Below are positions 1 to 64,000 of a DNA stretch of 64,000 nucleotides, one piece after another. Below the pieces are notes generated by a model. The model did no database searches and was not told the origin of the DNA. It saw only the letters and a program-made list of their open reading frames with translations. Origin of the DNA: Endocalyx cinctus (lineage: Eukaryota > Ascomycota > Sordariomycetes > Amphisphaeriales > Apiosporaceae); NCBI GenBank assembly GCA_001600455.1, contig BCKC01000012.1, positions 1 through 64,000 on the forward strand. Reading direction: 5' to 3'. The stretch's first letter is position 1, and every line of letters starts with the position of its first letter. Position numbers and translations under genes: made by a program.

Positions 1-95
1 CCTAACCCTAACCCTAACCCTAACCCTAACCCTAACCCTAACCCTAACCCTAACCCTAACCCTAACCCTAACCCTAACCCTAACCCTAACCCTAA
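1..95. repeat. Telomeric repeat array, CCCTAA
   Basis: About 16 head-to-tail copies of CCCTAA begin at base 1 and stop inside 91-95, after which unique sequence starts. The C-rich strand is the 5' end of the plus strand, as expected for a left chromosome end. The copies are perfect, so this is a true terminal array and not an old interstitial one. Confidence 0.98.
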
Positions 96-671
96 TCTCC
101 ACGGAAGAGGCAGGTCAGTGGTTGGAGCGAGATTAATGATTCCAAGAGAGACACTGTCTGACCGAACGCACAGCGCGAGTCTTTTTCTCAGTCCGACATC
201 AAAAGAACGCCATGGAAATGAGACGGCAGATGTGATGAATGCGATTAAAGTTCATCGAGCTTTCAACGTAGTGTAGCCTTTCATGTCAAATCTAAAATGG
301 TCCACTTTCGGACGTCGCAACCAAAAGACGGCTCAAAATCCGAGCCATAACTATAAATCGGGATTAGTTACGTCTGGGGTGGAGGAATCAACATGGAAGT
401 ATACATGGTGTAGACCAACACGACGATGACCAATTAGAAATCATTTTATGTAGATAACCCCTTACAGGATATTTTATCCGAAGATCCCGATTGAAGTAAC
501 TAACCCAGTGGTTCCTACATTCTAAAAACCTATTAATTAGTCCTAGACCCAGCTTCAGTTCTTCATTTATTTCTGCTAAAAGTGCATGAAAACGGGACCC
601 CTTTACATCTCTAATTCTCACTCGGCTTTCACCTCTACGTCAATAGTTCTCGCTGTAATATTCAGGCTGTG
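96..671. other. Subtelomeric spacer upstream of the P450
   Basis: No gene is supported. An AT-rich spacer carries a TATAAAT at about 350-356 and a minus-strand open stretch of 77 codons (388-621) that I do not recognise. The latter shows faint protein similarity to plus-strand sequence near 2940-3030. No telomere-linked helicase or other classical subtelomeric gene is present. Confidence 0.6.
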
Positions 672-2600
672 ATGGAAGCACCAGTTGCGTCTAGATTGTC
701 TCCATTTTTTGATTCGTCGCAAGTGCCCACGGTACTCTTTCTGGTGGTATGTCTACACGCATCGATACGAATTTATCAGTCGGGGTTTTACGAAGACCTA
801 CTTACGGTATTTTTAGTTACTTGGGTTGTTGGCTTTCCGATACACTTATCTGTTGTATTTTCACCCTCTGGCTCATGTACCTGGGCCTCGTCTAGCTGCA
901 ATTTCCAACATCTGGTACGCGTATCATTGGTAAGTTGTCTAGGAGTACGACTAACTATCGTAGTAGTTTCTCACCGTTTTTCTAGGCTCTCTGGTCGATA
1001 TCCTTGGGCTACTGAGAGGGCATTGAGGAAATACGGTATGACTTGCGAGCGAAGTAATCCTTTAGGTTCGTATAAATGGACTGATACTTTTATAGGAGAT
1101 GCGGTACGAATTGCACCGAATGAAATATTATTTTTCACTCCACAAGCCTTTTCGGGTAAGTTTGCAATTCAGAAACTCGCGTCTCATATTCTTGTATGAC
1201 ATGTATATGCTAAGGACCTTTGCTCCAGACATCTACGCAACCAACGTCAAGAGCCATGAAGTATTTCTCAAAACAGATTTCAATGAGCATGGTGACAAGC
1301 ATGGCGGTATTCTTTTCGAGCGAGACCCGATACGCCATCGTCGAGTAGCTAAACAGGTTGCTCCAGCGTTTAGTTCTAGGTCGACGAGAGCCAAGGAGCC
1401 AAGAGTGCACAAATACGTCGACTTTTTCGTCGGCAGGATGAAAACTGCGGGAACGAAAGCTGTTGACGTTTCGAAATGGGCCAATTGGTTTGCTATGGAT
1501 ACCTCGGCTGATTTGGCTTACAATCACGAAATGCACCAAATGAGAGACAGTAAGCATTAACCGTGGGGCTTGACTGAACAGATCCATGGAACTAAAATTA
1601 AATAGTGAAGAGTTCGGCATTTTTAGATGTCCTTCTGAACTTCAATGCTTATTCGACAGTTCGGCAAGTTTCCAAAAGATTTACACTGTTTGGTAAACTG
1701 AGTTTTCTGTTCATTCCTTTCTCCCGGTTACACTCTATGAAGGAAATGAACCAGGTTAGTAGAAAGGAGCTTAAGAGGCGCATTGAGAGGCGAGGTAACA
1801 CAAAGGATCTGGATTTTTTTGAACAGTTGGCGCCCGCTACAGGTGCAGTACCTAGCGACCCCGATGAATTTCGACATCTGGAGCAAGTAGCAACTCAGAT
1901 CTTGTTTGCTGGGTTTGAACCCATTTCGTCGTGGATCTTCAGCAGTTTCTTCTATCTTACGCGAGATCATGAAAGTCTTGAAATCCTGGTAGCTGAGATA
2001 CGAGACGCCTTTAAAGAATACAGCGATATCACAGCTAGTGCCCTCACCAAGTTGGAATTCTTAAATGCTTGTTTGGAGTAATCGATGCGTCTTTTTCCGA
2101 GTAACAATACCGGTTTGCCACGGATCAGCCCAGGCGCTAACGTTGACGGAATTTATGCCCCACCAGGTGTACGTTAACGGACCTCCACTCATTAACCCCG
2201 TCCAATACTGGGGTTACGAAGAGAGCTAATGCATAATCGATACCACCAACAGGTAACCGTCCAGACAAGTATGTTTGCTACTTCACGTAGCCCACGCTTT
2301 TTTCGCGAACCTCGCCAATTCAACCCTCGACGATGGTTGACCAAAGATCATGTGCTATACGATAACAGGTTCTCCGAAGACAAGATTCGCGAGGTGCTCC
2401 CCTTCAGTCAAGGCCCAAGGCAATGCCCCGGAAAAGAGATAGCGTGGATGGAAATAAGATTATTCATTAGCAAGGTTCTCTGGACATTTGACATCATTCG
2501 AGTACCTGGACGGGAGCTGGATTTTGAGAAGGATTTTACCACTTATGGCTTCTGGGTAAAACCAGGGCTCATGATGAGGTTCTTGCCGCGCCAGTGCTAA
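672..2600 (+). pseudogene. Cytochrome P450 with one nonsense codon at the ExxR motif
   Basis: The family is microsomal heme monooxygenases. Seven exons join in frame: 672-746, 817-929, 986-1035, 1096-1155, 1229-1549, 1606-2168 and 2253-2600, with introns of 56-84 nt that have good donors such as GTATGT, GTAAGT and GTACGT. The product would be about 509 codons, a normal P450 length. Visible parts are an N-terminal anchor, the proline hinge HPLAHVPGPRLA, the N-terminal core RIAPNE, the substrate-region ILFAGFEP and the heme loop FSQGPRQCPG with axial Cys near residue 452. The only defect is TAA at 2079-2081 (codon 365), exactly where the Glu of the K-helix ExxR motif belongs; the Arg of MRLFP remains. 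Translation stopping there would lack the heme ligand. Splice sites and frame are otherwise intact, so inactivation looks recent, or the base call is wrong. The natural substrate is unknown. Confidence 0.88.
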
Positions 2601-4050
2601 AAAGGTGCTAGCGACATACATCGAGTAAGCTGAGAACTACAACTTCTAAACCTACGAGGAACACAATGTAGATAGCATAGTGGTTATATGGCTAGGTAGT
2701 CAGGTAGGCTGGGACGCAGGTAGTATGTATACATAGCGTATATCAGCGTAGATTTTTGAGTAGATATGGGAACCACGGATTTAGCCATGTCTAGACGGCA
2801 TTTTAAGACAGTCCACCCCTGCATGTCAATTCCACTCCTTCTGGTACTTGTTTTCTTGCTCGAGAGAGATGGGGTGAACATTAGTTCTGGTTGTGACTTT
2901 CGGCACGTACGCCTGAGTTTGCTCAGGGCATTCCGTCAGGTTATTTTGTTCACTAAGAAGGTAGATCCTTATTCCGAAGTCTCTCAGGTTGGATATTACC
3001 TCAGTAAAATGATAGACCACTGGTTCTCTTTTCACCCCGTAAGTACCTAAGGGTTAGTCTTGTCCTAGGTTCTAGTCTTGGGGCTTTCTGCGGGCGGTAC
3101 GCTCATCTATCCATAATTTTTTTGGGCGCCGTGACTAAAATTTGAACCTTGCAGGGTGCAGAATGAATCTGCATCGTCTCATACTCATCACCAACAGAAA
3201 AGACCTTCCAACTACTAATTTGAGTAAGTCGAAAGATGTTGCTACGCTGGGCGGAATTAATATGTATTGTTCTATACTCATCACCAACAGAAAAATACCT
3301 TGTGTGATTTGCTGACTTGAGTGGGTTAAAATATATTGCTACGCAAAGAATCCCAGAAACTCTCGGGCTTTGTTGTGGCGGACCAACTGCATATCGGACC
3401 TTGGGAATGTTGGTGCTAAGCCATCGGCTTCAGTATGCAGGTCGGGCCGTCTCACACTCGTCACTCTCACGCATGCATGTGTAGAACCAACAGTTTGGAT
3501 GGAGCGATACAAATTTTCGAAATAACTGTATTAATTGATTAGAGGTTATTGAGATAATACGTCAGTTCTCTCGAGGCCCTCATCCATGCGTTAATGTTCT
3601 AATCTTTGAGATACAATGTGGTGCTGAGATGAAGCTTATATAACATTATCTATAATTAGGTAGGAAATGATAGTAAATATGCGGGTTGTGTGTCTTAGTT
3701 AGGTAATCCAACAGGGGTACACTAATCGGTTATCTACTTACTTATACAACCTACTCGTCGCCGAACGGCAATGCTACGGAATAATCCTTTTTACTACCAA
3801 GTAATTAACGATACTTGGCAAGCTTTTAGATACTGCCCACGCGTAACAGTGTATTTTGGGGTAACATATTAATGCAGTTGGAAACACTCCGCATGAAGGA
3901 ACTCTATTTATCCAATCCAATACCCATGATTAAGACGTTCCTTGTATCTCACAGCGTGCCCCAAACTCTTGTAAAACCGCCTTGTACACTACTACTACAT
4001 GCTGCGACTTGCATGTGTTAATTGATTATACGTGAAATCAGTTGGTGGCT
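2601..4050. other. AT-rich spacer with a diverged direct repeat
   Basis: No gene is supported. Short open stretches around 2766-3050 on both strands lack recognisable domains. The main structure is an imperfect direct repeat of about 75-80 bp at 3171-3246 and 3263-3343. Nothing else is visible. Confidence 0.55.
3171..3343. repeat. Diverged tandem direct repeat, two units
   Basis: Two units, 3171-3246 and 3263-3343, share the core ACTCATCACCAACAGAAAA, then a variable middle, and both end in TTGCTACG. The middle parts have drifted. It could be a degraded minisatellite or transposon remnant. Confidence 0.6.
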
Positions 4051-5064
4051 TTACAATTTATTTTCAGAACTCCCTCTGAGCCGAATCACCGCTTCCTGCG
4101 TGCAGGTCATAATAAGACATCCGCTTTCAAGGCCCCAAATTCGTTGTTGGATCATCGCGCGACCGTCACCTGCCCAGCTTGTCTCCCTCTCTGCAACCAC
4201 CCATCGGTCCATCTTGATTGATGGGTCGTGAAATGCTACGGTATGATTGAGTGACGCCGCCATGACAACATTCTGTGTTTTACTGCCAACCTTGTCAGGA
4301 TTTGCAAAGATGGGCACTCCAAGAAGAATATCGTCTGAAAGATAAGCAAGCGCGGCCAGATGTACCGAGGCCGAGGTTGTAGATATCGGAGATGACCGCG
4401 TAAACCCCCGAGTGCGGCATTCCCATGGCTTGTCTGTTAACTCATACCCAAAGGGTCGCCAGTCAAAAGGTTCCTCATCTGGGATCATGTGCTGCCACAG
4501 CTTGTTGCTGCTCGTATGAGAGGACATAATCTGCCGGTTCAAATCTGCCGGGATATCTTCTGGTCGCATGCCATCGAGATCAGGTAGGGGTATAGTGTAT
4601 TTCAAGACGTTCCCGGCAAAGGCCTCGCTGCTCTGGAATGAGATGATCGCCACGTAGACGCTTTCCGGGTTGTCACCCTGTGAGGCGCGGACGATGCGTG
4701 TCGACGTGCTCCGACCGTCGGCGATGCGCTCAACATGGTAGATTACGCGCTCGCCAGCCTTGACGGTGACTGGTCGCAAGAAGGACGACTGTGAGGAATA
4801 AGGGTAATAATGTTCCGGCACTGTTGAGCTCGCTGCGGATATCGCTTGAGAAAGCAAAAGACCACCAAACACTGCGCGACCAGATGGCTGAGTAGTGAAA
4901 GGCCTGAATAGCGTGAGATTTATGCATAATTAGTTAAACTTCGTAAACTTGGGGAATAACTCAGCCTCTAAAGGGACGCACTCTGCATTTACGAAGGCAT
5001 TGGAATTATCCCCAGCAAGCCTTTCTACGGCGATATGAGATTCAACGATTGCTTTCCTAGACAT
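4051..5064 (-). CDS. Acyl-CoA thioesterase II (TesB-like, double hotdog)
   Basis: It probably hydrolyses acyl-CoA to free acid and CoA, either in peroxisomal fatty-acid turnover or as product release for a metabolic cluster. Exon 1 is 5064-4949 and exon 2 is 4903-4051; a 45-nt intron joins the frame to give 322 aa. The N-terminal hotdog has VFGGLLLSQAISAAS. The C-terminal hotdog has SLNHTVAFH, ETSWAGDGRA and CTQEAVIRL, matching the TesB catalytic region. The position of the family's catalytic Asp (usually SLDH) is Asn here, while the Gln of TQE is kept. The C-terminus ENKL resembles, but is not, a canonical peroxisomal SKL signal. It is the only undamaged gene within 10 kb of the telomere. 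Full-length fit to the family is good; activity is less certain. Confidence 0.85.
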
Positions 5065-6026
5065 CGTGGAAATTGGTTTTCGTCGCCGAGGTGAGAATGT
5101 TGTGAATTAATGATAAATCCAGGTTTTTATTTTCTGCGCTAGTTTAATTACCTAGACAGCTAGACAATACTTCTACTTGAAGAATTATGTTAAATAGTAC
5201 TGTAGGCACCTTAAACATTTGTGGGATAGCTACCTAGGTACCTACCTAGGTACCTAGGTAGGTACTTAGGCACTTAGCGAAATTGTAAAAGCAATCGTAT
5301 GGTACCTTCTCCGCGTTGCTGCCTATAGAATACGCCAATGATATGTTGCAGCAAGCTGCTGAGGAGCTATCGGCTTACTACTTACCTACCTAAGGTACGT
5401 AGTGTACTAGCAATGGAACCCTTGAATATCCTCGGTAATAGTGAAAGAGAGCGAATTCTGAATAATACTGAATAAGACTTGACCATGGATCGTGTAACTA
5501 CTCTTTTCATAGTATAATTACTTGCAAACTTGAGTTCCCAAATGGTGGCATGGTGGGCACCACGGGACCTACTTAGGTTAAATCCAGGGATTATTATTAA
5601 ATAATATATTCTCTTACCATCACTATTACAGTACTAGAGCCCTATAGCACTAGTGTGAGCCTATTGGCTATAAGGCATAATTACTACCTATATTTTACAC
5701 ACCAATTCCCCCATAGCCCTCATCCTAGCACGCCTAATGTTACATACTGAAGAAAAAAGAAACAGTATGTTAAATCGAGAATACCTAGTTACTTACCGGA
5801 AAGCAAAATCTATTATTGATCCCTTATCTGAAATATAGCAAGTTGTTTGAATAATAATTTTCTTTGAATAAACTACTCGTTTTATTCTTTCTAAGTAGTA
5901 TGAAAACAACAAATAACGTCAAATTTCAGTACCGAAGACTTGAGTTGGGATAGTCGAGTAATAAATACATCGAGGCATGAGCTATTGAGCACCCCCATCT
6001 TCGAAGAATTAGAAATCAAATTAACA
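5065..6026. other. Spacer with CCTAGGTA palindromic repeats
   Basis: No gene is supported. It contains a cluster of CCTAGGTA/TACCTAGG units at 5231-5276 and another at about 5380-5402, embedded in AT-rich DNA. It lies between two minus-strand genes. Confidence 0.6.
5231..5276. repeat. CCTAGGTA palindromic repeat cluster
   Basis: Several overlapping copies of the self-complementary unit TACCTAGGTA occur in about 45 bp. Related clusters recur at 32681-32737, 37684-37702, 37944-37975, 43519-43560, 59570-59615 and 61419-61432, always outside coding exons. Confidence 0.8.
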
Positions 6027-7172
6027 TCAACCTGACTCCTTTAAATTGTTGTCAATGTTCAACACTAACTTCTTTCCCGAGACTGATCCTGATTTGAGCA
6101 TGTCAAGACCGGCTATTACGCCTAGGAAGCCTCCTTCTAATGCATGTATTGGATGCGGTATTATTTTTTGTTCGTCCAAAAGTTTTTGGATTTTGCTGAA
6201 GAATCGCGTAGCTAATACTTTACTGTTCATATCTGCGGCCCTATAGTAGCCTTTATCCAGCTTGATCTCTTTGCCAAAAACCTCTGGGGCCAACACAAAA
6301 GCTGGTTTCACAGCCCGGCGTCTCTGCAACAGCTCATCCGGTATTACTTCTAAATGGGCATATCTACCCCCTGGCCGCTAAATCACTTGATAACAAATAT
6401 CCAAGCTATGAGAATCGGCAATGCAGTCAAAAATATACTTCAGTTAACCCTTGGTATATGTTTTAATAGTAGCCACGACCTCCGGCGAGACGTAGTCAAA
6501 CACAGCGCTGGCACCACGACTCAAGCATAGGTCGAAATGTTTTGGTGAGCATATGGCGATTAGATCGTAGCCTGAGAGCTTCAGAAGTTGAATCGCGATC
6601 GTACCAGTCGCCGTACTGCCTCCATAAACGAGAATCTGCACAGGCTGGGAAGAAATAGACGTTTGCATATCAGGGGTGGAGCTAAGGCCTAGAGCCTTTT
6701 CTCCCCATAATGCCATGATGCAAGTTGAAAGAGCCGTTCCTAAAGTCGCTGCTTCTGCTAAATCGAGTTGTGCATGAGGTCTTAGCACCATATCAGCACG
6801 AGCACGAACATACTCAGAGAATGCGCCATTCTCTAGCTCTGCCGGATTTGAGCCATAAATCGCGGAGCAGACGACATCGCCAACAGCAAGATCCGTCATA
6901 GTTCCTAATAGAATAGAAGAAACCCTCCCTGCGAAGTCCATGCCGATTATTGCGCCCGGGGTAGGAAATGATGTCCCCATTTTGTAATCACTCGGATTTA
7001 GCGCTATGGCAGCGGTTTTCACAAGAATGGTACCGGGAAAGAGCATTGGTACGGCGATGTCCTCTGACAATTGAGGTTTTCCATCTGCATCTTGTACCAC
7101 AGCGCATTGTGACAGAGGTAGCTGTAATGAGGGTGAATCCATGATTGATACGAACAATTTCATTTTATTCAC
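6027..7172 (-). pseudogene. MDR-family enoyl reductase-like gene, disrupted
   Basis: The N-terminal part (7172-6444) has the GroES-like fold of medium-chain dehydrogenases (ALNPSDYKMG, GMDFAGRV) and the NADPH-binding YGGSTATGTIAIQLLKLSGY. The C-terminal part (about 6400-6027) has GGRYAHLEVIPDEL, VKPAFVLAP, FGKEIKL and a closing GKKLVLNID. It resembles the stand-alone trans-enoyl reductases that work with fungal polyketide synthases. The two parts do not join: the upstream frame stops just after IKTYTKG at about 6444, residues normally found there are missing, and an in-frame TAG lies at 6378-6380 within the stretch reading CYQVI-stop-RPGGRYA. A possible intron (GTTAAC to CATAG) near 6439-6400 does not restore the frame. 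The start is either 7172 or the internal Met at 7142. The MFS pseudogene diverges from it upstream. Confidence 0.8.
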
Positions 7173-7806
7173 GGTCTGAATTTTGCTTCAAAAAATTGTT
7201 TATGCGTTAGGAAGGAGGGAGGGAAAAAAAAAAGGGGGGGGGGGGGGGGGGGGGTTAGGGGAGGTACGAAGAGCCTGTGATTTCAACAATAATAAGATGC
7301 GTTATAAATGCAGTCAGTCACCAAATTAAGAACAGGCTCCATATTATTTTAATAGGTACGTCTAGACGACACTCTTTGTACTTCTTTATAAGGTAGAGGT
7401 AATTCTACTCAAGGAATCTTATCATTAAGCGCTGTATCCTTATCCCATCCCATCGATCAGACAAATTGGGTTGTCTAAGTACGTAGTGGACACTACTCAG
7501 TGACTGCAACGTAATAATATCTCCTGTTGCAGTTATGGCTGCATGACAGGGTATAGCCCTTGGGGTCCGAAATAACCCATGTACGAAATAATTTATTGTG
7601 CATTAAGCAAACATCTGGGGAGGGGGGGCGTCGATAAGAATGAAGATGTGCTCCCTTCATATTGGCTACTCAATTCCAGTCTCGTCTCTTCTCATCTCCA
7701 CGTATTAGAACTATTTTCAATTTCTTCCACACGGGTCCGTCTCAATTTAAGCTTCATTTTCACGCCGTAGAGAGTAACATAAGAATTGTCACCCTCCTTA
7801 CCTTCA
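7173..7806. other. Divergent promoter region with A10-G21 tract
   Basis: This is the spacer between two divergently oriented broken genes. It contains A10 (7224-7233) followed by G21 (7234-7254), then mostly AT-rich sequence. No gene is supported. Confidence 0.6.
7234..7254. repeat. Homopolymer tract, 21 G
   Basis: An uninterrupted run of 21 G directly follows 10 A. It could form a G-quadruplex and is also a place where read length is easily misjudged. Confidence 0.9.
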
Positions 7807-9860
7807 ATGGCTACTACGACTGAGAGTACTCATCTCGGCTCAAATTCCCAACATTTGGAAGTTACGCCAGCACAGCAACATGAAGCAGCTTCAAAACCTC
7901 AAGAGATAAAGCACACTTTTGGGTTCTGGGCTATTATCGTGGGCCTTGGGCTCACACTTCTTCTGAGTGCCTTGGAAAACTCGGTCCTTGTAACTGCGGC
8001 TCCTACCCTACTAGAAGAGTTCTCTCTTGGTGACAACTGGATATGGGTTACAAATGCTTTTTTTCTCTCCAGTGCGGCTTCCCAGCCCTTTATCGGCCAA
8101 CTCTGTGACGTCTTGGGCCGCCGATCGGTAACTTTATCTGTTGTCTTTCACAAAAGTTGCCCTATCCGACCCTGGTCAACTGCTCAGTTAGTCGCCGCTT
8201 TACTTAGGTTCTACTCAGGGCATGCTCAGGAGAATCGCCGAATCCGGGTTAGTCGGTTATCAACGCGTTATGTTAATATGATATCCAATAGTGGACATCC
8301 AACAATAGATGTCCAATAATAGATATCCTTACCGGCTCACCCGCGGCTCAGGTTAAAGCAGCACCGTCTCAGGATCATGCACGACAAAGGAAATTGTTAA
8401 GAGAAACTTTCGGGTGTAGCATAGAACTGTTGTCTCCATCTTCGTTTTTGGAAGCGGCATATGTGGCGGGGCAACAAACGCTGCTATGCTGATTGCCGGT
8501 CGCACTGTCCAGGGACTGGGATCAGGAGGGATAATTATGGTTTTTGGTGAGAAGACCCTCTACATATGGCAAAACCAGTGACCATATTCGTATTGACTCC
8601 CTGAAACAGATATTATCGTGTCCGATCTCGTTCCTTTACGACTTCGCGGCAATTACGTGGCCATTATTCTACTCATATACAGCATTGGCACTACCTTAGG
8701 CCCGTTCATTGGTGGTGCCATAGTCGAAGCAGGAAACTGGCGTTGGATTTTCTACCTCAACCTGCCGCTAGGCGGATCTTCTTTGCTAGTTCTGTATAGC
8801 TTCTTGCACGTCAACTACCGTCGTGATACCTGGGCTAGCCTGTTGCGTCGGATCGATTTTATCGGTAACGCGATACTGATTACAGGAAGCACAGCGATCT
8901 TGCTTGCTTTATCGTATGCGGGCATCAGATATCCCTGGAGGTCATGGCAGATCCTGGTGCCCTTGTTGATCGGCTTCCTCGCGTTCTTCATTTTTGGTCT
9001 ATTTGAGCGCAGCTCGTGGGCGCCTTCGGTACCAGTTATGCCAGCCCGTCTCTTTGCAAATCGTACGTCGGTAGTTATCGCTACCAATACTTTCATAAAC
9101 TCTGCCCTTATTTACTGGAGTGTTTTCTTCCTCCCAGTCTACTTCCAATCGGTAAAACTTGCATCACCTCGTCGAGCAGGCGTTGCTCTAATCCCATTAT
9201 CCCTATTCGGTATTCCTGCAGCAGCCATAGCGGCAGTTATGCTTGCTCGTTTTGGGCGATACAAGATGATCCACTTAGTAGGGTTTATCTTGTTTACACT
9301 AGGGCGAGGTTTATATGCTCTTCTGGACGAATATACACCAGTGGTCGAGTGGGTTTTCTTCTAGTTAATAGCTGGTATCGGAGCCGGCGCCTTGTTAAAT
9401 ACCCAGCTTCCCGCGTTTCAAGCCCCTTTGGTAGAGTCAGACCAAGCAACAGCCACAGCAACTTGGAATTTTCTACGATCAATGGGTAGCGTATGGGGAA
9501 TTGCTATTCCTGCGGCGGTATTTTCCAATCGAATTTGATGATTTGATCAGTCATGGCGCAGTTTCAGATCCCACTGCTGCTAGACTTCTGTCTGGTGGTG
9601 GTGCATACCAGCTTGCATCAGCCGACTTCATTCTCCAATTCCCTCCTGTAGTTCAGGACCAGATCCGAAGTGTTTACTCTCAAGCTCTGCAGCGCGTATG
9701 GGTTGTCAGTCTTGCATTTCTTGGTACAGCACTATTGCTAGTGCTTTTTGAAAAAGATATTCCCTTGCGTAGAGTCCTCGAGACTGAATATAGTCTAAAG
9801 GAAACAAGCCGGTCGGGAGTTATTATTAGAGATAGTAGATCTGTGAACCAAATAGCATAA
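7807..9860 (+). pseudogene. MFS drug/metabolite exporter, three disabling lesions
   Basis: Recognisable as a major facilitator of the multidrug (DHA2-like, about 14-helix) type: helix 1 FGFWAIIVGLGLTLLLSALE, motif A GQLCDVLGRR, GRTVQGLGSGG and SDLVPLRLRGNYVAIILL, then further hydrophobic segments to 9860. The Met at 7807 is the first good start. An intron at 8547-8609 (GTGAGA to ACAG) joins in frame. Three lesions break it. First, a 280-bp insertion lies after codon SVV, flanked by the 9-bp repeat CTGTTGTCT (8138-8146 and 8427-8435); removing one copy plus the insert restores TLSVVSIFVFG exactly. Second, TAG at 9362-9364 stands where FFQLIAGIGAG would be expected (CAG to TAG). Third, an extra base near 9533 shifts the frame between SNR and FDDLISHG. 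The gene was probably an exporter for the neighbouring cluster. Confidence 0.9.
8147..8426. mobile_element. 280-bp insertion with 9-bp target-site duplication
   Basis: The 280 bp lies between perfect 9-bp direct repeats CTGTTGTCT and has no coding capacity. It carries an internal imperfect hairpin (8280-8327) with arms GATATCCAATAGTGGACATC and its near-complement. I see no clear terminal inverted repeats. A 9-bp duplication is typical of Mutator-like elements; an 8-bp one plus a chance match would fit hAT. It is probably a non-autonomous, MITE-like element. Confidence 0.7.
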
Positions 9861-12324
9861 TTAAGGGGTTTATTAGTATAATAATAACTTGTATATAGGA
9901 AAATGAGCTCGTAAGGTATTTAACTTAATCATTCAAGTTAGAGATACTTTATAGTGTAAATATCCATAGATCCATCTCCACCGGCGTCTTGACTCGTGCC
10001 TTATCCCTAGATCCCACTAATCTTGTCATTTAAGCTACCGCTTTCAACACGTAAAGTTACATTTCTGAAATTCCTGGCTTATGTATTAAAGATTCAAATC
10101 GATACTCTGTATCCAACAGAGAACTTTTTAAATTAGGCACTACACAGATATGAATATGCTGGTATCTTGGTTCCATAACATAGGGTTTGCGGCTATTTTT
10201 AAATTGTAGTAAAGATATACATCTACAGTATTTGTGGCGGAGAAGTGGAACTGAGCGGGGCCTAGTATCGGAAACGTAACATTAAGGGGTGGAATCAAAC
10301 TTACCAACCCGGTCTGAGAGATTGACCAATCCTATAATTACGCATTACCGGCTCAAGAAGCATTATTGATTAGGTGCTGATCTCCTATTCGATTCGTAGA
10401 AGTCGGTAGATCCTTAAGCCCTAATTAAATGAAGTATCTACATAATACACTCTATATGATTACCAAGCTCCCAATCCACATCCATAAACTCTAACACTCT
10501 CACATTAGTAGTACTAAATCTTAAGGTTCTAACATATATCTCATGACCCCCTTTGCCAACTATATCGGGTCGTACTCAGGCTCGTTTCATGACTAATACC
10601 ATCTATATTACCTTATAGGGCTTAGCCAGAGGCTGGTTTCAGAATGCACCACTTACTATACAGTATTGACTGTGACACATTCGTCTTAGTAACGAGATGG
10701 CCATCCAGATTTTGCAGGGCAACTAGTACCTTGATTTATTTTGACCAGATGTTGATAAAGGTTAAAACCTTAATTGTATTTAACCTGCATAGTGAAGTTA
10801 GGCTCTACTATAATTATTAGCTAATATAAAATTATTGCGTTGTTTTAAGTCGACTTCTTCTATGACTTCCATTTTCCCCAGCGCCTCCATTCTAAAGAGC
10901 GGAGAGTTTCTTTCGAGACTCTTCCGTCTTTTTCTTACAAATGCCTTTCGTCTCGCCCTCTTCCATGGCCACTAGCCTCGCTGAGCCCAGAGTTGCGATC
11001 CACTCGGCATTCTTTACCTACAGCCTGTCTCGTTCACACAGTTCTTAGGTGAATTTTGGTGTTCACCAGGCCCTGTGACGTAGAACAAGTCACGTAGTAG
11101 GAAGACTTTCCAATTACTTAAGCAGTACCATTGGATGCTAGCGGGGGATCCAGGAGCTCCGCCCTCCAAGCCAAAATAGTAGAGTTGATAGGCACGTTCT
11201 GGCCTCTGGAACTATAATTCTTTTGACGAGATTGTAGTGAAAAAATGACTTTAGGGGGACAATCTGACATCTCTATTCTTCTGTGACGATACTTGAATGA
11301 GTTATACTTGCATAAGGTGAGGGGCAGGAGTAGTTATGTTTAATTGATAGGTAGCCACGGTCAAGCTGAGCGGCTTTCTCTCAGTTGGACACTTCGGACT
11401 GTTTGATTCACCAACGGTTTGTATCAAAATAAAATAATTTTACGTATACGATATCTAATTTCACATTGAAATGAAGATGATAGTAAATAACACGAATCGC
11501 TTTGAAACTTCCTCTATTATGTAAATAGCACTTCCATTCATTCTTCCTATTTACCGCGGCCAAACTTTGAGCAACCCCTCTAGCTTGTTAAGTATCAGAT
11601 AGTAGGTCGCGCAAAGTTTTAGTTCTCGCGATTAAGAATACTATTCCAAGGATCATCGACTTGACTAAGTTAGCTAGTACAGGTTAATATTATGCTTGTT
11701 CTACACACTTGAGGGCTTCTTGAAGATACTTTCTTAGTCACGTGGTATGCTCGCGGAGGTCTGTTGGCGTCACCTGGGGCCACGATGGAAAGGCAAGGAG
11801 TTCGGTCAAGAATAGTCAGGGCGTGGAATTATATTAAATCTAACGATGGCTTTTGTCCTAACCCGCCCCCGAATGAGGTATTTATGGCTTTTCTTTTTAG
11901 CTAAAAACCCTTTCCTTCCTAGGATGTTTCCACAATGCTGATTTTTTTTTTCTTAAAAAAAAAAAAAAGAGTTTAACCTACAATGTAAAGTTTTCCCCTC
12001 AGCAAAAGGACCAAATTTACTATGATACTTGCTTATGATATCCGGTTTACTCCCTGAGGATATGATTAATTTCTGTCCTAGAGAACTATGCCATATACCT
12101 AATCTCCACCCAGCTGGAAATACGTCATTCCGCACCGCAGTGTTCTAGTCCTTGTTCAACATATGCTGAAAAGCTTTTTTTCCCCACTTTGTAAGAAAGG
12201 CTAAGAGTTAAATTTAAGTATATTCAGGAATTAATATATGAGTTTGGGCCACGAGATTCTATACAAGGTGCGCCCCTATTATAGCTACCACTCATTACCT
12301 AATATCTTATCGATACCCCTTACT

Positions 12325-12420
12325 GTGGCGGTGCTCTGTGACACAGAGCTGCTGACTAACGCAGAGCCTTAGAATACCTATAGTGTGGCGGTGCTGAAAG
12401 GATGACTAACCCAGAGTCTT
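12325..12420. repeat. Diverged direct repeat, two units
   Basis: The unit TGTGGCGGTGCT followed within about 30 bp by GACTAAC and CAGAG occurs at about 12325-12370 and 12382-12420. Confidence 0.6.
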
Positions 12421-12462
12421 TTTATTATTAGTTAACCCCACAAAGTTGTATGTAGTTAGTTT

Positions 12463-12740
12463 TCTAGTTTTATGATCAATCAAGTTATACCTAGTTGAGC
12501 AGAGTCTTCTGTTTTGTTTCTCTCTCAATAGTTAATTCCCAACAAGTCTATATGTAAGTAGTTTGGTAGGCGGGTACTTATAAGTCACTATAAGGGCAGG
12601 CTCAATCGTCTTTAGGGACATAACATCAATAAGCTCGAGTAGCTCAATCGGTTATATCACTTATATTTACCAAGTTAGCTAGTTTAGTTTTATGAACAAG
12701 TTTTCTAGACCCGAAAAGTAGAGTCTTCGGTTTTGTTCCT
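12463..12740. repeat. Diverged direct repeat pair
   Basis: A segment running from AGTTTTATGA to AGAGTCTTC and GGTTTTGTT occurs at 12463-12521 and again, altered, at 12683-12740. The copies are spaced by about 160 bp. Confidence 0.5.
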
Positions 12741-14508
12741 TAGGGTTACCATATCTCATGACCTAACTAACCTAACTATCCACCTAGGTATTACCTTATA
12801 GGTGGCCCCCAGCCATGCTGTTATAGCACATACGATATATCAAGGCAAATGCTCGAAGTAATCAATATATTTATCGAAGATCCTAAAGTTGAAGAAGAAA
12901 GGCAAGTACGAAATGACTAAAGTATTCTAAAAAGATATAATTACCATTGCGTGGCAGGTTCAGCTGCCCCACCTGGAGTACAGTCCAGTTCAAAGTATGT
13001 ATACCATACATGCACTATGCCACGCCGTGACAAACAGGCAGTCTCTGGTGCAAATGGATATAAACTCCCAATTCGATCATATTTATACGTAATATCCATT
13101 ATGAGCATTAACGACACAGTAATATACAAAGCTATAGAATGTGGATTAGGCTTACCACACCAATAATACCTGATCACAGTTTCCCCTACTTTGTATAATA
13201 GCTGCACTCCGCTCTCAGCTGTAAGGATGGGGGCAGGGGGGCGGATTCGCAGGTATTGCTATGCCACGTGGTAGTGGGACACGCAAATGGCGACTACATC
13301 CCCGTAAACTTAAGTGGGATCTAGAATATGGAGAATAAAACAAGGGGCGGTAAAATATTGACGGAGAGGCTTTCTGTTCAAACATATGATTTGTAGGAGC
13401 GCAAGGATTATATTTGAAAAGTTCCCTTGTAGTAAATTAGAAACTTTCAATAAGAGTCAATACACAACTCTAGACGAGAGTTTAGCATATTACCGCGATC
13501 AGAAGTGTCTTTGTCCGTCTCACGCATTTCCCCCAATCAACTTCATATATTGTTGACGGACATCATTTTGGGTTAATTGCTCCGAGTACAATTTCAAGCT
13601 GGTACAAGCCCGCAGGAGCCATGCATCTATATACATAATAATCCTTGACTATGGTTGTATTCCAGGGCTCGTCGAATCCTTCTATACTACAACGAAGCAT
13701 GGTAACATAAGCCTGCTGAGTGAAGAATTTTGCACGATGTAACGTTCTTGGCATAAAGGAACTCTCAACTTATGCTAATAAACAGAAGAGGTGCCACGGG
13801 CGTAAAAATAGGATTGGGTTATTACAAGTATCTATCTCGCTATCAGAGACATTATTCAGCAAAACAAATATAAGCTTCGTAGAAGTTAGATGGATGTCGT
13901 AGTATTCTGGCTGCCTGGGTATATCAGGTGTGGTTTGATACTTTGCTTTTCCGTCTGGAGCCGAAACGCGAAGAGAACAAGCGTGGATAACTGTATAAAT
14001 GACTGTCTAGTGTAGGTGAGAAGATCAAAAGTTTTTACATCTTTATGTATAATAGAAGGACTTAATGCATGTGAAACTTTCGATAGCGGGTATGATAAAT
14101 CGAGATACTGCGCCCTATCTATGCATAAGTAATTAATTTATGGGGGAGATGGATGGATGTACGGAGTACTCACTCAGTCACTTGTGAGTTTAAGTTATAT
14201 TTAATAATTGATGCCATACCTTCATTTGTACCAGGATATATATCCCTGGTATTTATTTATCGAGAATAAGATGGGCTATCAATTTGCATGAGTGAGAAAT
14301 CCTTCGGTATGCACGGGGCAGGGGGGCCGCTGAGGGGTCCGGAGATTGGAACACGAACAAAGATAAATCTCACTCAGACAACGCGCAATCTTCTTGACGA
14401 TGACCATATTTATGCGATATTTTGCAACCAGCTTACCTGGGCCGTTTCAGCTCTTTAAATTGACTGAATACCAACTGTTTTTTATTTTTCATTTTCTTGC
14501 TACACAAC

Positions 14509-16418
14509 ATGCCCGAAAGCGCACCGAGCAATAAGACTCCCATCCTGATGGCGACGCTGACTTCTTTCCTCGTCCTTCTGGTCGCAGCGTGGCTAGGGAC
14601 ATCACGGGTATCATCGCTTTCGCAATATCAAACTCAATGCCGGTGTTTTCCGGGCGACGACTGCTGGCCATCGCTAGAAGAATGGGCCGAGTTTAATAAG
14701 ACTGTCAATGGACAGTTGATAGCTACGGTGCCAATTGCTAGTCCCTGCCACGATAGTTTCCCTGGGGTTCAATATGACGCAGATAAGTGCGCCGAGATAC
14801 AAGAAAACTGGGGTCGCCCTGAACTTCACATTAAAACTACGCACTCCCCTATGGCTGCTTTCTTTGCCAACTTAAGTTGCGATCCATTTACTCCTCGAGA
14901 GGCTCAATGCGTCGTCGGTGCTTACGTCTCTTACGCCGTTAATGCGTCAAGTGCATCGGATTACCAAAAGACCATGGCTTTCGTCAAGCAACATAATATC
15001 CGACTCGTGATTCGAAATACAGGTCACGACTATATGGGAAAATCCAGCGGGGCCGGCGCGTTGGCTATATGGACCCAAAATATCAAAGGCACGTCTATTC
15101 TAGACTATACTTCTCCAGCTTACACCGGGAAAGCTATGAAAGTCGCTGCTGGAGTCCAGGCTGTCGAAGCTCAAAATATGGCAAGAGCGAATGGCCTGGT
15201 CATAGTCGAGGGTGATTGTCCGACCGTGGGAATTGCCGGTGGCTATACTCAAGGTGGCGGAACGAGCCCTTTGGGATCGAAGTTCGGACTTGCCGCAGAT
15301 CAAGTGCTAGAGTGGGAGGTTGTGACCGGAAGAGGCGAACTTCTGACCGCGACACCTACCCAAAATTCAGATCTGTACTGGGCTCTCTCGGGTGGCGGCG
15401 GCGGCACGTTCGGCGTCGTTCTTTCTATGACTGTCAAGCTGTATCCAGATGAACCGACGGCCGGCGCTTCGCTTACTTTAGTCGAATCATCCGATACCTA
15501 TTGGGATTTTATTCAAGTGTTTTTGACGAATTTGCCAACCATTATAGATGCCGGCGCCACCGTCGTCTTCCAAATCATACCGGGGAATATGTTCCTGATG
15601 CCACAATCATACTTCCCGGGAGGAACCGCACAGGACCTCGAACGGCTCTTCGAACCTACCCTTTCAGCCCTAAATAAGAGCGGAATATCCTACCGTTAGT
15701 ATTTTATCTCATGGCCATTCTTCATCCCCGCTCGCTAATGCGTCTGATCCTTTTCTCTTTAACTTGACTAACGCTGTTTCAATAGAATGGACCACTAGTG
15801 ATTTTTCAGTTTTCCAAGACGCCTTCACTACGCTAAATCCCGATATGCCCATTGCGGAAGTCAACCTAGGCGGCCGCCTCATCCCGCGTTCTCTTGTTGC
15901 GTCCGATGAGGCGGCTACTCCCCTCGTCGGCGCTATCAAGTCTATCTTGCTTAACAATGCGATGGTGGCTTCCGTCGCAATGAATGTTAACCGTCCACCG
16001 ACATCTCCAAATTCAGTGCACCCTTTGTGGCGCGAAACGGCATTCCTGGCTTTTATCGGCACGTATGTCCTCCCCCCAACCCTAATAGCACTATAACTCT
16101 GTAGTCAGTTCAGAAGCTAAGTTTTTTTAAATTAGCGTGTACGATCGATATAATATGACAAACAATATTTTAGACCAAGAAAAAGTCACCAACGTTCTCG
16201 ACCCAGCTCTAGAAGAAATTACACCAGGAGGAGGGGCGTATATGAGCGAGGGGGACATCCATCAGCCAGATTGGCAATACGCATTCTTTGGCACGAATTA
16301 TCCCAGGCTGGCTGCTATTAAAAAATTGTACGACCCGGACGATATCTTTTGGGGCCCAACGGCGGTAGGAAGCGAAGGTTGGGAGCCTGCTGATGACGGT
16401 CGTCTTTGCAGGGTTTAA
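14509..16418 (+). CDS. FAD-linked oxidase (berberine-bridge type), secreted or membrane-anchored
   Basis: A flavin oxidase of the PCMH/BBE family, which typically oxidises or cyclises small metabolites. Exons 14509-15694, 15786-16062 and 16136-16418 join in frame to 581 aa; the introns (91 and 73 nt) have GTTAGT and GTATGT donors. The Met at 14509 begins an N-terminus with a hydrophobic segment of about 25 residues, probably a signal peptide or anchor. The FAD domain has RNTGHDYMG (His 173) and GDCPTVGIAGGYTQGGG (Cys 237), the two positions used for bicovalent FAD attachment in this family, plus SGGGGGTFGVV. The BBE domain near the C-terminus has GGGAYMSEGD and YDPDDIFWGPTAVGSEGW. The Asn-rich N-terminal half suggests glycosylation. 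It is intact, unlike the genes nearer the telomere. The substrate cannot be read from sequence; a specialised-metabolite pathway is inferred from neighbours. Confidence 0.93.
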
Positions 16419-17065
16419 AAATAGTGAGCTCGTGAAACCAACTCTGTTAAAACATAGTAATTACAGTTTCTTTTCTTCTAAATAGTAAACGAGTTTACAT
16501 GCCACGGAAGGCCTAAAATTTTACGTAAGTCTAGTAAAATAAGGAAGGGTAAGCCTTAAACGTGGCTGGAGTCAGGGAACCATGAGGTTAGCGGGGATCT
16601 TACAAGTAACCTATCGATTAATTCCGATTACTGTTCACACGCCGAAGATGTAAATTATATAGTATTTAAAAACAAAGTAAGGGGTGGCAAGGACTAATGA
16701 AACCCCTTTTGAAGTATCATCAATATTACCTTAGTTAAGTTGAATTACACCAACGCTTTTACACCAATACCTTGAGTCGATTTTTTTTTTTTTTTTACAA
16801 AAAACTAAATGACAATCAATATTTAATTAATATCATCTCCTTTATAGTTGGAAGATATGTCAGGGAAGATATATCTAGCCCCTGAAATAAATAATTTCTA
16901 ACCACGACCTTTTTCTCTTGTCTCTATCTACGGTAAATGCTCAGGTTAAAACTTTGGATAGATGTGTTGCGTCGATTTTTGGAGATCTTTCTGAGAACAG
17001 AAAATATCAATAGTAAGGTATTATAAGAGTTATAAGTATCAAGACAAAATCAAATACTGACTTCC
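16419..17065. other. Spacer between convergent genes
   Basis: AT-rich, with a T18 run near 16779-16796. No gene is seen. It separates the 3' ends of the oxidase and the minus-strand reductase. Confidence 0.6.
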
Positions 17066-18088
17066 TTAGTTTAGTAAAACTACCACTTTACGCGGTGGCG
17101 CTTCGTTGTTCCCATTCTTTAAGTCCATCGCCATCTGTATGTTTTCAAGCCCAGTTCCTGCAACGAAAGGCTCCGGCGCTGGGACATATGTTTCCGCCTT
17201 CAGTGCCTTCGGTAAAAAGTCCTCATACATTGCTTTGGCTACATAATTATCCGAAATAGACGGCGAGTAAACTTTAGCCAGAGTAATTCCTTCTCGTGGA
17301 GTGGCACCGTTGGTGATAGCAGCAGCCACGAACTTGATCCCTTCGCATCTCCAAACGTACTCGATACACGGAGCGTCTCCCGACCCGACCGCTACAAACG
17401 CCCCAGCTATTCTCTTACCCTCGGTAGCCTCTACCATATAGTCGACTACGGAAGGGTTCTTGTAATCGAAGACTTGGCTCGCGCCTAGCTTCTTGACCAT
17501 CTCGAAATTCCTAGGCGATGCTGTGGCGATAACCTCATATCCTGCCGCAACGCCCAGTTGTACGGCATTGCACCCGACGCTGGAAGAAGCGCCCCAAACA
17601 AGCAAGACCAGTCCCACGGGGTCACGTCGCGGCTCAGTGGGAAGTTGCAAGTTGAGAAATTCGGGCTGGAACAGGCCTGCAGCGGCAGTAGACAATCCGG
17701 TAGGAATAACCACGGCTCTCTGAAATGAGAGGGTGTCTGGAATCTCACTTGTCATGCTGACATCTAGGAGCGTGTAGTTCTGAAACCCCTTCTCCTCGCT
17801 TCGGTTCGATGGGAAATTTGTATTTCCGATTACGCGCTGACCTTCTGTAAAACGAGTTACGTTCGGTCCCAAGGTCATAATCTCGCCGGCGACATCCTCG
17901 CCGAAAATTGTTGGGTATTCGCGCGGGTACATCGCCAGCTCTTGCAGTTTAGCATCTATAGGATTTATAGCGACGGCATGATTTTTAATCAGGATCTGGT
18001 TCGGCCCGGGGACACCAATTGGTGCCACTTGAACTTGCAAGGGCCGGGACCTAGAGCCAGCTATCCATGCAGCTTTGTTAGAGAACAT
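17066..18088 (-). CDS. MDR-family NADPH oxidoreductase (zinc-independent, enoyl reductase-like)
   Basis: A single-exon 340-aa medium-chain dehydrogenase/reductase. The GroES-like N-terminal half has NQILIKNHAVAINPIDAKLQ and FGEDVAGEI. The Rossmann half has LLVWGASSSVGCNAVQLG and GYEVIATASPRN, the NADPH-binding pattern of the quinone/enoyl reductase branch. No structural zinc cysteine cluster is visible. The C-terminus PPRKVVVLLN is a normal ending for the family. Homologues are found both in polyketide clusters, as trans-acting enoyl reductases, and as stand-alone quinone reductases. It may be a functional counterpart of the broken reductase at 6027-7172, though the two are clearly different proteins. 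It converges on the FAD oxidase. Confidence 0.9.
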   Translation of the reverse strand: MFSNKAAWIAGSRSRPLQVQVAPIGVPGPNQILIKNHAVAINPIDAKLQELAMYPREYPTIFGEDVAGEIMTLGPNVTRFTEGQRVIGNTNFPSNRSEEKGFQNYTLLDVSMTSEIPDTLSFQRAVVIPTGLSTAAAGLFQPEFLNLQLPTEPRRDPVGLVLLVWGASSSVGCNAVQLGVAAGYEVIATASPRNFEMVKKLGASQVFDYKNPSVVDYMVEATEGKRIAGAFVAVGSGDAPCIEYVWRCEGIKFVAAAITNGATPREGITLAKVYSPSISDNYVAKAMYEDFLPKALKAETYVPAPEPFVAGTGLENIQMAMDLKNGNNEAPPRKVVVLLN

Positions 18089-19147
18089 TGATTAGTGATC
18101 TTTCTAATCAAATAGATAGAACTTAGACGTAGGTAAAGAATAATGCGAGACAATGCTTATAATTTTAAAACTTGTTGGATTGTAATTATATATTGACATA
18201 AATTATAAAATTTGATTATTAATAGAGATCAATATACTCTTTAACATTGTTTATCAACCTACCGGCTATCCCGCATCTATTATCCGCCTCGTGAGATATT
18301 ACCGGTCCTGCTACAGGATGCGCGATGGATTTTTGATAACTGCTGGTTTTAAAAATGCACTGTAACATTCCGGAGATCTAGCTAATTTATCTTACGGAAG
18401 AGGAAAGTAGATAAATTTGGATTAACTGACTAACCATAGTGGGTAGCGGCGTTGAAGAATGGGCTCGTGATTACTCCACGCATCATCTGCTTGGTGTCTA
18501 CTATCAACACGCTGGCAGACTGGCAGCTGGATAAGAAACTGACCAGGGGTTCTTTTGTTTTTTGTCTCAATTTCTTACATATTACTTCGTCTCCACATTC
18601 TCCTCCGCGCTTTCCGGTCTATCTCTATTTCATATCGTAAGATTATTTAAATTTGGTGGTGTCGGTAAGCTTACGCTCCATAACATGAAATATTATAGAA
18701 GAACCGGAAAAAGAAAGTCACGGTCTGGCTATATTCAGACCTACTCAGTTTATCTTATAGACTACCTAGTGAATCAATAGAGCCCATCCTCGTCAAATAT
18801 CAGGCAATAAAACAAGCAATGTGTGAAATGTGATACTGATAAGAAAGAAGAAAAAAAAAGAGAGACGCAATAGAGAAGGGTTTTGGAGACTGTCATAAAT
18901 AGGTTTAAGTTTTACTTAAGCGATCTGGGAACGCTCGTTTTTGATTTGTGACTATCTCACCTAAGTTGAATATTTACATGATTGGAGGCTGTCAATGTTT
19001 GCCAAATCACCGCCCAATTCAATGAAATATACAAAAAGGTTAATTACCGTACTGAAGTGAGCGGCCAAGTAAATTACCTCAAAAGCATGGGTGAGAATAT
19101 ATATAAATATAATATATCATCCACGAGCCTCCGCGCAGCAGATTTTC
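18089..19147. other. AT-rich spacer
   Basis: Short open stretches (18452-18780 and 18982-19164) show no domain or plausible composition. No gene is supported. Confidence 0.55.
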
Positions 19148-20673
19148 TCATAGACTGTACCTAAATTGAAGATCCTCCTTGTCCGTCAAGTCTGTCGCGG
19201 GAGCTCCATACATATCTAGGACGACTTCTCTGGGCGTTTCCCCAGCATAAATACCACTTTCATTCGCAAGTATATCTCTTCTCGCGTTGTCCCTTACACA
19301 TACCAAGCGATATGCGATAACTACTAAGAAAAGTAGACCCCAAGTAACAAGAGCTGTGACGACACCTTTAAAATACCGAGGCTTATCTGTCCATAGCTGA
19401 GGTGCGGCTATGCAGCCCGCGCAATAGCCAATAAAGAACATACAGCCCACAACGGAGCGCTTGGTGTTACCTTTCGCATTCGAGGCGGTTAAGGATAGGA
19501 GCGGTGAAAATACGGCCGTGATACATGATGCCTGCGGTCAAGGGGAAGTATGGTCAATTGAATTTTCGTGTAATTATCCAGGAATTCGAATCTGACATTC
19601 AATACTTACGAGCCAAGAAGCTATGATCATGCCCCATCCAGCTTCCAGTGATAGTTTCAAAAGGAACACGTTACCAATGAGCGGTGGGATGATCAGCACG
19701 AGTACCACGAGATTTCGATTATGGGGGAAAAGCCAACAGCCAAAGACACCGATCCATAATAGTAGGACTTGGACGGCGCCAGATGGTGCAGTGTATAGCA
19801 TTGTTTGGAACTTATCATAGCCTATATTGCTGATAACCAGCGATGCGAACTGATACAATACCATCAGCTTCAAGTTTATCGAAAGGAGTTATGCGAGTAC
19901 TTGCGGTAAGAACTGGCGATTGAAGAGTAACTAGGACGCCGAAAGAGAAGACGAACCACGTCTTTACATCCGTCAATGCCTCACGTAGCTGTTTCAATGA
20001 GAAGGACGCTTTGTCACCACCCTCCCGATCCTTAGCCATGCGAAGAGACAAGACTTGTCTCTCCCGAGAGTCGAGGAACCAGGCATCTTTCGGTCCATTC
20101 GGCATCAGAATGCAAAAGCCGATGCCAACTGCGGAAGTTAAAGCCCCACATACCAAGAACAGAGTTCTCCAGGAATGTAGTGGAAGGGCGGTGTCCTTAC
20201 CGATGCCATACATCAGTAGACAACCTATGACCTGCGCGAATCCGTTCATTGAGATCCAAATACTGAAAAAAAAGTTGGGTATAAGTTTTTGCTTCAATTA
20301 ATTCAGGACATCAAAACTCACGCTGTTCTGAGAGCATGTTCGCTTTTTTGATACCAGATGGATGTCATGGTGACGAATGCAGGGGATACTGCGCCCTCGG
20401 CAAATCCAAGAAGAAACCGAGCGGTAGCAAAACCTGGAAATCTTTGTGGTGCTGCTAGTGACATACAAACAAAACCCCATATGATACTATTCTACTTGAT
20501 TAATAGGCATATGGGAAGGTAATTAGTGTGGTACGTAAGGGCTCTTACATAGTGGCTCCAACGAATTTTGTTAGAGGGAACCTGGACATAAGGTAGATGA
20601 AAGGGTACTCAGCAATGAGCTGACCTATATTAAAATGACATAGTCAGAGCATATAAAATAAAATAAGGAATTC

Positions 20674-20704
<31 letters not shown>

Positions 20705-21094
20705 GTTTTTCATACCAAGATAGAAGATAGAGGAGCACCACGAATATTGCACACTCGACATTTTGAGATCAGTAATTAAACCGAAGACCTGGAATTATTA
20801 TAATCAGATAAGAAGAAGAAAAAGACTAATCAAATTTTGTATTAGATATTATCAACGTACAGCTGCGTAGCTCAAACTCTGCTTGTCAAGATACTGTAAA
20901 AAGAAGACTAAACACATCATTGGTAAGATGGTACGGTCAATCTTGCGTAAAACCCCTTTTTCCTCATCAATCGTGTAGGATGTCTCGAGTTCCACGACGT
21001 TGTCGCCTATCGTGATGCTTTGTTGCTCTGCCCCTCCTACATCGTTGGCCGGTTCTTTGGTCCCGTGGGACTTTTTGTCAATCGGAGATTGCAT
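19148..21094 (-). CDS. MFS permease, allantoate/anion:cation symporter type (Dal5-like)
   Basis: Seven exons in frame: 21094-20861, 20788-20716, 20624-20549, 20486-20322, 20262-19905, 19849-19610 and 19531-19148, giving 509 aa. The hydrophilic N-terminus is followed by LPMMCLVFFLQYLDKQSLSY (helix 1), FGLITDLKM, QYSWCSSIFYLGQLIAEYP, RFLLGFAEGAVSPAFV and a second half including NIGYDKFQTMLYTAPSGAVQ, all typical of the ACS family that imports organic anions such as allantoate, vitamins or small peptides. The fifth intron (19904-19850) starts with GC instead of GT (GCAAGT), needed to keep SPVLTFASLVI. Intron 2 holds a T13-A18 palindrome at 20674-20704. The gene is divergent from the amidohydrolase, so uptake of a substrate followed by hydrolysis is plausible but inferred. 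Confidence 0.9.
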
Positions 21095-21578
21095 TATAAT
21101 TTATAATATACTATATCTAAGAGTGATTATATGATATCGCATCAATTTTAAGAAAATATCGATATCGGCCTATGTAAAACAATGAATACATTGATAGAGG
21201 GCGTGGAATATGTAAATACTTAAGGATGTTTATCTGATTTAATTGATGGATAATTACTTGGGTGATTTACCTTATCTACTCGCCATAGGGCAGTTCGAAG
21301 GCGCGACCGGAATATTCTAGAGAAATCTAATATGTCGATTATGACTGGCTACCAGTCTTGGAGATAGCAATTCTCAAGTACCGATCCATGTACGGGTGTG
21401 GGAAGTGGGGGGGGAGGTATGGAGAGGGGAACGACTTCGAAACCTTATTGACATATTGCTGATAACGCTTCTCTGCCCATCATCTTCATTCGTCAACCGA
21501 GACAAAAGCTATTGTAAGTTTCATATAGTATTTATTATACTTTTTATTCAAAAGTTCCCAGGTTTCGATTATCTTATC
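21095..21578. promoter_or_regulatory. Shared divergent promoter of permease and amidohydrolase
   Basis: 484 bp separate the permease start (21094, minus) from the amidohydrolase start (21579, plus). A G-rich stretch at 21399-21416 lies in it. The head-to-head arrangement suggests shared control; no specific factor site is recognised. Confidence 0.4.
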
Positions 21579-22928
21579 ATGGTCCAAGCAATAGATATCA
21601 GACCTTGGCTGAGACCCCCCCCTAAATCATACCTATTCACGAATGTAAACGTTGTCGATGTTTCTGGAGGGTGCATCCAAAAGTCGGTTAACGTCGGAGT
21701 AAAAGACGGGAAAATCACTTCGATAAAGCCAACCGAATCAACTACGGCGTCGGCGTCAATTTCTCTAGGTTCGGATTTTGACGTAATTGACTGTAAAGGC
21801 CGATATCTTTGCCCTGGTCTGATTGACTGCCACGTCCATCTTATCGCCGTTCCTGGGTTCACGGAACTATCGTCCGCTTTTGGAAACCCGGAATCTGTTA
21901 GCTTATTAAGGCAGCCGTACGTCTGTTCTCAGATGCTTCAGCGCGGGTTCACCACGATACGCGATTGTGGAGGCGCGCACGCAGCCCTCAAAGAGGCCGT
22001 AGCTGAAGGAATCTTTCCCGGTCCCCGACTTTTCATCGCGGGGCACGCTCTCAGCCAATCCGGCGGGCACGCCGACTTTCGAGATAAATATGACCATTCG
22101 ACCTGCTGCGGCGGCGCCACGACAGGTCTAGGCCGAGTGTGTAACGGCGTGCCGCAGTGCATGCAGGCCGTGCGAGAAGAGATTCGCACCGGAAGCGACT
22201 TCATAAAAATAATGGGTTCCGGGGGCGTCAGTAGCCCCACCGACAAGATCGACCACCTTCAGTTCACCGGAGAAGAGATCAGAGCCATGGTAGAATGCGC
22301 GCGGAACGCCGGTACGTATCTGACCGCGCACGCGTACACGGCCGAAGCGATAAGACACTGCGTCGAGAACGGCGTCAGAGGTATCGAGCACGGAAACTTC
22401 TTGGATCGGGAGACGGCCGAATTGATGGTTGAGAAAGGAGCGTACTTGACCCCTACCCTAGTTACGTACGAGCAGATGGCATCGCCCAAATGGAAGGGGT
22501 ACCTGCCGCCGGAGTCGCAGTCTAAAAACGCCGAAGTGCTGGATGCCGGCTTGCGGGCGTTGAAGATTGCATCGGATGCCAGAGTGCCGATATGCTTCGG
22601 TACTGATCTATTGGGGCCTTTGGGGTCGGCTCAAACGCAAGAGTTTACGATTCGCGCCAAAGTACTTTCGCCACTGGAAGTTCTGCGGTGCGCGACGCTC
22701 ACAGCCGCAAAGATGCTTGACCAAGAGGCCGGTCTGGGACAAGTTCGGGAGGGATTCGAAGCTGATATCCTACTTCTTTCCGCCAACCCTTTAGACGACG
22801 TTACGATACTGGATCAGCCGGATAACTATATTGAAGTAATCATGAAAGAGGGCAGAATTTATAAGAGTCGGAACTCGGCCATCAAGGAGGATGCTTATTT
22901 CCCAGTGCGCATCAAGCCTTCGTTGTAA
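21579..22928 (+). CDS. Metal-dependent amidohydrolase (imidazolonepropionase-like)
   Basis: A hydrolase of cyclic or peptide-like amides from the amidohydrolase superfamily with a binuclear metal centre. It is a single exon of 449 aa from the Met of MVQAIDIRPWL; the frame stays open upstream, but there the sequence is AT-rich leader. Metal ligands are all present in order: DCHVHL (His 85, 87), FIKIMGSGG (Lys 210, carboxylated bridging residue), TAHAYT (His 251), IEHGN (His 271) and FGTDLLG (Asp 343). The C-terminal beta-sandwich closes with ADILLLSANPLDDV and VIMKEGRIYK. Its GC content is higher than the flanks. The same family includes imidazolonepropionases, prolidase-like enzymes and mycotoxin-amide hydrolases; the substrate is not decided by sequence. 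The neighbouring Dal5-like permease suggests a catabolic pair. Confidence 0.92.
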   Translation: MVQAIDIRPWLRPPPKSYLFTNVNVVDVSGGCIQKSVNVGVKDGKITSIKPTESTTASASISLGSDFDVIDCKGRYLCPGLIDCHVHLIAVPGFTELSSAFGNPESVSLLRQPYVCSQMLQRGFTTIRDCGGAHAALKEAVAEGIFPGPRLFIAGHALSQSGGHADFRDKYDHSTCCGGATTGLGRVCNGVPQCMQAVREEIRTGSDFIKIMGSGGVSSPTDKIDHLQFTGEEIRAMVECARNAGTYLTAHAYTAEAIRHCVENGVRGIEHGNFLDRETAELMVEKGAYLTPTLVTYEQMASPKWKGYLPPESQSKNAEVLDAGLRALKIASDARVPICFGTDLLGPLGSAQTQEFTIRAKVLSPLEVLRCATLTAAKMLDQEAGLGQVREGFEADILLLSANPLDDVTILDQPDNYIEVIMKEGRIYKSRNSAIKEDAYFPVRIKPSL

Positions 22929-24729
22929 TAATTAAGGTGATAATTAAAGCCTACGGTAGAATTTAAAATTAATTACCAATTAAATATGATATGACTTCTT
23001 TTCCTACAAGAAATGATTTATCAAGCTTAAAGCGAAGGGTTGTTACCTTCACAATTGTATAAATTAGGTAAAGTGGTCGAAAAAGAAAAAAAAAACCAGT
23101 TACTAAATATTCATGATTGAGTACGCATTAGCTAGCGGTGATCTTATCAAACCAGTGCCAGTTTCACGAGTCCCGGAGATCTGAAGAGAGCATAATGAAA
23201 CATAAAGTACTCCGTAGTCGCGTTCAGTACTACTCCACCGCTAAAGACGAGACCCACTTCGGGATCGGTCACGGTGGCAGGGTGGCTGCTGGCTGGGTGG
23301 GTACGTGTGTCCCGGTCGGTTTGCGGCTTTAATCCGATATTGTTACTGCTTATGCGCGGGGGGGAAGTGAAGTGACGAACGGTCTATGAAAAGAGGTATG
23401 AAATGAAGATGTAAATAATACTTAATTCGATGGTAACAAATTAACGTCGTCTGTGATATCGTTCGTCGGCTTTGATAAATGTGCAGTCAGCTCTACAAAC
23501 TAATAAGTAGGGCCTAATTAGTAGGGCTTAAAAAAAAAGTATTTGACATTGCACAAGCGCTTAATCTGTAATTTATTTATCTACTTCTTTATAAGGTGGT
23601 TGAAAGTTTTTAACCACAGTTATAATGTAATCTCATATACTCCGTCCGTAATAAGTTTTTGACTCATTTATGCGTAAACCAATACTCTGTTTATCTGTTT
23701 AGGAGTAGTGAAAGAATGTTGTCGGTGTTATCTCAGCAGTATCAGCACTAAACCCCTATTGCTACTTAACTAGGCTGCTAGGTAGGTGGGCAGCTAGGCT
23801 ACTTCTGATAAGACGACTAATACTGGAGAGACAGAGAGATAATATTCACGTAAGATAGGTTTTTAAAAATACACGTATAAAGTCTCCAGAAAATCTCAAA
23901 TAATTAGATAGGTTTTCTCCCTCCTCTCTCCCCTTGACTGGCGCAGATAGGTATAAGTTACGCAAGAAAGTACATTGTGAAATAAGCAAGATGAAAAATT
24001 GTCTTAGCTGCTTTCAAGGATTGTCAATTGTCAAGGGTCTGAGTTTGATAAATGGACGGTAACCCACTCAACACCAATACCAAAGAAAAAATGATGTCTG
24101 GTACTTGATTTCCGAATCATGAAAAAGATAAGAAATATATAAGAACATTTCTCCGGTAATTATTAGTGTGCTCATGCTACGCCTCTAGTCCTCCAACCGT
24201 ACTTTTTCGCCGTGGTCAGACGATGACGTCTCAATATGCCATAACCTCAAATAGGTCTCGTTGCGGGAGATCTAATCTTCCGCGATCTTAAGGTACGAGG
24301 CTCTAGTCATACTCTAGCTGAAAATGGATAATTAAAATAAAAGGCGCGTACCCTGCCATAGGCTTATTATTTTCCCGAGTGTTGAGTCCTTGGGAGCTGT
24401 TGGTTTGGGTCTCCAGAGGACTAACTGATTTCGACAAGGTTAACCAATTTTTTTACACTATTAGTCGATCCTGGTAAATCCGGCCGATTTTTAATACATA
24501 CTTAATCCCTTCGAGCATGTCTTCCAACCGATGGCTGCTGCCGGCGCTAATAATAGTGCTTTGACTGTGGGTTGTTTATATGGAACAACGAAAATGGTTG
24601 TTTATTTTAGCCCGACAAGGAAACATAAAAAGGGATTTCTTTCCGGCACGCATCTTTTTTTTTTCTCTTTCGAAAGACGTTAGAGAGGCAGTTTGGAAGT
24701 TGTTTACCAATGGTAATAAGTTGAACGAA
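22929..24729. other. AT-rich spacer
   Basis: No gene is supported. It contains a TAGGTAGG/GCTAGGCTA cluster at about 23770-23805, an A-rich tract near 23087 and the promoter of the plus-strand MFS gene. The frame is open from 24580 in the MFS leader, but that segment lacks MFS similarity. Confidence 0.5.
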
Positions 24730-26776
24730 ATGTCGGAAAACGGAAATTTGTCTACGGCCAATGCAGAAATTACCAGGGTTATATCAGCTGGACACTACGA
24801 GGAAAGGAACAAGGATGTTGACGAAAAGATGGGACGATCGCCGTCCGTCATGAGCACCGACGACGAAGACGGCGACCAGAAATCTACCTTGCCATTCTCC
24901 AAAGCGCGTTCAATCGCGCTGGTTGCTACCGTCTCGGGTGCTAATTTTCTAAATGTAAGCATGATTGAAAATAATCATCTCGGATCCAGCCACCCGGGGA
25001 TCTCGTTGACGTCAAGCGCTAATCAAGTCTTTCAGGCGGCCTCGATTTTTTCCATCATTGTAATCTTACCCACCATAGGTGCAGATCTGAGCATTCCCCA
25101 AGCTCGGCTTCAATGGGTCGTTTCGGCATACGCACTAACCTTTGGAACTTTCCTGTTTCTTTGGGGTCGCATCGCCGACATTTACGGGAAGCGTCTGATT
25201 TTCATATTAGGCAGTGCCTTTGCTAGCGTCATCTTACTGGTTAACCCTCTCTTGACCAACGAGATTGCTTTCAATGTATTTCGAGGGCTGCAAGGGCTGG
25301 TAAGTGCATCTTCGGACGGCTGCGGCCAGTCTTTATTAACTCCGCCTAATGCTTTGACAGGGTGCCGCTGCAAATGTACCGACTGCCATCGGAATCCTAG
25401 GGGTATCGTTTCGACCTGGCACCAGAGCGAGGAATTATGCTTTTACTTGTTACAGTAAGTCAATTTCCCGCACATTGACAGAAGAGAAAAGACATAAGAC
25501 TGTAACTAATTTTGTCTAGCTGCCGCTGCACCCGTTGGTAGTTTCTTCGGGATCTTGGTCGCAGGTTTCATATCGACATATGCGAATTGGAAGTTTTTGT
25601 TCGCCGTAACAGGAGGAATAGGATTTCTACTCACAATCGCCGGGCTATTCGTCATCCCTCCGCCACCACCTCATCTAAAACCCGTGAATACCGAAGAATC
25701 TCTACTGACGTCGGTCGATTGGCTTGGCGGTTTTCTGATTGTCGCGGGGCTTATAGCCCTTCTTTTCAGTCTCACGGAGGGTAATACAGGTAAGTGGATT
25801 ATGACACCTTTCTTCCCTAAACCGATTTAACCCGAAAGAGATGACTCCGCCTCTATAACTGTTGACGTACTTCTCTTCACATCATTGAGATATTTACTAA
25901 CTCATGTTTGAAGCGGGGTGGAATGCGATTTGGATTTATCTCCTTCTTATCATTGCCGTGCTTTTGGTAGGTGCATTTGTGGCCTGGCAACTGTATCAGG
26001 AGAAACACATGACGAGGAAACCATTAGTAAAGCTCTCTATCTTCAAAAATCTGCAATTCAGCGCCGGGCTTATCATCATGGCTCTTTTCTTTTCATCGTT
26101 TAATACTTTCATCGTGTACGCGACCTATTTCTTCCGGAAATACCAGGCTCTCAGCCCCCTACAGACGACACTTCGTTTCATTCCTGTCGGCATTATTGGA
26201 GGCGCCGATGCTTTCATAGTCAGCTGGTTGCTATCACGCGTGCCGACTTGGGTCATGCTCTTGGCGGGAAACTTGATGGTATCGACGGCCTGTTTGCTGA
26301 TGGCCGTACCGATCCCACCCGACACCACTTCTTACTTCGCGTACTCGCTTCCCGCCATCGTCTTATGCATCGCCGGTGCGGACATCACGTACGGTACTCT
26401 AGCCCTATTCACATCAAAATCGCTGCCACGGGAAGATCAGGCTCTAGGTGGCGCGCTGATCAACGGCGTCGGACAAATTGGACGTGCCGTTGGCCTAGCT
26501 ATCACCACGGCTCTGCAGACGGCCGTAATGGCGAGCGAGAGGGGTCTACCCGAGCAACAGTCTGGCACGATAATAGCGTGGGATCCGGTTTCTTTGGACG
26601 GACTTAGAGCCGCTTACTGGTTTAACTTCGCACTGCCTCTGGGTTGCGTGGTTGCCTCAATTTACTTTTTCCGAGGCACGGGGATCGTGGGCAAGATCGA
26701 GAAACAATCGGAGAGGATATCGGTTGAAGATAGGGTTGTCTTGGATGTAGTACCATCTGCGACGGAAAGAGTTTGA
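24730..26776 (+). CDS. MFS transporter, 14-helix DHA2 type
   Basis: Probable proton-driven exporter of drugs or metabolites at the plasma membrane. Five exons, 24730-24954, 25036-25299, 25361-25454, 25520-25789 and 25914-26776, join in frame to 571 aa; all introns start GTAAG. An acidic, Ser-rich cytoplasmic N-terminus of about 60 residues precedes helix 1 (SIALVATVSGANFLNAASIF). Other marks are LQWVVSAYALTFGTFLFLWG, motif A GRIADIYGKR, RGLQGLGAAANVPTAIGILG (motif C region), APVGSFFGILVAG and a long C-terminal half ending in a charged tail. The Met at 24730 is chosen because upstream in-frame residues look like leader. It could export a product of the adjoining accessory genes; intact, in contrast to the exporter pseudogene at 7.8 kb. 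Confidence 0.92.
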
Positions 26777-29700
26777 ATTTATATTTCATGAGAGATTTAA
26801 TGCATTGATGGGATACGGCAATGATTAAAGAACAAAGGCGTCTTGGTAGATGGACAGTCATATTGGTTAAGTGATCATAGAAAATAGATTTTTTTCCCAA
26901 AGACCGATCGTACCTCAACTGTGAGTTCACCTCTGAGGAACTACAACTTCGTAATCCACTTATTAGTATGATCCCCAAGGGGCCTCTTGATCTTTTATCT
27001 TTTCCTTAGACTTAACCGAGCGAACTTTACCAACTACACTGGTATTTATATCCAAAACAACCGCTACCACTGTGGCACGTACTTCTTTTCTGATGAAGGA
27101 GTAGATTTGATGATCTTGAGGCCACGTCGAACCACTGACTCTAATTTTAGTAAAACGTGCGTTTAAAAGGCACATGATAGACCAACGTATTCAACCGACT
27201 CCTCACAAAATCTCCACCGACTCACTGCTACTTTTCCATTCCAGGTAGGGTGTTTAGCTAAACACATATATAGACTTAGCCCACAAGCAAGTTGGGAGAT
27301 CTCCTTGTGCCCGACACAGGGCTGTGTTTCAGTATAATTACTGCTTTGCATCGCGCCTTTGGACATATTGAAAGTGGCACAATCTATTTTGTGGAACTGG
27401 CGGAAGAGAAAGTCTAAACGGGATGTTTTATGATATTAATCTACGTTAACCTAATGAAATGATCCATGATCGCAATATCTTCAAAATTCTGAGCTGGAGG
27501 TCCGGACGCGTTGCTGACAATGATTACTTCGTCTAGGCGACAGGATCAGAGACTTCTTTGACCTACATCTTCCAGCTAAGGGGAAACAACGGGAATTTTA
27601 ACCCTTAGTAGTTGAATTTACTTACATATCATAAATACCCTTCGATTTAGGTTCAGCTCTGTGTATCACGTCCTGGACTTATACAGTTTGGGAGTCTCTT
27701 TGAGGATACGTTAAAATCCCAGTGTGCTTGTTATCCGATTTAAATGGTCATTGAGTCGAATAAAGTCATCCAAATTAACGAATGAGGTGTTCTCGGAGAT
27801 ATTTTTGTGCCTAAGGCAAGTACCTCATTTTCGGAAGATGCTGGAACTCGATAGGAGCTCCTTGTTAAGTGATTGATGGATGGTTTATTGAGGAATACGG
27901 TAAGTAGAACTGACAATTTGGACAAGTTATATAGGAATTCGGGCCTACATCAATTGAGCATCGCCTCATAGGTTCTTAGGAATCCCCTTCGACATAGTCA
28001 GTTACGAAGTGGCGTGTGGGTTGGTCAGCCGCTGTATCAGGGCCTTAGTTATCATGGGGCTACGGTGTGTCTCTGCAGCTACTCTCCTGATAGCTCCAGC
28101 AGGATGCGTCTATATAATGGAGGGGTTCCGCCCTGAATAGATAGAATAAAAGGATTAGAATAAATCTAATGATTATTCGATTCTTGAGCTACACCCCTGT
28201 CCCACTGCGAGGCTCCGTCTACGTAACTATGCTGTCCTACACTGCAATGCGCCCCATTTTCTTACAATTGGATATCATACAAGTAATTACAAACATATAT
28301 ATATTTTAGTACCTACAAATTCAACCTATACCAGTTCGATGAGGTCCTGAACGAAGCTTCTTTTAAGGGCATGTATTTTACCTGATACTACTGCTGCTGC
28401 TGCTACTAAGCCTAGAGAGAGATAAAGAATATTTGTCGAATTAAGGAGCAAATCAGTATATTTCACCTAGCAGAGTAATGCGCCAGATGAGTTTGAAAGT
28501 TGGACCACGGTAGCCAAATATGCTTGGTGCGATCTCTTATGAAATTAAGATGATACATAGGTACTTTAGGGACGTGTTTTTTTTTTTCTTTTGAAAAGGT
28601 CATGCAGCCTTGGAGTTATATCAAAGCGCCACTAGGAGTGGTAAATATGCCGGAGACGGACACAATAGAAGAGAGGACCAGTAGTCACAGAAGTCGCACT
28701 TAGTTAAGTCGTGATAATCAACGCGTGGTATGGGCGAAGCCCATTTAGTTTAGGGGATTAATATGCATGTATAAGATAACCCAAAACGGTATCTAAGACG
28801 CGAATACGTTCATTAATATAGAACGAGAGTTTTGAAGTCATATGAGCAAGTGGTGATTAAGGTGGGAAACATCCAATTTATTATATAAGCGCTTGATTCT
28901 CTAATCAGATGAATATTTGTGATCTCTAGGTACATATTAAGGGAATCCCAAGCGATTGCCAAGTCACGGTGAAATTTCTGCAGTATGAGGTTTCACCGGT
29001 GCTACTATCGTATGCGGACACAACATAACCTCATTCCGCAGGGCAATTTGGGCGCTTGTTTTATCGATGTATCCTCCAAAAGTAGACGCCACCAGTTAAA
29101 TAGGCAAGACCTTTAAGAGTTATTTAAGATGGCATTCCTTCTCCAGCGAGCTACCTAATCCGTACGGGCGTCTATTTACCTCTTCTTCATGATTTTCCTA
29201 TGCAGTCCCTTTCCTCTTGAATAAGCTCTCTATCTACACCCCGTCTTTCGAATCTAAATGAGCACTTTTGAACTATATTGCTTCAAGGATGCGCAACTCT
29301 AGGTGGAAACACTCCGTAATTCATGATTTCGAATGAAAGTATGCATGTTGGTTTAAGCCTGGTCCTTGGATGATATTCTGGGCAATGTAATTGAAGCCCA
29401 TTATTTGCGGTGATATAACACTATGGCTTGCAGGCTAGTAGCCGACGCCAGTGGTCATATTCCCTTTCTCTATGCACCAGACTGCGACTTGCGAAGATGG
29501 AATGGGGATAGAAAATGTGTTCATGTATAGTTGCATCTCGTTCCCCTACAAGAATTGTTTGACGGAGCGGAATTGAGCGGCGACACCAGGATGCTAGGCG
29601 CGCGCAAGTTTGGTAGTGGGATAGATTAGAATCGTAGTTTTCGCTGAAGGATGTCAGGTCAGAGGCACCTACGTCGTAATTTATAAACTAATTGTAGCGA

Positions 29701-30750
29701 GATCCATATCCATTGGAATTTCCACCATGATAATCAAGTAGATACGTAGAGCGAGTACTACCTGCGTTGTTTTTCACGTGAACGAGGGTGCCATTAACTA
29801 ACCTTATTAAGCGATGACTTGAACTGGTTATTATTTTTTTTTGTTGATATATGTAATTATTTATACCCAGAAAAACGACAGCTTGTCAAACCAAGATCTT
29901 GACATAAGTGCAGCCAAATATATCTGAGATAGTTAGCTCAGTGATGTTATCCCAAATACCACTCGAAGGCATTATTTCAAGATCAGGATGGCACCACTCT
30001 GGGAATGAGCTGGTGATGTTGATATTTAGATGGAAGGCAGGTGCTAGACTTTTTTTATCTAGACTCGGGTCTACTCGATCCATCATTAGTTTTAAGATGC
30101 GGAGGGAAGAAACTCGTCAGGTACTGCATCGGACCAAACCGAATCCGACTCTAAGCGGTCACATCCTTAAGTAGTATACTCACTTGACCAAGTCGAAGAA
30201 GATTCGACTTTTTCGACTTAATGTAACCAACGTTGTTTTGGACTGGTCGTGCTGCGATGACTTGATAATTGTGAAAGCATACGGATTTTCTTTGAAGCCC
30301 CTCCCACCCCCTTTTCAAAATACTGAAGAAAGATAGGAGACTTGGCATCGACTTGGCGACTCCATTAACCTTTACTTTTCCGTCCACACGTCAACGGTAA
30401 TTCGTTGACCATTCCAGATGGGGTAACATTGGAGAACGGATCGCTATTCCATTACCGGCAGGAACGTAAAGCTTTCTATTTTATCACGAATCCCGATGCT
30501 TCTCCCAAAGAAGAAGGCGACGCTAACAGCTACAAAAAGAATAGGCGTAGCTACCCGTCGTTTCGGGAGTGGGCGCAGTGCATTGACATAAAAACTTGCC
30601 TGTCGCCGACTTCGTATTTTCCTTCATTTTTTCTTTCTTTTACGGTTCTTCGGTTCCTGAGCTAGTTCTGTCTTGTGTACCCCCCAGCTCCTAGAAGCTG
30701 CTAATCACCGTCGTCAAATTCTCTTAGATTCATCTTGATAAAAAGACAAC
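26777..30750. other. Gene-poor boundary region
   Basis: Four kilobases without a supportable gene, separating accessory from housekeeping-type genes. Unrecognised open stretches exist on the minus strand at 26963-27366 and 27740-27925 and on the plus strand at 29908-30174, with no domains, no joined exons and no signal sequences that I can defend. A short CTG run (28390-28405) is present. Confidence 0.5.
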
Positions 30751-32066
30751 ATGGTCGGATCTACCAAGATTGGACTTCTCGGCGCCCTGCTTCTGCAGGC
30801 TTCGTCGACCGTCTTCGCTGCTCCGTCTACTGAGGGACTACGCCTCATCAAGACTTCCGAGGATGACGCGGGCACCTGGATGACCGAAGAGGAGAAGTTC
30901 GAGAAGCTCATCTCCAAGAAGATCGGGTTCATGGATATCACGGAAACTCCCGTTAGTTATTGATGTGATTTCATTTGATTTTCAAACCCGTTCTAGTATT
31001 AACCATGATCTGTTTTAGGATCTCGAGGTCATGGGTAAAGCGAGACTATCATCGCTACAGAAGCGCGCTACCTTCCCCAGTGCTCCCAGCCACCAGACCG
31101 AGGCCAACGCACTGATCGCGAAAGTGAACCAAGGCAACCTTGAGTCGTGGACCAACGAGATGGCTGATTTCTATAACCGTTACTACCGTGGCTCCTACGC
31201 TTCTACCAGTGCGCAGTGGATGTTTGACACGGTCAAGTCGGTCGCCTCCGCCAACTCAGCTATCACGGTTTCGCAGTTCTCTCACTCGTACAGCCAGCCT
31301 AGCGTTATCGCAACCCTACCAGGTGCTTCGAGCGATATCATCATCGTCTCGGCGCATTACGACTCGGTTGGTACCAGCACGAGCGGTCGTGCCCCCGGTG
31401 CCGATGATAATGCTTCTGTAAGTTGATCGACATTCAAATATACCGAAGAAAATGTATTCTGGCTGACGCGGGCGGCGATATAGGGTACCGTTACCGTCCT
31501 CGAAGCGCTCCGTATCTTGGCCGAGGATGGCTTCGAACCTGAAAACACGCTCGAATTCCATTTTTACTCTGGTAGGTGCACCTTCACGCAAATTTCGGGG
31601 ATTATTTTCTTTCTTCATACGATGGTTTCATGTGCTAACAAAACGAAACAAAACAGGCGAAGAAGGTGGTCTTCTTGGCTCCCGCGACGTGATGAACAGC
31701 TACGTGCAGAGCAATAAGAACGTGTTGGCAGTTATGAACCAAGACATGACGGGCTTCTCCCCCAACAACGTGATCGCCGTCTTCACCGACTACGGTGACA
31801 GTGGTTTGATCAGTTTCCTAGCCAAGCTCGTGCCCGTGTACTCGTCGCTGCCTCTCTCGCAGGACGTTTGCGGTTACGGTTGCTCCGACCACGCCTCCGC
31901 CTACTCGGCCGGCTACCCAGCTGGTTACGTCTGCGACGAGAACATCCGCGACTCGTCACCGTATATCCACTCGGCTTCTGACACTGTCTCGACCGTCAGC
32001 TTCCCTCATGTCAAAGAGCATGCGAAGTACACCGTTGGTTTCCTTGTTGAGGCCTCGTACTTTTAA
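30751..32066 (+). CDS. Secreted leucine aminopeptidase, metallopeptidase family M28
   Basis: An extracellular zinc exopeptidase removing N-terminal residues. Exons 30751-30951, 31019-31417, 31484-31571 and 31657-32066 join to 365 aa. Signal peptide MVGSTKIGLLGALLLQASST ends near Ala-Ala-Pro; a propeptide of about 65 residues follows with a KR site before ATFPS. The two-zinc ligand set is complete: SAHYDS (His 180), GADDNAS (Asp 196/197), SGEEGG (Glu 231/232), NQDMTG (Asp 259) and PYIHSAS (His 334). CGYGCSDHASA carries a likely disulphide, as in fungal Lap1-type enzymes. The size is close to known fungal members. It is high GC3 compared with the flanking DNA, like the other core genes of this half. 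It probably responds to nitrogen or protein supply, but no site was identified. Confidence 0.95.
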
Positions 32067-32148
32067 GCGGGGGTTTTCATAATACTTGGTTTGGAATGAA
32101 GGTAAAATGTAAATAGTCAAGAATTGATATTATTATATGACATTATGT

Positions 32149-32180
32149 ATAAGGAATAAGGAATAAGGAATAAGGAATAG
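32149..32180. repeat. Heptamer tandem repeat (AAGGAAT)
   Basis: About four copies of AAGGAAT in a row; a microsatellite just downstream of the aminopeptidase stop. Confidence 0.8.
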
Positions 32181-32680
32181 GGAATTTGTATTTATGTTCA
32201 GATACTTATAATTTAGTCGGTAAAACTACCTACTTGTTAAACCAGGCTAGGTAAGCTTTATATTGATAGGGCTATGTCAATTATTTCCAAACAAACAATA
32301 GTATCTATCGTTTCGGGCGTAGATGATCAATGCTACCTCTTCATGTATGGAGGTATATAAAATGGCGATGACAGCGTTTGTGTCTATTGGGCCAATTCCT
32401 AGATTCCTGTGGATTATTTATATATACACGTATATTGAAAAAAAAAAAAAAAAATCAGGGTCCTATAAATCCAGAATGCGGGGGTGATAGCACCTGATCT
32501 TTGGGGTGCTTTGCTCCTGATGGATGGGACACTTACACAGTACAAGGGATCTACAGGGGCTGAGCCTTTAGTGAGCTCGTAACCAATTTTGCTAACTGGA
32601 GTAGTGCAAATATTTGGGTTTTACTGACGTGATTATAGGGGATTTGCTAGTGCTTTCGTAGGTACTGGTAGTTAACTAAG

Positions 32681-32737
32681 TACCTAACTTACCTACCTAG
32701 GTAGGTACTTAAGTAAGTACTTCTAGGTAGGTATTAT
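32681..32737. repeat. CCTAGGTA palindromic repeat cluster
   Basis: Contains ACTTACCTACCTAGGTAGGT and close variants, the same family as the cluster at 5231-5276. Confidence 0.75.
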
Positions 32738-33082
32738 ACACAGTATATCGTATAGGGACAATGAAACCTCGGAGCCTTAAAAATACCAAGTAAGCACCTG
32801 AACGATTAAGTAGGTCTAGGTACTTACTTCCAAGGTTAACCATCTTCAACATAAAACCTGATTCACAGATATTATCGCATTCCTCCATTATCCATCATTA
32901 CATTCTTAGTATTGCTTATTATTTCCTTTGGTACCTAGATAATTTATATCAAAAGTTGACACTTAATATAAATCTGCATCTTACGTTAATTTACGTCTAG
33001 TCGATCCTATCGCAAGGATCCCTCATAAGCACAAACATGTAACTTGTAACAGATAGGGAAACAGAAACAGACCTACGACAAG

Positions 33083-35875
33083 ATGCAACAGCCCCCCAGA
33101 TTACAGCAGAGGGCCCCCGGAAGCTTCTCACCCCTTTCTATCCCTAAGAATGCGAACTCGAACTCCTCTAATAATAATACCAATATGACCCCTACAAGTG
33201 CCACGAGGCCTGGGATACGTCGAATAGAGTCCCCGTCGAGTGGGGATCCCATACATAAACCCAGGGTCCGTGGTGGAAGTAGTGCAGGAGGTGGAGTTGA
33301 AGGAGGAGATCAAAACAACCCTCAATCTCCTATCGGTGTAGCCGTAACGAGTCCGACTTATACCACCAATTTTTCTCATCATCATCCCAATTCGAGCACC
33401 AATAGCCTACAAAACTTTTCACGACCCCCGAGACCGAGCAATGATCTACCCGCAAACCGAACCGCTTCTCCCTTAACCCTGCCGCCTAGCCGTGTCGGTC
33501 ATACGCGGAAACAATCTCATTCGCAGGGTCATTTCGAGCCTACCTTACCTTCTACGACCACGTCGAATCTCTCCTCCCACGTCGGCATGACTCAGACTCA
33601 AGGCTCTCCGTCACAAGGCTCCCCGTCGCTTTCCGCGAGTCAGATCGCCGCGCAAGCTGCCATGCAGCATCAGCAACATAATCGCCATCGTTCGCAAACC
33701 GTGCCGTTCCCGGGAAGTGAAGCTCACGACGGCACGAAGCGACCGGGACCTAGACCCGTCGTTCCCGGTCCTCGTAGTCCACCTATGCTGAGCTTAACCG
33801 AGGCGAGCGCGCCGCGCGATGCCGGTTTCTCGAATTCGGGGTATCACAACGGCCTATTAGGAAGCCACGCCGCCGCAGCCACGGCCGCCGCGAACGTCGT
33901 ATTTCCGAGAACGTCGCCTCAGACCTCCCCGGGACTTCCAAACCCGGAGATGTCCTCGATGCCCCCGCCACCTCCCCCGTTAACAATCCCGGAAAAGAAA
34001 TTAGATAAGCATAAAGTTAAATTATTCTCCCGACCGAAGAAAATCGATACGAAGAGCGACGCGAAGGACAAACCGCTTCCCAGTCCGGGCAAGATAGGGT
34101 CGGTGTTAGCTTCTTTGCAGCGGGGTAACTTCAGCACGACAAGCCTAGGAGATTCACAGTCCTTCTACAGTCTAGGGAATTCGTCGGCTGCTACGATACG
34201 ACCGGCCGAGACGATGACCGAAAGAGAAGGTAAAGAAAAAGAGAAAGAAAAGAAGCATCATTTTCTATCTCGCCAGAAACATAAGCTCACGGCGAAAGAG
34301 GATTACAACTTACCTTTATCCTCGGCCGCGAGCAATTCTAGACCCGTCGGCCCCAACGCCCCTACCAGCTTGTATAGCTTTAATATACCTCCTAGCCCGG
34401 GAGTGACAAACAATTTAGAGAAGAGCGTGAGCGGGTTGGATCTACGGCACGGTGGGCGGGCGTTGCGAGAGAAGAGGAAAGAGGAAAAGCTAGGCGCGAT
34501 CATGCGTCACGACAACGACTCTAGTTTTGCTGTCTCGTCGGAGTGGCCGGGGCCGGGCAGTCTACCTACGACCAACATGCCGTCCTATTTATTCGAACAG
34601 GTGGATCCCGGCAAGCACGGTCTGAATAGTATGGCTCTCGACGATGCCTGGCCATACCTCCAAGCGCGACTGCTGGTGATTTTTGAAGCCGAGGATCTCC
34701 GACTTCCGATCGAAGACTTCAACCGAGTCGTCTCCATGCATATCCAATATTGCGTCCAGCGCCGCTCCGCGCACATTATAATAGATGATCTACGGGACCT
34801 CTTGCAAGCCGGATTCTCGTCTCTCGATCACACGTTACGCAAGACGTCCGAGGATAGACTCATCCACTCTCTCGTGGAGATGTGGATATTCACGTTTACC
34901 ATTATTTTGCCGTACATGCAGGCCATTTTTCTCCCGCTAGACATGGAGTTTTCCGGCTGCGGCACTCTGCTATCTCCCGAACAGGCCCGCGATTTCTGGG
35001 GAGGCGTCGTCGCAAATCACGGTCCTAAATCCGACGCTACGCAACTTGCGCCGGCGTCCGACGTCCTGAACGTAAGACGTCTCGTTCTCATCGCGTATAG
35101 AGACGTGGTCATATTACCGCGGTACGAGAAACTAAAGACGATCTTTTCGAGGCTGTCTCTCGAACACTTACCTTCGTCCCTCGCCTCCTTGGCTCTCGCG
35201 TCCCCCCCGCCGATTCCGATCAACGAGAGCAGTATGACGTCGTTGTCCTCGTCGCCGAGCAACGTGGACAACCGACCGGGCACGGCGATGTCGTTAGATC
35301 CGAGCGTGGCGAGCTATAATTCTAACTCGACGACGGTGTTTGGTAACGATTCCAACCCTTCCCGTAGCCGAGCGATCAGCAACGTCTCGTACGGCAGCGG
35401 CGTGTCCGACCCGGCTTCCGTCGGAGCGTCTTCCCTACTCCGACCTTTCACTCCGCAGCAGAGCAACGGCGCGACCGCGGCGGTAGGCACGTCCACGTTA
35501 CGAGACCGCAACCAAAACGTGGAAGACAGCAAACAAGTGACGGAGATGGTCGGTCGGATGCTCCAGTGCATGAGCGTGCTGGCTAGCGTCGGTTCCGTAA
35601 CCGATCCGGTCACGTCGGCCATCACGCCCTCCGGCGGTTTAGGTGGCGGAGGCGGCGATGAGCAGAGTAAGATGGTGTCCGAGCTAGGCAGGTTGCTTAA
35701 GCTGAACTGGCTTGGTCGGGGCAGGACGGGTAGGAATAGAAGGGGCATGGTGGGTGGAAGGGTCAAGAGGCAGACGCAGGCCGGTGCCGGTGCTTCCATC
35801 GCCGGTCAAGCGGATCTTCCCTCGACTTCGGTGTTGGAAAACATGCTTATGGAAGGGATCGGTGTCGGGGTTTGA
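33083..35875 (+). CDS. HbrB-domain protein, putative TORC2 subunit (Bit61/PRR5-like)
   Basis: Probable component of target-of-rapamycin complex 2, acting in polarity, sphingolipid and actin control. A single open frame of 930 aa from MQQPPRLQQRAPGSF. The first 500 residues are low-complexity Ser/Pro/Gln/Asn with basic patches (KDKPLPSPGK, KEKEKEKKHHF), likely disordered and phosphorylated. The HbrB domain lies at about residues 505-690: NSMALDDAWPYLQARLLVIF, LRLPIEDFNRVVSMHIQ, HTLRKTSEDRLIHSLVEMW, TIILPYMQAIFLPLDMEF and NVRRLVLIAYRDVVILPRYE. The remaining 240 residues are again Ser/Gly-rich, with a short conserved-looking patch VEDSKQVTEMVGRMLQCM. No intron is needed. It is confidently a real gene; the complex assignment rests on the family name. 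Confidence 0.93.
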   Translation: MQQPPRLQQRAPGSFSPLSIPKNANSNSSNNNTNMTPTSATRPGIRRIESPSSGDPIHKPRVRGGSSAGGGVEGGDQNNPQSPIGVAVTSPTYTTNFSHHHPNSSTNSLQNFSRPPRPSNDLPANRTASPLTLPPSRVGHTRKQSHSQGHFEPTLPSTTTSNLSSHVGMTQTQGSPSQGSPSLSASQIAAQAAMQHQQHNRHRSQTVPFPGSEAHDGTKRPGPRPVVPGPRSPPMLSLTEASAPRDAGFSNSGYHNGLLGSHAAAATAAANVVFPRTSPQTSPGLPNPEMSSMPPPPPPLTIPEKKLDKHKVKLFSRPKKIDTKSDAKDKPLPSPGKIGSVLASLQRGNFSTTSLGDSQSFYSLGNSSAATIRPAETMTEREGKEKEKEKKHHFLSRQKHKLTAKEDYNLPLSSAASNSRPVGPNAPTSLYSFNIPPSPGVTNNLEKSVSGLDLRHGGRALREKRKEEKLGAIMRHDNDSSFAVSSEWPGPGSLPTTNMPSYLFEQVDPGKHGLNSMALDDAWPYLQARLLVIFEAEDLRLPIEDFNRVVSMHIQYCVQRRSAHIIIDDLRDLLQAGFSSLDHTLRKTSEDRLIHSLVEMWIFTFTIILPYMQAIFLPLDMEFSGCGTLLSPEQARDFWGGVVANHGPKSDATQLAPASDVLNVRRLVLIAYRDVVILPRYEKLKTIFSRLSLEHLPSSLASLALASPPPIPINESSMTSLSSSPSNVDNRPGTAMSLDPSVASYNSNSTTVFGNDSNPSRSRAISNVSYGSGVSDPASVGASSLLRPFTPQQSNGATAAVGTSTLRDRNQNVEDSKQVTEMVGRMLQCMSVLASVGSVTDPVTSAITPSGGLGGGGGDEQSKMVSELGRLLKLNWLGRGRTGRNRRGMVGGRVKRQTQAGAGASIAGQADLPSTSVLENMLMEGIGVGV

Positions 35876-38800
35876 TTGATGCATTACTATACTTCTCATG
35901 TATCACGGCTTTTAGGAATACGGCATATGGTCACGATAGGCGTTTCTAGGTAAGAACAAAAATTACCATAACACTCGGAGTTTGTGGGTTTTTGCCCAGC
36001 AGGGGAAAAAAATTGATCTATTTTCCATATCTATGCTCCTTATCTGAGATTTACAACTAGTGCTCTTTCTTTTCTTTTTCTTTTTTCCGGCTACGATATA
36101 ATTGCAACATAGATAGCATAAAGATATTCCATACATATACCAAACATCACATTTTGGGATGGGATATGTTATCATCTACTCTGGATTCTAAATTGAAGCA
36201 TTCTAAAACTGGTATTCGTTTCGTCGAGAAATATCACGATATAGGTAACTAAAAACTTTATTTCCTTTTAGGTTAGTCTGACGGTTCAAGATAGATTGCA
36301 ATAGATGAAAATGGACATATCAAAAGGAACAAGACAAGTGAATCAGACATCCAAGAAAGGCTTTATTTAGACCCTCATCTGCTTCTCAAAAGGCTCGGAG
36401 TGAAGCTCGAGTGGAAACTGCGAATTAAGGTTGGAAAATTCATCATATAGAGAATGGATTTAAGCGAGGAAAAGAAATGGGGGTAGAAGAGTGTCGTCTT
36501 ACCTCACTGTACTGAAATTATGGTTCCATGATGATAATATATCAAGATGCGATGATTACAACAGTCGAAGCAGTTATACCTATAATCTTGGGAGACAGTT
36601 CATGTTAGCCGACTAGTAACTCTCAACAAGTACTGCAGTTATAGACATCTCAATGGTTTAAATTCAGACAAAGTATTACTGGCAAGTAACAGGCCCAAAC
36701 CACGCCCGAAGGAAGTGGTTCTTAGGATGGCCCGAAAACAGACAAATTTTCTCTCATGGTCGATTCGGTTGGGAAAAGAAGACGTGTGTTTATAGTTGTC
36801 ATCATAAAAAGAGAAAGAAGATGAACGGTAGATGGAGATTGAACTTACAATTCAAAATTTTAATAACGGCGGGTGTCTTCGTTTCTCTCTTGTCATAAAC
36901 AGAGGCATAATATGTATATCCATGAATGACCTATGATCTATGCACGCTGGGTTGGTTAAGATAGAAAAGAGATGAAGGAAGAAGAGTTGCCTTCAAGTTT
37001 GAAAAATACTTCAGATTTATAGTAGGAAAAAAAAAATTGAATTAAGATAAAGTGGAGTTCTTTTTTTTTTTTTTTTCTTCAGTCTCTCTCTCTTTCTCTT
37101 TAGTAATAGTTACTGTTTAGTTCATTGATAGTAGATTATTAAGGTGTATTTGGATCCATTATAAGTATGTGCGTGCCCCGAAGGGACTATTGTACCGGAT
37201 TAAATATCGGAAAATCTATTTGAGGCTTGAAGCTGCCACGTGCACCAGTCAAGTCTTGTCAGGGTATAAGTGAATTATTCTATTACTGAAGTTTGGTTTA
37301 TCGTGTAGTAGTTTAATACTGGATACTGGATTAAGCATATCTAAAATTAGACCAAGTTAAGCAATACCTATTATAATAATTACTTAAGATTTACGCGTAT
37401 TTGAAACTGCCATGTAAGATATCTAGAGATAGACAAATATCCAAACCAAAATAATTCGACAGAACGGTATCCTGTCGCGTTAAAGCTGAAGCCGTCGTGT
37501 TTTTTCACCGTGTTTTCTTCAGGGCGGTTTCGAGAATTGAAGAGAGAGAGAGAGAGAGAGAGAAAACCGACAGTCCCACACAACGCCAAAAGATGCCTGG
37601 TATCATGAAGAAAATAGTTTCTAAATACGATGAAATAAGTATTGAGTAAATAGTCGGATAAAGTACGAAAGAGCAAGTACTTAAATAGGTACCTAGGTAG
37701 TAATACGTATCCTATTCAGTATTGCCGTCACGGAAAGCGGTCTCCCTCCACGCATACAAAGTATACGTCGAAGTATATTATCTCCATTCTTCCGTCCTTT
37801 CTTATCGATAAGTAATACTAAATTAACCCGTACTTGACTGTCTTATAAATTCCTTTTCGGGATAACCGGATAGAACCATGAAGGAATAAGATAGATAAAC
37901 GTGAGGATAGATGCGAATATTTGTACGTCCACGGGTATACCTACCTAGGTCCTAAGGTACTTAGGCAGATACCTATAAAAATAACTGTTACAAAGTATGA
38001 AGTAGGTATGAAGTATGAAGAATATATTTACTTAATATATATATATATCTTTTAAGTACTTAAGTAGTTGGTCTAGTATACTTACTTAGGATAATATTTC
38101 ATGCGAGGCTTGAAACAGGTAGGTTACAATATGCATTTAAGAATGATTGATTTTCAAGTCTAAACTAGCGTAATCATACCTTATCTATAGCGCCCCTATA
38201 ACTGCATCGGCAACTGATTGCTAAGAAAATTACCTAGTCTAAGGCAGACCCCAGCTTTTTTTCTGCCCTGCGCGGGAATTTCATCGTTCATCTTCTCTCT
38301 TTCTAGTCTCGTTACCCACCACTCATTCGCGTTCGTAATAAAATCCATTTCCATCTTTCCCTTTTATTTTTTTCTCTTATTTTGTCTTGTCTTGTCGTAT
38401 TAATTAGTACTATGACATATTGTCGCATGATTTACCTTCCGCGCAGGATATATACCTAAACATTCCGTTTAGGTGGTATTACCCAGGGATTACTTGATCA
38501 TATCTCATTTTTGCTTGATGATTTCTGATTTCCCTGGATTAATCAATTTATAACACAACATACGATTTCTTCTCTTATTGAGTAGACAGACAAGAACAGA
38601 CCACCATCACACTCTTATTTTGACTACCAAAAATCCACAGTCCCGTACACAATCACATTTCCTTTATAAACAAAAAAAAAAAAAAAAAAAAAATATCAGG
38701 TCCGGGGGTTTTATGTTTTATGTTTTTTTTTTTTTTCTTAGGTATTATTAAATCTGGATCTTGCCTCGTTGAATAACTTTTATTCCAAAATTGTACAATT

Positions 38801-39776
38801 TGTACTCCGTACTTTTTACTTGATCAAATCACCCACCCCAGTCACTTTCCTAGTCACTTCCTATTATTGTTCAGGGAACAACCAACTCATCACTAAACCC
38901 AACTTTTACCTTAAACTCTTCATTCTATCCAATCTTTCTCTCGCCCACTTCTTGGTTACGCAAATATAACTTCCACATAAGTTGGATGAGGGGAGGAATA
39001 TTAAAATAACAATAGAATGAAAAATACCAAGAATAAGAAGATATTAAATTGCATCGACAAATAACAAAAAAAAAAAAAAAAAAAAAGTCTGCTTATTCAA
39101 TATTATCTACCGCAACATCGACCCTCTCGCCACTTCGCGTTCGCATCTCGTCATCTTCGCATCGCGCATCGTCAATTCAATTTTTATTTTATTTTTATTC
39201 ATTTTTATTTTCTCGCCAGGGATATCGAAAAGAAAGCCTTTCAATTTTTAAATCTGATTTTGACTTTGTTAAAATCATTTCCAGTACTTGGCAACCTTCG
39301 CGCTATCGCGATCCGACACACCAGCCAGCTTAGCTTTTCCACAATAACGCGACACTCTCGCTACATGTGTTCCACGGCCATTTCGATATAATCCTATCCT
39401 ACAGTTAAACACGCATCGATAGCCTTCATCGATCAATCTACGCGTACACTTTTCATCCCTTCAACTAATTTTTTTTCTTGCACCTGAACGACCTCGCCGT
39501 ATCCTTTTCAACGTCCGACTCGTCGCCTTTTCGCGTCGTCGATTATCTTTCCCGTCCGTCCCTCGAAACTATCTATAACAGACCGAGACACGGAAAACTT
39601 TCCATACCTTGCGCGTGTTGTTGGCGACGTTATTAGTCGATCGTGAAAGAGTCGACCGTTTGTTCGCGTAATCCAACTGCGAGTCTATAGGAGGAAGTGT
39701 ATGAGATCGTGACAGGTTGAGGGCGTCGATATCCACGAGGTGGATAATCGACATCCAATCCTTTTTGTGAGGAGAT
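35876..39776. other. Long spacer and leader of the LDB gene
   Basis: No gene is supported in 3.9 kb. It holds a GA microsatellite (37542-37562), CCTAGGTA clusters (37684-37702 and 37944-37975), several A/T homopolymers (for example 38671-38692 and 39066-39086) and, from about 38200, pyrimidine-rich DNA likely to be a long 5' leader for the co-regulator gene. Long leaders are usual for fungal regulatory genes. Confidence 0.5.
37542..37562. repeat. GA dinucleotide microsatellite
   Basis: About ten AG/GA units in a row. Confidence 0.85.
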
Positions 39777-40954
39777 ATGATGACAACTAGTATGGGACCG
39801 GCCGGGTTTCATCCCGGCATGCAACAACACCCGGGCGTACATCCCGGGCATCCTATGGGAGCCCCCGGTATGGCTCATAATCCTAGCCAGCCTGGTACGC
39901 AACCTGGCATGCCGCCTCAGATGGCCGCACATATGGCCGTCTCGGGTCCCGGTGGCCAGGTCAATCCCGCTGCCATGATGGGCGGGATGCCTCCTGGCGC
40001 CGGTGGACCGAATGCCCACGCGATGCAGCATTTAAACCCTCAAATGTTCCAACAACACCAAGCTCAACAATTCAGTAAGCGAAGCCCTGATCTATCCTTC
40101 TTTCGCGAAGAGCCACGCTAATCACTTATTTCACGTCTCCCCGATAGTGCCACAAAACATGATGGCCATGCAGCAGCAGCAGCGTATGTTAGCGCAACAG
40201 AGGCAGGCCCTAATGCAGCAGCAGATATACGGTGGCGGTATGCCCATGAATATTCCGAATTTGACGCCAGCGCAATTTCAGGCCATGAGGCAAAACAATG
40301 CCATGCGAGTTGGTATACCCCCGCATCTCCAACAAGCACACCTCGCTCAGCAGCAAGGTCAGCACCAGGGTCCCGGAGGGCCACAACACGCCCAAGTATG
40401 TACTTCAAAGCTATACCTCCGTTGCTAGGCTTTATGACGTGCCTGCGTAATATCATGACCAGCTAACCCTTTCTCCTTCTAGCAACTACTAGCTCAACAA
40501 CTCGCGATGCAACAGCACCAGGCACAGCAGGCGGCCGCGAACAACGCCATGCATCAAGGCAACCAACCGAACCACGGACAAATGACCCCACAACAACTAC
40601 AGACCTTGCAACAACAGGCTCAGATGCAATCGATGGGCCAACAAGTACCACAACAACCAAATCCGAATCAGCAACAGCCCCAACCCCAACCACAGCCACA
40701 AAGTCAGCCTCAGCAGGCTCAGGGACCACAGGGTCAACCTCAAGGCCAGCAAGCCCCACCTAGCACACAAGGACCTCAACGTACACCAACGCCTGCTACC
40801 ACTCAACCAGGTCGCTCGCAGAGCCAAGGACCGAGCCCGGCGCAACCAAGCCAGCCGCAACACCCACCAGGGCAAGGTCAGCAGCCTCAAAACCAGCAAC
40901 AGAATCAGTCTCAACAACCCATACCACAGATGATTCAGGCTGCTCAGCAACAGT

Positions 40955-40987
<33 letters not shown>

Positions 40988-40995
40988 AGCATCAA

Positions 40996-41040
<45 letters not shown>

Positions 41041-41067
41041 CAACAACAGCAGCATCAGCAGCAACAA

Positions 41068-41121
<54 letters not shown>

Positions 41122-42558
41122 CAACAGCAGCAGCAGCAACAGCAGCCGCAGCCGCAGCAGCAACAGATTCCGACTAGTTTGCAGCAGATGCAGGCAATGC
41201 ATCAGGCGAAGCAGAACGGGGCGATGAAGGGTCACTGCTTATTGAAGTTGATGCAATTCTCCGAGCACCTAAGTGGCTTTCCGGTTAGTTTCCACCTCAA
41301 AATGTGTAGATATATGCGAGTTTATCTTCTAACCTAGGACTTTGGGAATAGGGTAACACCAAGTCGAACGATGATTTGGCTTATTGGCAGAATTTCGTGA
41401 ACGAGTTCTTCTCTCCTCGCGGCGTCTTCCGATTGTCGCTCTTCGTCACTGATGCCGCAGATTCCGACGAGGAACACGCCGGAGCAGACAAGCACTATGA
41501 GATAGTTCAGCCTGCGCTGGCCCGATATTTTCACGCCCATTTCAAGAGTGGTATCAAACAAATCCAGTTGATATTCGAGAAAGGTACCGTTGACAAGCCG
41601 CTACCTAACGGTTGCCATTTCGTTGAGAATACGAAAGCCAGTATGATATATTGGCTCGAATCTAGTCACGTAAGTTTATTTTAGTACGTAAATACGTCCC
41701 GCCAGATCTTGTTCTAATCATAGCTATACGCAGGTCATTGCCTCGGGAAATTTCCGAGCACAGTTCGACAGCGAGCAAAAGCTCGAACTGATGGAGTTTA
41801 TCACAACGAGTTACGAGGAGTACATGTCGAGGGCAAAATTCATCGACGCCGCCAGGCCTTCTCACACGTGGATCAAGGAATGGAAGAAAATAAACGGCTT
41901 GGACGGCATGGGATCGCCCGAAATGAGTAAAAAGGGGAAGAAATTATTGAAGACGCCCCAGTCTCATCCACCCGACATCAATCTACCCGAAGGCGCCTTC
42001 AAGCCGAAAACCGGCACAACCGCCGAGGTTTTCCAGTTTCTTGAGATCGTTGAAGTCATGGGACAGATGAGCCCGTTATTCAGCTACTACAATGCACACC
42101 CGAATCTGTCGCCCTACGAGGCGCTAAATCAATACGTAGCTCAGAATATTGTCAACGCGCCCCAGCAAGGAATGGTGAACGGTCATCAGCAAGGTAACAT
42201 GATGCCAAATCCGAGGACACCGAGCTTTAGTCAGTTCCCGATGAGCCATTCGCCGGCGACTCAACACCTGCAGCTCCCCAACTCACCCCACATGGGTAGC
42301 CCTGCCCAAGGAGTTATGCAGGCACCTGGTATGCAACTCCAGCAGAGCCAGCAAGGCACAAGCTCGAGCGGCCCAAGCGCGAACACGAGTCCTGCGAGCA
42401 ACAAACGGCGTCGACCGTCGACGGTTAAGGCGGAAGAAGAGAGCGGTGCGCCTACTCCTGCGAGTATGGGTGGTCCTCAGGTCAACGGTGTGACAATGGC
42501 GAATAAAAAGCCTCCCACGCCCCAAATGAGAAAGAGGCAGAAGGGTAATCCAGCCTAA
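39777..42558 (+). CDS. LIM-domain-binding (LDB/PtaB-like) transcriptional co-regulator
   Basis: An adaptor that in fungi partners LisH/Flo8-type factors to control adhesion, development and conidiation (PtaB in Aspergillus). Five exons, 39777-40074, 40148-40395, 40483-41283, 41352-41669 and 41734-42558, join in frame to 829 aa. The N-terminus is rich in Met, Gln, Pro and Gly. A nearly pure glutamine tract spans about residues 339-410 (nt 40951-41165), encoded by mixed CAG/CAA. The LDB domain begins near residue 430: HCLLKLMQFSEHLSGF, LAYWQNFVNEFFSPRGVFRL, PALARYFHAHFKSGIKQIQL and ASMIYWLESSHVIASGNFRA. The C-terminus has a nuclear-localisation-type NKRRRPS and ends MRKRQKGNPA. All introns have GT/AG ends with donors GTAAGC, GTATGT, GTTAGT and GTAAGT. 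Domain assignment is strong; the specific role is by analogy. Confidence 0.93.
40951..41165 (+). repeat. CAG/CAA repeat coding a long polyglutamine tract
   Basis: About 70 consecutive codons that are almost all Gln, with single His interruptions and a closing QPQPQ. Mixed CAG and CAA partly stabilise it, but several pure CAG runs remain. Confidence 0.95.
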
Positions 42559-43851
42559 GTTGCATATCGGGGAGTGTCTGTAATACGGCCCATGGAGTCA
42601 TTCGAATCTGTCATCAGCATATCGGCGTAATATTTGGATACGGCGTTTTTGTTGTACTTCGTTCACTTTTTTTTTTCTTTCGATTTTCGTCATACCCCGT
42701 CCTGAGCGTGGACTGGAAATAAAAAAAGGACTGTCACATATACCCATCATGGATTTTAGCCGAGCTTGATAAACCACACACCTCACAAGAGAAGATCCCT
42801 CCACCGTCCAAATGTGAAGCAATCTAATATCTCATTTTGATCATGCTCTTCTCCTGACACCTCCTTATCTCTCCTGACTATGCGACGCCCACTCGATCAA
42901 TTTCATCCGACGACGGCAAGGGTACACTTGTGTATTGATTTTCTTTTCCCCCTCCCCCCGAGCGACGATGAAGATTATGCCATCCAATATTCTTTGCACG
43001 CGTGATTATCGTCCTTGCGATAGTCACAAAAACTTTATCTCACCGAATTATCTTGTACGATATATCTGCCTTGTTGTTTGTTTCGCGATGATCCATAGGT
43101 TTCTTTCTTTATATGAATATTTTCTATCAATCTAAGGGGGGGTTCAAATTTTCTTTTATCCTGCATTCGCGTTTTCTATCATCGTCTTTGTCCTTATGGG
43201 AAATTTCTTTTCAAAAGTTCAGGTGTCCGGAGTCGGGACCGGCAAATTAGCGAAAGAGAAGCAAGGCAAAAATATCAAACTGTACCGAGCGCAGAAGGTC
43301 TAGAGAGTTGTCACTTAATTCTGTAGTAGTAGGAGTTAGTCTTAATAGAAAGATATCTACTTCCGGCTTCGAAAACATGGATATGTCGGGGTGTATCTCG
43401 TTCTAGCTCACGTTTTTCTCCCCCTCTAGATTATTAGCTCAGGAACCATCGAGATCGATCAACAAGCCACAAAACCTTAGATCTAAGTCAATTCCGTCAT
43501 CGCCGGTTTAAGGGTCTACGGTACCTAGATAAGTAAGTACGTAAGTAGCTGCCTAGGTATACGACGATCAGAAACAGCACGGGAACGGAGTCACCTCATT
43601 GATTGGTGTGGCTGGATAAGGAGAATGATGAAGTCATCATCTTTATTGACGTAAATATACATAACAAAGACTTATTTCGGTATTTCTTTTTACATCTACG
43701 CGCGGCTTTATATATTTTGATTGACTGATACATTCCTGCAAGAGAATAAACACTGCTTCTCTTATTCCGGTGCCTCAACAAGATTCTTGAATTTACTTTC
43801 ACTATTTTCAACAAGCGAAACGAAAGAAAAGATCTAAGCAGCCATCTCAAA
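42559..43851. other. Spacer, 3' trailer and promoter
   Basis: AT- and pyrimidine-rich; includes a CCTAGGTA-like cluster (43519-43560). No gene is supported. Confidence 0.55.
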
Positions 43852-44267
43852 ATGAGCGACAATAGCTCCAAACAGCAGCAGAGTAGCGCTACGTCAGGCA
43901 AGAGCAGCAATGGCGGTATCGTACGTAGTCTAGTCCCTCCTCGTTTCTCTATAACTCCTACTTCGAATTACTAAGTAAGGAGTGAGGAAACAAGCAGTTC
44001 GCAGGTCCTAGCTTTGCCAGCCTACACGCCCAAAAAAGAACCGATGACCCGGCCTCGCGCGATAGAAAGGCTAGTCTAACCGAGCAAAAGCAGCAGAGTA
44101 TGGGCATGGTCGGGAAGATGGTACATAAGTATGTTTTGTTTTGTTTATTCCCTCTTTTTTTGTTGGCCTGTGAGGCGCGAGCTACTTTTTACGGAATCTG
44201 ACGATCGTGCATAAATACTAGCTTCGTTTCCGGAACTGGTGGTTCAAGTGCTTCTAGTGAGAAATAG
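43852..44267 (+). CDS. Small 81-residue protein, unknown function
   Basis: Three short exons, 43852-43920, 43998-44128 and 44222-44267, join in frame to 81 aa with introns of 77 and 93 nt (donors GTACGT and GTATGT; acceptors CAG and TAG). None of the exons would be noticed alone. The product is hydrophilic: a Ser/Gln-rich N-terminus, then FAGPSFASLHAQKRTDDPAS and LTEQKQQSMGMVGKMVHNF and a Gly/Ser tail. The layout (short LxxQKR block, then EQK and a GMxGKM block) recalls small conidiation-stage fungal proteins, but I cannot name a family with confidence. No signal peptide or membrane segment. The first acceptor is AAGCAG, so splicing could add or omit one Gln. The start context is AAAATGAG. 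Moderately confident it is real because three splice junctions agree with one frame. Confidence 0.65.
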
Positions 44268-45274
44268 GTGATGACTGAGGTGTGCTTCAATGGCGGGAGA
44301 GTTCAAAAGATCAGATATGAGACGGAATGGAGAGGCGAGAAAAAATAATGGGAAGAAAGTATGAATCAGGGTGGACGATGGCAAGAGAGGAATTACAGCC
44401 TCAGCAGGCTTTTTCTCTCAAATTTAAAAGGGCGAAGGGAAGACCACATCGTGGGTATCATATTTGCCGTTAGCTAGTGTACTGGCTAATGGTATTGCTG
44501 TTGCGATCCTCATTTTCAATACTCATTGGGTCACAATGCATCACGGATTGGTGGAAAATAATTACTAAATCACCAATGTCAACCAGTTTGTAACTAATTA
44601 CACCAGTAACGATTATGTTGACAGGTGTCCACGTAGGTGGTCTGCTAATTGGCAACTTAATCAAGCCATATATTTTCCCAACGACACGCAAGTCTTTCAT
44701 ATCCAGGACATCACTATGAATGTTAAAAATGTACAAATGTTATAATTAGTTGGTCGAAAGCCTCTCTTTTGTCCTTGCCGCGGTTTTTATAAGCACTGAT
44801 GAGCATGTCTATCAAAGTATATCTCGTGATAGGAGGAAGGAAAGGAGGGCTAGCATCCTTTAAACTAATAGCATGAAGGTCCACGTGTAACTATTCTGCA
44901 TGTTTATGTGAGACATCCTCGATAGTCGTAATCGTCTTGCTGATTTCTCATTATAATCAAATAATTGCCTAGCGTCAAGTGCGTAGGGAAATTGTATTTG
45001 CCTACTTTGATGCGAGTGGGAGAAACACGCGCGGAATCGCGTAAGGGTGGGAGCGGTAATGTTTTCCAAAGTAGACGCATAATCGAGAATTAATATGACG
45101 GAGGAGGGAATTTCTCGTGCATGAGGGCGGAATTCCGGGAATCATGACGCTGACGGTGTATATGTGCGTACGTGAAGCTAGCAATTCGTGTAACAATAAG
45201 GAGGTATCAAAACTAAAACGATTCTCGCCCAATTTACAGATATGTTAAAGTAACAACAGCCACTATCCAAAACC
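44268..45274. other. Spacer between convergent genes
   Basis: No supported gene; open stretches at minus 44470-44736 and minus 44860-45232 have no recognisable features. Confidence 0.55.
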
Positions 45275-45984
45275 TTATACCGTATTGAGCCTTCTCAACT
45301 CTTCAGCCTCGCTCGCTTTTCTCCTCCGACCGATGCCAATCTTCTGAAGTAATCCCTTTCGGGTATTCGTCATAGCCTCGCTAAAGTCTAGCAGGCCAAC
45401 ACAATATTCGCCCTTGTACTTGTCGAGGATGCCACGTCGGTGGTACTTGTCGAACTTTTTCGTCGCGTCTTTTCCTGCCACTCCAGTGAGAACTAAATAT
45501 ACCATTCCGTTTACCTATTAGTGACGTATTTCTCTTATTTCTTCTATTGTTATTTCTTTTTCTTCTTATGAAGATCGTGTACATCTGTTTAAAGAGCGTT
45601 TAAACCCAAACATAAGAGAATAGGGGAACCACTTTTTGCACCTCCTGGATGAACGTGTTGGAACTTGGTCACGTCGAAAACGTCGTTATCGACGATGAGC
45701 CATATGTCTTCCGGCTTATTGTGTTGTGCTACCTGTCTCAAGGTGTATATTTTCGGAGGCGTGATCACTTCCCGTTCTGGGTTCGGTACCGACTCTTCTA
45801 TTGTGTTCGATTTCTCTAACCCGTCAGTCTCCTTGGAGGTGTCCCTCTCCTGTACCTCTATCTGTGCCTCGGTTGTGGTGGTGGTCATGACCTCCGTCGA
45901 GGATGAGGAAAGCTCTGGGCTCTTTACCTGATCCATAATTTCCGACTCGGTAACACCTACTTTCCCGGTCGGTACGTTTCTCAT
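45275..45984 (-). CDS. Cytochrome b5-like heme-binding domain protein
   Basis: A soluble electron-carrier-type domain. Exon 1 is 45984-45633 and exon 2 is 45492-45275; the 140-nt intron joins AK to ILTGVAGKD and gives 189 aa. The N-terminal 75 residues are acidic and Ser/Thr-rich. The b5 fold runs from IYTLRQVAQHNKPEDIWLIV through NDVFDVTKFQHVHPGG (His 112) to GVAGKDATKKFDKYHRRG (His 135); the two His are the expected axial heme ligands. A basic C-terminal tail (GIGRRRKASEAEELRR) replaces the usual membrane anchor, so it is probably cytosolic or nuclear. The intron donor GTGGTT is weak. A competing acceptor at TAATAG just upstream would give a different frame. The heme domain is sure, the exact exon edges less so. 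Confidence 0.82.
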
Positions 45985-46957
45985 TTTTAGGAATTTAATA
46001 AGGGGTTACGTGAAGATTCGGAAGAAGTTAGAAGGGAAGAGCAAAAGAAAATAAGGACAGAAACTCAAATCTAACCCCATTCTTACCAATGTTCGTATCA
46101 AACAAGGCAGGCTGGGTCAGAGAATCCCCCTTCTTGTGATCAATTTCGCGGGATGACGTTGTTTTATTAGTTATTGGCCATGAACTTATCGTTTCTTATT
46201 TCGTTTATCACTCTCTGCTGATGGGGTGAGTGGAAGGGGGGCGTGGAGTTAGGAGAGTAGCCAAGGTACCTGGGCCAAAAAAAAAGACAGATGCTGAAGG
46301 TACTAGGATATAATTTGATTACCAGCTTTATCAGGTCACGCGCGTTTGAAGAGTAAGCTTCTGCTGAGTATAGTTGATGTAATTTGTAAGTTGTATCGCT
46401 AAGAATCGCAGACATATACTTCGGCGTATAGTTCTTGCACCGAGGCTGATGGGTTTTACAGACCTCCGAGGGAGGGGTTTGAGTTGTGATGCAGGAAAGG
46501 ATTCCCCACACATCTCCAACTTTATGCATCCTGTCTTCCGAAGAGACAATAGAGGCCGTAGATCAGATATTGGAAGGGGCTGTTAATGCAGTTAAGCGTG
46601 ATAAGATGGGTCACCGTGGCTGCGTGGGATCATTAACTTTTGCGGTATACTCGCAACATTATCATTCGAGACAATTCATAGTATCACTCATTAGGACACT
46701 CGTTAGGATATGGGACCAGTCATAGGGAGGATGGTAATTTGTAAGATCAAAGCAATTACGATGCATCGTCGTTTCTGATTTTATTTAGTCATTTCACTCG
46801 TAACCTCCTTTAGACTAATTGGACTACATCAGCACTCCTGGGGTCTGGTAGTTGGCCATTCCTTCCTTGGTCCCGCTTCCCGCTCCCTCCTTTGGGTATC
46901 TTCATAAGAGTTCACTATCTTGGTAATATTAGGATAGAATAATTACGGTCATCTCTC
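45985..46957. other. Spacer between tandem minus-strand genes
   Basis: Contains the b5 gene promoter and the trailer of the DUF3712 gene. An open stretch on minus 46167-46529 (120 codons) has no recognisable domain and is probably chance. No gene is supported. Confidence 0.5.
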
Positions 46958-48314
46958 TCAATGTAGCTTAGCAAACTTTGAAACTGCCTTCTGCAAGTCC
47001 TGTGTGGCCGATTGTGTAAGATTTAAGCCACCCAGTAGATCGGCCAAGGGGCTGTCGTCTCCGAACAACTGATCTAGTATACCGGTCAAAGTGGTGTTAC
47101 CGTTGACAACGCTGGTAAAAGCATCACCGAGCAGCTGTGTAATTGGTACCTCTGTGTATATTGTAGCGCTATTCAGGACGTGCTCGAGGTACGAGATATG
47201 CTCGCCGTTGACGACGGTAGAATTTCCATTGATAGTCAGCGCGAGCTTGCCCGTTGACAAGATGTCGGCTTGGCTCTGGAGAAATTCGAAGAAGTTCGAC
47301 GTTATTGCGTCGATGAAGAATTCACCGCGGAACGGCACCGTGTTGTTTCCCGGTACTGCTAGGACGTCGAAGAGTGAGGCCTTACCAACTAAAAGCTGGC
47401 CAGCCCAGATGTTCAGTGTCACATTGCCCAAACCAACAGTCAGCCTGGACCAGTTCGGCAGCGTGATGTTGCCAACCAGATTTGACCCGTCTTCTAATGG
47501 AGGAAGGACGATAGTGGAGCTCTGGATCCCGACCCCTTTCAGGTTGTTCAGGCCTGCGATGGAAACTGTCTTGCGTAGGTTGATGTGGGCCTTGAGCGCG
47601 CCTAGATGAGCGGTCATGTTAGCCCGGACGCTGATATCGACGTATTCCTGCTTCAGGACAAGGTTTAACCAGGAGTCAAGCTCGGTCCGGTTCCCGACGC
47701 TGACTGTCTGATTGGCGACGTTGATGTCCGTGTGTCCGCTCACGTACTGCTCTCCTATGGGAACGGCCAAATACGGGCTGAACTCGGGCAGCGTCCACTT
47801 ATTAAAAAGATACAGTTCAATCGGGTCGAGCCTGACCTTTAAGCCGGCAGGTACCGTCAACGCCGTTTGAATCCCGATGACGACCTGATCGTTCGATATC
47901 GCCTTCAGGTCGCCTCCGTAGATAGGGAGATCCGTCTTGTTGACGATGTCTTGGGCGATTGCTGGTACGATTACGAGGAATCTAAAACGATTGGGTTCCA
48001 AAACGTTAATTGGAAAATTTCCCCACCTCAGAAAACCATGTAGATGATATTGATCAAAATCAACTAGAAACTTACAATATGGGCAAGAAAATGGCCAGAA
48101 ATATGACGAGACCCAATAGATAACAACACCAGAAGCGAGCACAGTGACGCCGAACCTTCTGCTTCCGCGTCGCATTTTTCGGATTTTGACTCGTTTCAAT
48201 GTCTTCGAGCCGCGAGAGTTTGAGGGGCTCGGAGCCACCTGAATTTGCGCTCGTCGTCTTCGCGGCCTGGTCACCACTTTCCGCGAGTGACCTGTTGACT
48301 TTTTCAGATTCCAT
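46958..48314 (-). CDS. DUF3712-type single-pass membrane protein
   Basis: Exon 1 is 48314-48076 and exon 2 is 47981-46958, with a 94-nt intron (GTAAGT to TTTAG), giving 420 aa. The first 60 residues are charged and cytosolic, followed by a membrane segment at about 61-89 (FWCCYLLGLVIFLAIFLPIL continuing into FLVIVPAIAQ). The rest is an ectodomain with many N-glycosylation sequons (NKT, NQT, NRT, NMT, NIT, NWS, NVT, NNT, NST, NTT, NLT) and repeated beta-rich patterns such as SIAGLNNLKGVGIQSSTIVL and NITLPNWSRLTVGLGNVTLN. This matches fungal DUF3712 proteins, which are related to AsmA/LEA-like membrane proteins and may sit in the vacuole or plasma membrane. Function is unknown. Confidence 0.9.
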
Positions 48315-50763
48315 ATTTAATACGGTAGGATCACTTTGGTGTGTATATTATGTTGGATACGGATAGATTGCCTGAGTTACTGAGCTTGACGACGGCGAAG
48401 CCATATAGGATACCTCGACAGGATACCTCGACGATGATTATGATCTGAGCTTTGTCGAACCGAACGGGACCTAGTCAAGCAACAAGACGATGGTTTATTC
48501 CCAACAAGTCAACTGATTTTCATATAATCTTACAGGGTCACCAGAAGGCCCACCTTTAGCTTAATCCCAAAGGTAGAACCAAACTATGATGGTATTGAGG
48601 TCGATGAGCAATGGTAGTTCTACGATTGGCATACCACATATCACAGATCCCACGTTAATATCAGTACCCCCGTCGCGCAGACAAGTATACTCCGCACACC
48701 CACTGTTACCCACCGTCTCCTCGTCGGCGAGCATGCTCAAATAGGTAACGATGAAAAGTATGTCGTGTGATCCGCATTTGGAGAAAGTTAAGAATAAGTA
48801 TTGTTGACACGAAGTTATAATATTCACGACGGAGGGCATGCATGCATCGCCATTCCCTGCTACACGTTGTAACCTACATCATTCACGTTTTCTCAACGGT
48901 GCATTTCGGCTTCTTGGCATCTTATCAATAACAGGCGAGTATATCAAGTAGCGGAGGTTGGGTACGCTGTTCGGTAAGGATCAACTGCCGCCCTCGAAAA
49001 AAAAATCCTACCCCACGAACTGCAAGGGTTCCCCAGATTACATTACCCACATCCAGAGTCTGTATTATATACTCAATACATACATGTACCGCAGTACTTC
49101 TGCCTCCATGTTGTATTGAAAAGGGGATTAGCTCTAATCTGCCAGAAGCGTGACCACTCGTGTAACCAGACTCATCTTTTTCATGATCTACGTTGGGAGC
49201 AATGACGGTATGCAGGTAACAGTGTAACGTACAGAGTAAGCACGAGCAGTACACTATGGGAAACTTTTGGCATGTAACTGGTATATATTTGCGCAATATA
49301 TATTTTGTCCGTTAATGGGTGCCATGCCGCGAAACTATTAACATCCTTCTGCTATTTTGTGACAATGGATTCAAATTTGATTGAAATAAGTAATTATAAG
49401 ATTTGATTACTGAAAGCCAATCAGTGAGTTTGAAAGAAGTACTTCGTTTAATTCAATCACAAGGAGAACCTGTCACAATTAACCTCTCAATTATGATCAG
49501 ATCCCACGATATCACCTTGAATGCTGCATATCATATCGCTAATATCTTGATAGTTTGATGGTTATATATGGGTCAATTGCCCTACGTCTAACCCTGCTAA
49601 GCCTAGCTTTCCCATTGCTCCTGTCCGCAACGCTTCTAAAAGCGTCAAATAACTTGCCCAGAGTTAGCCGCACGGGCATTATCGACCGGATAGCGTCGAT
49701 TTGGGACGGCTGCCAGCATTGTGTCGCGGAGAACTACAGGCTTCGAAATACATGTCACAGGATAATTCAGGTCTCCCAAGATCCGACTGGTGAGTCAGAA
49801 TAGGAACCTTAGTTATGTAGTAAGACGCAGCTTTTTAAGGGTGGTGGTATATGTCCAATCCCTCGAGAATCAGTTAGTCAGCGGCATACACAGTCCTGAC
49901 AGTATACATATACGTATGCCTAGATATCTGCTCAAAGAGGAATGTGTTAGCATCAATATCACTCACTCAACCGTGACTTGATCAATCAGCATCGTCATAA
50001 CACACCCCGATTAGCAGGATCCTAGTAAAGCAGCGCTGCTAGAAGTAGTAGCGATCGTAAAGACCTGCAAGGAGTACTTCCGTTTTGGGCTGATATTTCG
50101 GAGAAGCAACCAATAATTTTCCCCGCTCAACCTTAATTATATCCTTTCCGAGGTTGACATAGTTTATTCAGAAAGCGGAGGTGAGGAGAGATGCCGAGGC
50201 TCAAAACGCTAGAGGCGAGTTGATATTAAACCCTTCAAAGCGGTGTAGTCAGATACGCTGCGTTCGAGCTTGAATAGGCTAGATTTATCTGAAAATGAAA
50301 AGACCGAGATATATCACTATCTCCTCGGTTCCTTTAACTCACTCATAGTCCTTTGCTGACCTGTTTAGGCTCGGCAGAACACAGATGGTATGGCTTGACA
50401 GAGATAGTCACCCCACTCATTGCCGCCTTGAGCCTCTTGAAACGTTTTAGGAACATAGAATGTATATTCGCCTTAAGCTTACACATTCTCGCTGCTATAT
50501 CTATCGTAAAGTGTGTATGAGGACGTGTATGCTTGGAGGGCCGTGTCGATTAATTCGATCTATTTTCATGTCATATATTATATATCTTTGGTTAGAACGT
50601 GATAGCATCAAATATCAGTATCATTCTCAATAAGAAACATTAACCAAAAGAAATTGCACTTTCACAATTATATTGCAATCTTTTTTTTTTTTTTTTTTGT
50701 GAAGGCTAATACCAGAAACATTTTTCTATTACTTACTCACCAGGATTGGCGAAGACGACAGCC
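48315..50763. other. Spacer, no supported gene
   Basis: 2.4 kb with open stretches on minus 48561-48839 and 48925-49296 and plus 49555-49981 that show no family, no joined exons and AT-rich codon content unlike the neighbouring genes. A T18 run lies at 50681-50698 just before the next gene. Confidence 0.5.
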
Positions 50764-51705
50764 ATGGCCACTACCACTGCTCCACCACCAACGGCTCCCT
50801 CAACTCAGGGGAATGACTCAATGTCGTCTGTTAACGACGAGAAGGGTATCAACAGCGGTGCCTTCTCAAAAACCGAGTTCTTGAACCCGGATTTCCACCC
50901 GAAGCACCTGAACCTGATCGTGCAGGAGGGTATCATTCTCGGCGGCGGCGCGGCGGCGATCTTGCTCCAGATAGCCGAAGCCGGGGTCGGGGCAGGCGTG
51001 AATGAGCATAGTAACTTCGCGTATCGGGTACAGGATCGGCTTCGAACCACCATGACCTTTGTCTATTGCATGAGCTACGGGACTCCCGCCGAGAAGCAGG
51101 CTATCTGCGATATGATCACCAAAGTGCACGGAACCGTCTCCGGAACGCTCAATGAGGGACGCGATAAAGGCAGGACGTACAGCGCGCTCGATCCAGGACT
51201 TCAGATGTGGGTTGCTGCCACTTTATACGCGACAGGAATCGACATCTGGCAGCGCGTCTGGCATCCAATCGAAGACGAGGTCCTCCACGATAAGATCTAC
51301 AAGGAGTACTCAATCCTCGCGTGCGCCTTACAAGTCCCTCCCGAGATGTGGCCACCTACTCGAAAGGCATTTTGGGAGTACTGGGATCAACAGATTGAGC
51401 GGATCGAGGTGACACAGCATGCTAAGAGCGTCGCCGACGACCTGTTGTATCTCAGAAAAGCCCCCGCTTACATGCGTGTGGTGATGCCGAGCGTGCGCCT
51501 CTGCACGGCCGAGTGGCTTCCGGAGCGGATACGGGCCGAGTATGGCGTTAAGAAGCATCCTACGCTGTATAAAATTCATGAAGCCATGGTGAAAGCTCTG
51601 TACAGACCCCTACCGCTCAAGCTGAGGAGTTATCCCTCGAGGATGTACATGAAGGATATGCGAAAGAGGTTAGCGGCGCATAAAAAAGTTTTCGAGAAGG
51701 CCTGA
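50764..51705 (+). CDS. MpaB/rubber-oxygenase-like domain protein (DUF2236)
   Basis: A single-exon 313-aa member of the MpaB'/latex-clearing-protein oxygenase superfamily, heme- or metal-dependent oxygenases that cleave or oxidise hydrophobic substrates. The Met of MATTTAPPPTAPS is the first ATG; an upstream in-frame TTG is not a plausible start. The N-terminal 35 residues are Thr/Pro/Ser-rich. Domain marks: EGIILGGGAAAILLQIAEAG, RLRTTMTFVYCMSYGTPAEK, KVHGTVSG, DPGLQMWVAATLYATGIDIW, FWEYWDQQIERIEVT and VVMPSVRLCTAEWLPERIR. It is GC-rich with codon use like the other core genes. The substrate is unknown; it may be specialised metabolism or lipid modification. Confidence 0.88.
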   Translation: MATTTAPPPTAPSTQGNDSMSSVNDEKGINSGAFSKTEFLNPDFHPKHLNLIVQEGIILGGGAAAILLQIAEAGVGAGVNEHSNFAYRVQDRLRTTMTFVYCMSYGTPAEKQAICDMITKVHGTVSGTLNEGRDKGRTYSALDPGLQMWVAATLYATGIDIWQRVWHPIEDEVLHDKIYKEYSILACALQVPPEMWPPTRKAFWEYWDQQIERIEVTQHAKSVADDLLYLRKAPAYMRVVMPSVRLCTAEWLPERIRAEYGVKKHPTLYKIHEAMVKALYRPLPLKLRSYPSRMYMKDMRKRLAAHKKVFEKA

Positions 51706-52372
51706 TGATTGTCACGAAGCTGCTAAATTTCTAAGATGATGATTCATAGCTGTGATTGATTAATTATTTTTTTTTAATGTATGACTCTGGCTGGAAATAT
51801 CGGTTATCAGGGCTGATACCAAAGATGTATTTTGACATCAAATTGTCAATCAAAATGAGGAACGATACGACACGGAAAACTCTACGTGTTGATGAATAAG
51901 TCTGGGGTTTATATTATAACGGCTGGTACACGAATAAATATATGTTCTTTTATCGTAACATGACTTTTCGGTTGGGAGACTTTTTTTCTCGGCTCATTTC
52001 TTGACATTTTGGCACATGATTATGCTGTCTGCCGTGGCAAACTCTTTCATGTGACGGACGTAGGGATCCATTTCTACGTAAGTAATTGAGGCTATTCAAT
52101 AGTATTTTGCGGTGATCTTGATAATAACCGGTTTCAGGAGTGAGAATTAAATGCTGGGTTAACTTTCCATCACCATAAAGGCAATTATTGTATTGCGCCT
52201 AACTATATCCCAATTAAAATCTTATGCGTAATTACTCATTATCGCATGCCTCGACTGAACGCGATTTCAATACTGACTCAGATATCCCATGTCTTCCATG
52301 TTTAATTGTCACATCGCGTGATATTTCAAACAGATTATTTGCAGTACCTAATTCAAACAAGTTGACCAACTC
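51706..52372. other. Spacer between convergent genes
   Basis: AT-rich trailers of the two flanking genes; nothing else is seen. Confidence 0.6.
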
Positions 52373-53143
52373 TTATAAAGCTAGAGCGACTCCTAATACA
52401 CCCGCCACGCCCACAACACTAGCCATGACACCCCGGTCTACAGCAGTAGGTCTGGCAAAGTCTGAGCTGCTCGTAGTCTCCGCCACATCTCCATTTCCGG
52501 ATTCACCCGCGGTTGGAGTGGGTGTGACAGTAAAGACAGCTGTTCCGGTGCGAATTTCCTTAGCCATATTTTCGAAGTACGTCTTCAATTCGGGCGGCAG
52601 AGACTATTGATCGGAAGAAGAAATACTGTTAGCTCCAGGTTCCCCTCCTACTCTCATATGACATGATATGATCCAAAGGTAAGTAAGTAGACATAGATAA
52701 ACGTACGGTGTACCAAGCTGGCGTATTCCCCGCAGCGAAATCGGACGCTACCGATTCTCTGTAGGTAGGATTGACGAGCTGGATGATGACGGAAGCGGGA
52801 ACGGCGGTAATGATCTCGGCGCGGAGGCTCTCGGGCACCGAAATGCCTAGCGTCACCGTTGGACTGGAAGCCAAGGGTTCTATGCTCAGTCCCGAAAGGT
52901 AGGACCCCCTACGAAGATTCGGCATTGGTTAATATGCCCCAGTTTAGAGGGAAAGTTAGCCTCGCGCTGGAATTAAACTTACAATTGAGATGATATCTTT
53001 CCGTAATCCACCGCAGTAGTGGGAGTTGCTGTCGAAGTAGGCGCGTCCGTTTGCCGGGCGGCGTTGTGGTGATTATGACGTTGCTGGACAGCTGACGCAA
53101 CTGTCACAAGGAGAGATACGAGGAGAGACTTCATGGCCGGCAT
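52373..53143 (-). CDS. Small secreted, probably GPI-anchored protein
   Basis: Exons 53143-52983, 52908-52707 and 52603-52373 join to 197 aa (or three fewer from the second Met at 53134). Signal peptide MKSLLVSLLVTVASA. The mature part begins QQRHNHHNAARQTDAPT, then a folded-looking core GSYLSGLSIEPLASSPTVTL, ESLRAEIITAVPASVI and FAAGNTPAWYTSLPPELKTY. A Ser/Thr/Gly-rich stalk (PTPTAGESGNGDVAETTSSS) leads to a hydrophobic end GVMASVVGVAGVLGVALAL, typical of a GPI signal. No cysteines appear in the core, so it is not CFEM-like. Each intron (74 and 103 nt) has GT/AG ends. Function is unrecognised; cell surface location is inferred. Confidence 0.85.
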
Positions 53144-56101
53144 AGTGATGTGATAATAGGCTCGTTTCTTCCTTCGCGAGTAAGACGTTTGAAGAGGCCA
53201 GGCCTTTGCTTTACTCGAGCTATCTTAACAAGAAGCTTAGGAGACACGATGACTGATCTCGGAAGAGAACGTGTTTTAATTAGAGATGATAGAGGATTCT
53301 TTCTTCAAACTTTAAAGGAAGATAAAAAAAAAAAACTAACCCCCGAGGGCTGCTAGATAAAGTTGCAAAAGTCCTGGTTTTTCCTAAAGCAATATCTGAG
53401 ATTATTCGGGGTAGGTGAAAGTCTAAATTTACGTTTGTAGAACTTTATGAAGCAAAAAACTAAAGGTTAAGGTGAATTCAAAACCCTGCTACTTCCTGCA
53501 AGATGGGAATTCCCCTTCTGTGATGTTCGTCATGGTACGGACGTATGTATGTATTTCCAAAATCTGTAGGTATTGCATGCATACATGGATCTTCGCCTAG
53601 TCAGTTACTCCTCACCTCCGTACATCTCTAATCGTGGAGGTCATTGCTACGGTACCTGTTCGTACTCCCATATATTGTGCTACCGAGGGCAATGATGTGC
53701 AGCTCGTGGGCCTACAGGCGGAGAGGCGGATGGGAGCCGAGGCAAGGGGGGCAACCATGAGATTATTCGTAGATTTGGGGATTGGGGTTCGGAAATGGTT
53801 CAAAAAAAAAAAAAAAAAAAAAAAAAGGTACTTGGTAAACGACATATCCACCAAAGATGGAGACGGCGAAGATGATGCCTCTTCTGTCATGAAGTATAAT
53901 GTACAAGGGAAACTTTCTGGAAGTAATTGATACATTGGGTATGTAATGGTGGTTTACCTATAGTTGCTCAAGTATATGTATAACTCATATATGTGCTCGC
54001 TTACGATCATACTATTTTCTTTATGATCTCGAAAATGGATATGATGATGGTTTAGATGATGTTATACTAAAACAGACTCGTATCTCATTGGTCTCTAAAT
54101 GTTCTTGGCAGTGTGGAAACGCGATGACTTCCCCCACGGGGAAATTTCATGGTGCGAAGATTGACTACGAAATTGATTCTACATTAGATTTCGTAGCTAT
54201 GTAGGTAACAGTAGTAGTAGTAATAGTAAACAACATTTATTACAAGTTTCGTCCAAGTGACCTTCTACGTACAGAGCGACCAACCAAAAAGTTTGGTTAC
54301 ATTTCCAACGCCAATCGCCTCCTCGATTGACCATTCAGGATGCAGGACGTCCAGGAACTGATTTCCCAGATAGTGTTAGTATTATAACGTGAGTGACGAT
54401 CCCGTTACCCAAACTGACCGACCTGCATCCTCCCCTCTTTAACCCCCGGACCGTCAAGTGACTCCACACCACCCCTCTCCCCGGCTCCGCTGTCATGTCT
54501 AAAGAAGCATCGTCAACTCAACCACCACCCCGGCCGAGGTAAGGATGTGGGTGCTCCGCACGCGAGGATGATCCAAATTTCTACTAAGAAAATGGTAATG
54601 CAAACAAATGTAATTGAACCGTAAGCCTGGCGTCACAGTAGCTCGGGCGTGGGACGGGGCTGAACAACCAATTGTGTTATTTCCTAATTGACTAGCTACC
54701 AACCATTCTCTTTCTGTACTTACTCACTCGCACACTTCCATAGCACTCACCGGCTCGCCTAGCTACAGTTTAAAGCGTTTTTCCCATATACGGTAAAAAC
54801 CGGGGAACGAAGATTTGGAAGTATTAGCATATAGCACAATCATTCTTGCAGGTTAACCTTACCAAAGTATAATGCGACATCGTCGTAAACAGATTTTGCT
54901 TCTCTACTTCTCTACTTCTCTACTTCTCTACTTCTCTACATCATCCCATATTCATCTCATTTTCACACAAAACTCGGCCGTGGCGAAAGTTGAGCTGAGA
55001 TGTCAATTACATCCGAGGCTGGTTGTTTTTCTTGAGCGTTTACCTTCCTAGGTTCCCTCTTCATCCTCCGGGCCTAGAACTCCGCCTAGTTCCTAGGACA
55101 CGAGCAAATATCAAGTTTTTCGTATTCTCATTACACGATGAAAAAAAAAAAAAAAGGAATGTTACTCATATGACCTAGTAGCTCTTCCACGTAGCTCTTT
55201 GGGCCCGAGTTTCTGTATGTCTTGCTATCGTTACACGCGCTTGGTCCTACACTCCGGAATAAAAAAAAAAGATATATGGGCATGTGGGTTATATATGTTG
55301 CCAAGACATGATATTCACTCTCATTTTCTTAATTTCCTTGGTTAACTATTCGGAAAATCAAACCCACCCCCGCGCGCCTTTAGCCAAGTAAGATAAGCTT
55401 CCATATTCTTACCGTCTCTTTCTTTCTCCGCCTAACGTTCCTACGTACCATATACTTCGACTTACCCCAGATCGTTATGACGCCGAAAAGGGTGTGGAGA
55501 ATATCGTTACATTCTCTCGAGATCAGAGTGTGACGGTGACCGGGGGGAGTAATCACTCAATACTCTACTCTCTGCTATGCTCCCTGTCGTATGCGGGGTA
55601 GCTAGGACGGCCATCACGATTCGGAGAAGGGGCCCACGAGAAGACGGAAGACGATAGTAAATGTGGATGGAAGACTAAGTTACTAGCTATTCTCTCGTGG
55701 GCGATCAGCATGGGGCAGGTAGCTCAAATGAGTAGAGAAAGAAGAAGGGAGGCAAGCGCACATCAATGATGCTATGTGTTGTTCCTTTTCCCCTTCCCGA
55801 GGCAGGGGTGAGCACTTGGGTGCTCGCCCCATCCTCGTCGCTAATCTTCTCCGAGTAGAGCAAGAGAGCTCTACTAAAGTATAATAAATCACGTCGAGCC
55901 CGTTCTACTTTGGGATTTTTTTTTTCTCTGTTCTATCTTCCCCAAGCAGCCTTCTTCCTCTTCTCTACTATCCCCATCGTTAGATGTGAATTTTGTTGAG
56001 AAAACAAAACCAACAAGAAAGAAGATTTGCCCCTTCCTCCCTTCATACTCCCCTTTCCCCCTCGGTTTCGTCCTGTCTAGCCCGAAGCAGATAAATTCAC
56101 C
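53144..56101. other. Long spacer with simple repeats
   Basis: No gene is supported. Contains an A25 tract (53802-53826), an octamer tandem repeat TTCTCTAC (about five copies, 54899-54939), an A14 tract near 55140 and a CT-rich leader before the next gene. An open stretch at 53634-53930 reads through the A25 tract as poly-Lys and is not credible. Confidence 0.55.
54899..54939. repeat. Octamer tandem repeat (TTCTCTAC)
   Basis: About five perfect copies in a row. Confidence 0.85.
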
Positions 56102-57304
56102 ATGCGGTTCGCCAACATTTTCACGATGGCCGTAGCCGTCTCGGTGCCCGTGACAGCATCACTCAACAGCAACCGAGACGCTCACCACAACCCCCTACTC
56201 TCGCGGTCCGACCTAACCCTCGAGCCGCGGCAAGACTTGACGACAGCTTTAGGTGACCTCGTGGACCTGCTGAAGTCGCTGTCGGGTCTCCTCACGCCCG
56301 AGTTCTTCGACGACGTGCAGATCACGGTTCACGGGTTAGCAGACCTACTTGCGGACCCGTTCGCGAACCAGACGCGTGGCTTGGTGTCTTTCGCCGAGGG
56401 CGCCGTCTCAGATCTGAGCCCGTTGCTCGACACGATCAAGAACATTGACCTCTCGAGTATCATCGACTCGCTGAGCGGTATAGATTTCAAGGGCCTCATC
56501 GATTCCGTGTCGACGCTGCTGACCCCCGACACGATCGACTCCGTGGGCGCGTTGCTCGGTAAGGCCAACCAGCTGCTCACTTCGGATTTCATTAAGCAGA
56601 CTCAGGGACTCATCGCCGATGCGGCACCGGTACGTTTTCACATTATATATACATAATACCAAATTTCCAGATTCGACGTAAAAGAGTGGGCTGCTAACGT
56701 AAATAAAATAAAAAATTGTAGCTTGTTTCTGCTGTCTCGGAATTCGTGACTGCTCTCATCACGGCCCTGCTTGGCGGCTAGGGGGGCGCGAGTCTAGGAA
56801 GCGGGTCGGGGTCGGGTAGTTCGGGAAGTAGTAGTAGCAGTAGCGGCGGCAGTGGATCAGGATCATCGGGTACGTTCTACTTATCCCCCCCACCCCGCCT
56901 TTCTCCGCTATGAAGGACAGGACCAGAAATGCTAACCCTTATCTGCTCATTTAGATTCAAATTCAAGTTCGGGTTCCGACTCGAGCTCCGGATCAGGATC
57001 CGGCTCCAGCTCTGGTTCTAGCTCGGGATCAGGATCAGACTCTAGCGATTCCAGCAGTGGGTCGTCATCGTCTGGTTCCGGTTCGGACTCAAGTTCTGAT
57101 TCTGGTTCTGGTTCGGACTCAAGTTCTGGTTCTGATTCCGGTACTGGCTCTGGTACTGGTTCTGGAGACAGCAGCAGCGACAGCGGGGATGGAAGTTCTA
57201 CTACTACACCGACGACGGGTTCGGGAAGCTCTCTAGACTCACCCATTCAGGCTCTAGTAGGGGCCATATCTCTCTACTACCTCTTCGCGTCTTTCGACGC
57301 TTAA
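56102..57304 (+). CDS. Secreted Ser/Gly-rich protein with GPI-type tail and an in-frame TAG
   Basis: Exon 1 (56102-56629) encodes a signal peptide [20 protein letters not shown] and an amphipathic helical region with repeated patterns ([52 protein letters not shown]). Exon 2 begins at 56722 after a TAG acceptor, reads [19 protein letters not shown] and meets TAG at 56779-56781. Yet the same frame continues open as [16 protein letters not shown], through a good intron (56870-56954), into a 116-codon Ser/Gly/Asp repeat exon ending [20 protein letters not shown], a GPI-anchor signal. If the AG of that TAG is used as the 3' splice site (intron 56630-56781) the frame is kept: 321 aa. If the proximal acceptor is used, the product is 195 aa without anchor. 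Editing of TAG to TGG, or a real disabling mutation, are the other options. Function is unknown. Confidence 0.75.
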
Positions 57305-58456
57305 GGAGAGGACTATTGTTTTTTTTTTCTTAAAAAAAAAAAAAAAAAACTACATACCTACCCTATTCATCCATATGAGAAGTGTTGTGTAGATTCATTA
57401 CGAAGAGTACACGATGATGTTGATGCTGATTATTGTTTATTGTAATTATGGTTGGGTAGTTAGTTTTTGAAATAATGAATGGACGAAGAGACCATCTTGG
57501 GTCAGGATATATATAATTCAAACTAAGTAAAATTTGACAAGCACAGAAAAGTGCTTGATATCGCACTGATGATCTATCGCGTGCTGTGAAAGATGCCCTT
57601 CCCTCGAAGATAGTTATATTGAAGAGCCCGATAATTTGCACACTTACCGTGCTCATATATCAGTTTGCGTGCAGCCTTATTCTGAGGAAGCCACCACAGT
57701 TCCAAATGTGCCTGAGGCAGGTCATCTACAAGTATGACTCATCCTAAGTCATCAGGCTGGAGGCTAAAGGTCCAGTAGTGATGGCAATTTGCTTATAGAG
57801 AATTACCACAAGGCAGGCGCTGTTGTACTAAGCGATGGGTCATCTCGCAGCCTATTCAAATGATAATAGGTAGTAAGCTCATCTACGTAGTCGGCGATGT
57901 CTACTATGCCACGCACTTACATTCCTGCTTCCTGAAGCGGCAAATACTATCCATCTCAGCTTATACATGATGAGTACACCAACCGAGAATGGGCATGAGC
58001 ATATTAATAGTCCGTGGACGCATATCTTGGCACCAGCAAATAAGTCAACAAAAGCAGCTCATTTGAGTTTAAAATATGGTTGATTGACGATGAACTATGA
58101 TCCCGACCGAAGAGAGCATGCGTAATAAACCACCATCTTTCTAGAAATGCAGAAATACCTAGGCGAGTTATATAAGGATGACGGGAATTCAGTCCACGAG
58201 ATCATCTTTAATAATCGTCTTCGAAAATCGCCAGCCGACGTTTCCTGCATTGTCAAAGCAATCAAGTTCTCCCTTATCCCTAGCCCGTCATAATCATCGT
58301 ATGTTTCTCGTTCAACCGCACTCAACTACCGACGTCGTCGCATAACGCAAATGTCCATTAAAAAAAAACACCCAGTTAAAAAACGCCGAATGATCAAATC
58401 TTCCGAAAGGTTACAAGTTTAAGATAGGAGGACAAAAGACGGAACGGGAAACAGGT
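57305..58456. other. Spacer between convergent genes
   Basis: Begins with T10-CTT-A18 (57319-57349) right after the stop codon. The rest is AT-rich with no supported gene. Confidence 0.6.
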
Positions 58457-59115
<659 letters not shown>

Positions 59116-59468
59116 TTACGGATTGCGGTGTAGGATTTGATTTGACTCAAGAGGGTGGATGCCTGCTGCTAACGAGTATTAAAGAGTGGTTAATTAATCA
59201 AAGAGATTCTCTTTAAATGATTTAAAAGAAGATGGAAAGATGGAGAGATTTTATTCTTACAGAATTTAATAGGAAAAGAAGAAAAGAAGGAAGAAAAAGG
59301 GAAAATACCTAGGTACCGAGTTAGAAGAAAGTCGGATGATGAATGGGGGGTGGAGAAGATTTAGGAGAGGTAAAAGAGTAGAAGAAGAAGAATGGAGAAG
59401 AAAGAAGCAGGGCAGGTTTGAATGTACAAGTACAGGGTAGCGTTCTGCGGTTTGAGTTTATTTGATTG

Positions 59469-59499
59469 TTCCAGTTCCAGTTCCAGTTCCAGTTCCAGT
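59469..59499. repeat. Hexamer tandem repeat (TTCCAG)
   Basis: Five copies of TTCCAG upstream of ATG8. Confidence 0.85.
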
Positions 59500-59569
59500 T
59501 CTTTTACTAATTCATTAACGAGGCTTACGTGGGGTAACCTATTTATTACCTGCCTGCCTGCTGCCTAAG

Positions 59570-59615
59570 TATACTTACTTAAGTACCTACGTAAGTACCT
59601 ACCTAGGTAAGTATT
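59570..59615. repeat. CCTAGGTA palindromic repeat cluster
   Basis: Overlapping AAGTACCTACGTAAGTACCT and TACCTAGGTAAGTA units; the same family as at 5231-5276 and 32681-32737. Confidence 0.75.
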
Positions 59616-61736
59616 ACGGTATCGCAGCGTATTATACAGCGTATTACGAGTTACCTTTCAGTGGCTTAGGCAGTAGTGTAGTAGGTAGGTAATATCAGTT
59701 AAGACCTGAGACCCAAGACCCAAGACCCGTGGACCCAAGACCTGTAATGATAATCACCTGGTACCTAGCAAGCGAGAATTAGGTACCTACTATATGTACT
59801 TAAGTATGTAATAATTCATGGATGTATGATAGGTAATGATCGATGACCAATGACATAATTCTTTACACTGTCCAGTACTACACCTAGGCTGCTAGGCTGC
59901 TAGGCTGCTAGGTTTCTAGGTATCTCTTTTAATTCAATATCCCCCCAAGTCTAATTTTAATCTTCATCAATATTTACATTACTTGGTATTTAGTATTATC
60001 AAGCATATTCCAACGTTATGTCCTTTATAAATAGAAGACTACCTAGGTACTTGTTTATATATCTTTAGAGGGAGGCCGAGAAATGTTTAAGTTAAGCTTC
60101 AAAGCAGGTGATTGAGGAGCGGGGCATTATCTACGCCCAATGACTCCCATTCCCCTTCGCCTTCCGATCTGCTGAGCTTGGTAATCCCGTGTGACCAATA
60201 ATAGTACAATGGATAACTGAGAGCGCTGATAAGCAAAGGAGATAAAGGTTACTATGGATAAGTTAAAGTCCAGTACTCCGTACTCCGTACTCCAAATTAC
60301 CGTACATACCAAAGTTCCTAGGAAAAATGGACAAAGCTCAATCCAATTCTTCTCTTTTGTCTACTTAGTCACATGATATAGTCATCTGAGAGGTTCCAAG
60401 GTTCCAAGGTCCAACCTTGGAAATGTCCTTTCATCTATCTCCAGGGCTATTCGCGGGTGATGATGGTTCCATCCCATCCATGGAAAAACATCACATTAGT
60501 AATACACCGATATTGTGCAATATAGAAACTTCCAGGTCAGCAAACCTTCCAAAGTACTTTTCCTAGGCAGCTGAGCAGCTAGGCTGCTAGGTAGGTCCCT
60601 GGAAAAGAAAATTTTATCTCTTACCTCGATGAATGCAATATACAGATAACACAACAAAAAGCCCCGTACTTATCTATTTCCTCGATAATTATATTCAAAC
60701 AAAGCGTATAAACAAAGCGCGTAAACAAAACCTACGAACAAAGCCGTTTCTCCTAGAATTATGTCCACGGGTCTATGTGCGATTTATACACCTTACCTTA
60801 GTCACGATGACGATGCTATCATACAGTAAGTACCTACTTAGCCTGCCAACCCGCCTAGTTCCCACCTCCAACCTTCAGGGCCATGCTACCTCCTGCAGGT
60901 ACGCGCTCGAGATTGAGATTGACGAGAGCATCGAACACAGTGTCAATATTCTAAAATTACCAATCGAGAGGAAGATCCGAAAAGAAGTTTCATGAGCTTA
61001 AGGACCTCCTTATCGGGACCAAGTCTTACCTTACACTAGGTCCACCGCCATGAAGTGATCTGTGCGAAGTAGTATACTCTCGTACGGCGTAGCTAGCGGT
61101 ATCGAGTTGAAGACTAAGTTTGATAGGATATAATCACTCGTGAGAAGCTTCGTGGCCTTCATTCTGAAGAGGAGTTCATGCCTCTGCTCAGTGCATATAT
61201 CTACATAAGTACTTAAGTATTAATTTCTATCCATGCAGCGGTGATCAAAACATCCTTCTCCTTTGAAGTCTCCTAACTTAATCAGATTAAGGAAGCTCTG
61301 AGTGAGGACCAGTATGTTACTAGCAAATTCAGCTCAAAGCTTAGGTAGTTAATGGCAATAGCTCGTTACTCAAATCTACATAGTAAATAGGTAGTATACC
61401 GTGTATTCATTGTCTACTTACCTAGGTAGGTATGCTCACGGTCTGAACTTACAGTTATGCGACTCCACATTCTAACCTAAGTCGTACCAATTCAACCTCT
61501 GTCCACTTGTCATTGCATTTTAGTCATGCGCCCAAATCTTCTGACGGCTAGAATCGAAGCTTAAGGAAGCGCTACGCTTGAAAATTACCCGAATGCCCCG
61601 AGAAGAAGGGGGCCAAGGGAGGGTTGATCAAATTATTCTTATTCCATCTGAACCTATTTTCGTGTTGAAACAATTAAAATGTTCATAGTAGCGGTAACAG
61701 TAGCGTCGGCACATCATTCTCCATTCTCGTCGTCAA

Positions 61737-63995
61737 TCAACGGATGACATCGCCTTCTTTATCGATCCCCTCACCCATCTCCAGAATATCACTTCCGGCC
61801 AAAACCCCGCTCCCCAGCGTCGTCGCTTTCCTTCCCGCCATCCAGACCTCGTGAAACTTGACGCTTTCGTCGCTGCTCGCCACCACGATGCACCCTTCCT
61901 CCGCCGTCCTGCTCTTCAGCCTCTCCTTCGTGCGGTAGATGTCGCTCGGCCCTCCGGGATACGCGATCGCGTACAGGGCCCGATGCTCCCCGCCCTCCCA
62001 AGGTATCGCCGCCACCTGTCTGCATTCGGGCCAGCTGAACACGGCGATCCGGTAAGGATGGTCCGGCTGAGGGTACCCGAACGTCGCCGCTATCTCCCGC
62101 CTCGTCGTGCTCCAGATCAGAGACGTCACCTGCGCCGATACCGATATGGTGGCGAGTGCTGCTCCCGACGTCGTGTGATAGAAGTGTATACATTTGTCGT
62201 TAGACCCACCACCGGTCGCCACCAGACCTTCCCGCCACGGGCAGAAGGCTATAGCTTTAACGGCGGCTAAGTGACGCCAACGGTGTCTCTCGGTACCCGA
62301 AGGGTAGTTCTTTACAGGAGTTGCGTAGGGGGATGCAGAGGGTAGACCGGGTGACGGAGTCTCGGCCCCCGAGCTGAAGGGGGGAGACGGCGTGCTACTA
62401 CTACCTGCGGATGATTTTGGAGGTGATGGATAACCATCTATACCGTTATTCTCGGCCCAAGAAGCCGTGGACGGCGATACGGGAGTTCCGGGGAGATCCG
62501 TCGTGACAACGCTTCCTTGCTTCGGCGCAACTATCCAGGGGAGTCCCATTTTGCCCTTACTTCTGGCATCCTTGTTGTTTTTGGGAGGATCGAGTATCTG
62601 CTCCACGTTGAAGAGGCAGCACAGATTATCGTTTCCGCCTGTCGCAAACTGCGCTCCGTTCGATGACTAGGCTAACCCGCAGACCTGCTGCGAATGTACT
62701 TTGATACGGGCGAGCAAGCTCATGGCACCCGACCAACTCTGCCGAGTCACTTCCTAGGGCTCCGGCCACTCAACAGAATAGTAGTACAGGTCGCCTACCT
62801 CATCCGCCACCAGTAGGTCTTCTGTCTGCACGGGAACTCCGGGATTGGAAGGATTGAGAGAGGGTCGGATCGTAACCACAGGTCGCCAGGAAATACACGA
62901 CACCGGAGCAAGCTGCTGAGTTTCGAACCGGGGTAGCAAACTGTCAAAGAGGGACATCAAACTGAGGGTGCCATTTGACCGTCCAAATGCGAGGATCGAC
63001 TTCCCTCCTTGCGTCGAAGAGAATGCTATAGAGGTTAACCAGGAGCCATCTTTGACGCCGGCATTCAGTAAGGTCACCCCCAAAGATTCGGACCAACCAT
63101 ATAACAAATTGCCTAATCCGACAGCGAGGGTGCTGCAGTTCCTGGAGTAGGCCATTATAGAGCAGTAAAAGTCATCCCGAAGACCTGGTGCATCTAACAC
63201 TCTATAGATGAGTTAGAGTGGTACAGATGTGGTGAGCTGTATAGCTTGAACTTACTTGAACGGTGCATTAGGCAGTACACGATGTCCTTTTTCAATTTCT
63301 GTTATTGTGAGTATTAATTTATTTTTTTTATTTCATTAAAAAAAGACGCGAATTGAAGGATAAATATAACAAATGAACTTACGGGGAATATGGTGGTCGT
63401 TTTCCCATTCAGTTCCGGTCCAAGTGGTCTTCGTGATACGTAACGAAGGTCTGCGTCTATAGCTGATCCTGCACCGCGGGAAAGTGGAATATCCGTCGAA
63501 ATCTAAAACACGCTGCACACGATTCATTCCCAACGCCGAAGCAAGTCGACCTTCGTGCTTCTCCTGCTCTTCCTCGGATTTGGGTCTAGATTCAGAGAAA
63601 GATGTGATATAAAGGGGCGCGTTTGTCCCAGAACCCACCAAACGGCCACGACCGGCTTCCACCACCACCACGCCGCTAGGAGCGATTCCGCCGACGGACC
63701 ATACGGCTCCATTGCTAACCTGCCGGTCACCAGGTTGAGAATGTAAAGTCAAGACGGTGCGTAGCCTTGGGTCCCCACTGTCGGTAGACCGAGATGCCCG
63801 TCGAGCAGCGATAGCGGCCCGGTCAAAAGCAGAACGCGTAGGTGTATGGAAACAGAAAGCGTCGGTTGCAGCCTCATCGGTTCTTAGAAGTCTCTCGGTA
63901 GCGGATAGCTCGTGCGGCTGTTTGTTACCGCGGAAGCGATCTGATAACGGCGTACGAAATGGAACGAAGCGGTCAGGCAAGGTAATAATAGGCAT
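61737..63995 (-). CDS. AMA1: Meiosis-type APC/C activator (AMA1/Cdc20 family) with two in-frame TAG codons
   Basis: A WD40 adaptor that recruits substrates to the anaphase-promoting complex; AMA1 members act in meiosis and ascospore formation. Exons 63995-63383, 63298-63256 and 63201-61737 join in frame to 706 codons. The start Met at 63995 (AAAACATG context) is five bases from the window end. N-terminus: a C-box-like DRFVPFRTP, then KQPHELSATERLLRTDEAA. WD40 blades: LRDDFYCSIMAYSRNCSTLA, GLGNLLYGW, SWLTSIAFSS, APVSCISWRP, ATGGNDNLCCLFNVEQIL, AAVKAIAFCPWREGLVATGG and VTSLIWSTTRREIAATFGY. The frame ends GDVIR: an Ile-Arg tail, the conserved APC/C-docking end. Two TAG codons interrupt it, at 62754-62756 (codon 368) and 62667-62669 (codon 397); the second replaces the conserved Trp of GLAWS. 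Because both ends are conserved, I annotate it as a coding gene likely recoded by A-to-I editing, with pseudogene as the alternative. Confidence 0.85.
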
Positions 63996-64000
63996 GTTTT

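Follow-up and report, generated by a model that had tools for sequence, protein, structure and literature searches.

The stretch of 64,000 nucleotides analysed here (the window) carries on its minus strand an AMA1-type gene of 706 codons (61737..63995), named from its translation and its homologues, with two in-frame TAG codons ahead of the terminal TGA (61739-61737). The gene model comprises exon 1 with the N-terminal region (63383..63995), an 84-nt intron 1 (63299..63382, GTAAGT..TAACAG), exon 2 (63256..63298), a 54-nt intron 2 (63202..63255, GTAAGT..CTATAG) and exon 3 (61737..63201), which encodes a CDC20/Fizzy-type WD40 propeller (PF24807) and contains both TAG codons. Splice sites are clean, there is no frameshift, and the 704 sense codons are interrupted by neither TAA nor TGA; TAG at codons 368 and 397 are the only in-frame stops before the end. 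This agrees with the preliminary description, which had given three exons running from 63995 to 61737 on the minus strand and a frame of 706 codons open save for two TAG. In the alignment of relatives, the first stop (site 1, 62754..62756) occupies the tryptophan of PEPW-EVAR and the second (site 2, 62667..62669) the tryptophan of GLAWS. The C-box and the C-terminal Ile-Arg tail, described earlier as preserved, are both read in the translation: DRFVP at codons 8-12 (63960..63974) and a final IR at codons 705-706 (61740..61745), assigned by motif definition.

The two parts of the protein match PF24807 separately, with E values of 2.1e-14 before the stops and 3.6e-34 after them; the bit score of each part lies below the curated 200, and an intact relative (P0001), which matches solved Slp1, Cdc20 and Cdh1, scores 198.8. 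Homologues include some named 'related to meiosis-specific APC/C activator protein AMA1'. Among the best 120 of 519 matches they are mostly from Sordariomycetes and Leotiomycetes, the closest being Xylariales at ~67% identity, which makes this the most likely order of the genome, and no Fusarium AMA1 is among the matches listed. The gene falls among Xylariales in a tree, with its nearest kin lacking firm support. No second AMA1 copy was found in the 44.76 Mb genome (15 contigs); two other Cdc20/Cdh1-family loci are present, with only 31-45% identity to AMA1 and no stops in their matches, and by our reading they look like CDC20 and CDH1. The CDC20/Fizzy propeller, the C-box with the Ile-Arg tail and the distinctness from these paralogues together point to membership of the AMA1 family.

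Both stops lie on tryptophan positions of many relatives. Among the 120 best listed homologues of 519, the site 2 column holds W in 87, F in 31 and a gap in 2, bearing out the earlier placement of this stop at the W of GLAWS, and the site 1 column holds W in 70, a gap in 46 and other residues in 4. The share of random nonsense changes in the AMA1 coding sequence that are TGG>TAG is 0.065 to 0.20 per event under transition weights of 1-8, and 0.29 if only transitions are allowed; the coincidence of both stops with tryptophan positions is more than chance.

An orthologue alignment had been proposed as a check on conservation of the stops, and it finds the site 1 stretch skipped in 46/64 Xylariomycetidae gene models and in 0/48 of the other named proteins, with taxon groups assigned by us from protein names. 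The remaining listed Xylariomycetidae have W (17) or D (1), the other named proteins have W (45) or Y, S and R (one each), and the 8 unnamed proteins all have W; the association of gap with group is strong (Fisher p 6e-17), in a sample of related proteins that are not independent. The 46 gaps have 9 different starts, most commonly residue 350 (18/46), and 30 end at residue 368 and 7 at 369. Codon 368 was what the gene callers had to drop, and the AG of TAG would give them an acceptor. By analogy with the phantom introns that the available text of PMC4817773 describes in PUK1 and a further 69 F. graminearum genes, the gaps in relatives are this same artefact, and we infer from these gaps in predicted proteins, not from the DNA letters of the relatives, that the site 1 TAG is common to many Xylariales. 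In a quick 69-row tree, built without the trait columns and with one Apiospora row unscored, the inferred TAG needs 7 changes versus a shuffled mean of 18.3 (0/500 as low), a count that comes from a tree with several long branches and cannot separate gain from loss.

When the 309 residues that follow site 2 were used as the query of another search, 120 proteins of 953 were listed, of which 17 start at residues 369-396 (three of them at residue 370), 98 at or before 360 and 5 later; starts after site 1 are support rather than proof, because some contigs are short metagenome pieces and start codons can be chosen for other reasons too. Annotated orthologues have false introns across site 1 only; at site 2 the relatives hint at nothing similar, apart from two gaps in 120. 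In thirteen AMA1 proteins of Sordariales/Coniochaetales the site 1 column reads W (12) or Y (1), without any hint of a stop. Two AMA1 proteins (P0201 and P0229) start right after site 1, one of them resembling Sordariales by eye; a stop at site 1 may extend beyond Xylariales. The predicted protein of Nemania sp. FL0031 (P0026) is without residues 394-417, which contain site 2, and may carry a stop of its own. Searches of viral contigs returned no AMA1-like DNA of fungal relatives, and one genome-contig locus, in a record titled Acidobacteria MAG, is by eye not AMA1.

A second gene of this genome has a similar arrangement. It is a PUK1/STK-21-type NDR kinase (L038, G000:C9:1394001-1399000; contig C9 1397554 to 1394929, minus strand, with the start chosen by us) that has two in-frame TAG, one at codon 490 and one at codon 630, each on a conserved tryptophan position. 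The first is exonic, reads TAGTGG and lies in DWWSLG (D-TAG-W-S-L-G), a motif that we take to belong to kinase subdomain IX. Its column is a gap in 68/72 Xylariomycetidae, 5/19 other Sordariomycetes, 0/26 Leotiomycetes and 0/3 unnamed proteins among the 120 listed homologues, and the codon 630 column has W in 119/120 relatives listed and a gap in 1. The matches listed include AGC/NDR- and CBK1-named proteins, and the best match of an intact relative among solved structures is CBK1; the putative orthology to PUK1/STK-21 rests on names, motif and structure match rather than on a tree. According to the portions available of PMC4817773, the edited stops of PUK1 are a UAGUAG within kinase subdomain IX, and at the corresponding place in N. 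crassa NCU03242 (STK-21) a UAGUGG becomes UGGUGG by editing; NCU03242 appears in excerpts of PMC3591445 as an AGC/NDR kinase with CBK1 as its best yeast match. The kinase described here is like these two, in which an edited UAG at a conserved tryptophan was covered by a false intron in annotation, and it has the N. crassa pattern UAGUGG. Unlike F. graminearum PUK1, with its two tandem UAG, it has a distant second TAG (codon 630). The gaps at its first TAG therefore show the phantom-intron signature recovering an experimentally proven edited site, in a class with known editing.

Local RNA signals differ between the two AMA1 sites. The A of site 1 is predicted in a hairpin loop within the surrounding 61 nt (62725..62785) and at all flanks of 15-50 nt (P unpaired 0.99-1.00), as had been proposed by eye, with ordinary stability: the fold at +-30 nt has an MFE of -20.1, and 41/200 shuffles fold as well (z -0.77). 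Within the AMA1 coding sequence 173/449 As lie in hairpin loops, as do 7/20 of those in UAG in any frame. The CTGCG/CGCAG stem previously drawn around site 2 fares worse and is weak because at +-30 to +-50 nt the A lies in an interior loop or multiloop; a hairpin loop appears at +-20 nt alone, and at +-15 nt the A falls in a stem. Neither AMA1 stem is exceptional versus shuffles, and AMA1 site 1 is alone among the four TAG sites of both genes in having a hairpin loop, neither kinase site being so placed. The flank of site 1 has 6/6 of the preferred bases for editing given in the available part of PMC9600606, as 2/462 As of the coding sequence do, and that of site 2 has 4/6, its +3 base being a disfavoured one. 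Both sites have the U at -1 and the G at +1 stated previously, which are uninformative because every UAG has both by definition; with these two positions excluded, the mean flank score is 3.00/4 at the four TAG sites of AMA1 and the kinase, a small set (n=4), versus 1.65 for 26 TGG codons (p 0.0099).

Removal of the stop by a real or regulated intron, with the site 1 TAG itself as the 3' splice site, would account for the 46/64 Xylariomycetidae models that leave out this stretch, and in FgBUD14 the region of the stop is subject to splicing as well as editing, as far as the available text of PMC11156358 goes. In-frame GT..AG pairs do exist in AMA1, and two with a GTRNGY donor leave no stop. However, relatives use 9 different starts for mostly one end, only 5 of the 32 in-frame GT..AG pairs (40-160 nt) that span stop 1 leave no stop, and a CTRAY branch site occurs in 0/32 of these pairs. 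The commonest deletion would also cut a predicted propeller strand (residues 345-352 of P0001) that is conserved to Botrytis and Neurospora, in a structure model with local confidence of ~89-96 at that strand and an overall mean of 59. Splicing of this kind is improbable. The sequence after the stops is without decay: identity between AMA1 and its Neurospora counterpart is 0.66 before the stops (160 columns, residues 205-367) and 0.68 after them (248 columns), and intact Rosellinia versus Neurospora gives 0.64 before and 0.67 after the stop positions. A young pseudogene would be hard to reconcile with this absence of decay and with a site 1 stop that is inferred to be common across an order and that tracks the tree. 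Breakage by RIP (CpA to TpA on the template, turning TGG to TAG) draws on the fact that TGG>TAG is a RIP-type change and on the gene's RIP product index (0.91) and substrate index (0.93), which lie near commonly used thresholds, but the genome yielded no second AMA1 copy, the composite index (product minus substrate) is below zero (-0.02 for the gene, -0.08 downstream), and fifteen CAG and 4 CAA codons of AMA1, which are RIP-prone, are intact. A gene lost in either way is very unlikely.

Least likely is that ribosomal readthrough or an altered genetic code decodes UAG as tryptophan or some other residue. Four TAG at tryptophan positions in two genes would fit such recoding, yet stops occur in 0/150 WD40 matches of the genome, the CDC20/CDH1-like paralogues have no TAG in their matches, and exonic TAG was found among the matches inspected only in AMA1 and the kinase, relatives of which are edited in Fusarium. 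TAG also terminates 2 of the 12 ORFs read to their ends (of 16 ORFs of at least 200 aa), an argument of little weight, since ends of this kind may fall within introns. The window has 0 tRNA genes. A scan of the window for stops in coding-like frames gave 7 candidates, recovering AMA1 site 1 and missing site 2; the other 6 (5 translated, 1 read as DNA) were judged to be antisense or compositional artefacts, lying for the most part opposite genes of the other strand. The kinase scan gave 139 matches, 23 with stops, of which 10 were inspected (7/7 TAG-only, 2/5 TAA-only and 1/1 TGA-only): one has the exonic TAG of the PUK1-type gene, and the other nine appear by eye to have their stops within or next to introns, though L031, at the edge of its match, is unclear. 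Among 146 Fungal_trans matches, 6 are TAG-only, 7 TAA-only and 6 TGA-only, and there is therefore no TAG excess; all six TAG-only cases lie in or at introns by eye. The MFS scan found one match with 3 TAA among 9 scored of 579 candidates, and the DUF726 scan one TAG that is by eye an intron acceptor. The orthologues of rid and SPO22, which are edited in Fusarium, have no stop here in their family matches, which cover the domains only. Splicing, RIP, pseudogene formation and UAG reassignment all fit worse than editing.

The available parts of PMC11087585 and PMC11156358 describe A-to-I editing of mRNA in the sexual stage, carried out by FgTad2-FgTad3 together with Ame1, and the former calls editing a common feature of Sordariomycetes, so editing in Xylariales would be expected rather than surprising. 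Three genes of the DUF726 (Ame1) family are present in this genome. An Ame1 candidate among them (L037, G000:C4:3079800-3082900) has the S-D-H catalytic spacing of F. graminearum Ame1 and has GI where F. graminearum has MV (500-501), as placed by residue spacing with no Fusarium sequence aligned; excerpts of PMC11087585 give MV at these positions as the Sordariomycete residues. FgAMA1 (FGRRES_10728) is edited and has an important role in ascospore formation (PMC11156358, PMC4817773 and PMC11050156, each in part) and is, in the same portions of the first two, among 69 PUK1-like genes with a coding UAG edited to UGG in perithecia, in line with the earlier claim that the Fusarium AMA1 orthologue is regulated by editing. 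The likeness is at gene level; the gene described here has two TAG, 29 codons apart, and most likely comes from the order Xylariales. CHE1 of Fusarium likewise has a conserved premature UAG that gives truncated or falsely spliced models in relatives, but in the available text of PMC11169179 it is edited in vegetative hyphae and is an unrelated zinc-finger gene.

The gene is thus very probably a working AMA1 orthologue in which both UAG are corrected to UGG (Trp) by A-to-I editing in perithecia. The stop-to-Trp editing put forward in the preliminary description is supported, at the level of sequence, by the phantom introns, the kinase, the absence of downstream decay and the site 1 flank. Both codons would presumably be edited by the tRNA deaminase Tad2-Tad3 together with Ame1, its cofactor in the sexual stage, which would allow the full AMA1 APC/C activator to be made, and unedited RNA would give a 367-residue protein with a partial WD40 propeller that is probably inactive. 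As translation of unedited RNA would halt after 367 residues, inside the propeller, sexual tissue would be the only place where a functional activator is made.

The mechanism and AMA1 as a target are already known; the order-wide AMA1 stop and the stacked private stops appear to be new. No report of editing in Xylariales, of a shared AMA1 stop or of private second stops in both AMA1 and PUK1-type genes was found among the open-access papers listed, and the available portions of the two nearest papers, PMC11708053 and PMC10512317, do not mention them. Premature-stop correction would, by sequence evidence, extend to Xylariales, a large order. In many public Xylariales genomes the models of AMA1 and of PUK1-type genes are then likely to be wrong at these codons. 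AMA1 and the kinase, each with an apparently old shared UAG, both seem to have gained a second UAG at a conserved tryptophan, and we tentatively entertain, at somewhat less than even chances, a ratcheting up of dependence on editing. Once a protein needs editing, further TGG>TAG changes would be free in hyphae and might make the off state stricter. Stops would then pile up in some lineages, and several Xylaria, Nemania and Rosellinia may have returned to TGG, a direction that the tree does not show. The natural series of a shared stop, TGG in some lineages and private extra stops offers a means of weighing adaptive against ratchet explanations of dependence on editing.

Two further features of the window are recorded here. 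Positions 1-95 hold ~16 copies of CCTAAC; the start of the window is apparently a telomere, which would therefore place AMA1 ~62 kb from the chromosome end. At 40945-41166 lies a CAG repeat of 74 units (84% match) that codes for poly-Gln in a plus-strand ORF (40507-41337).
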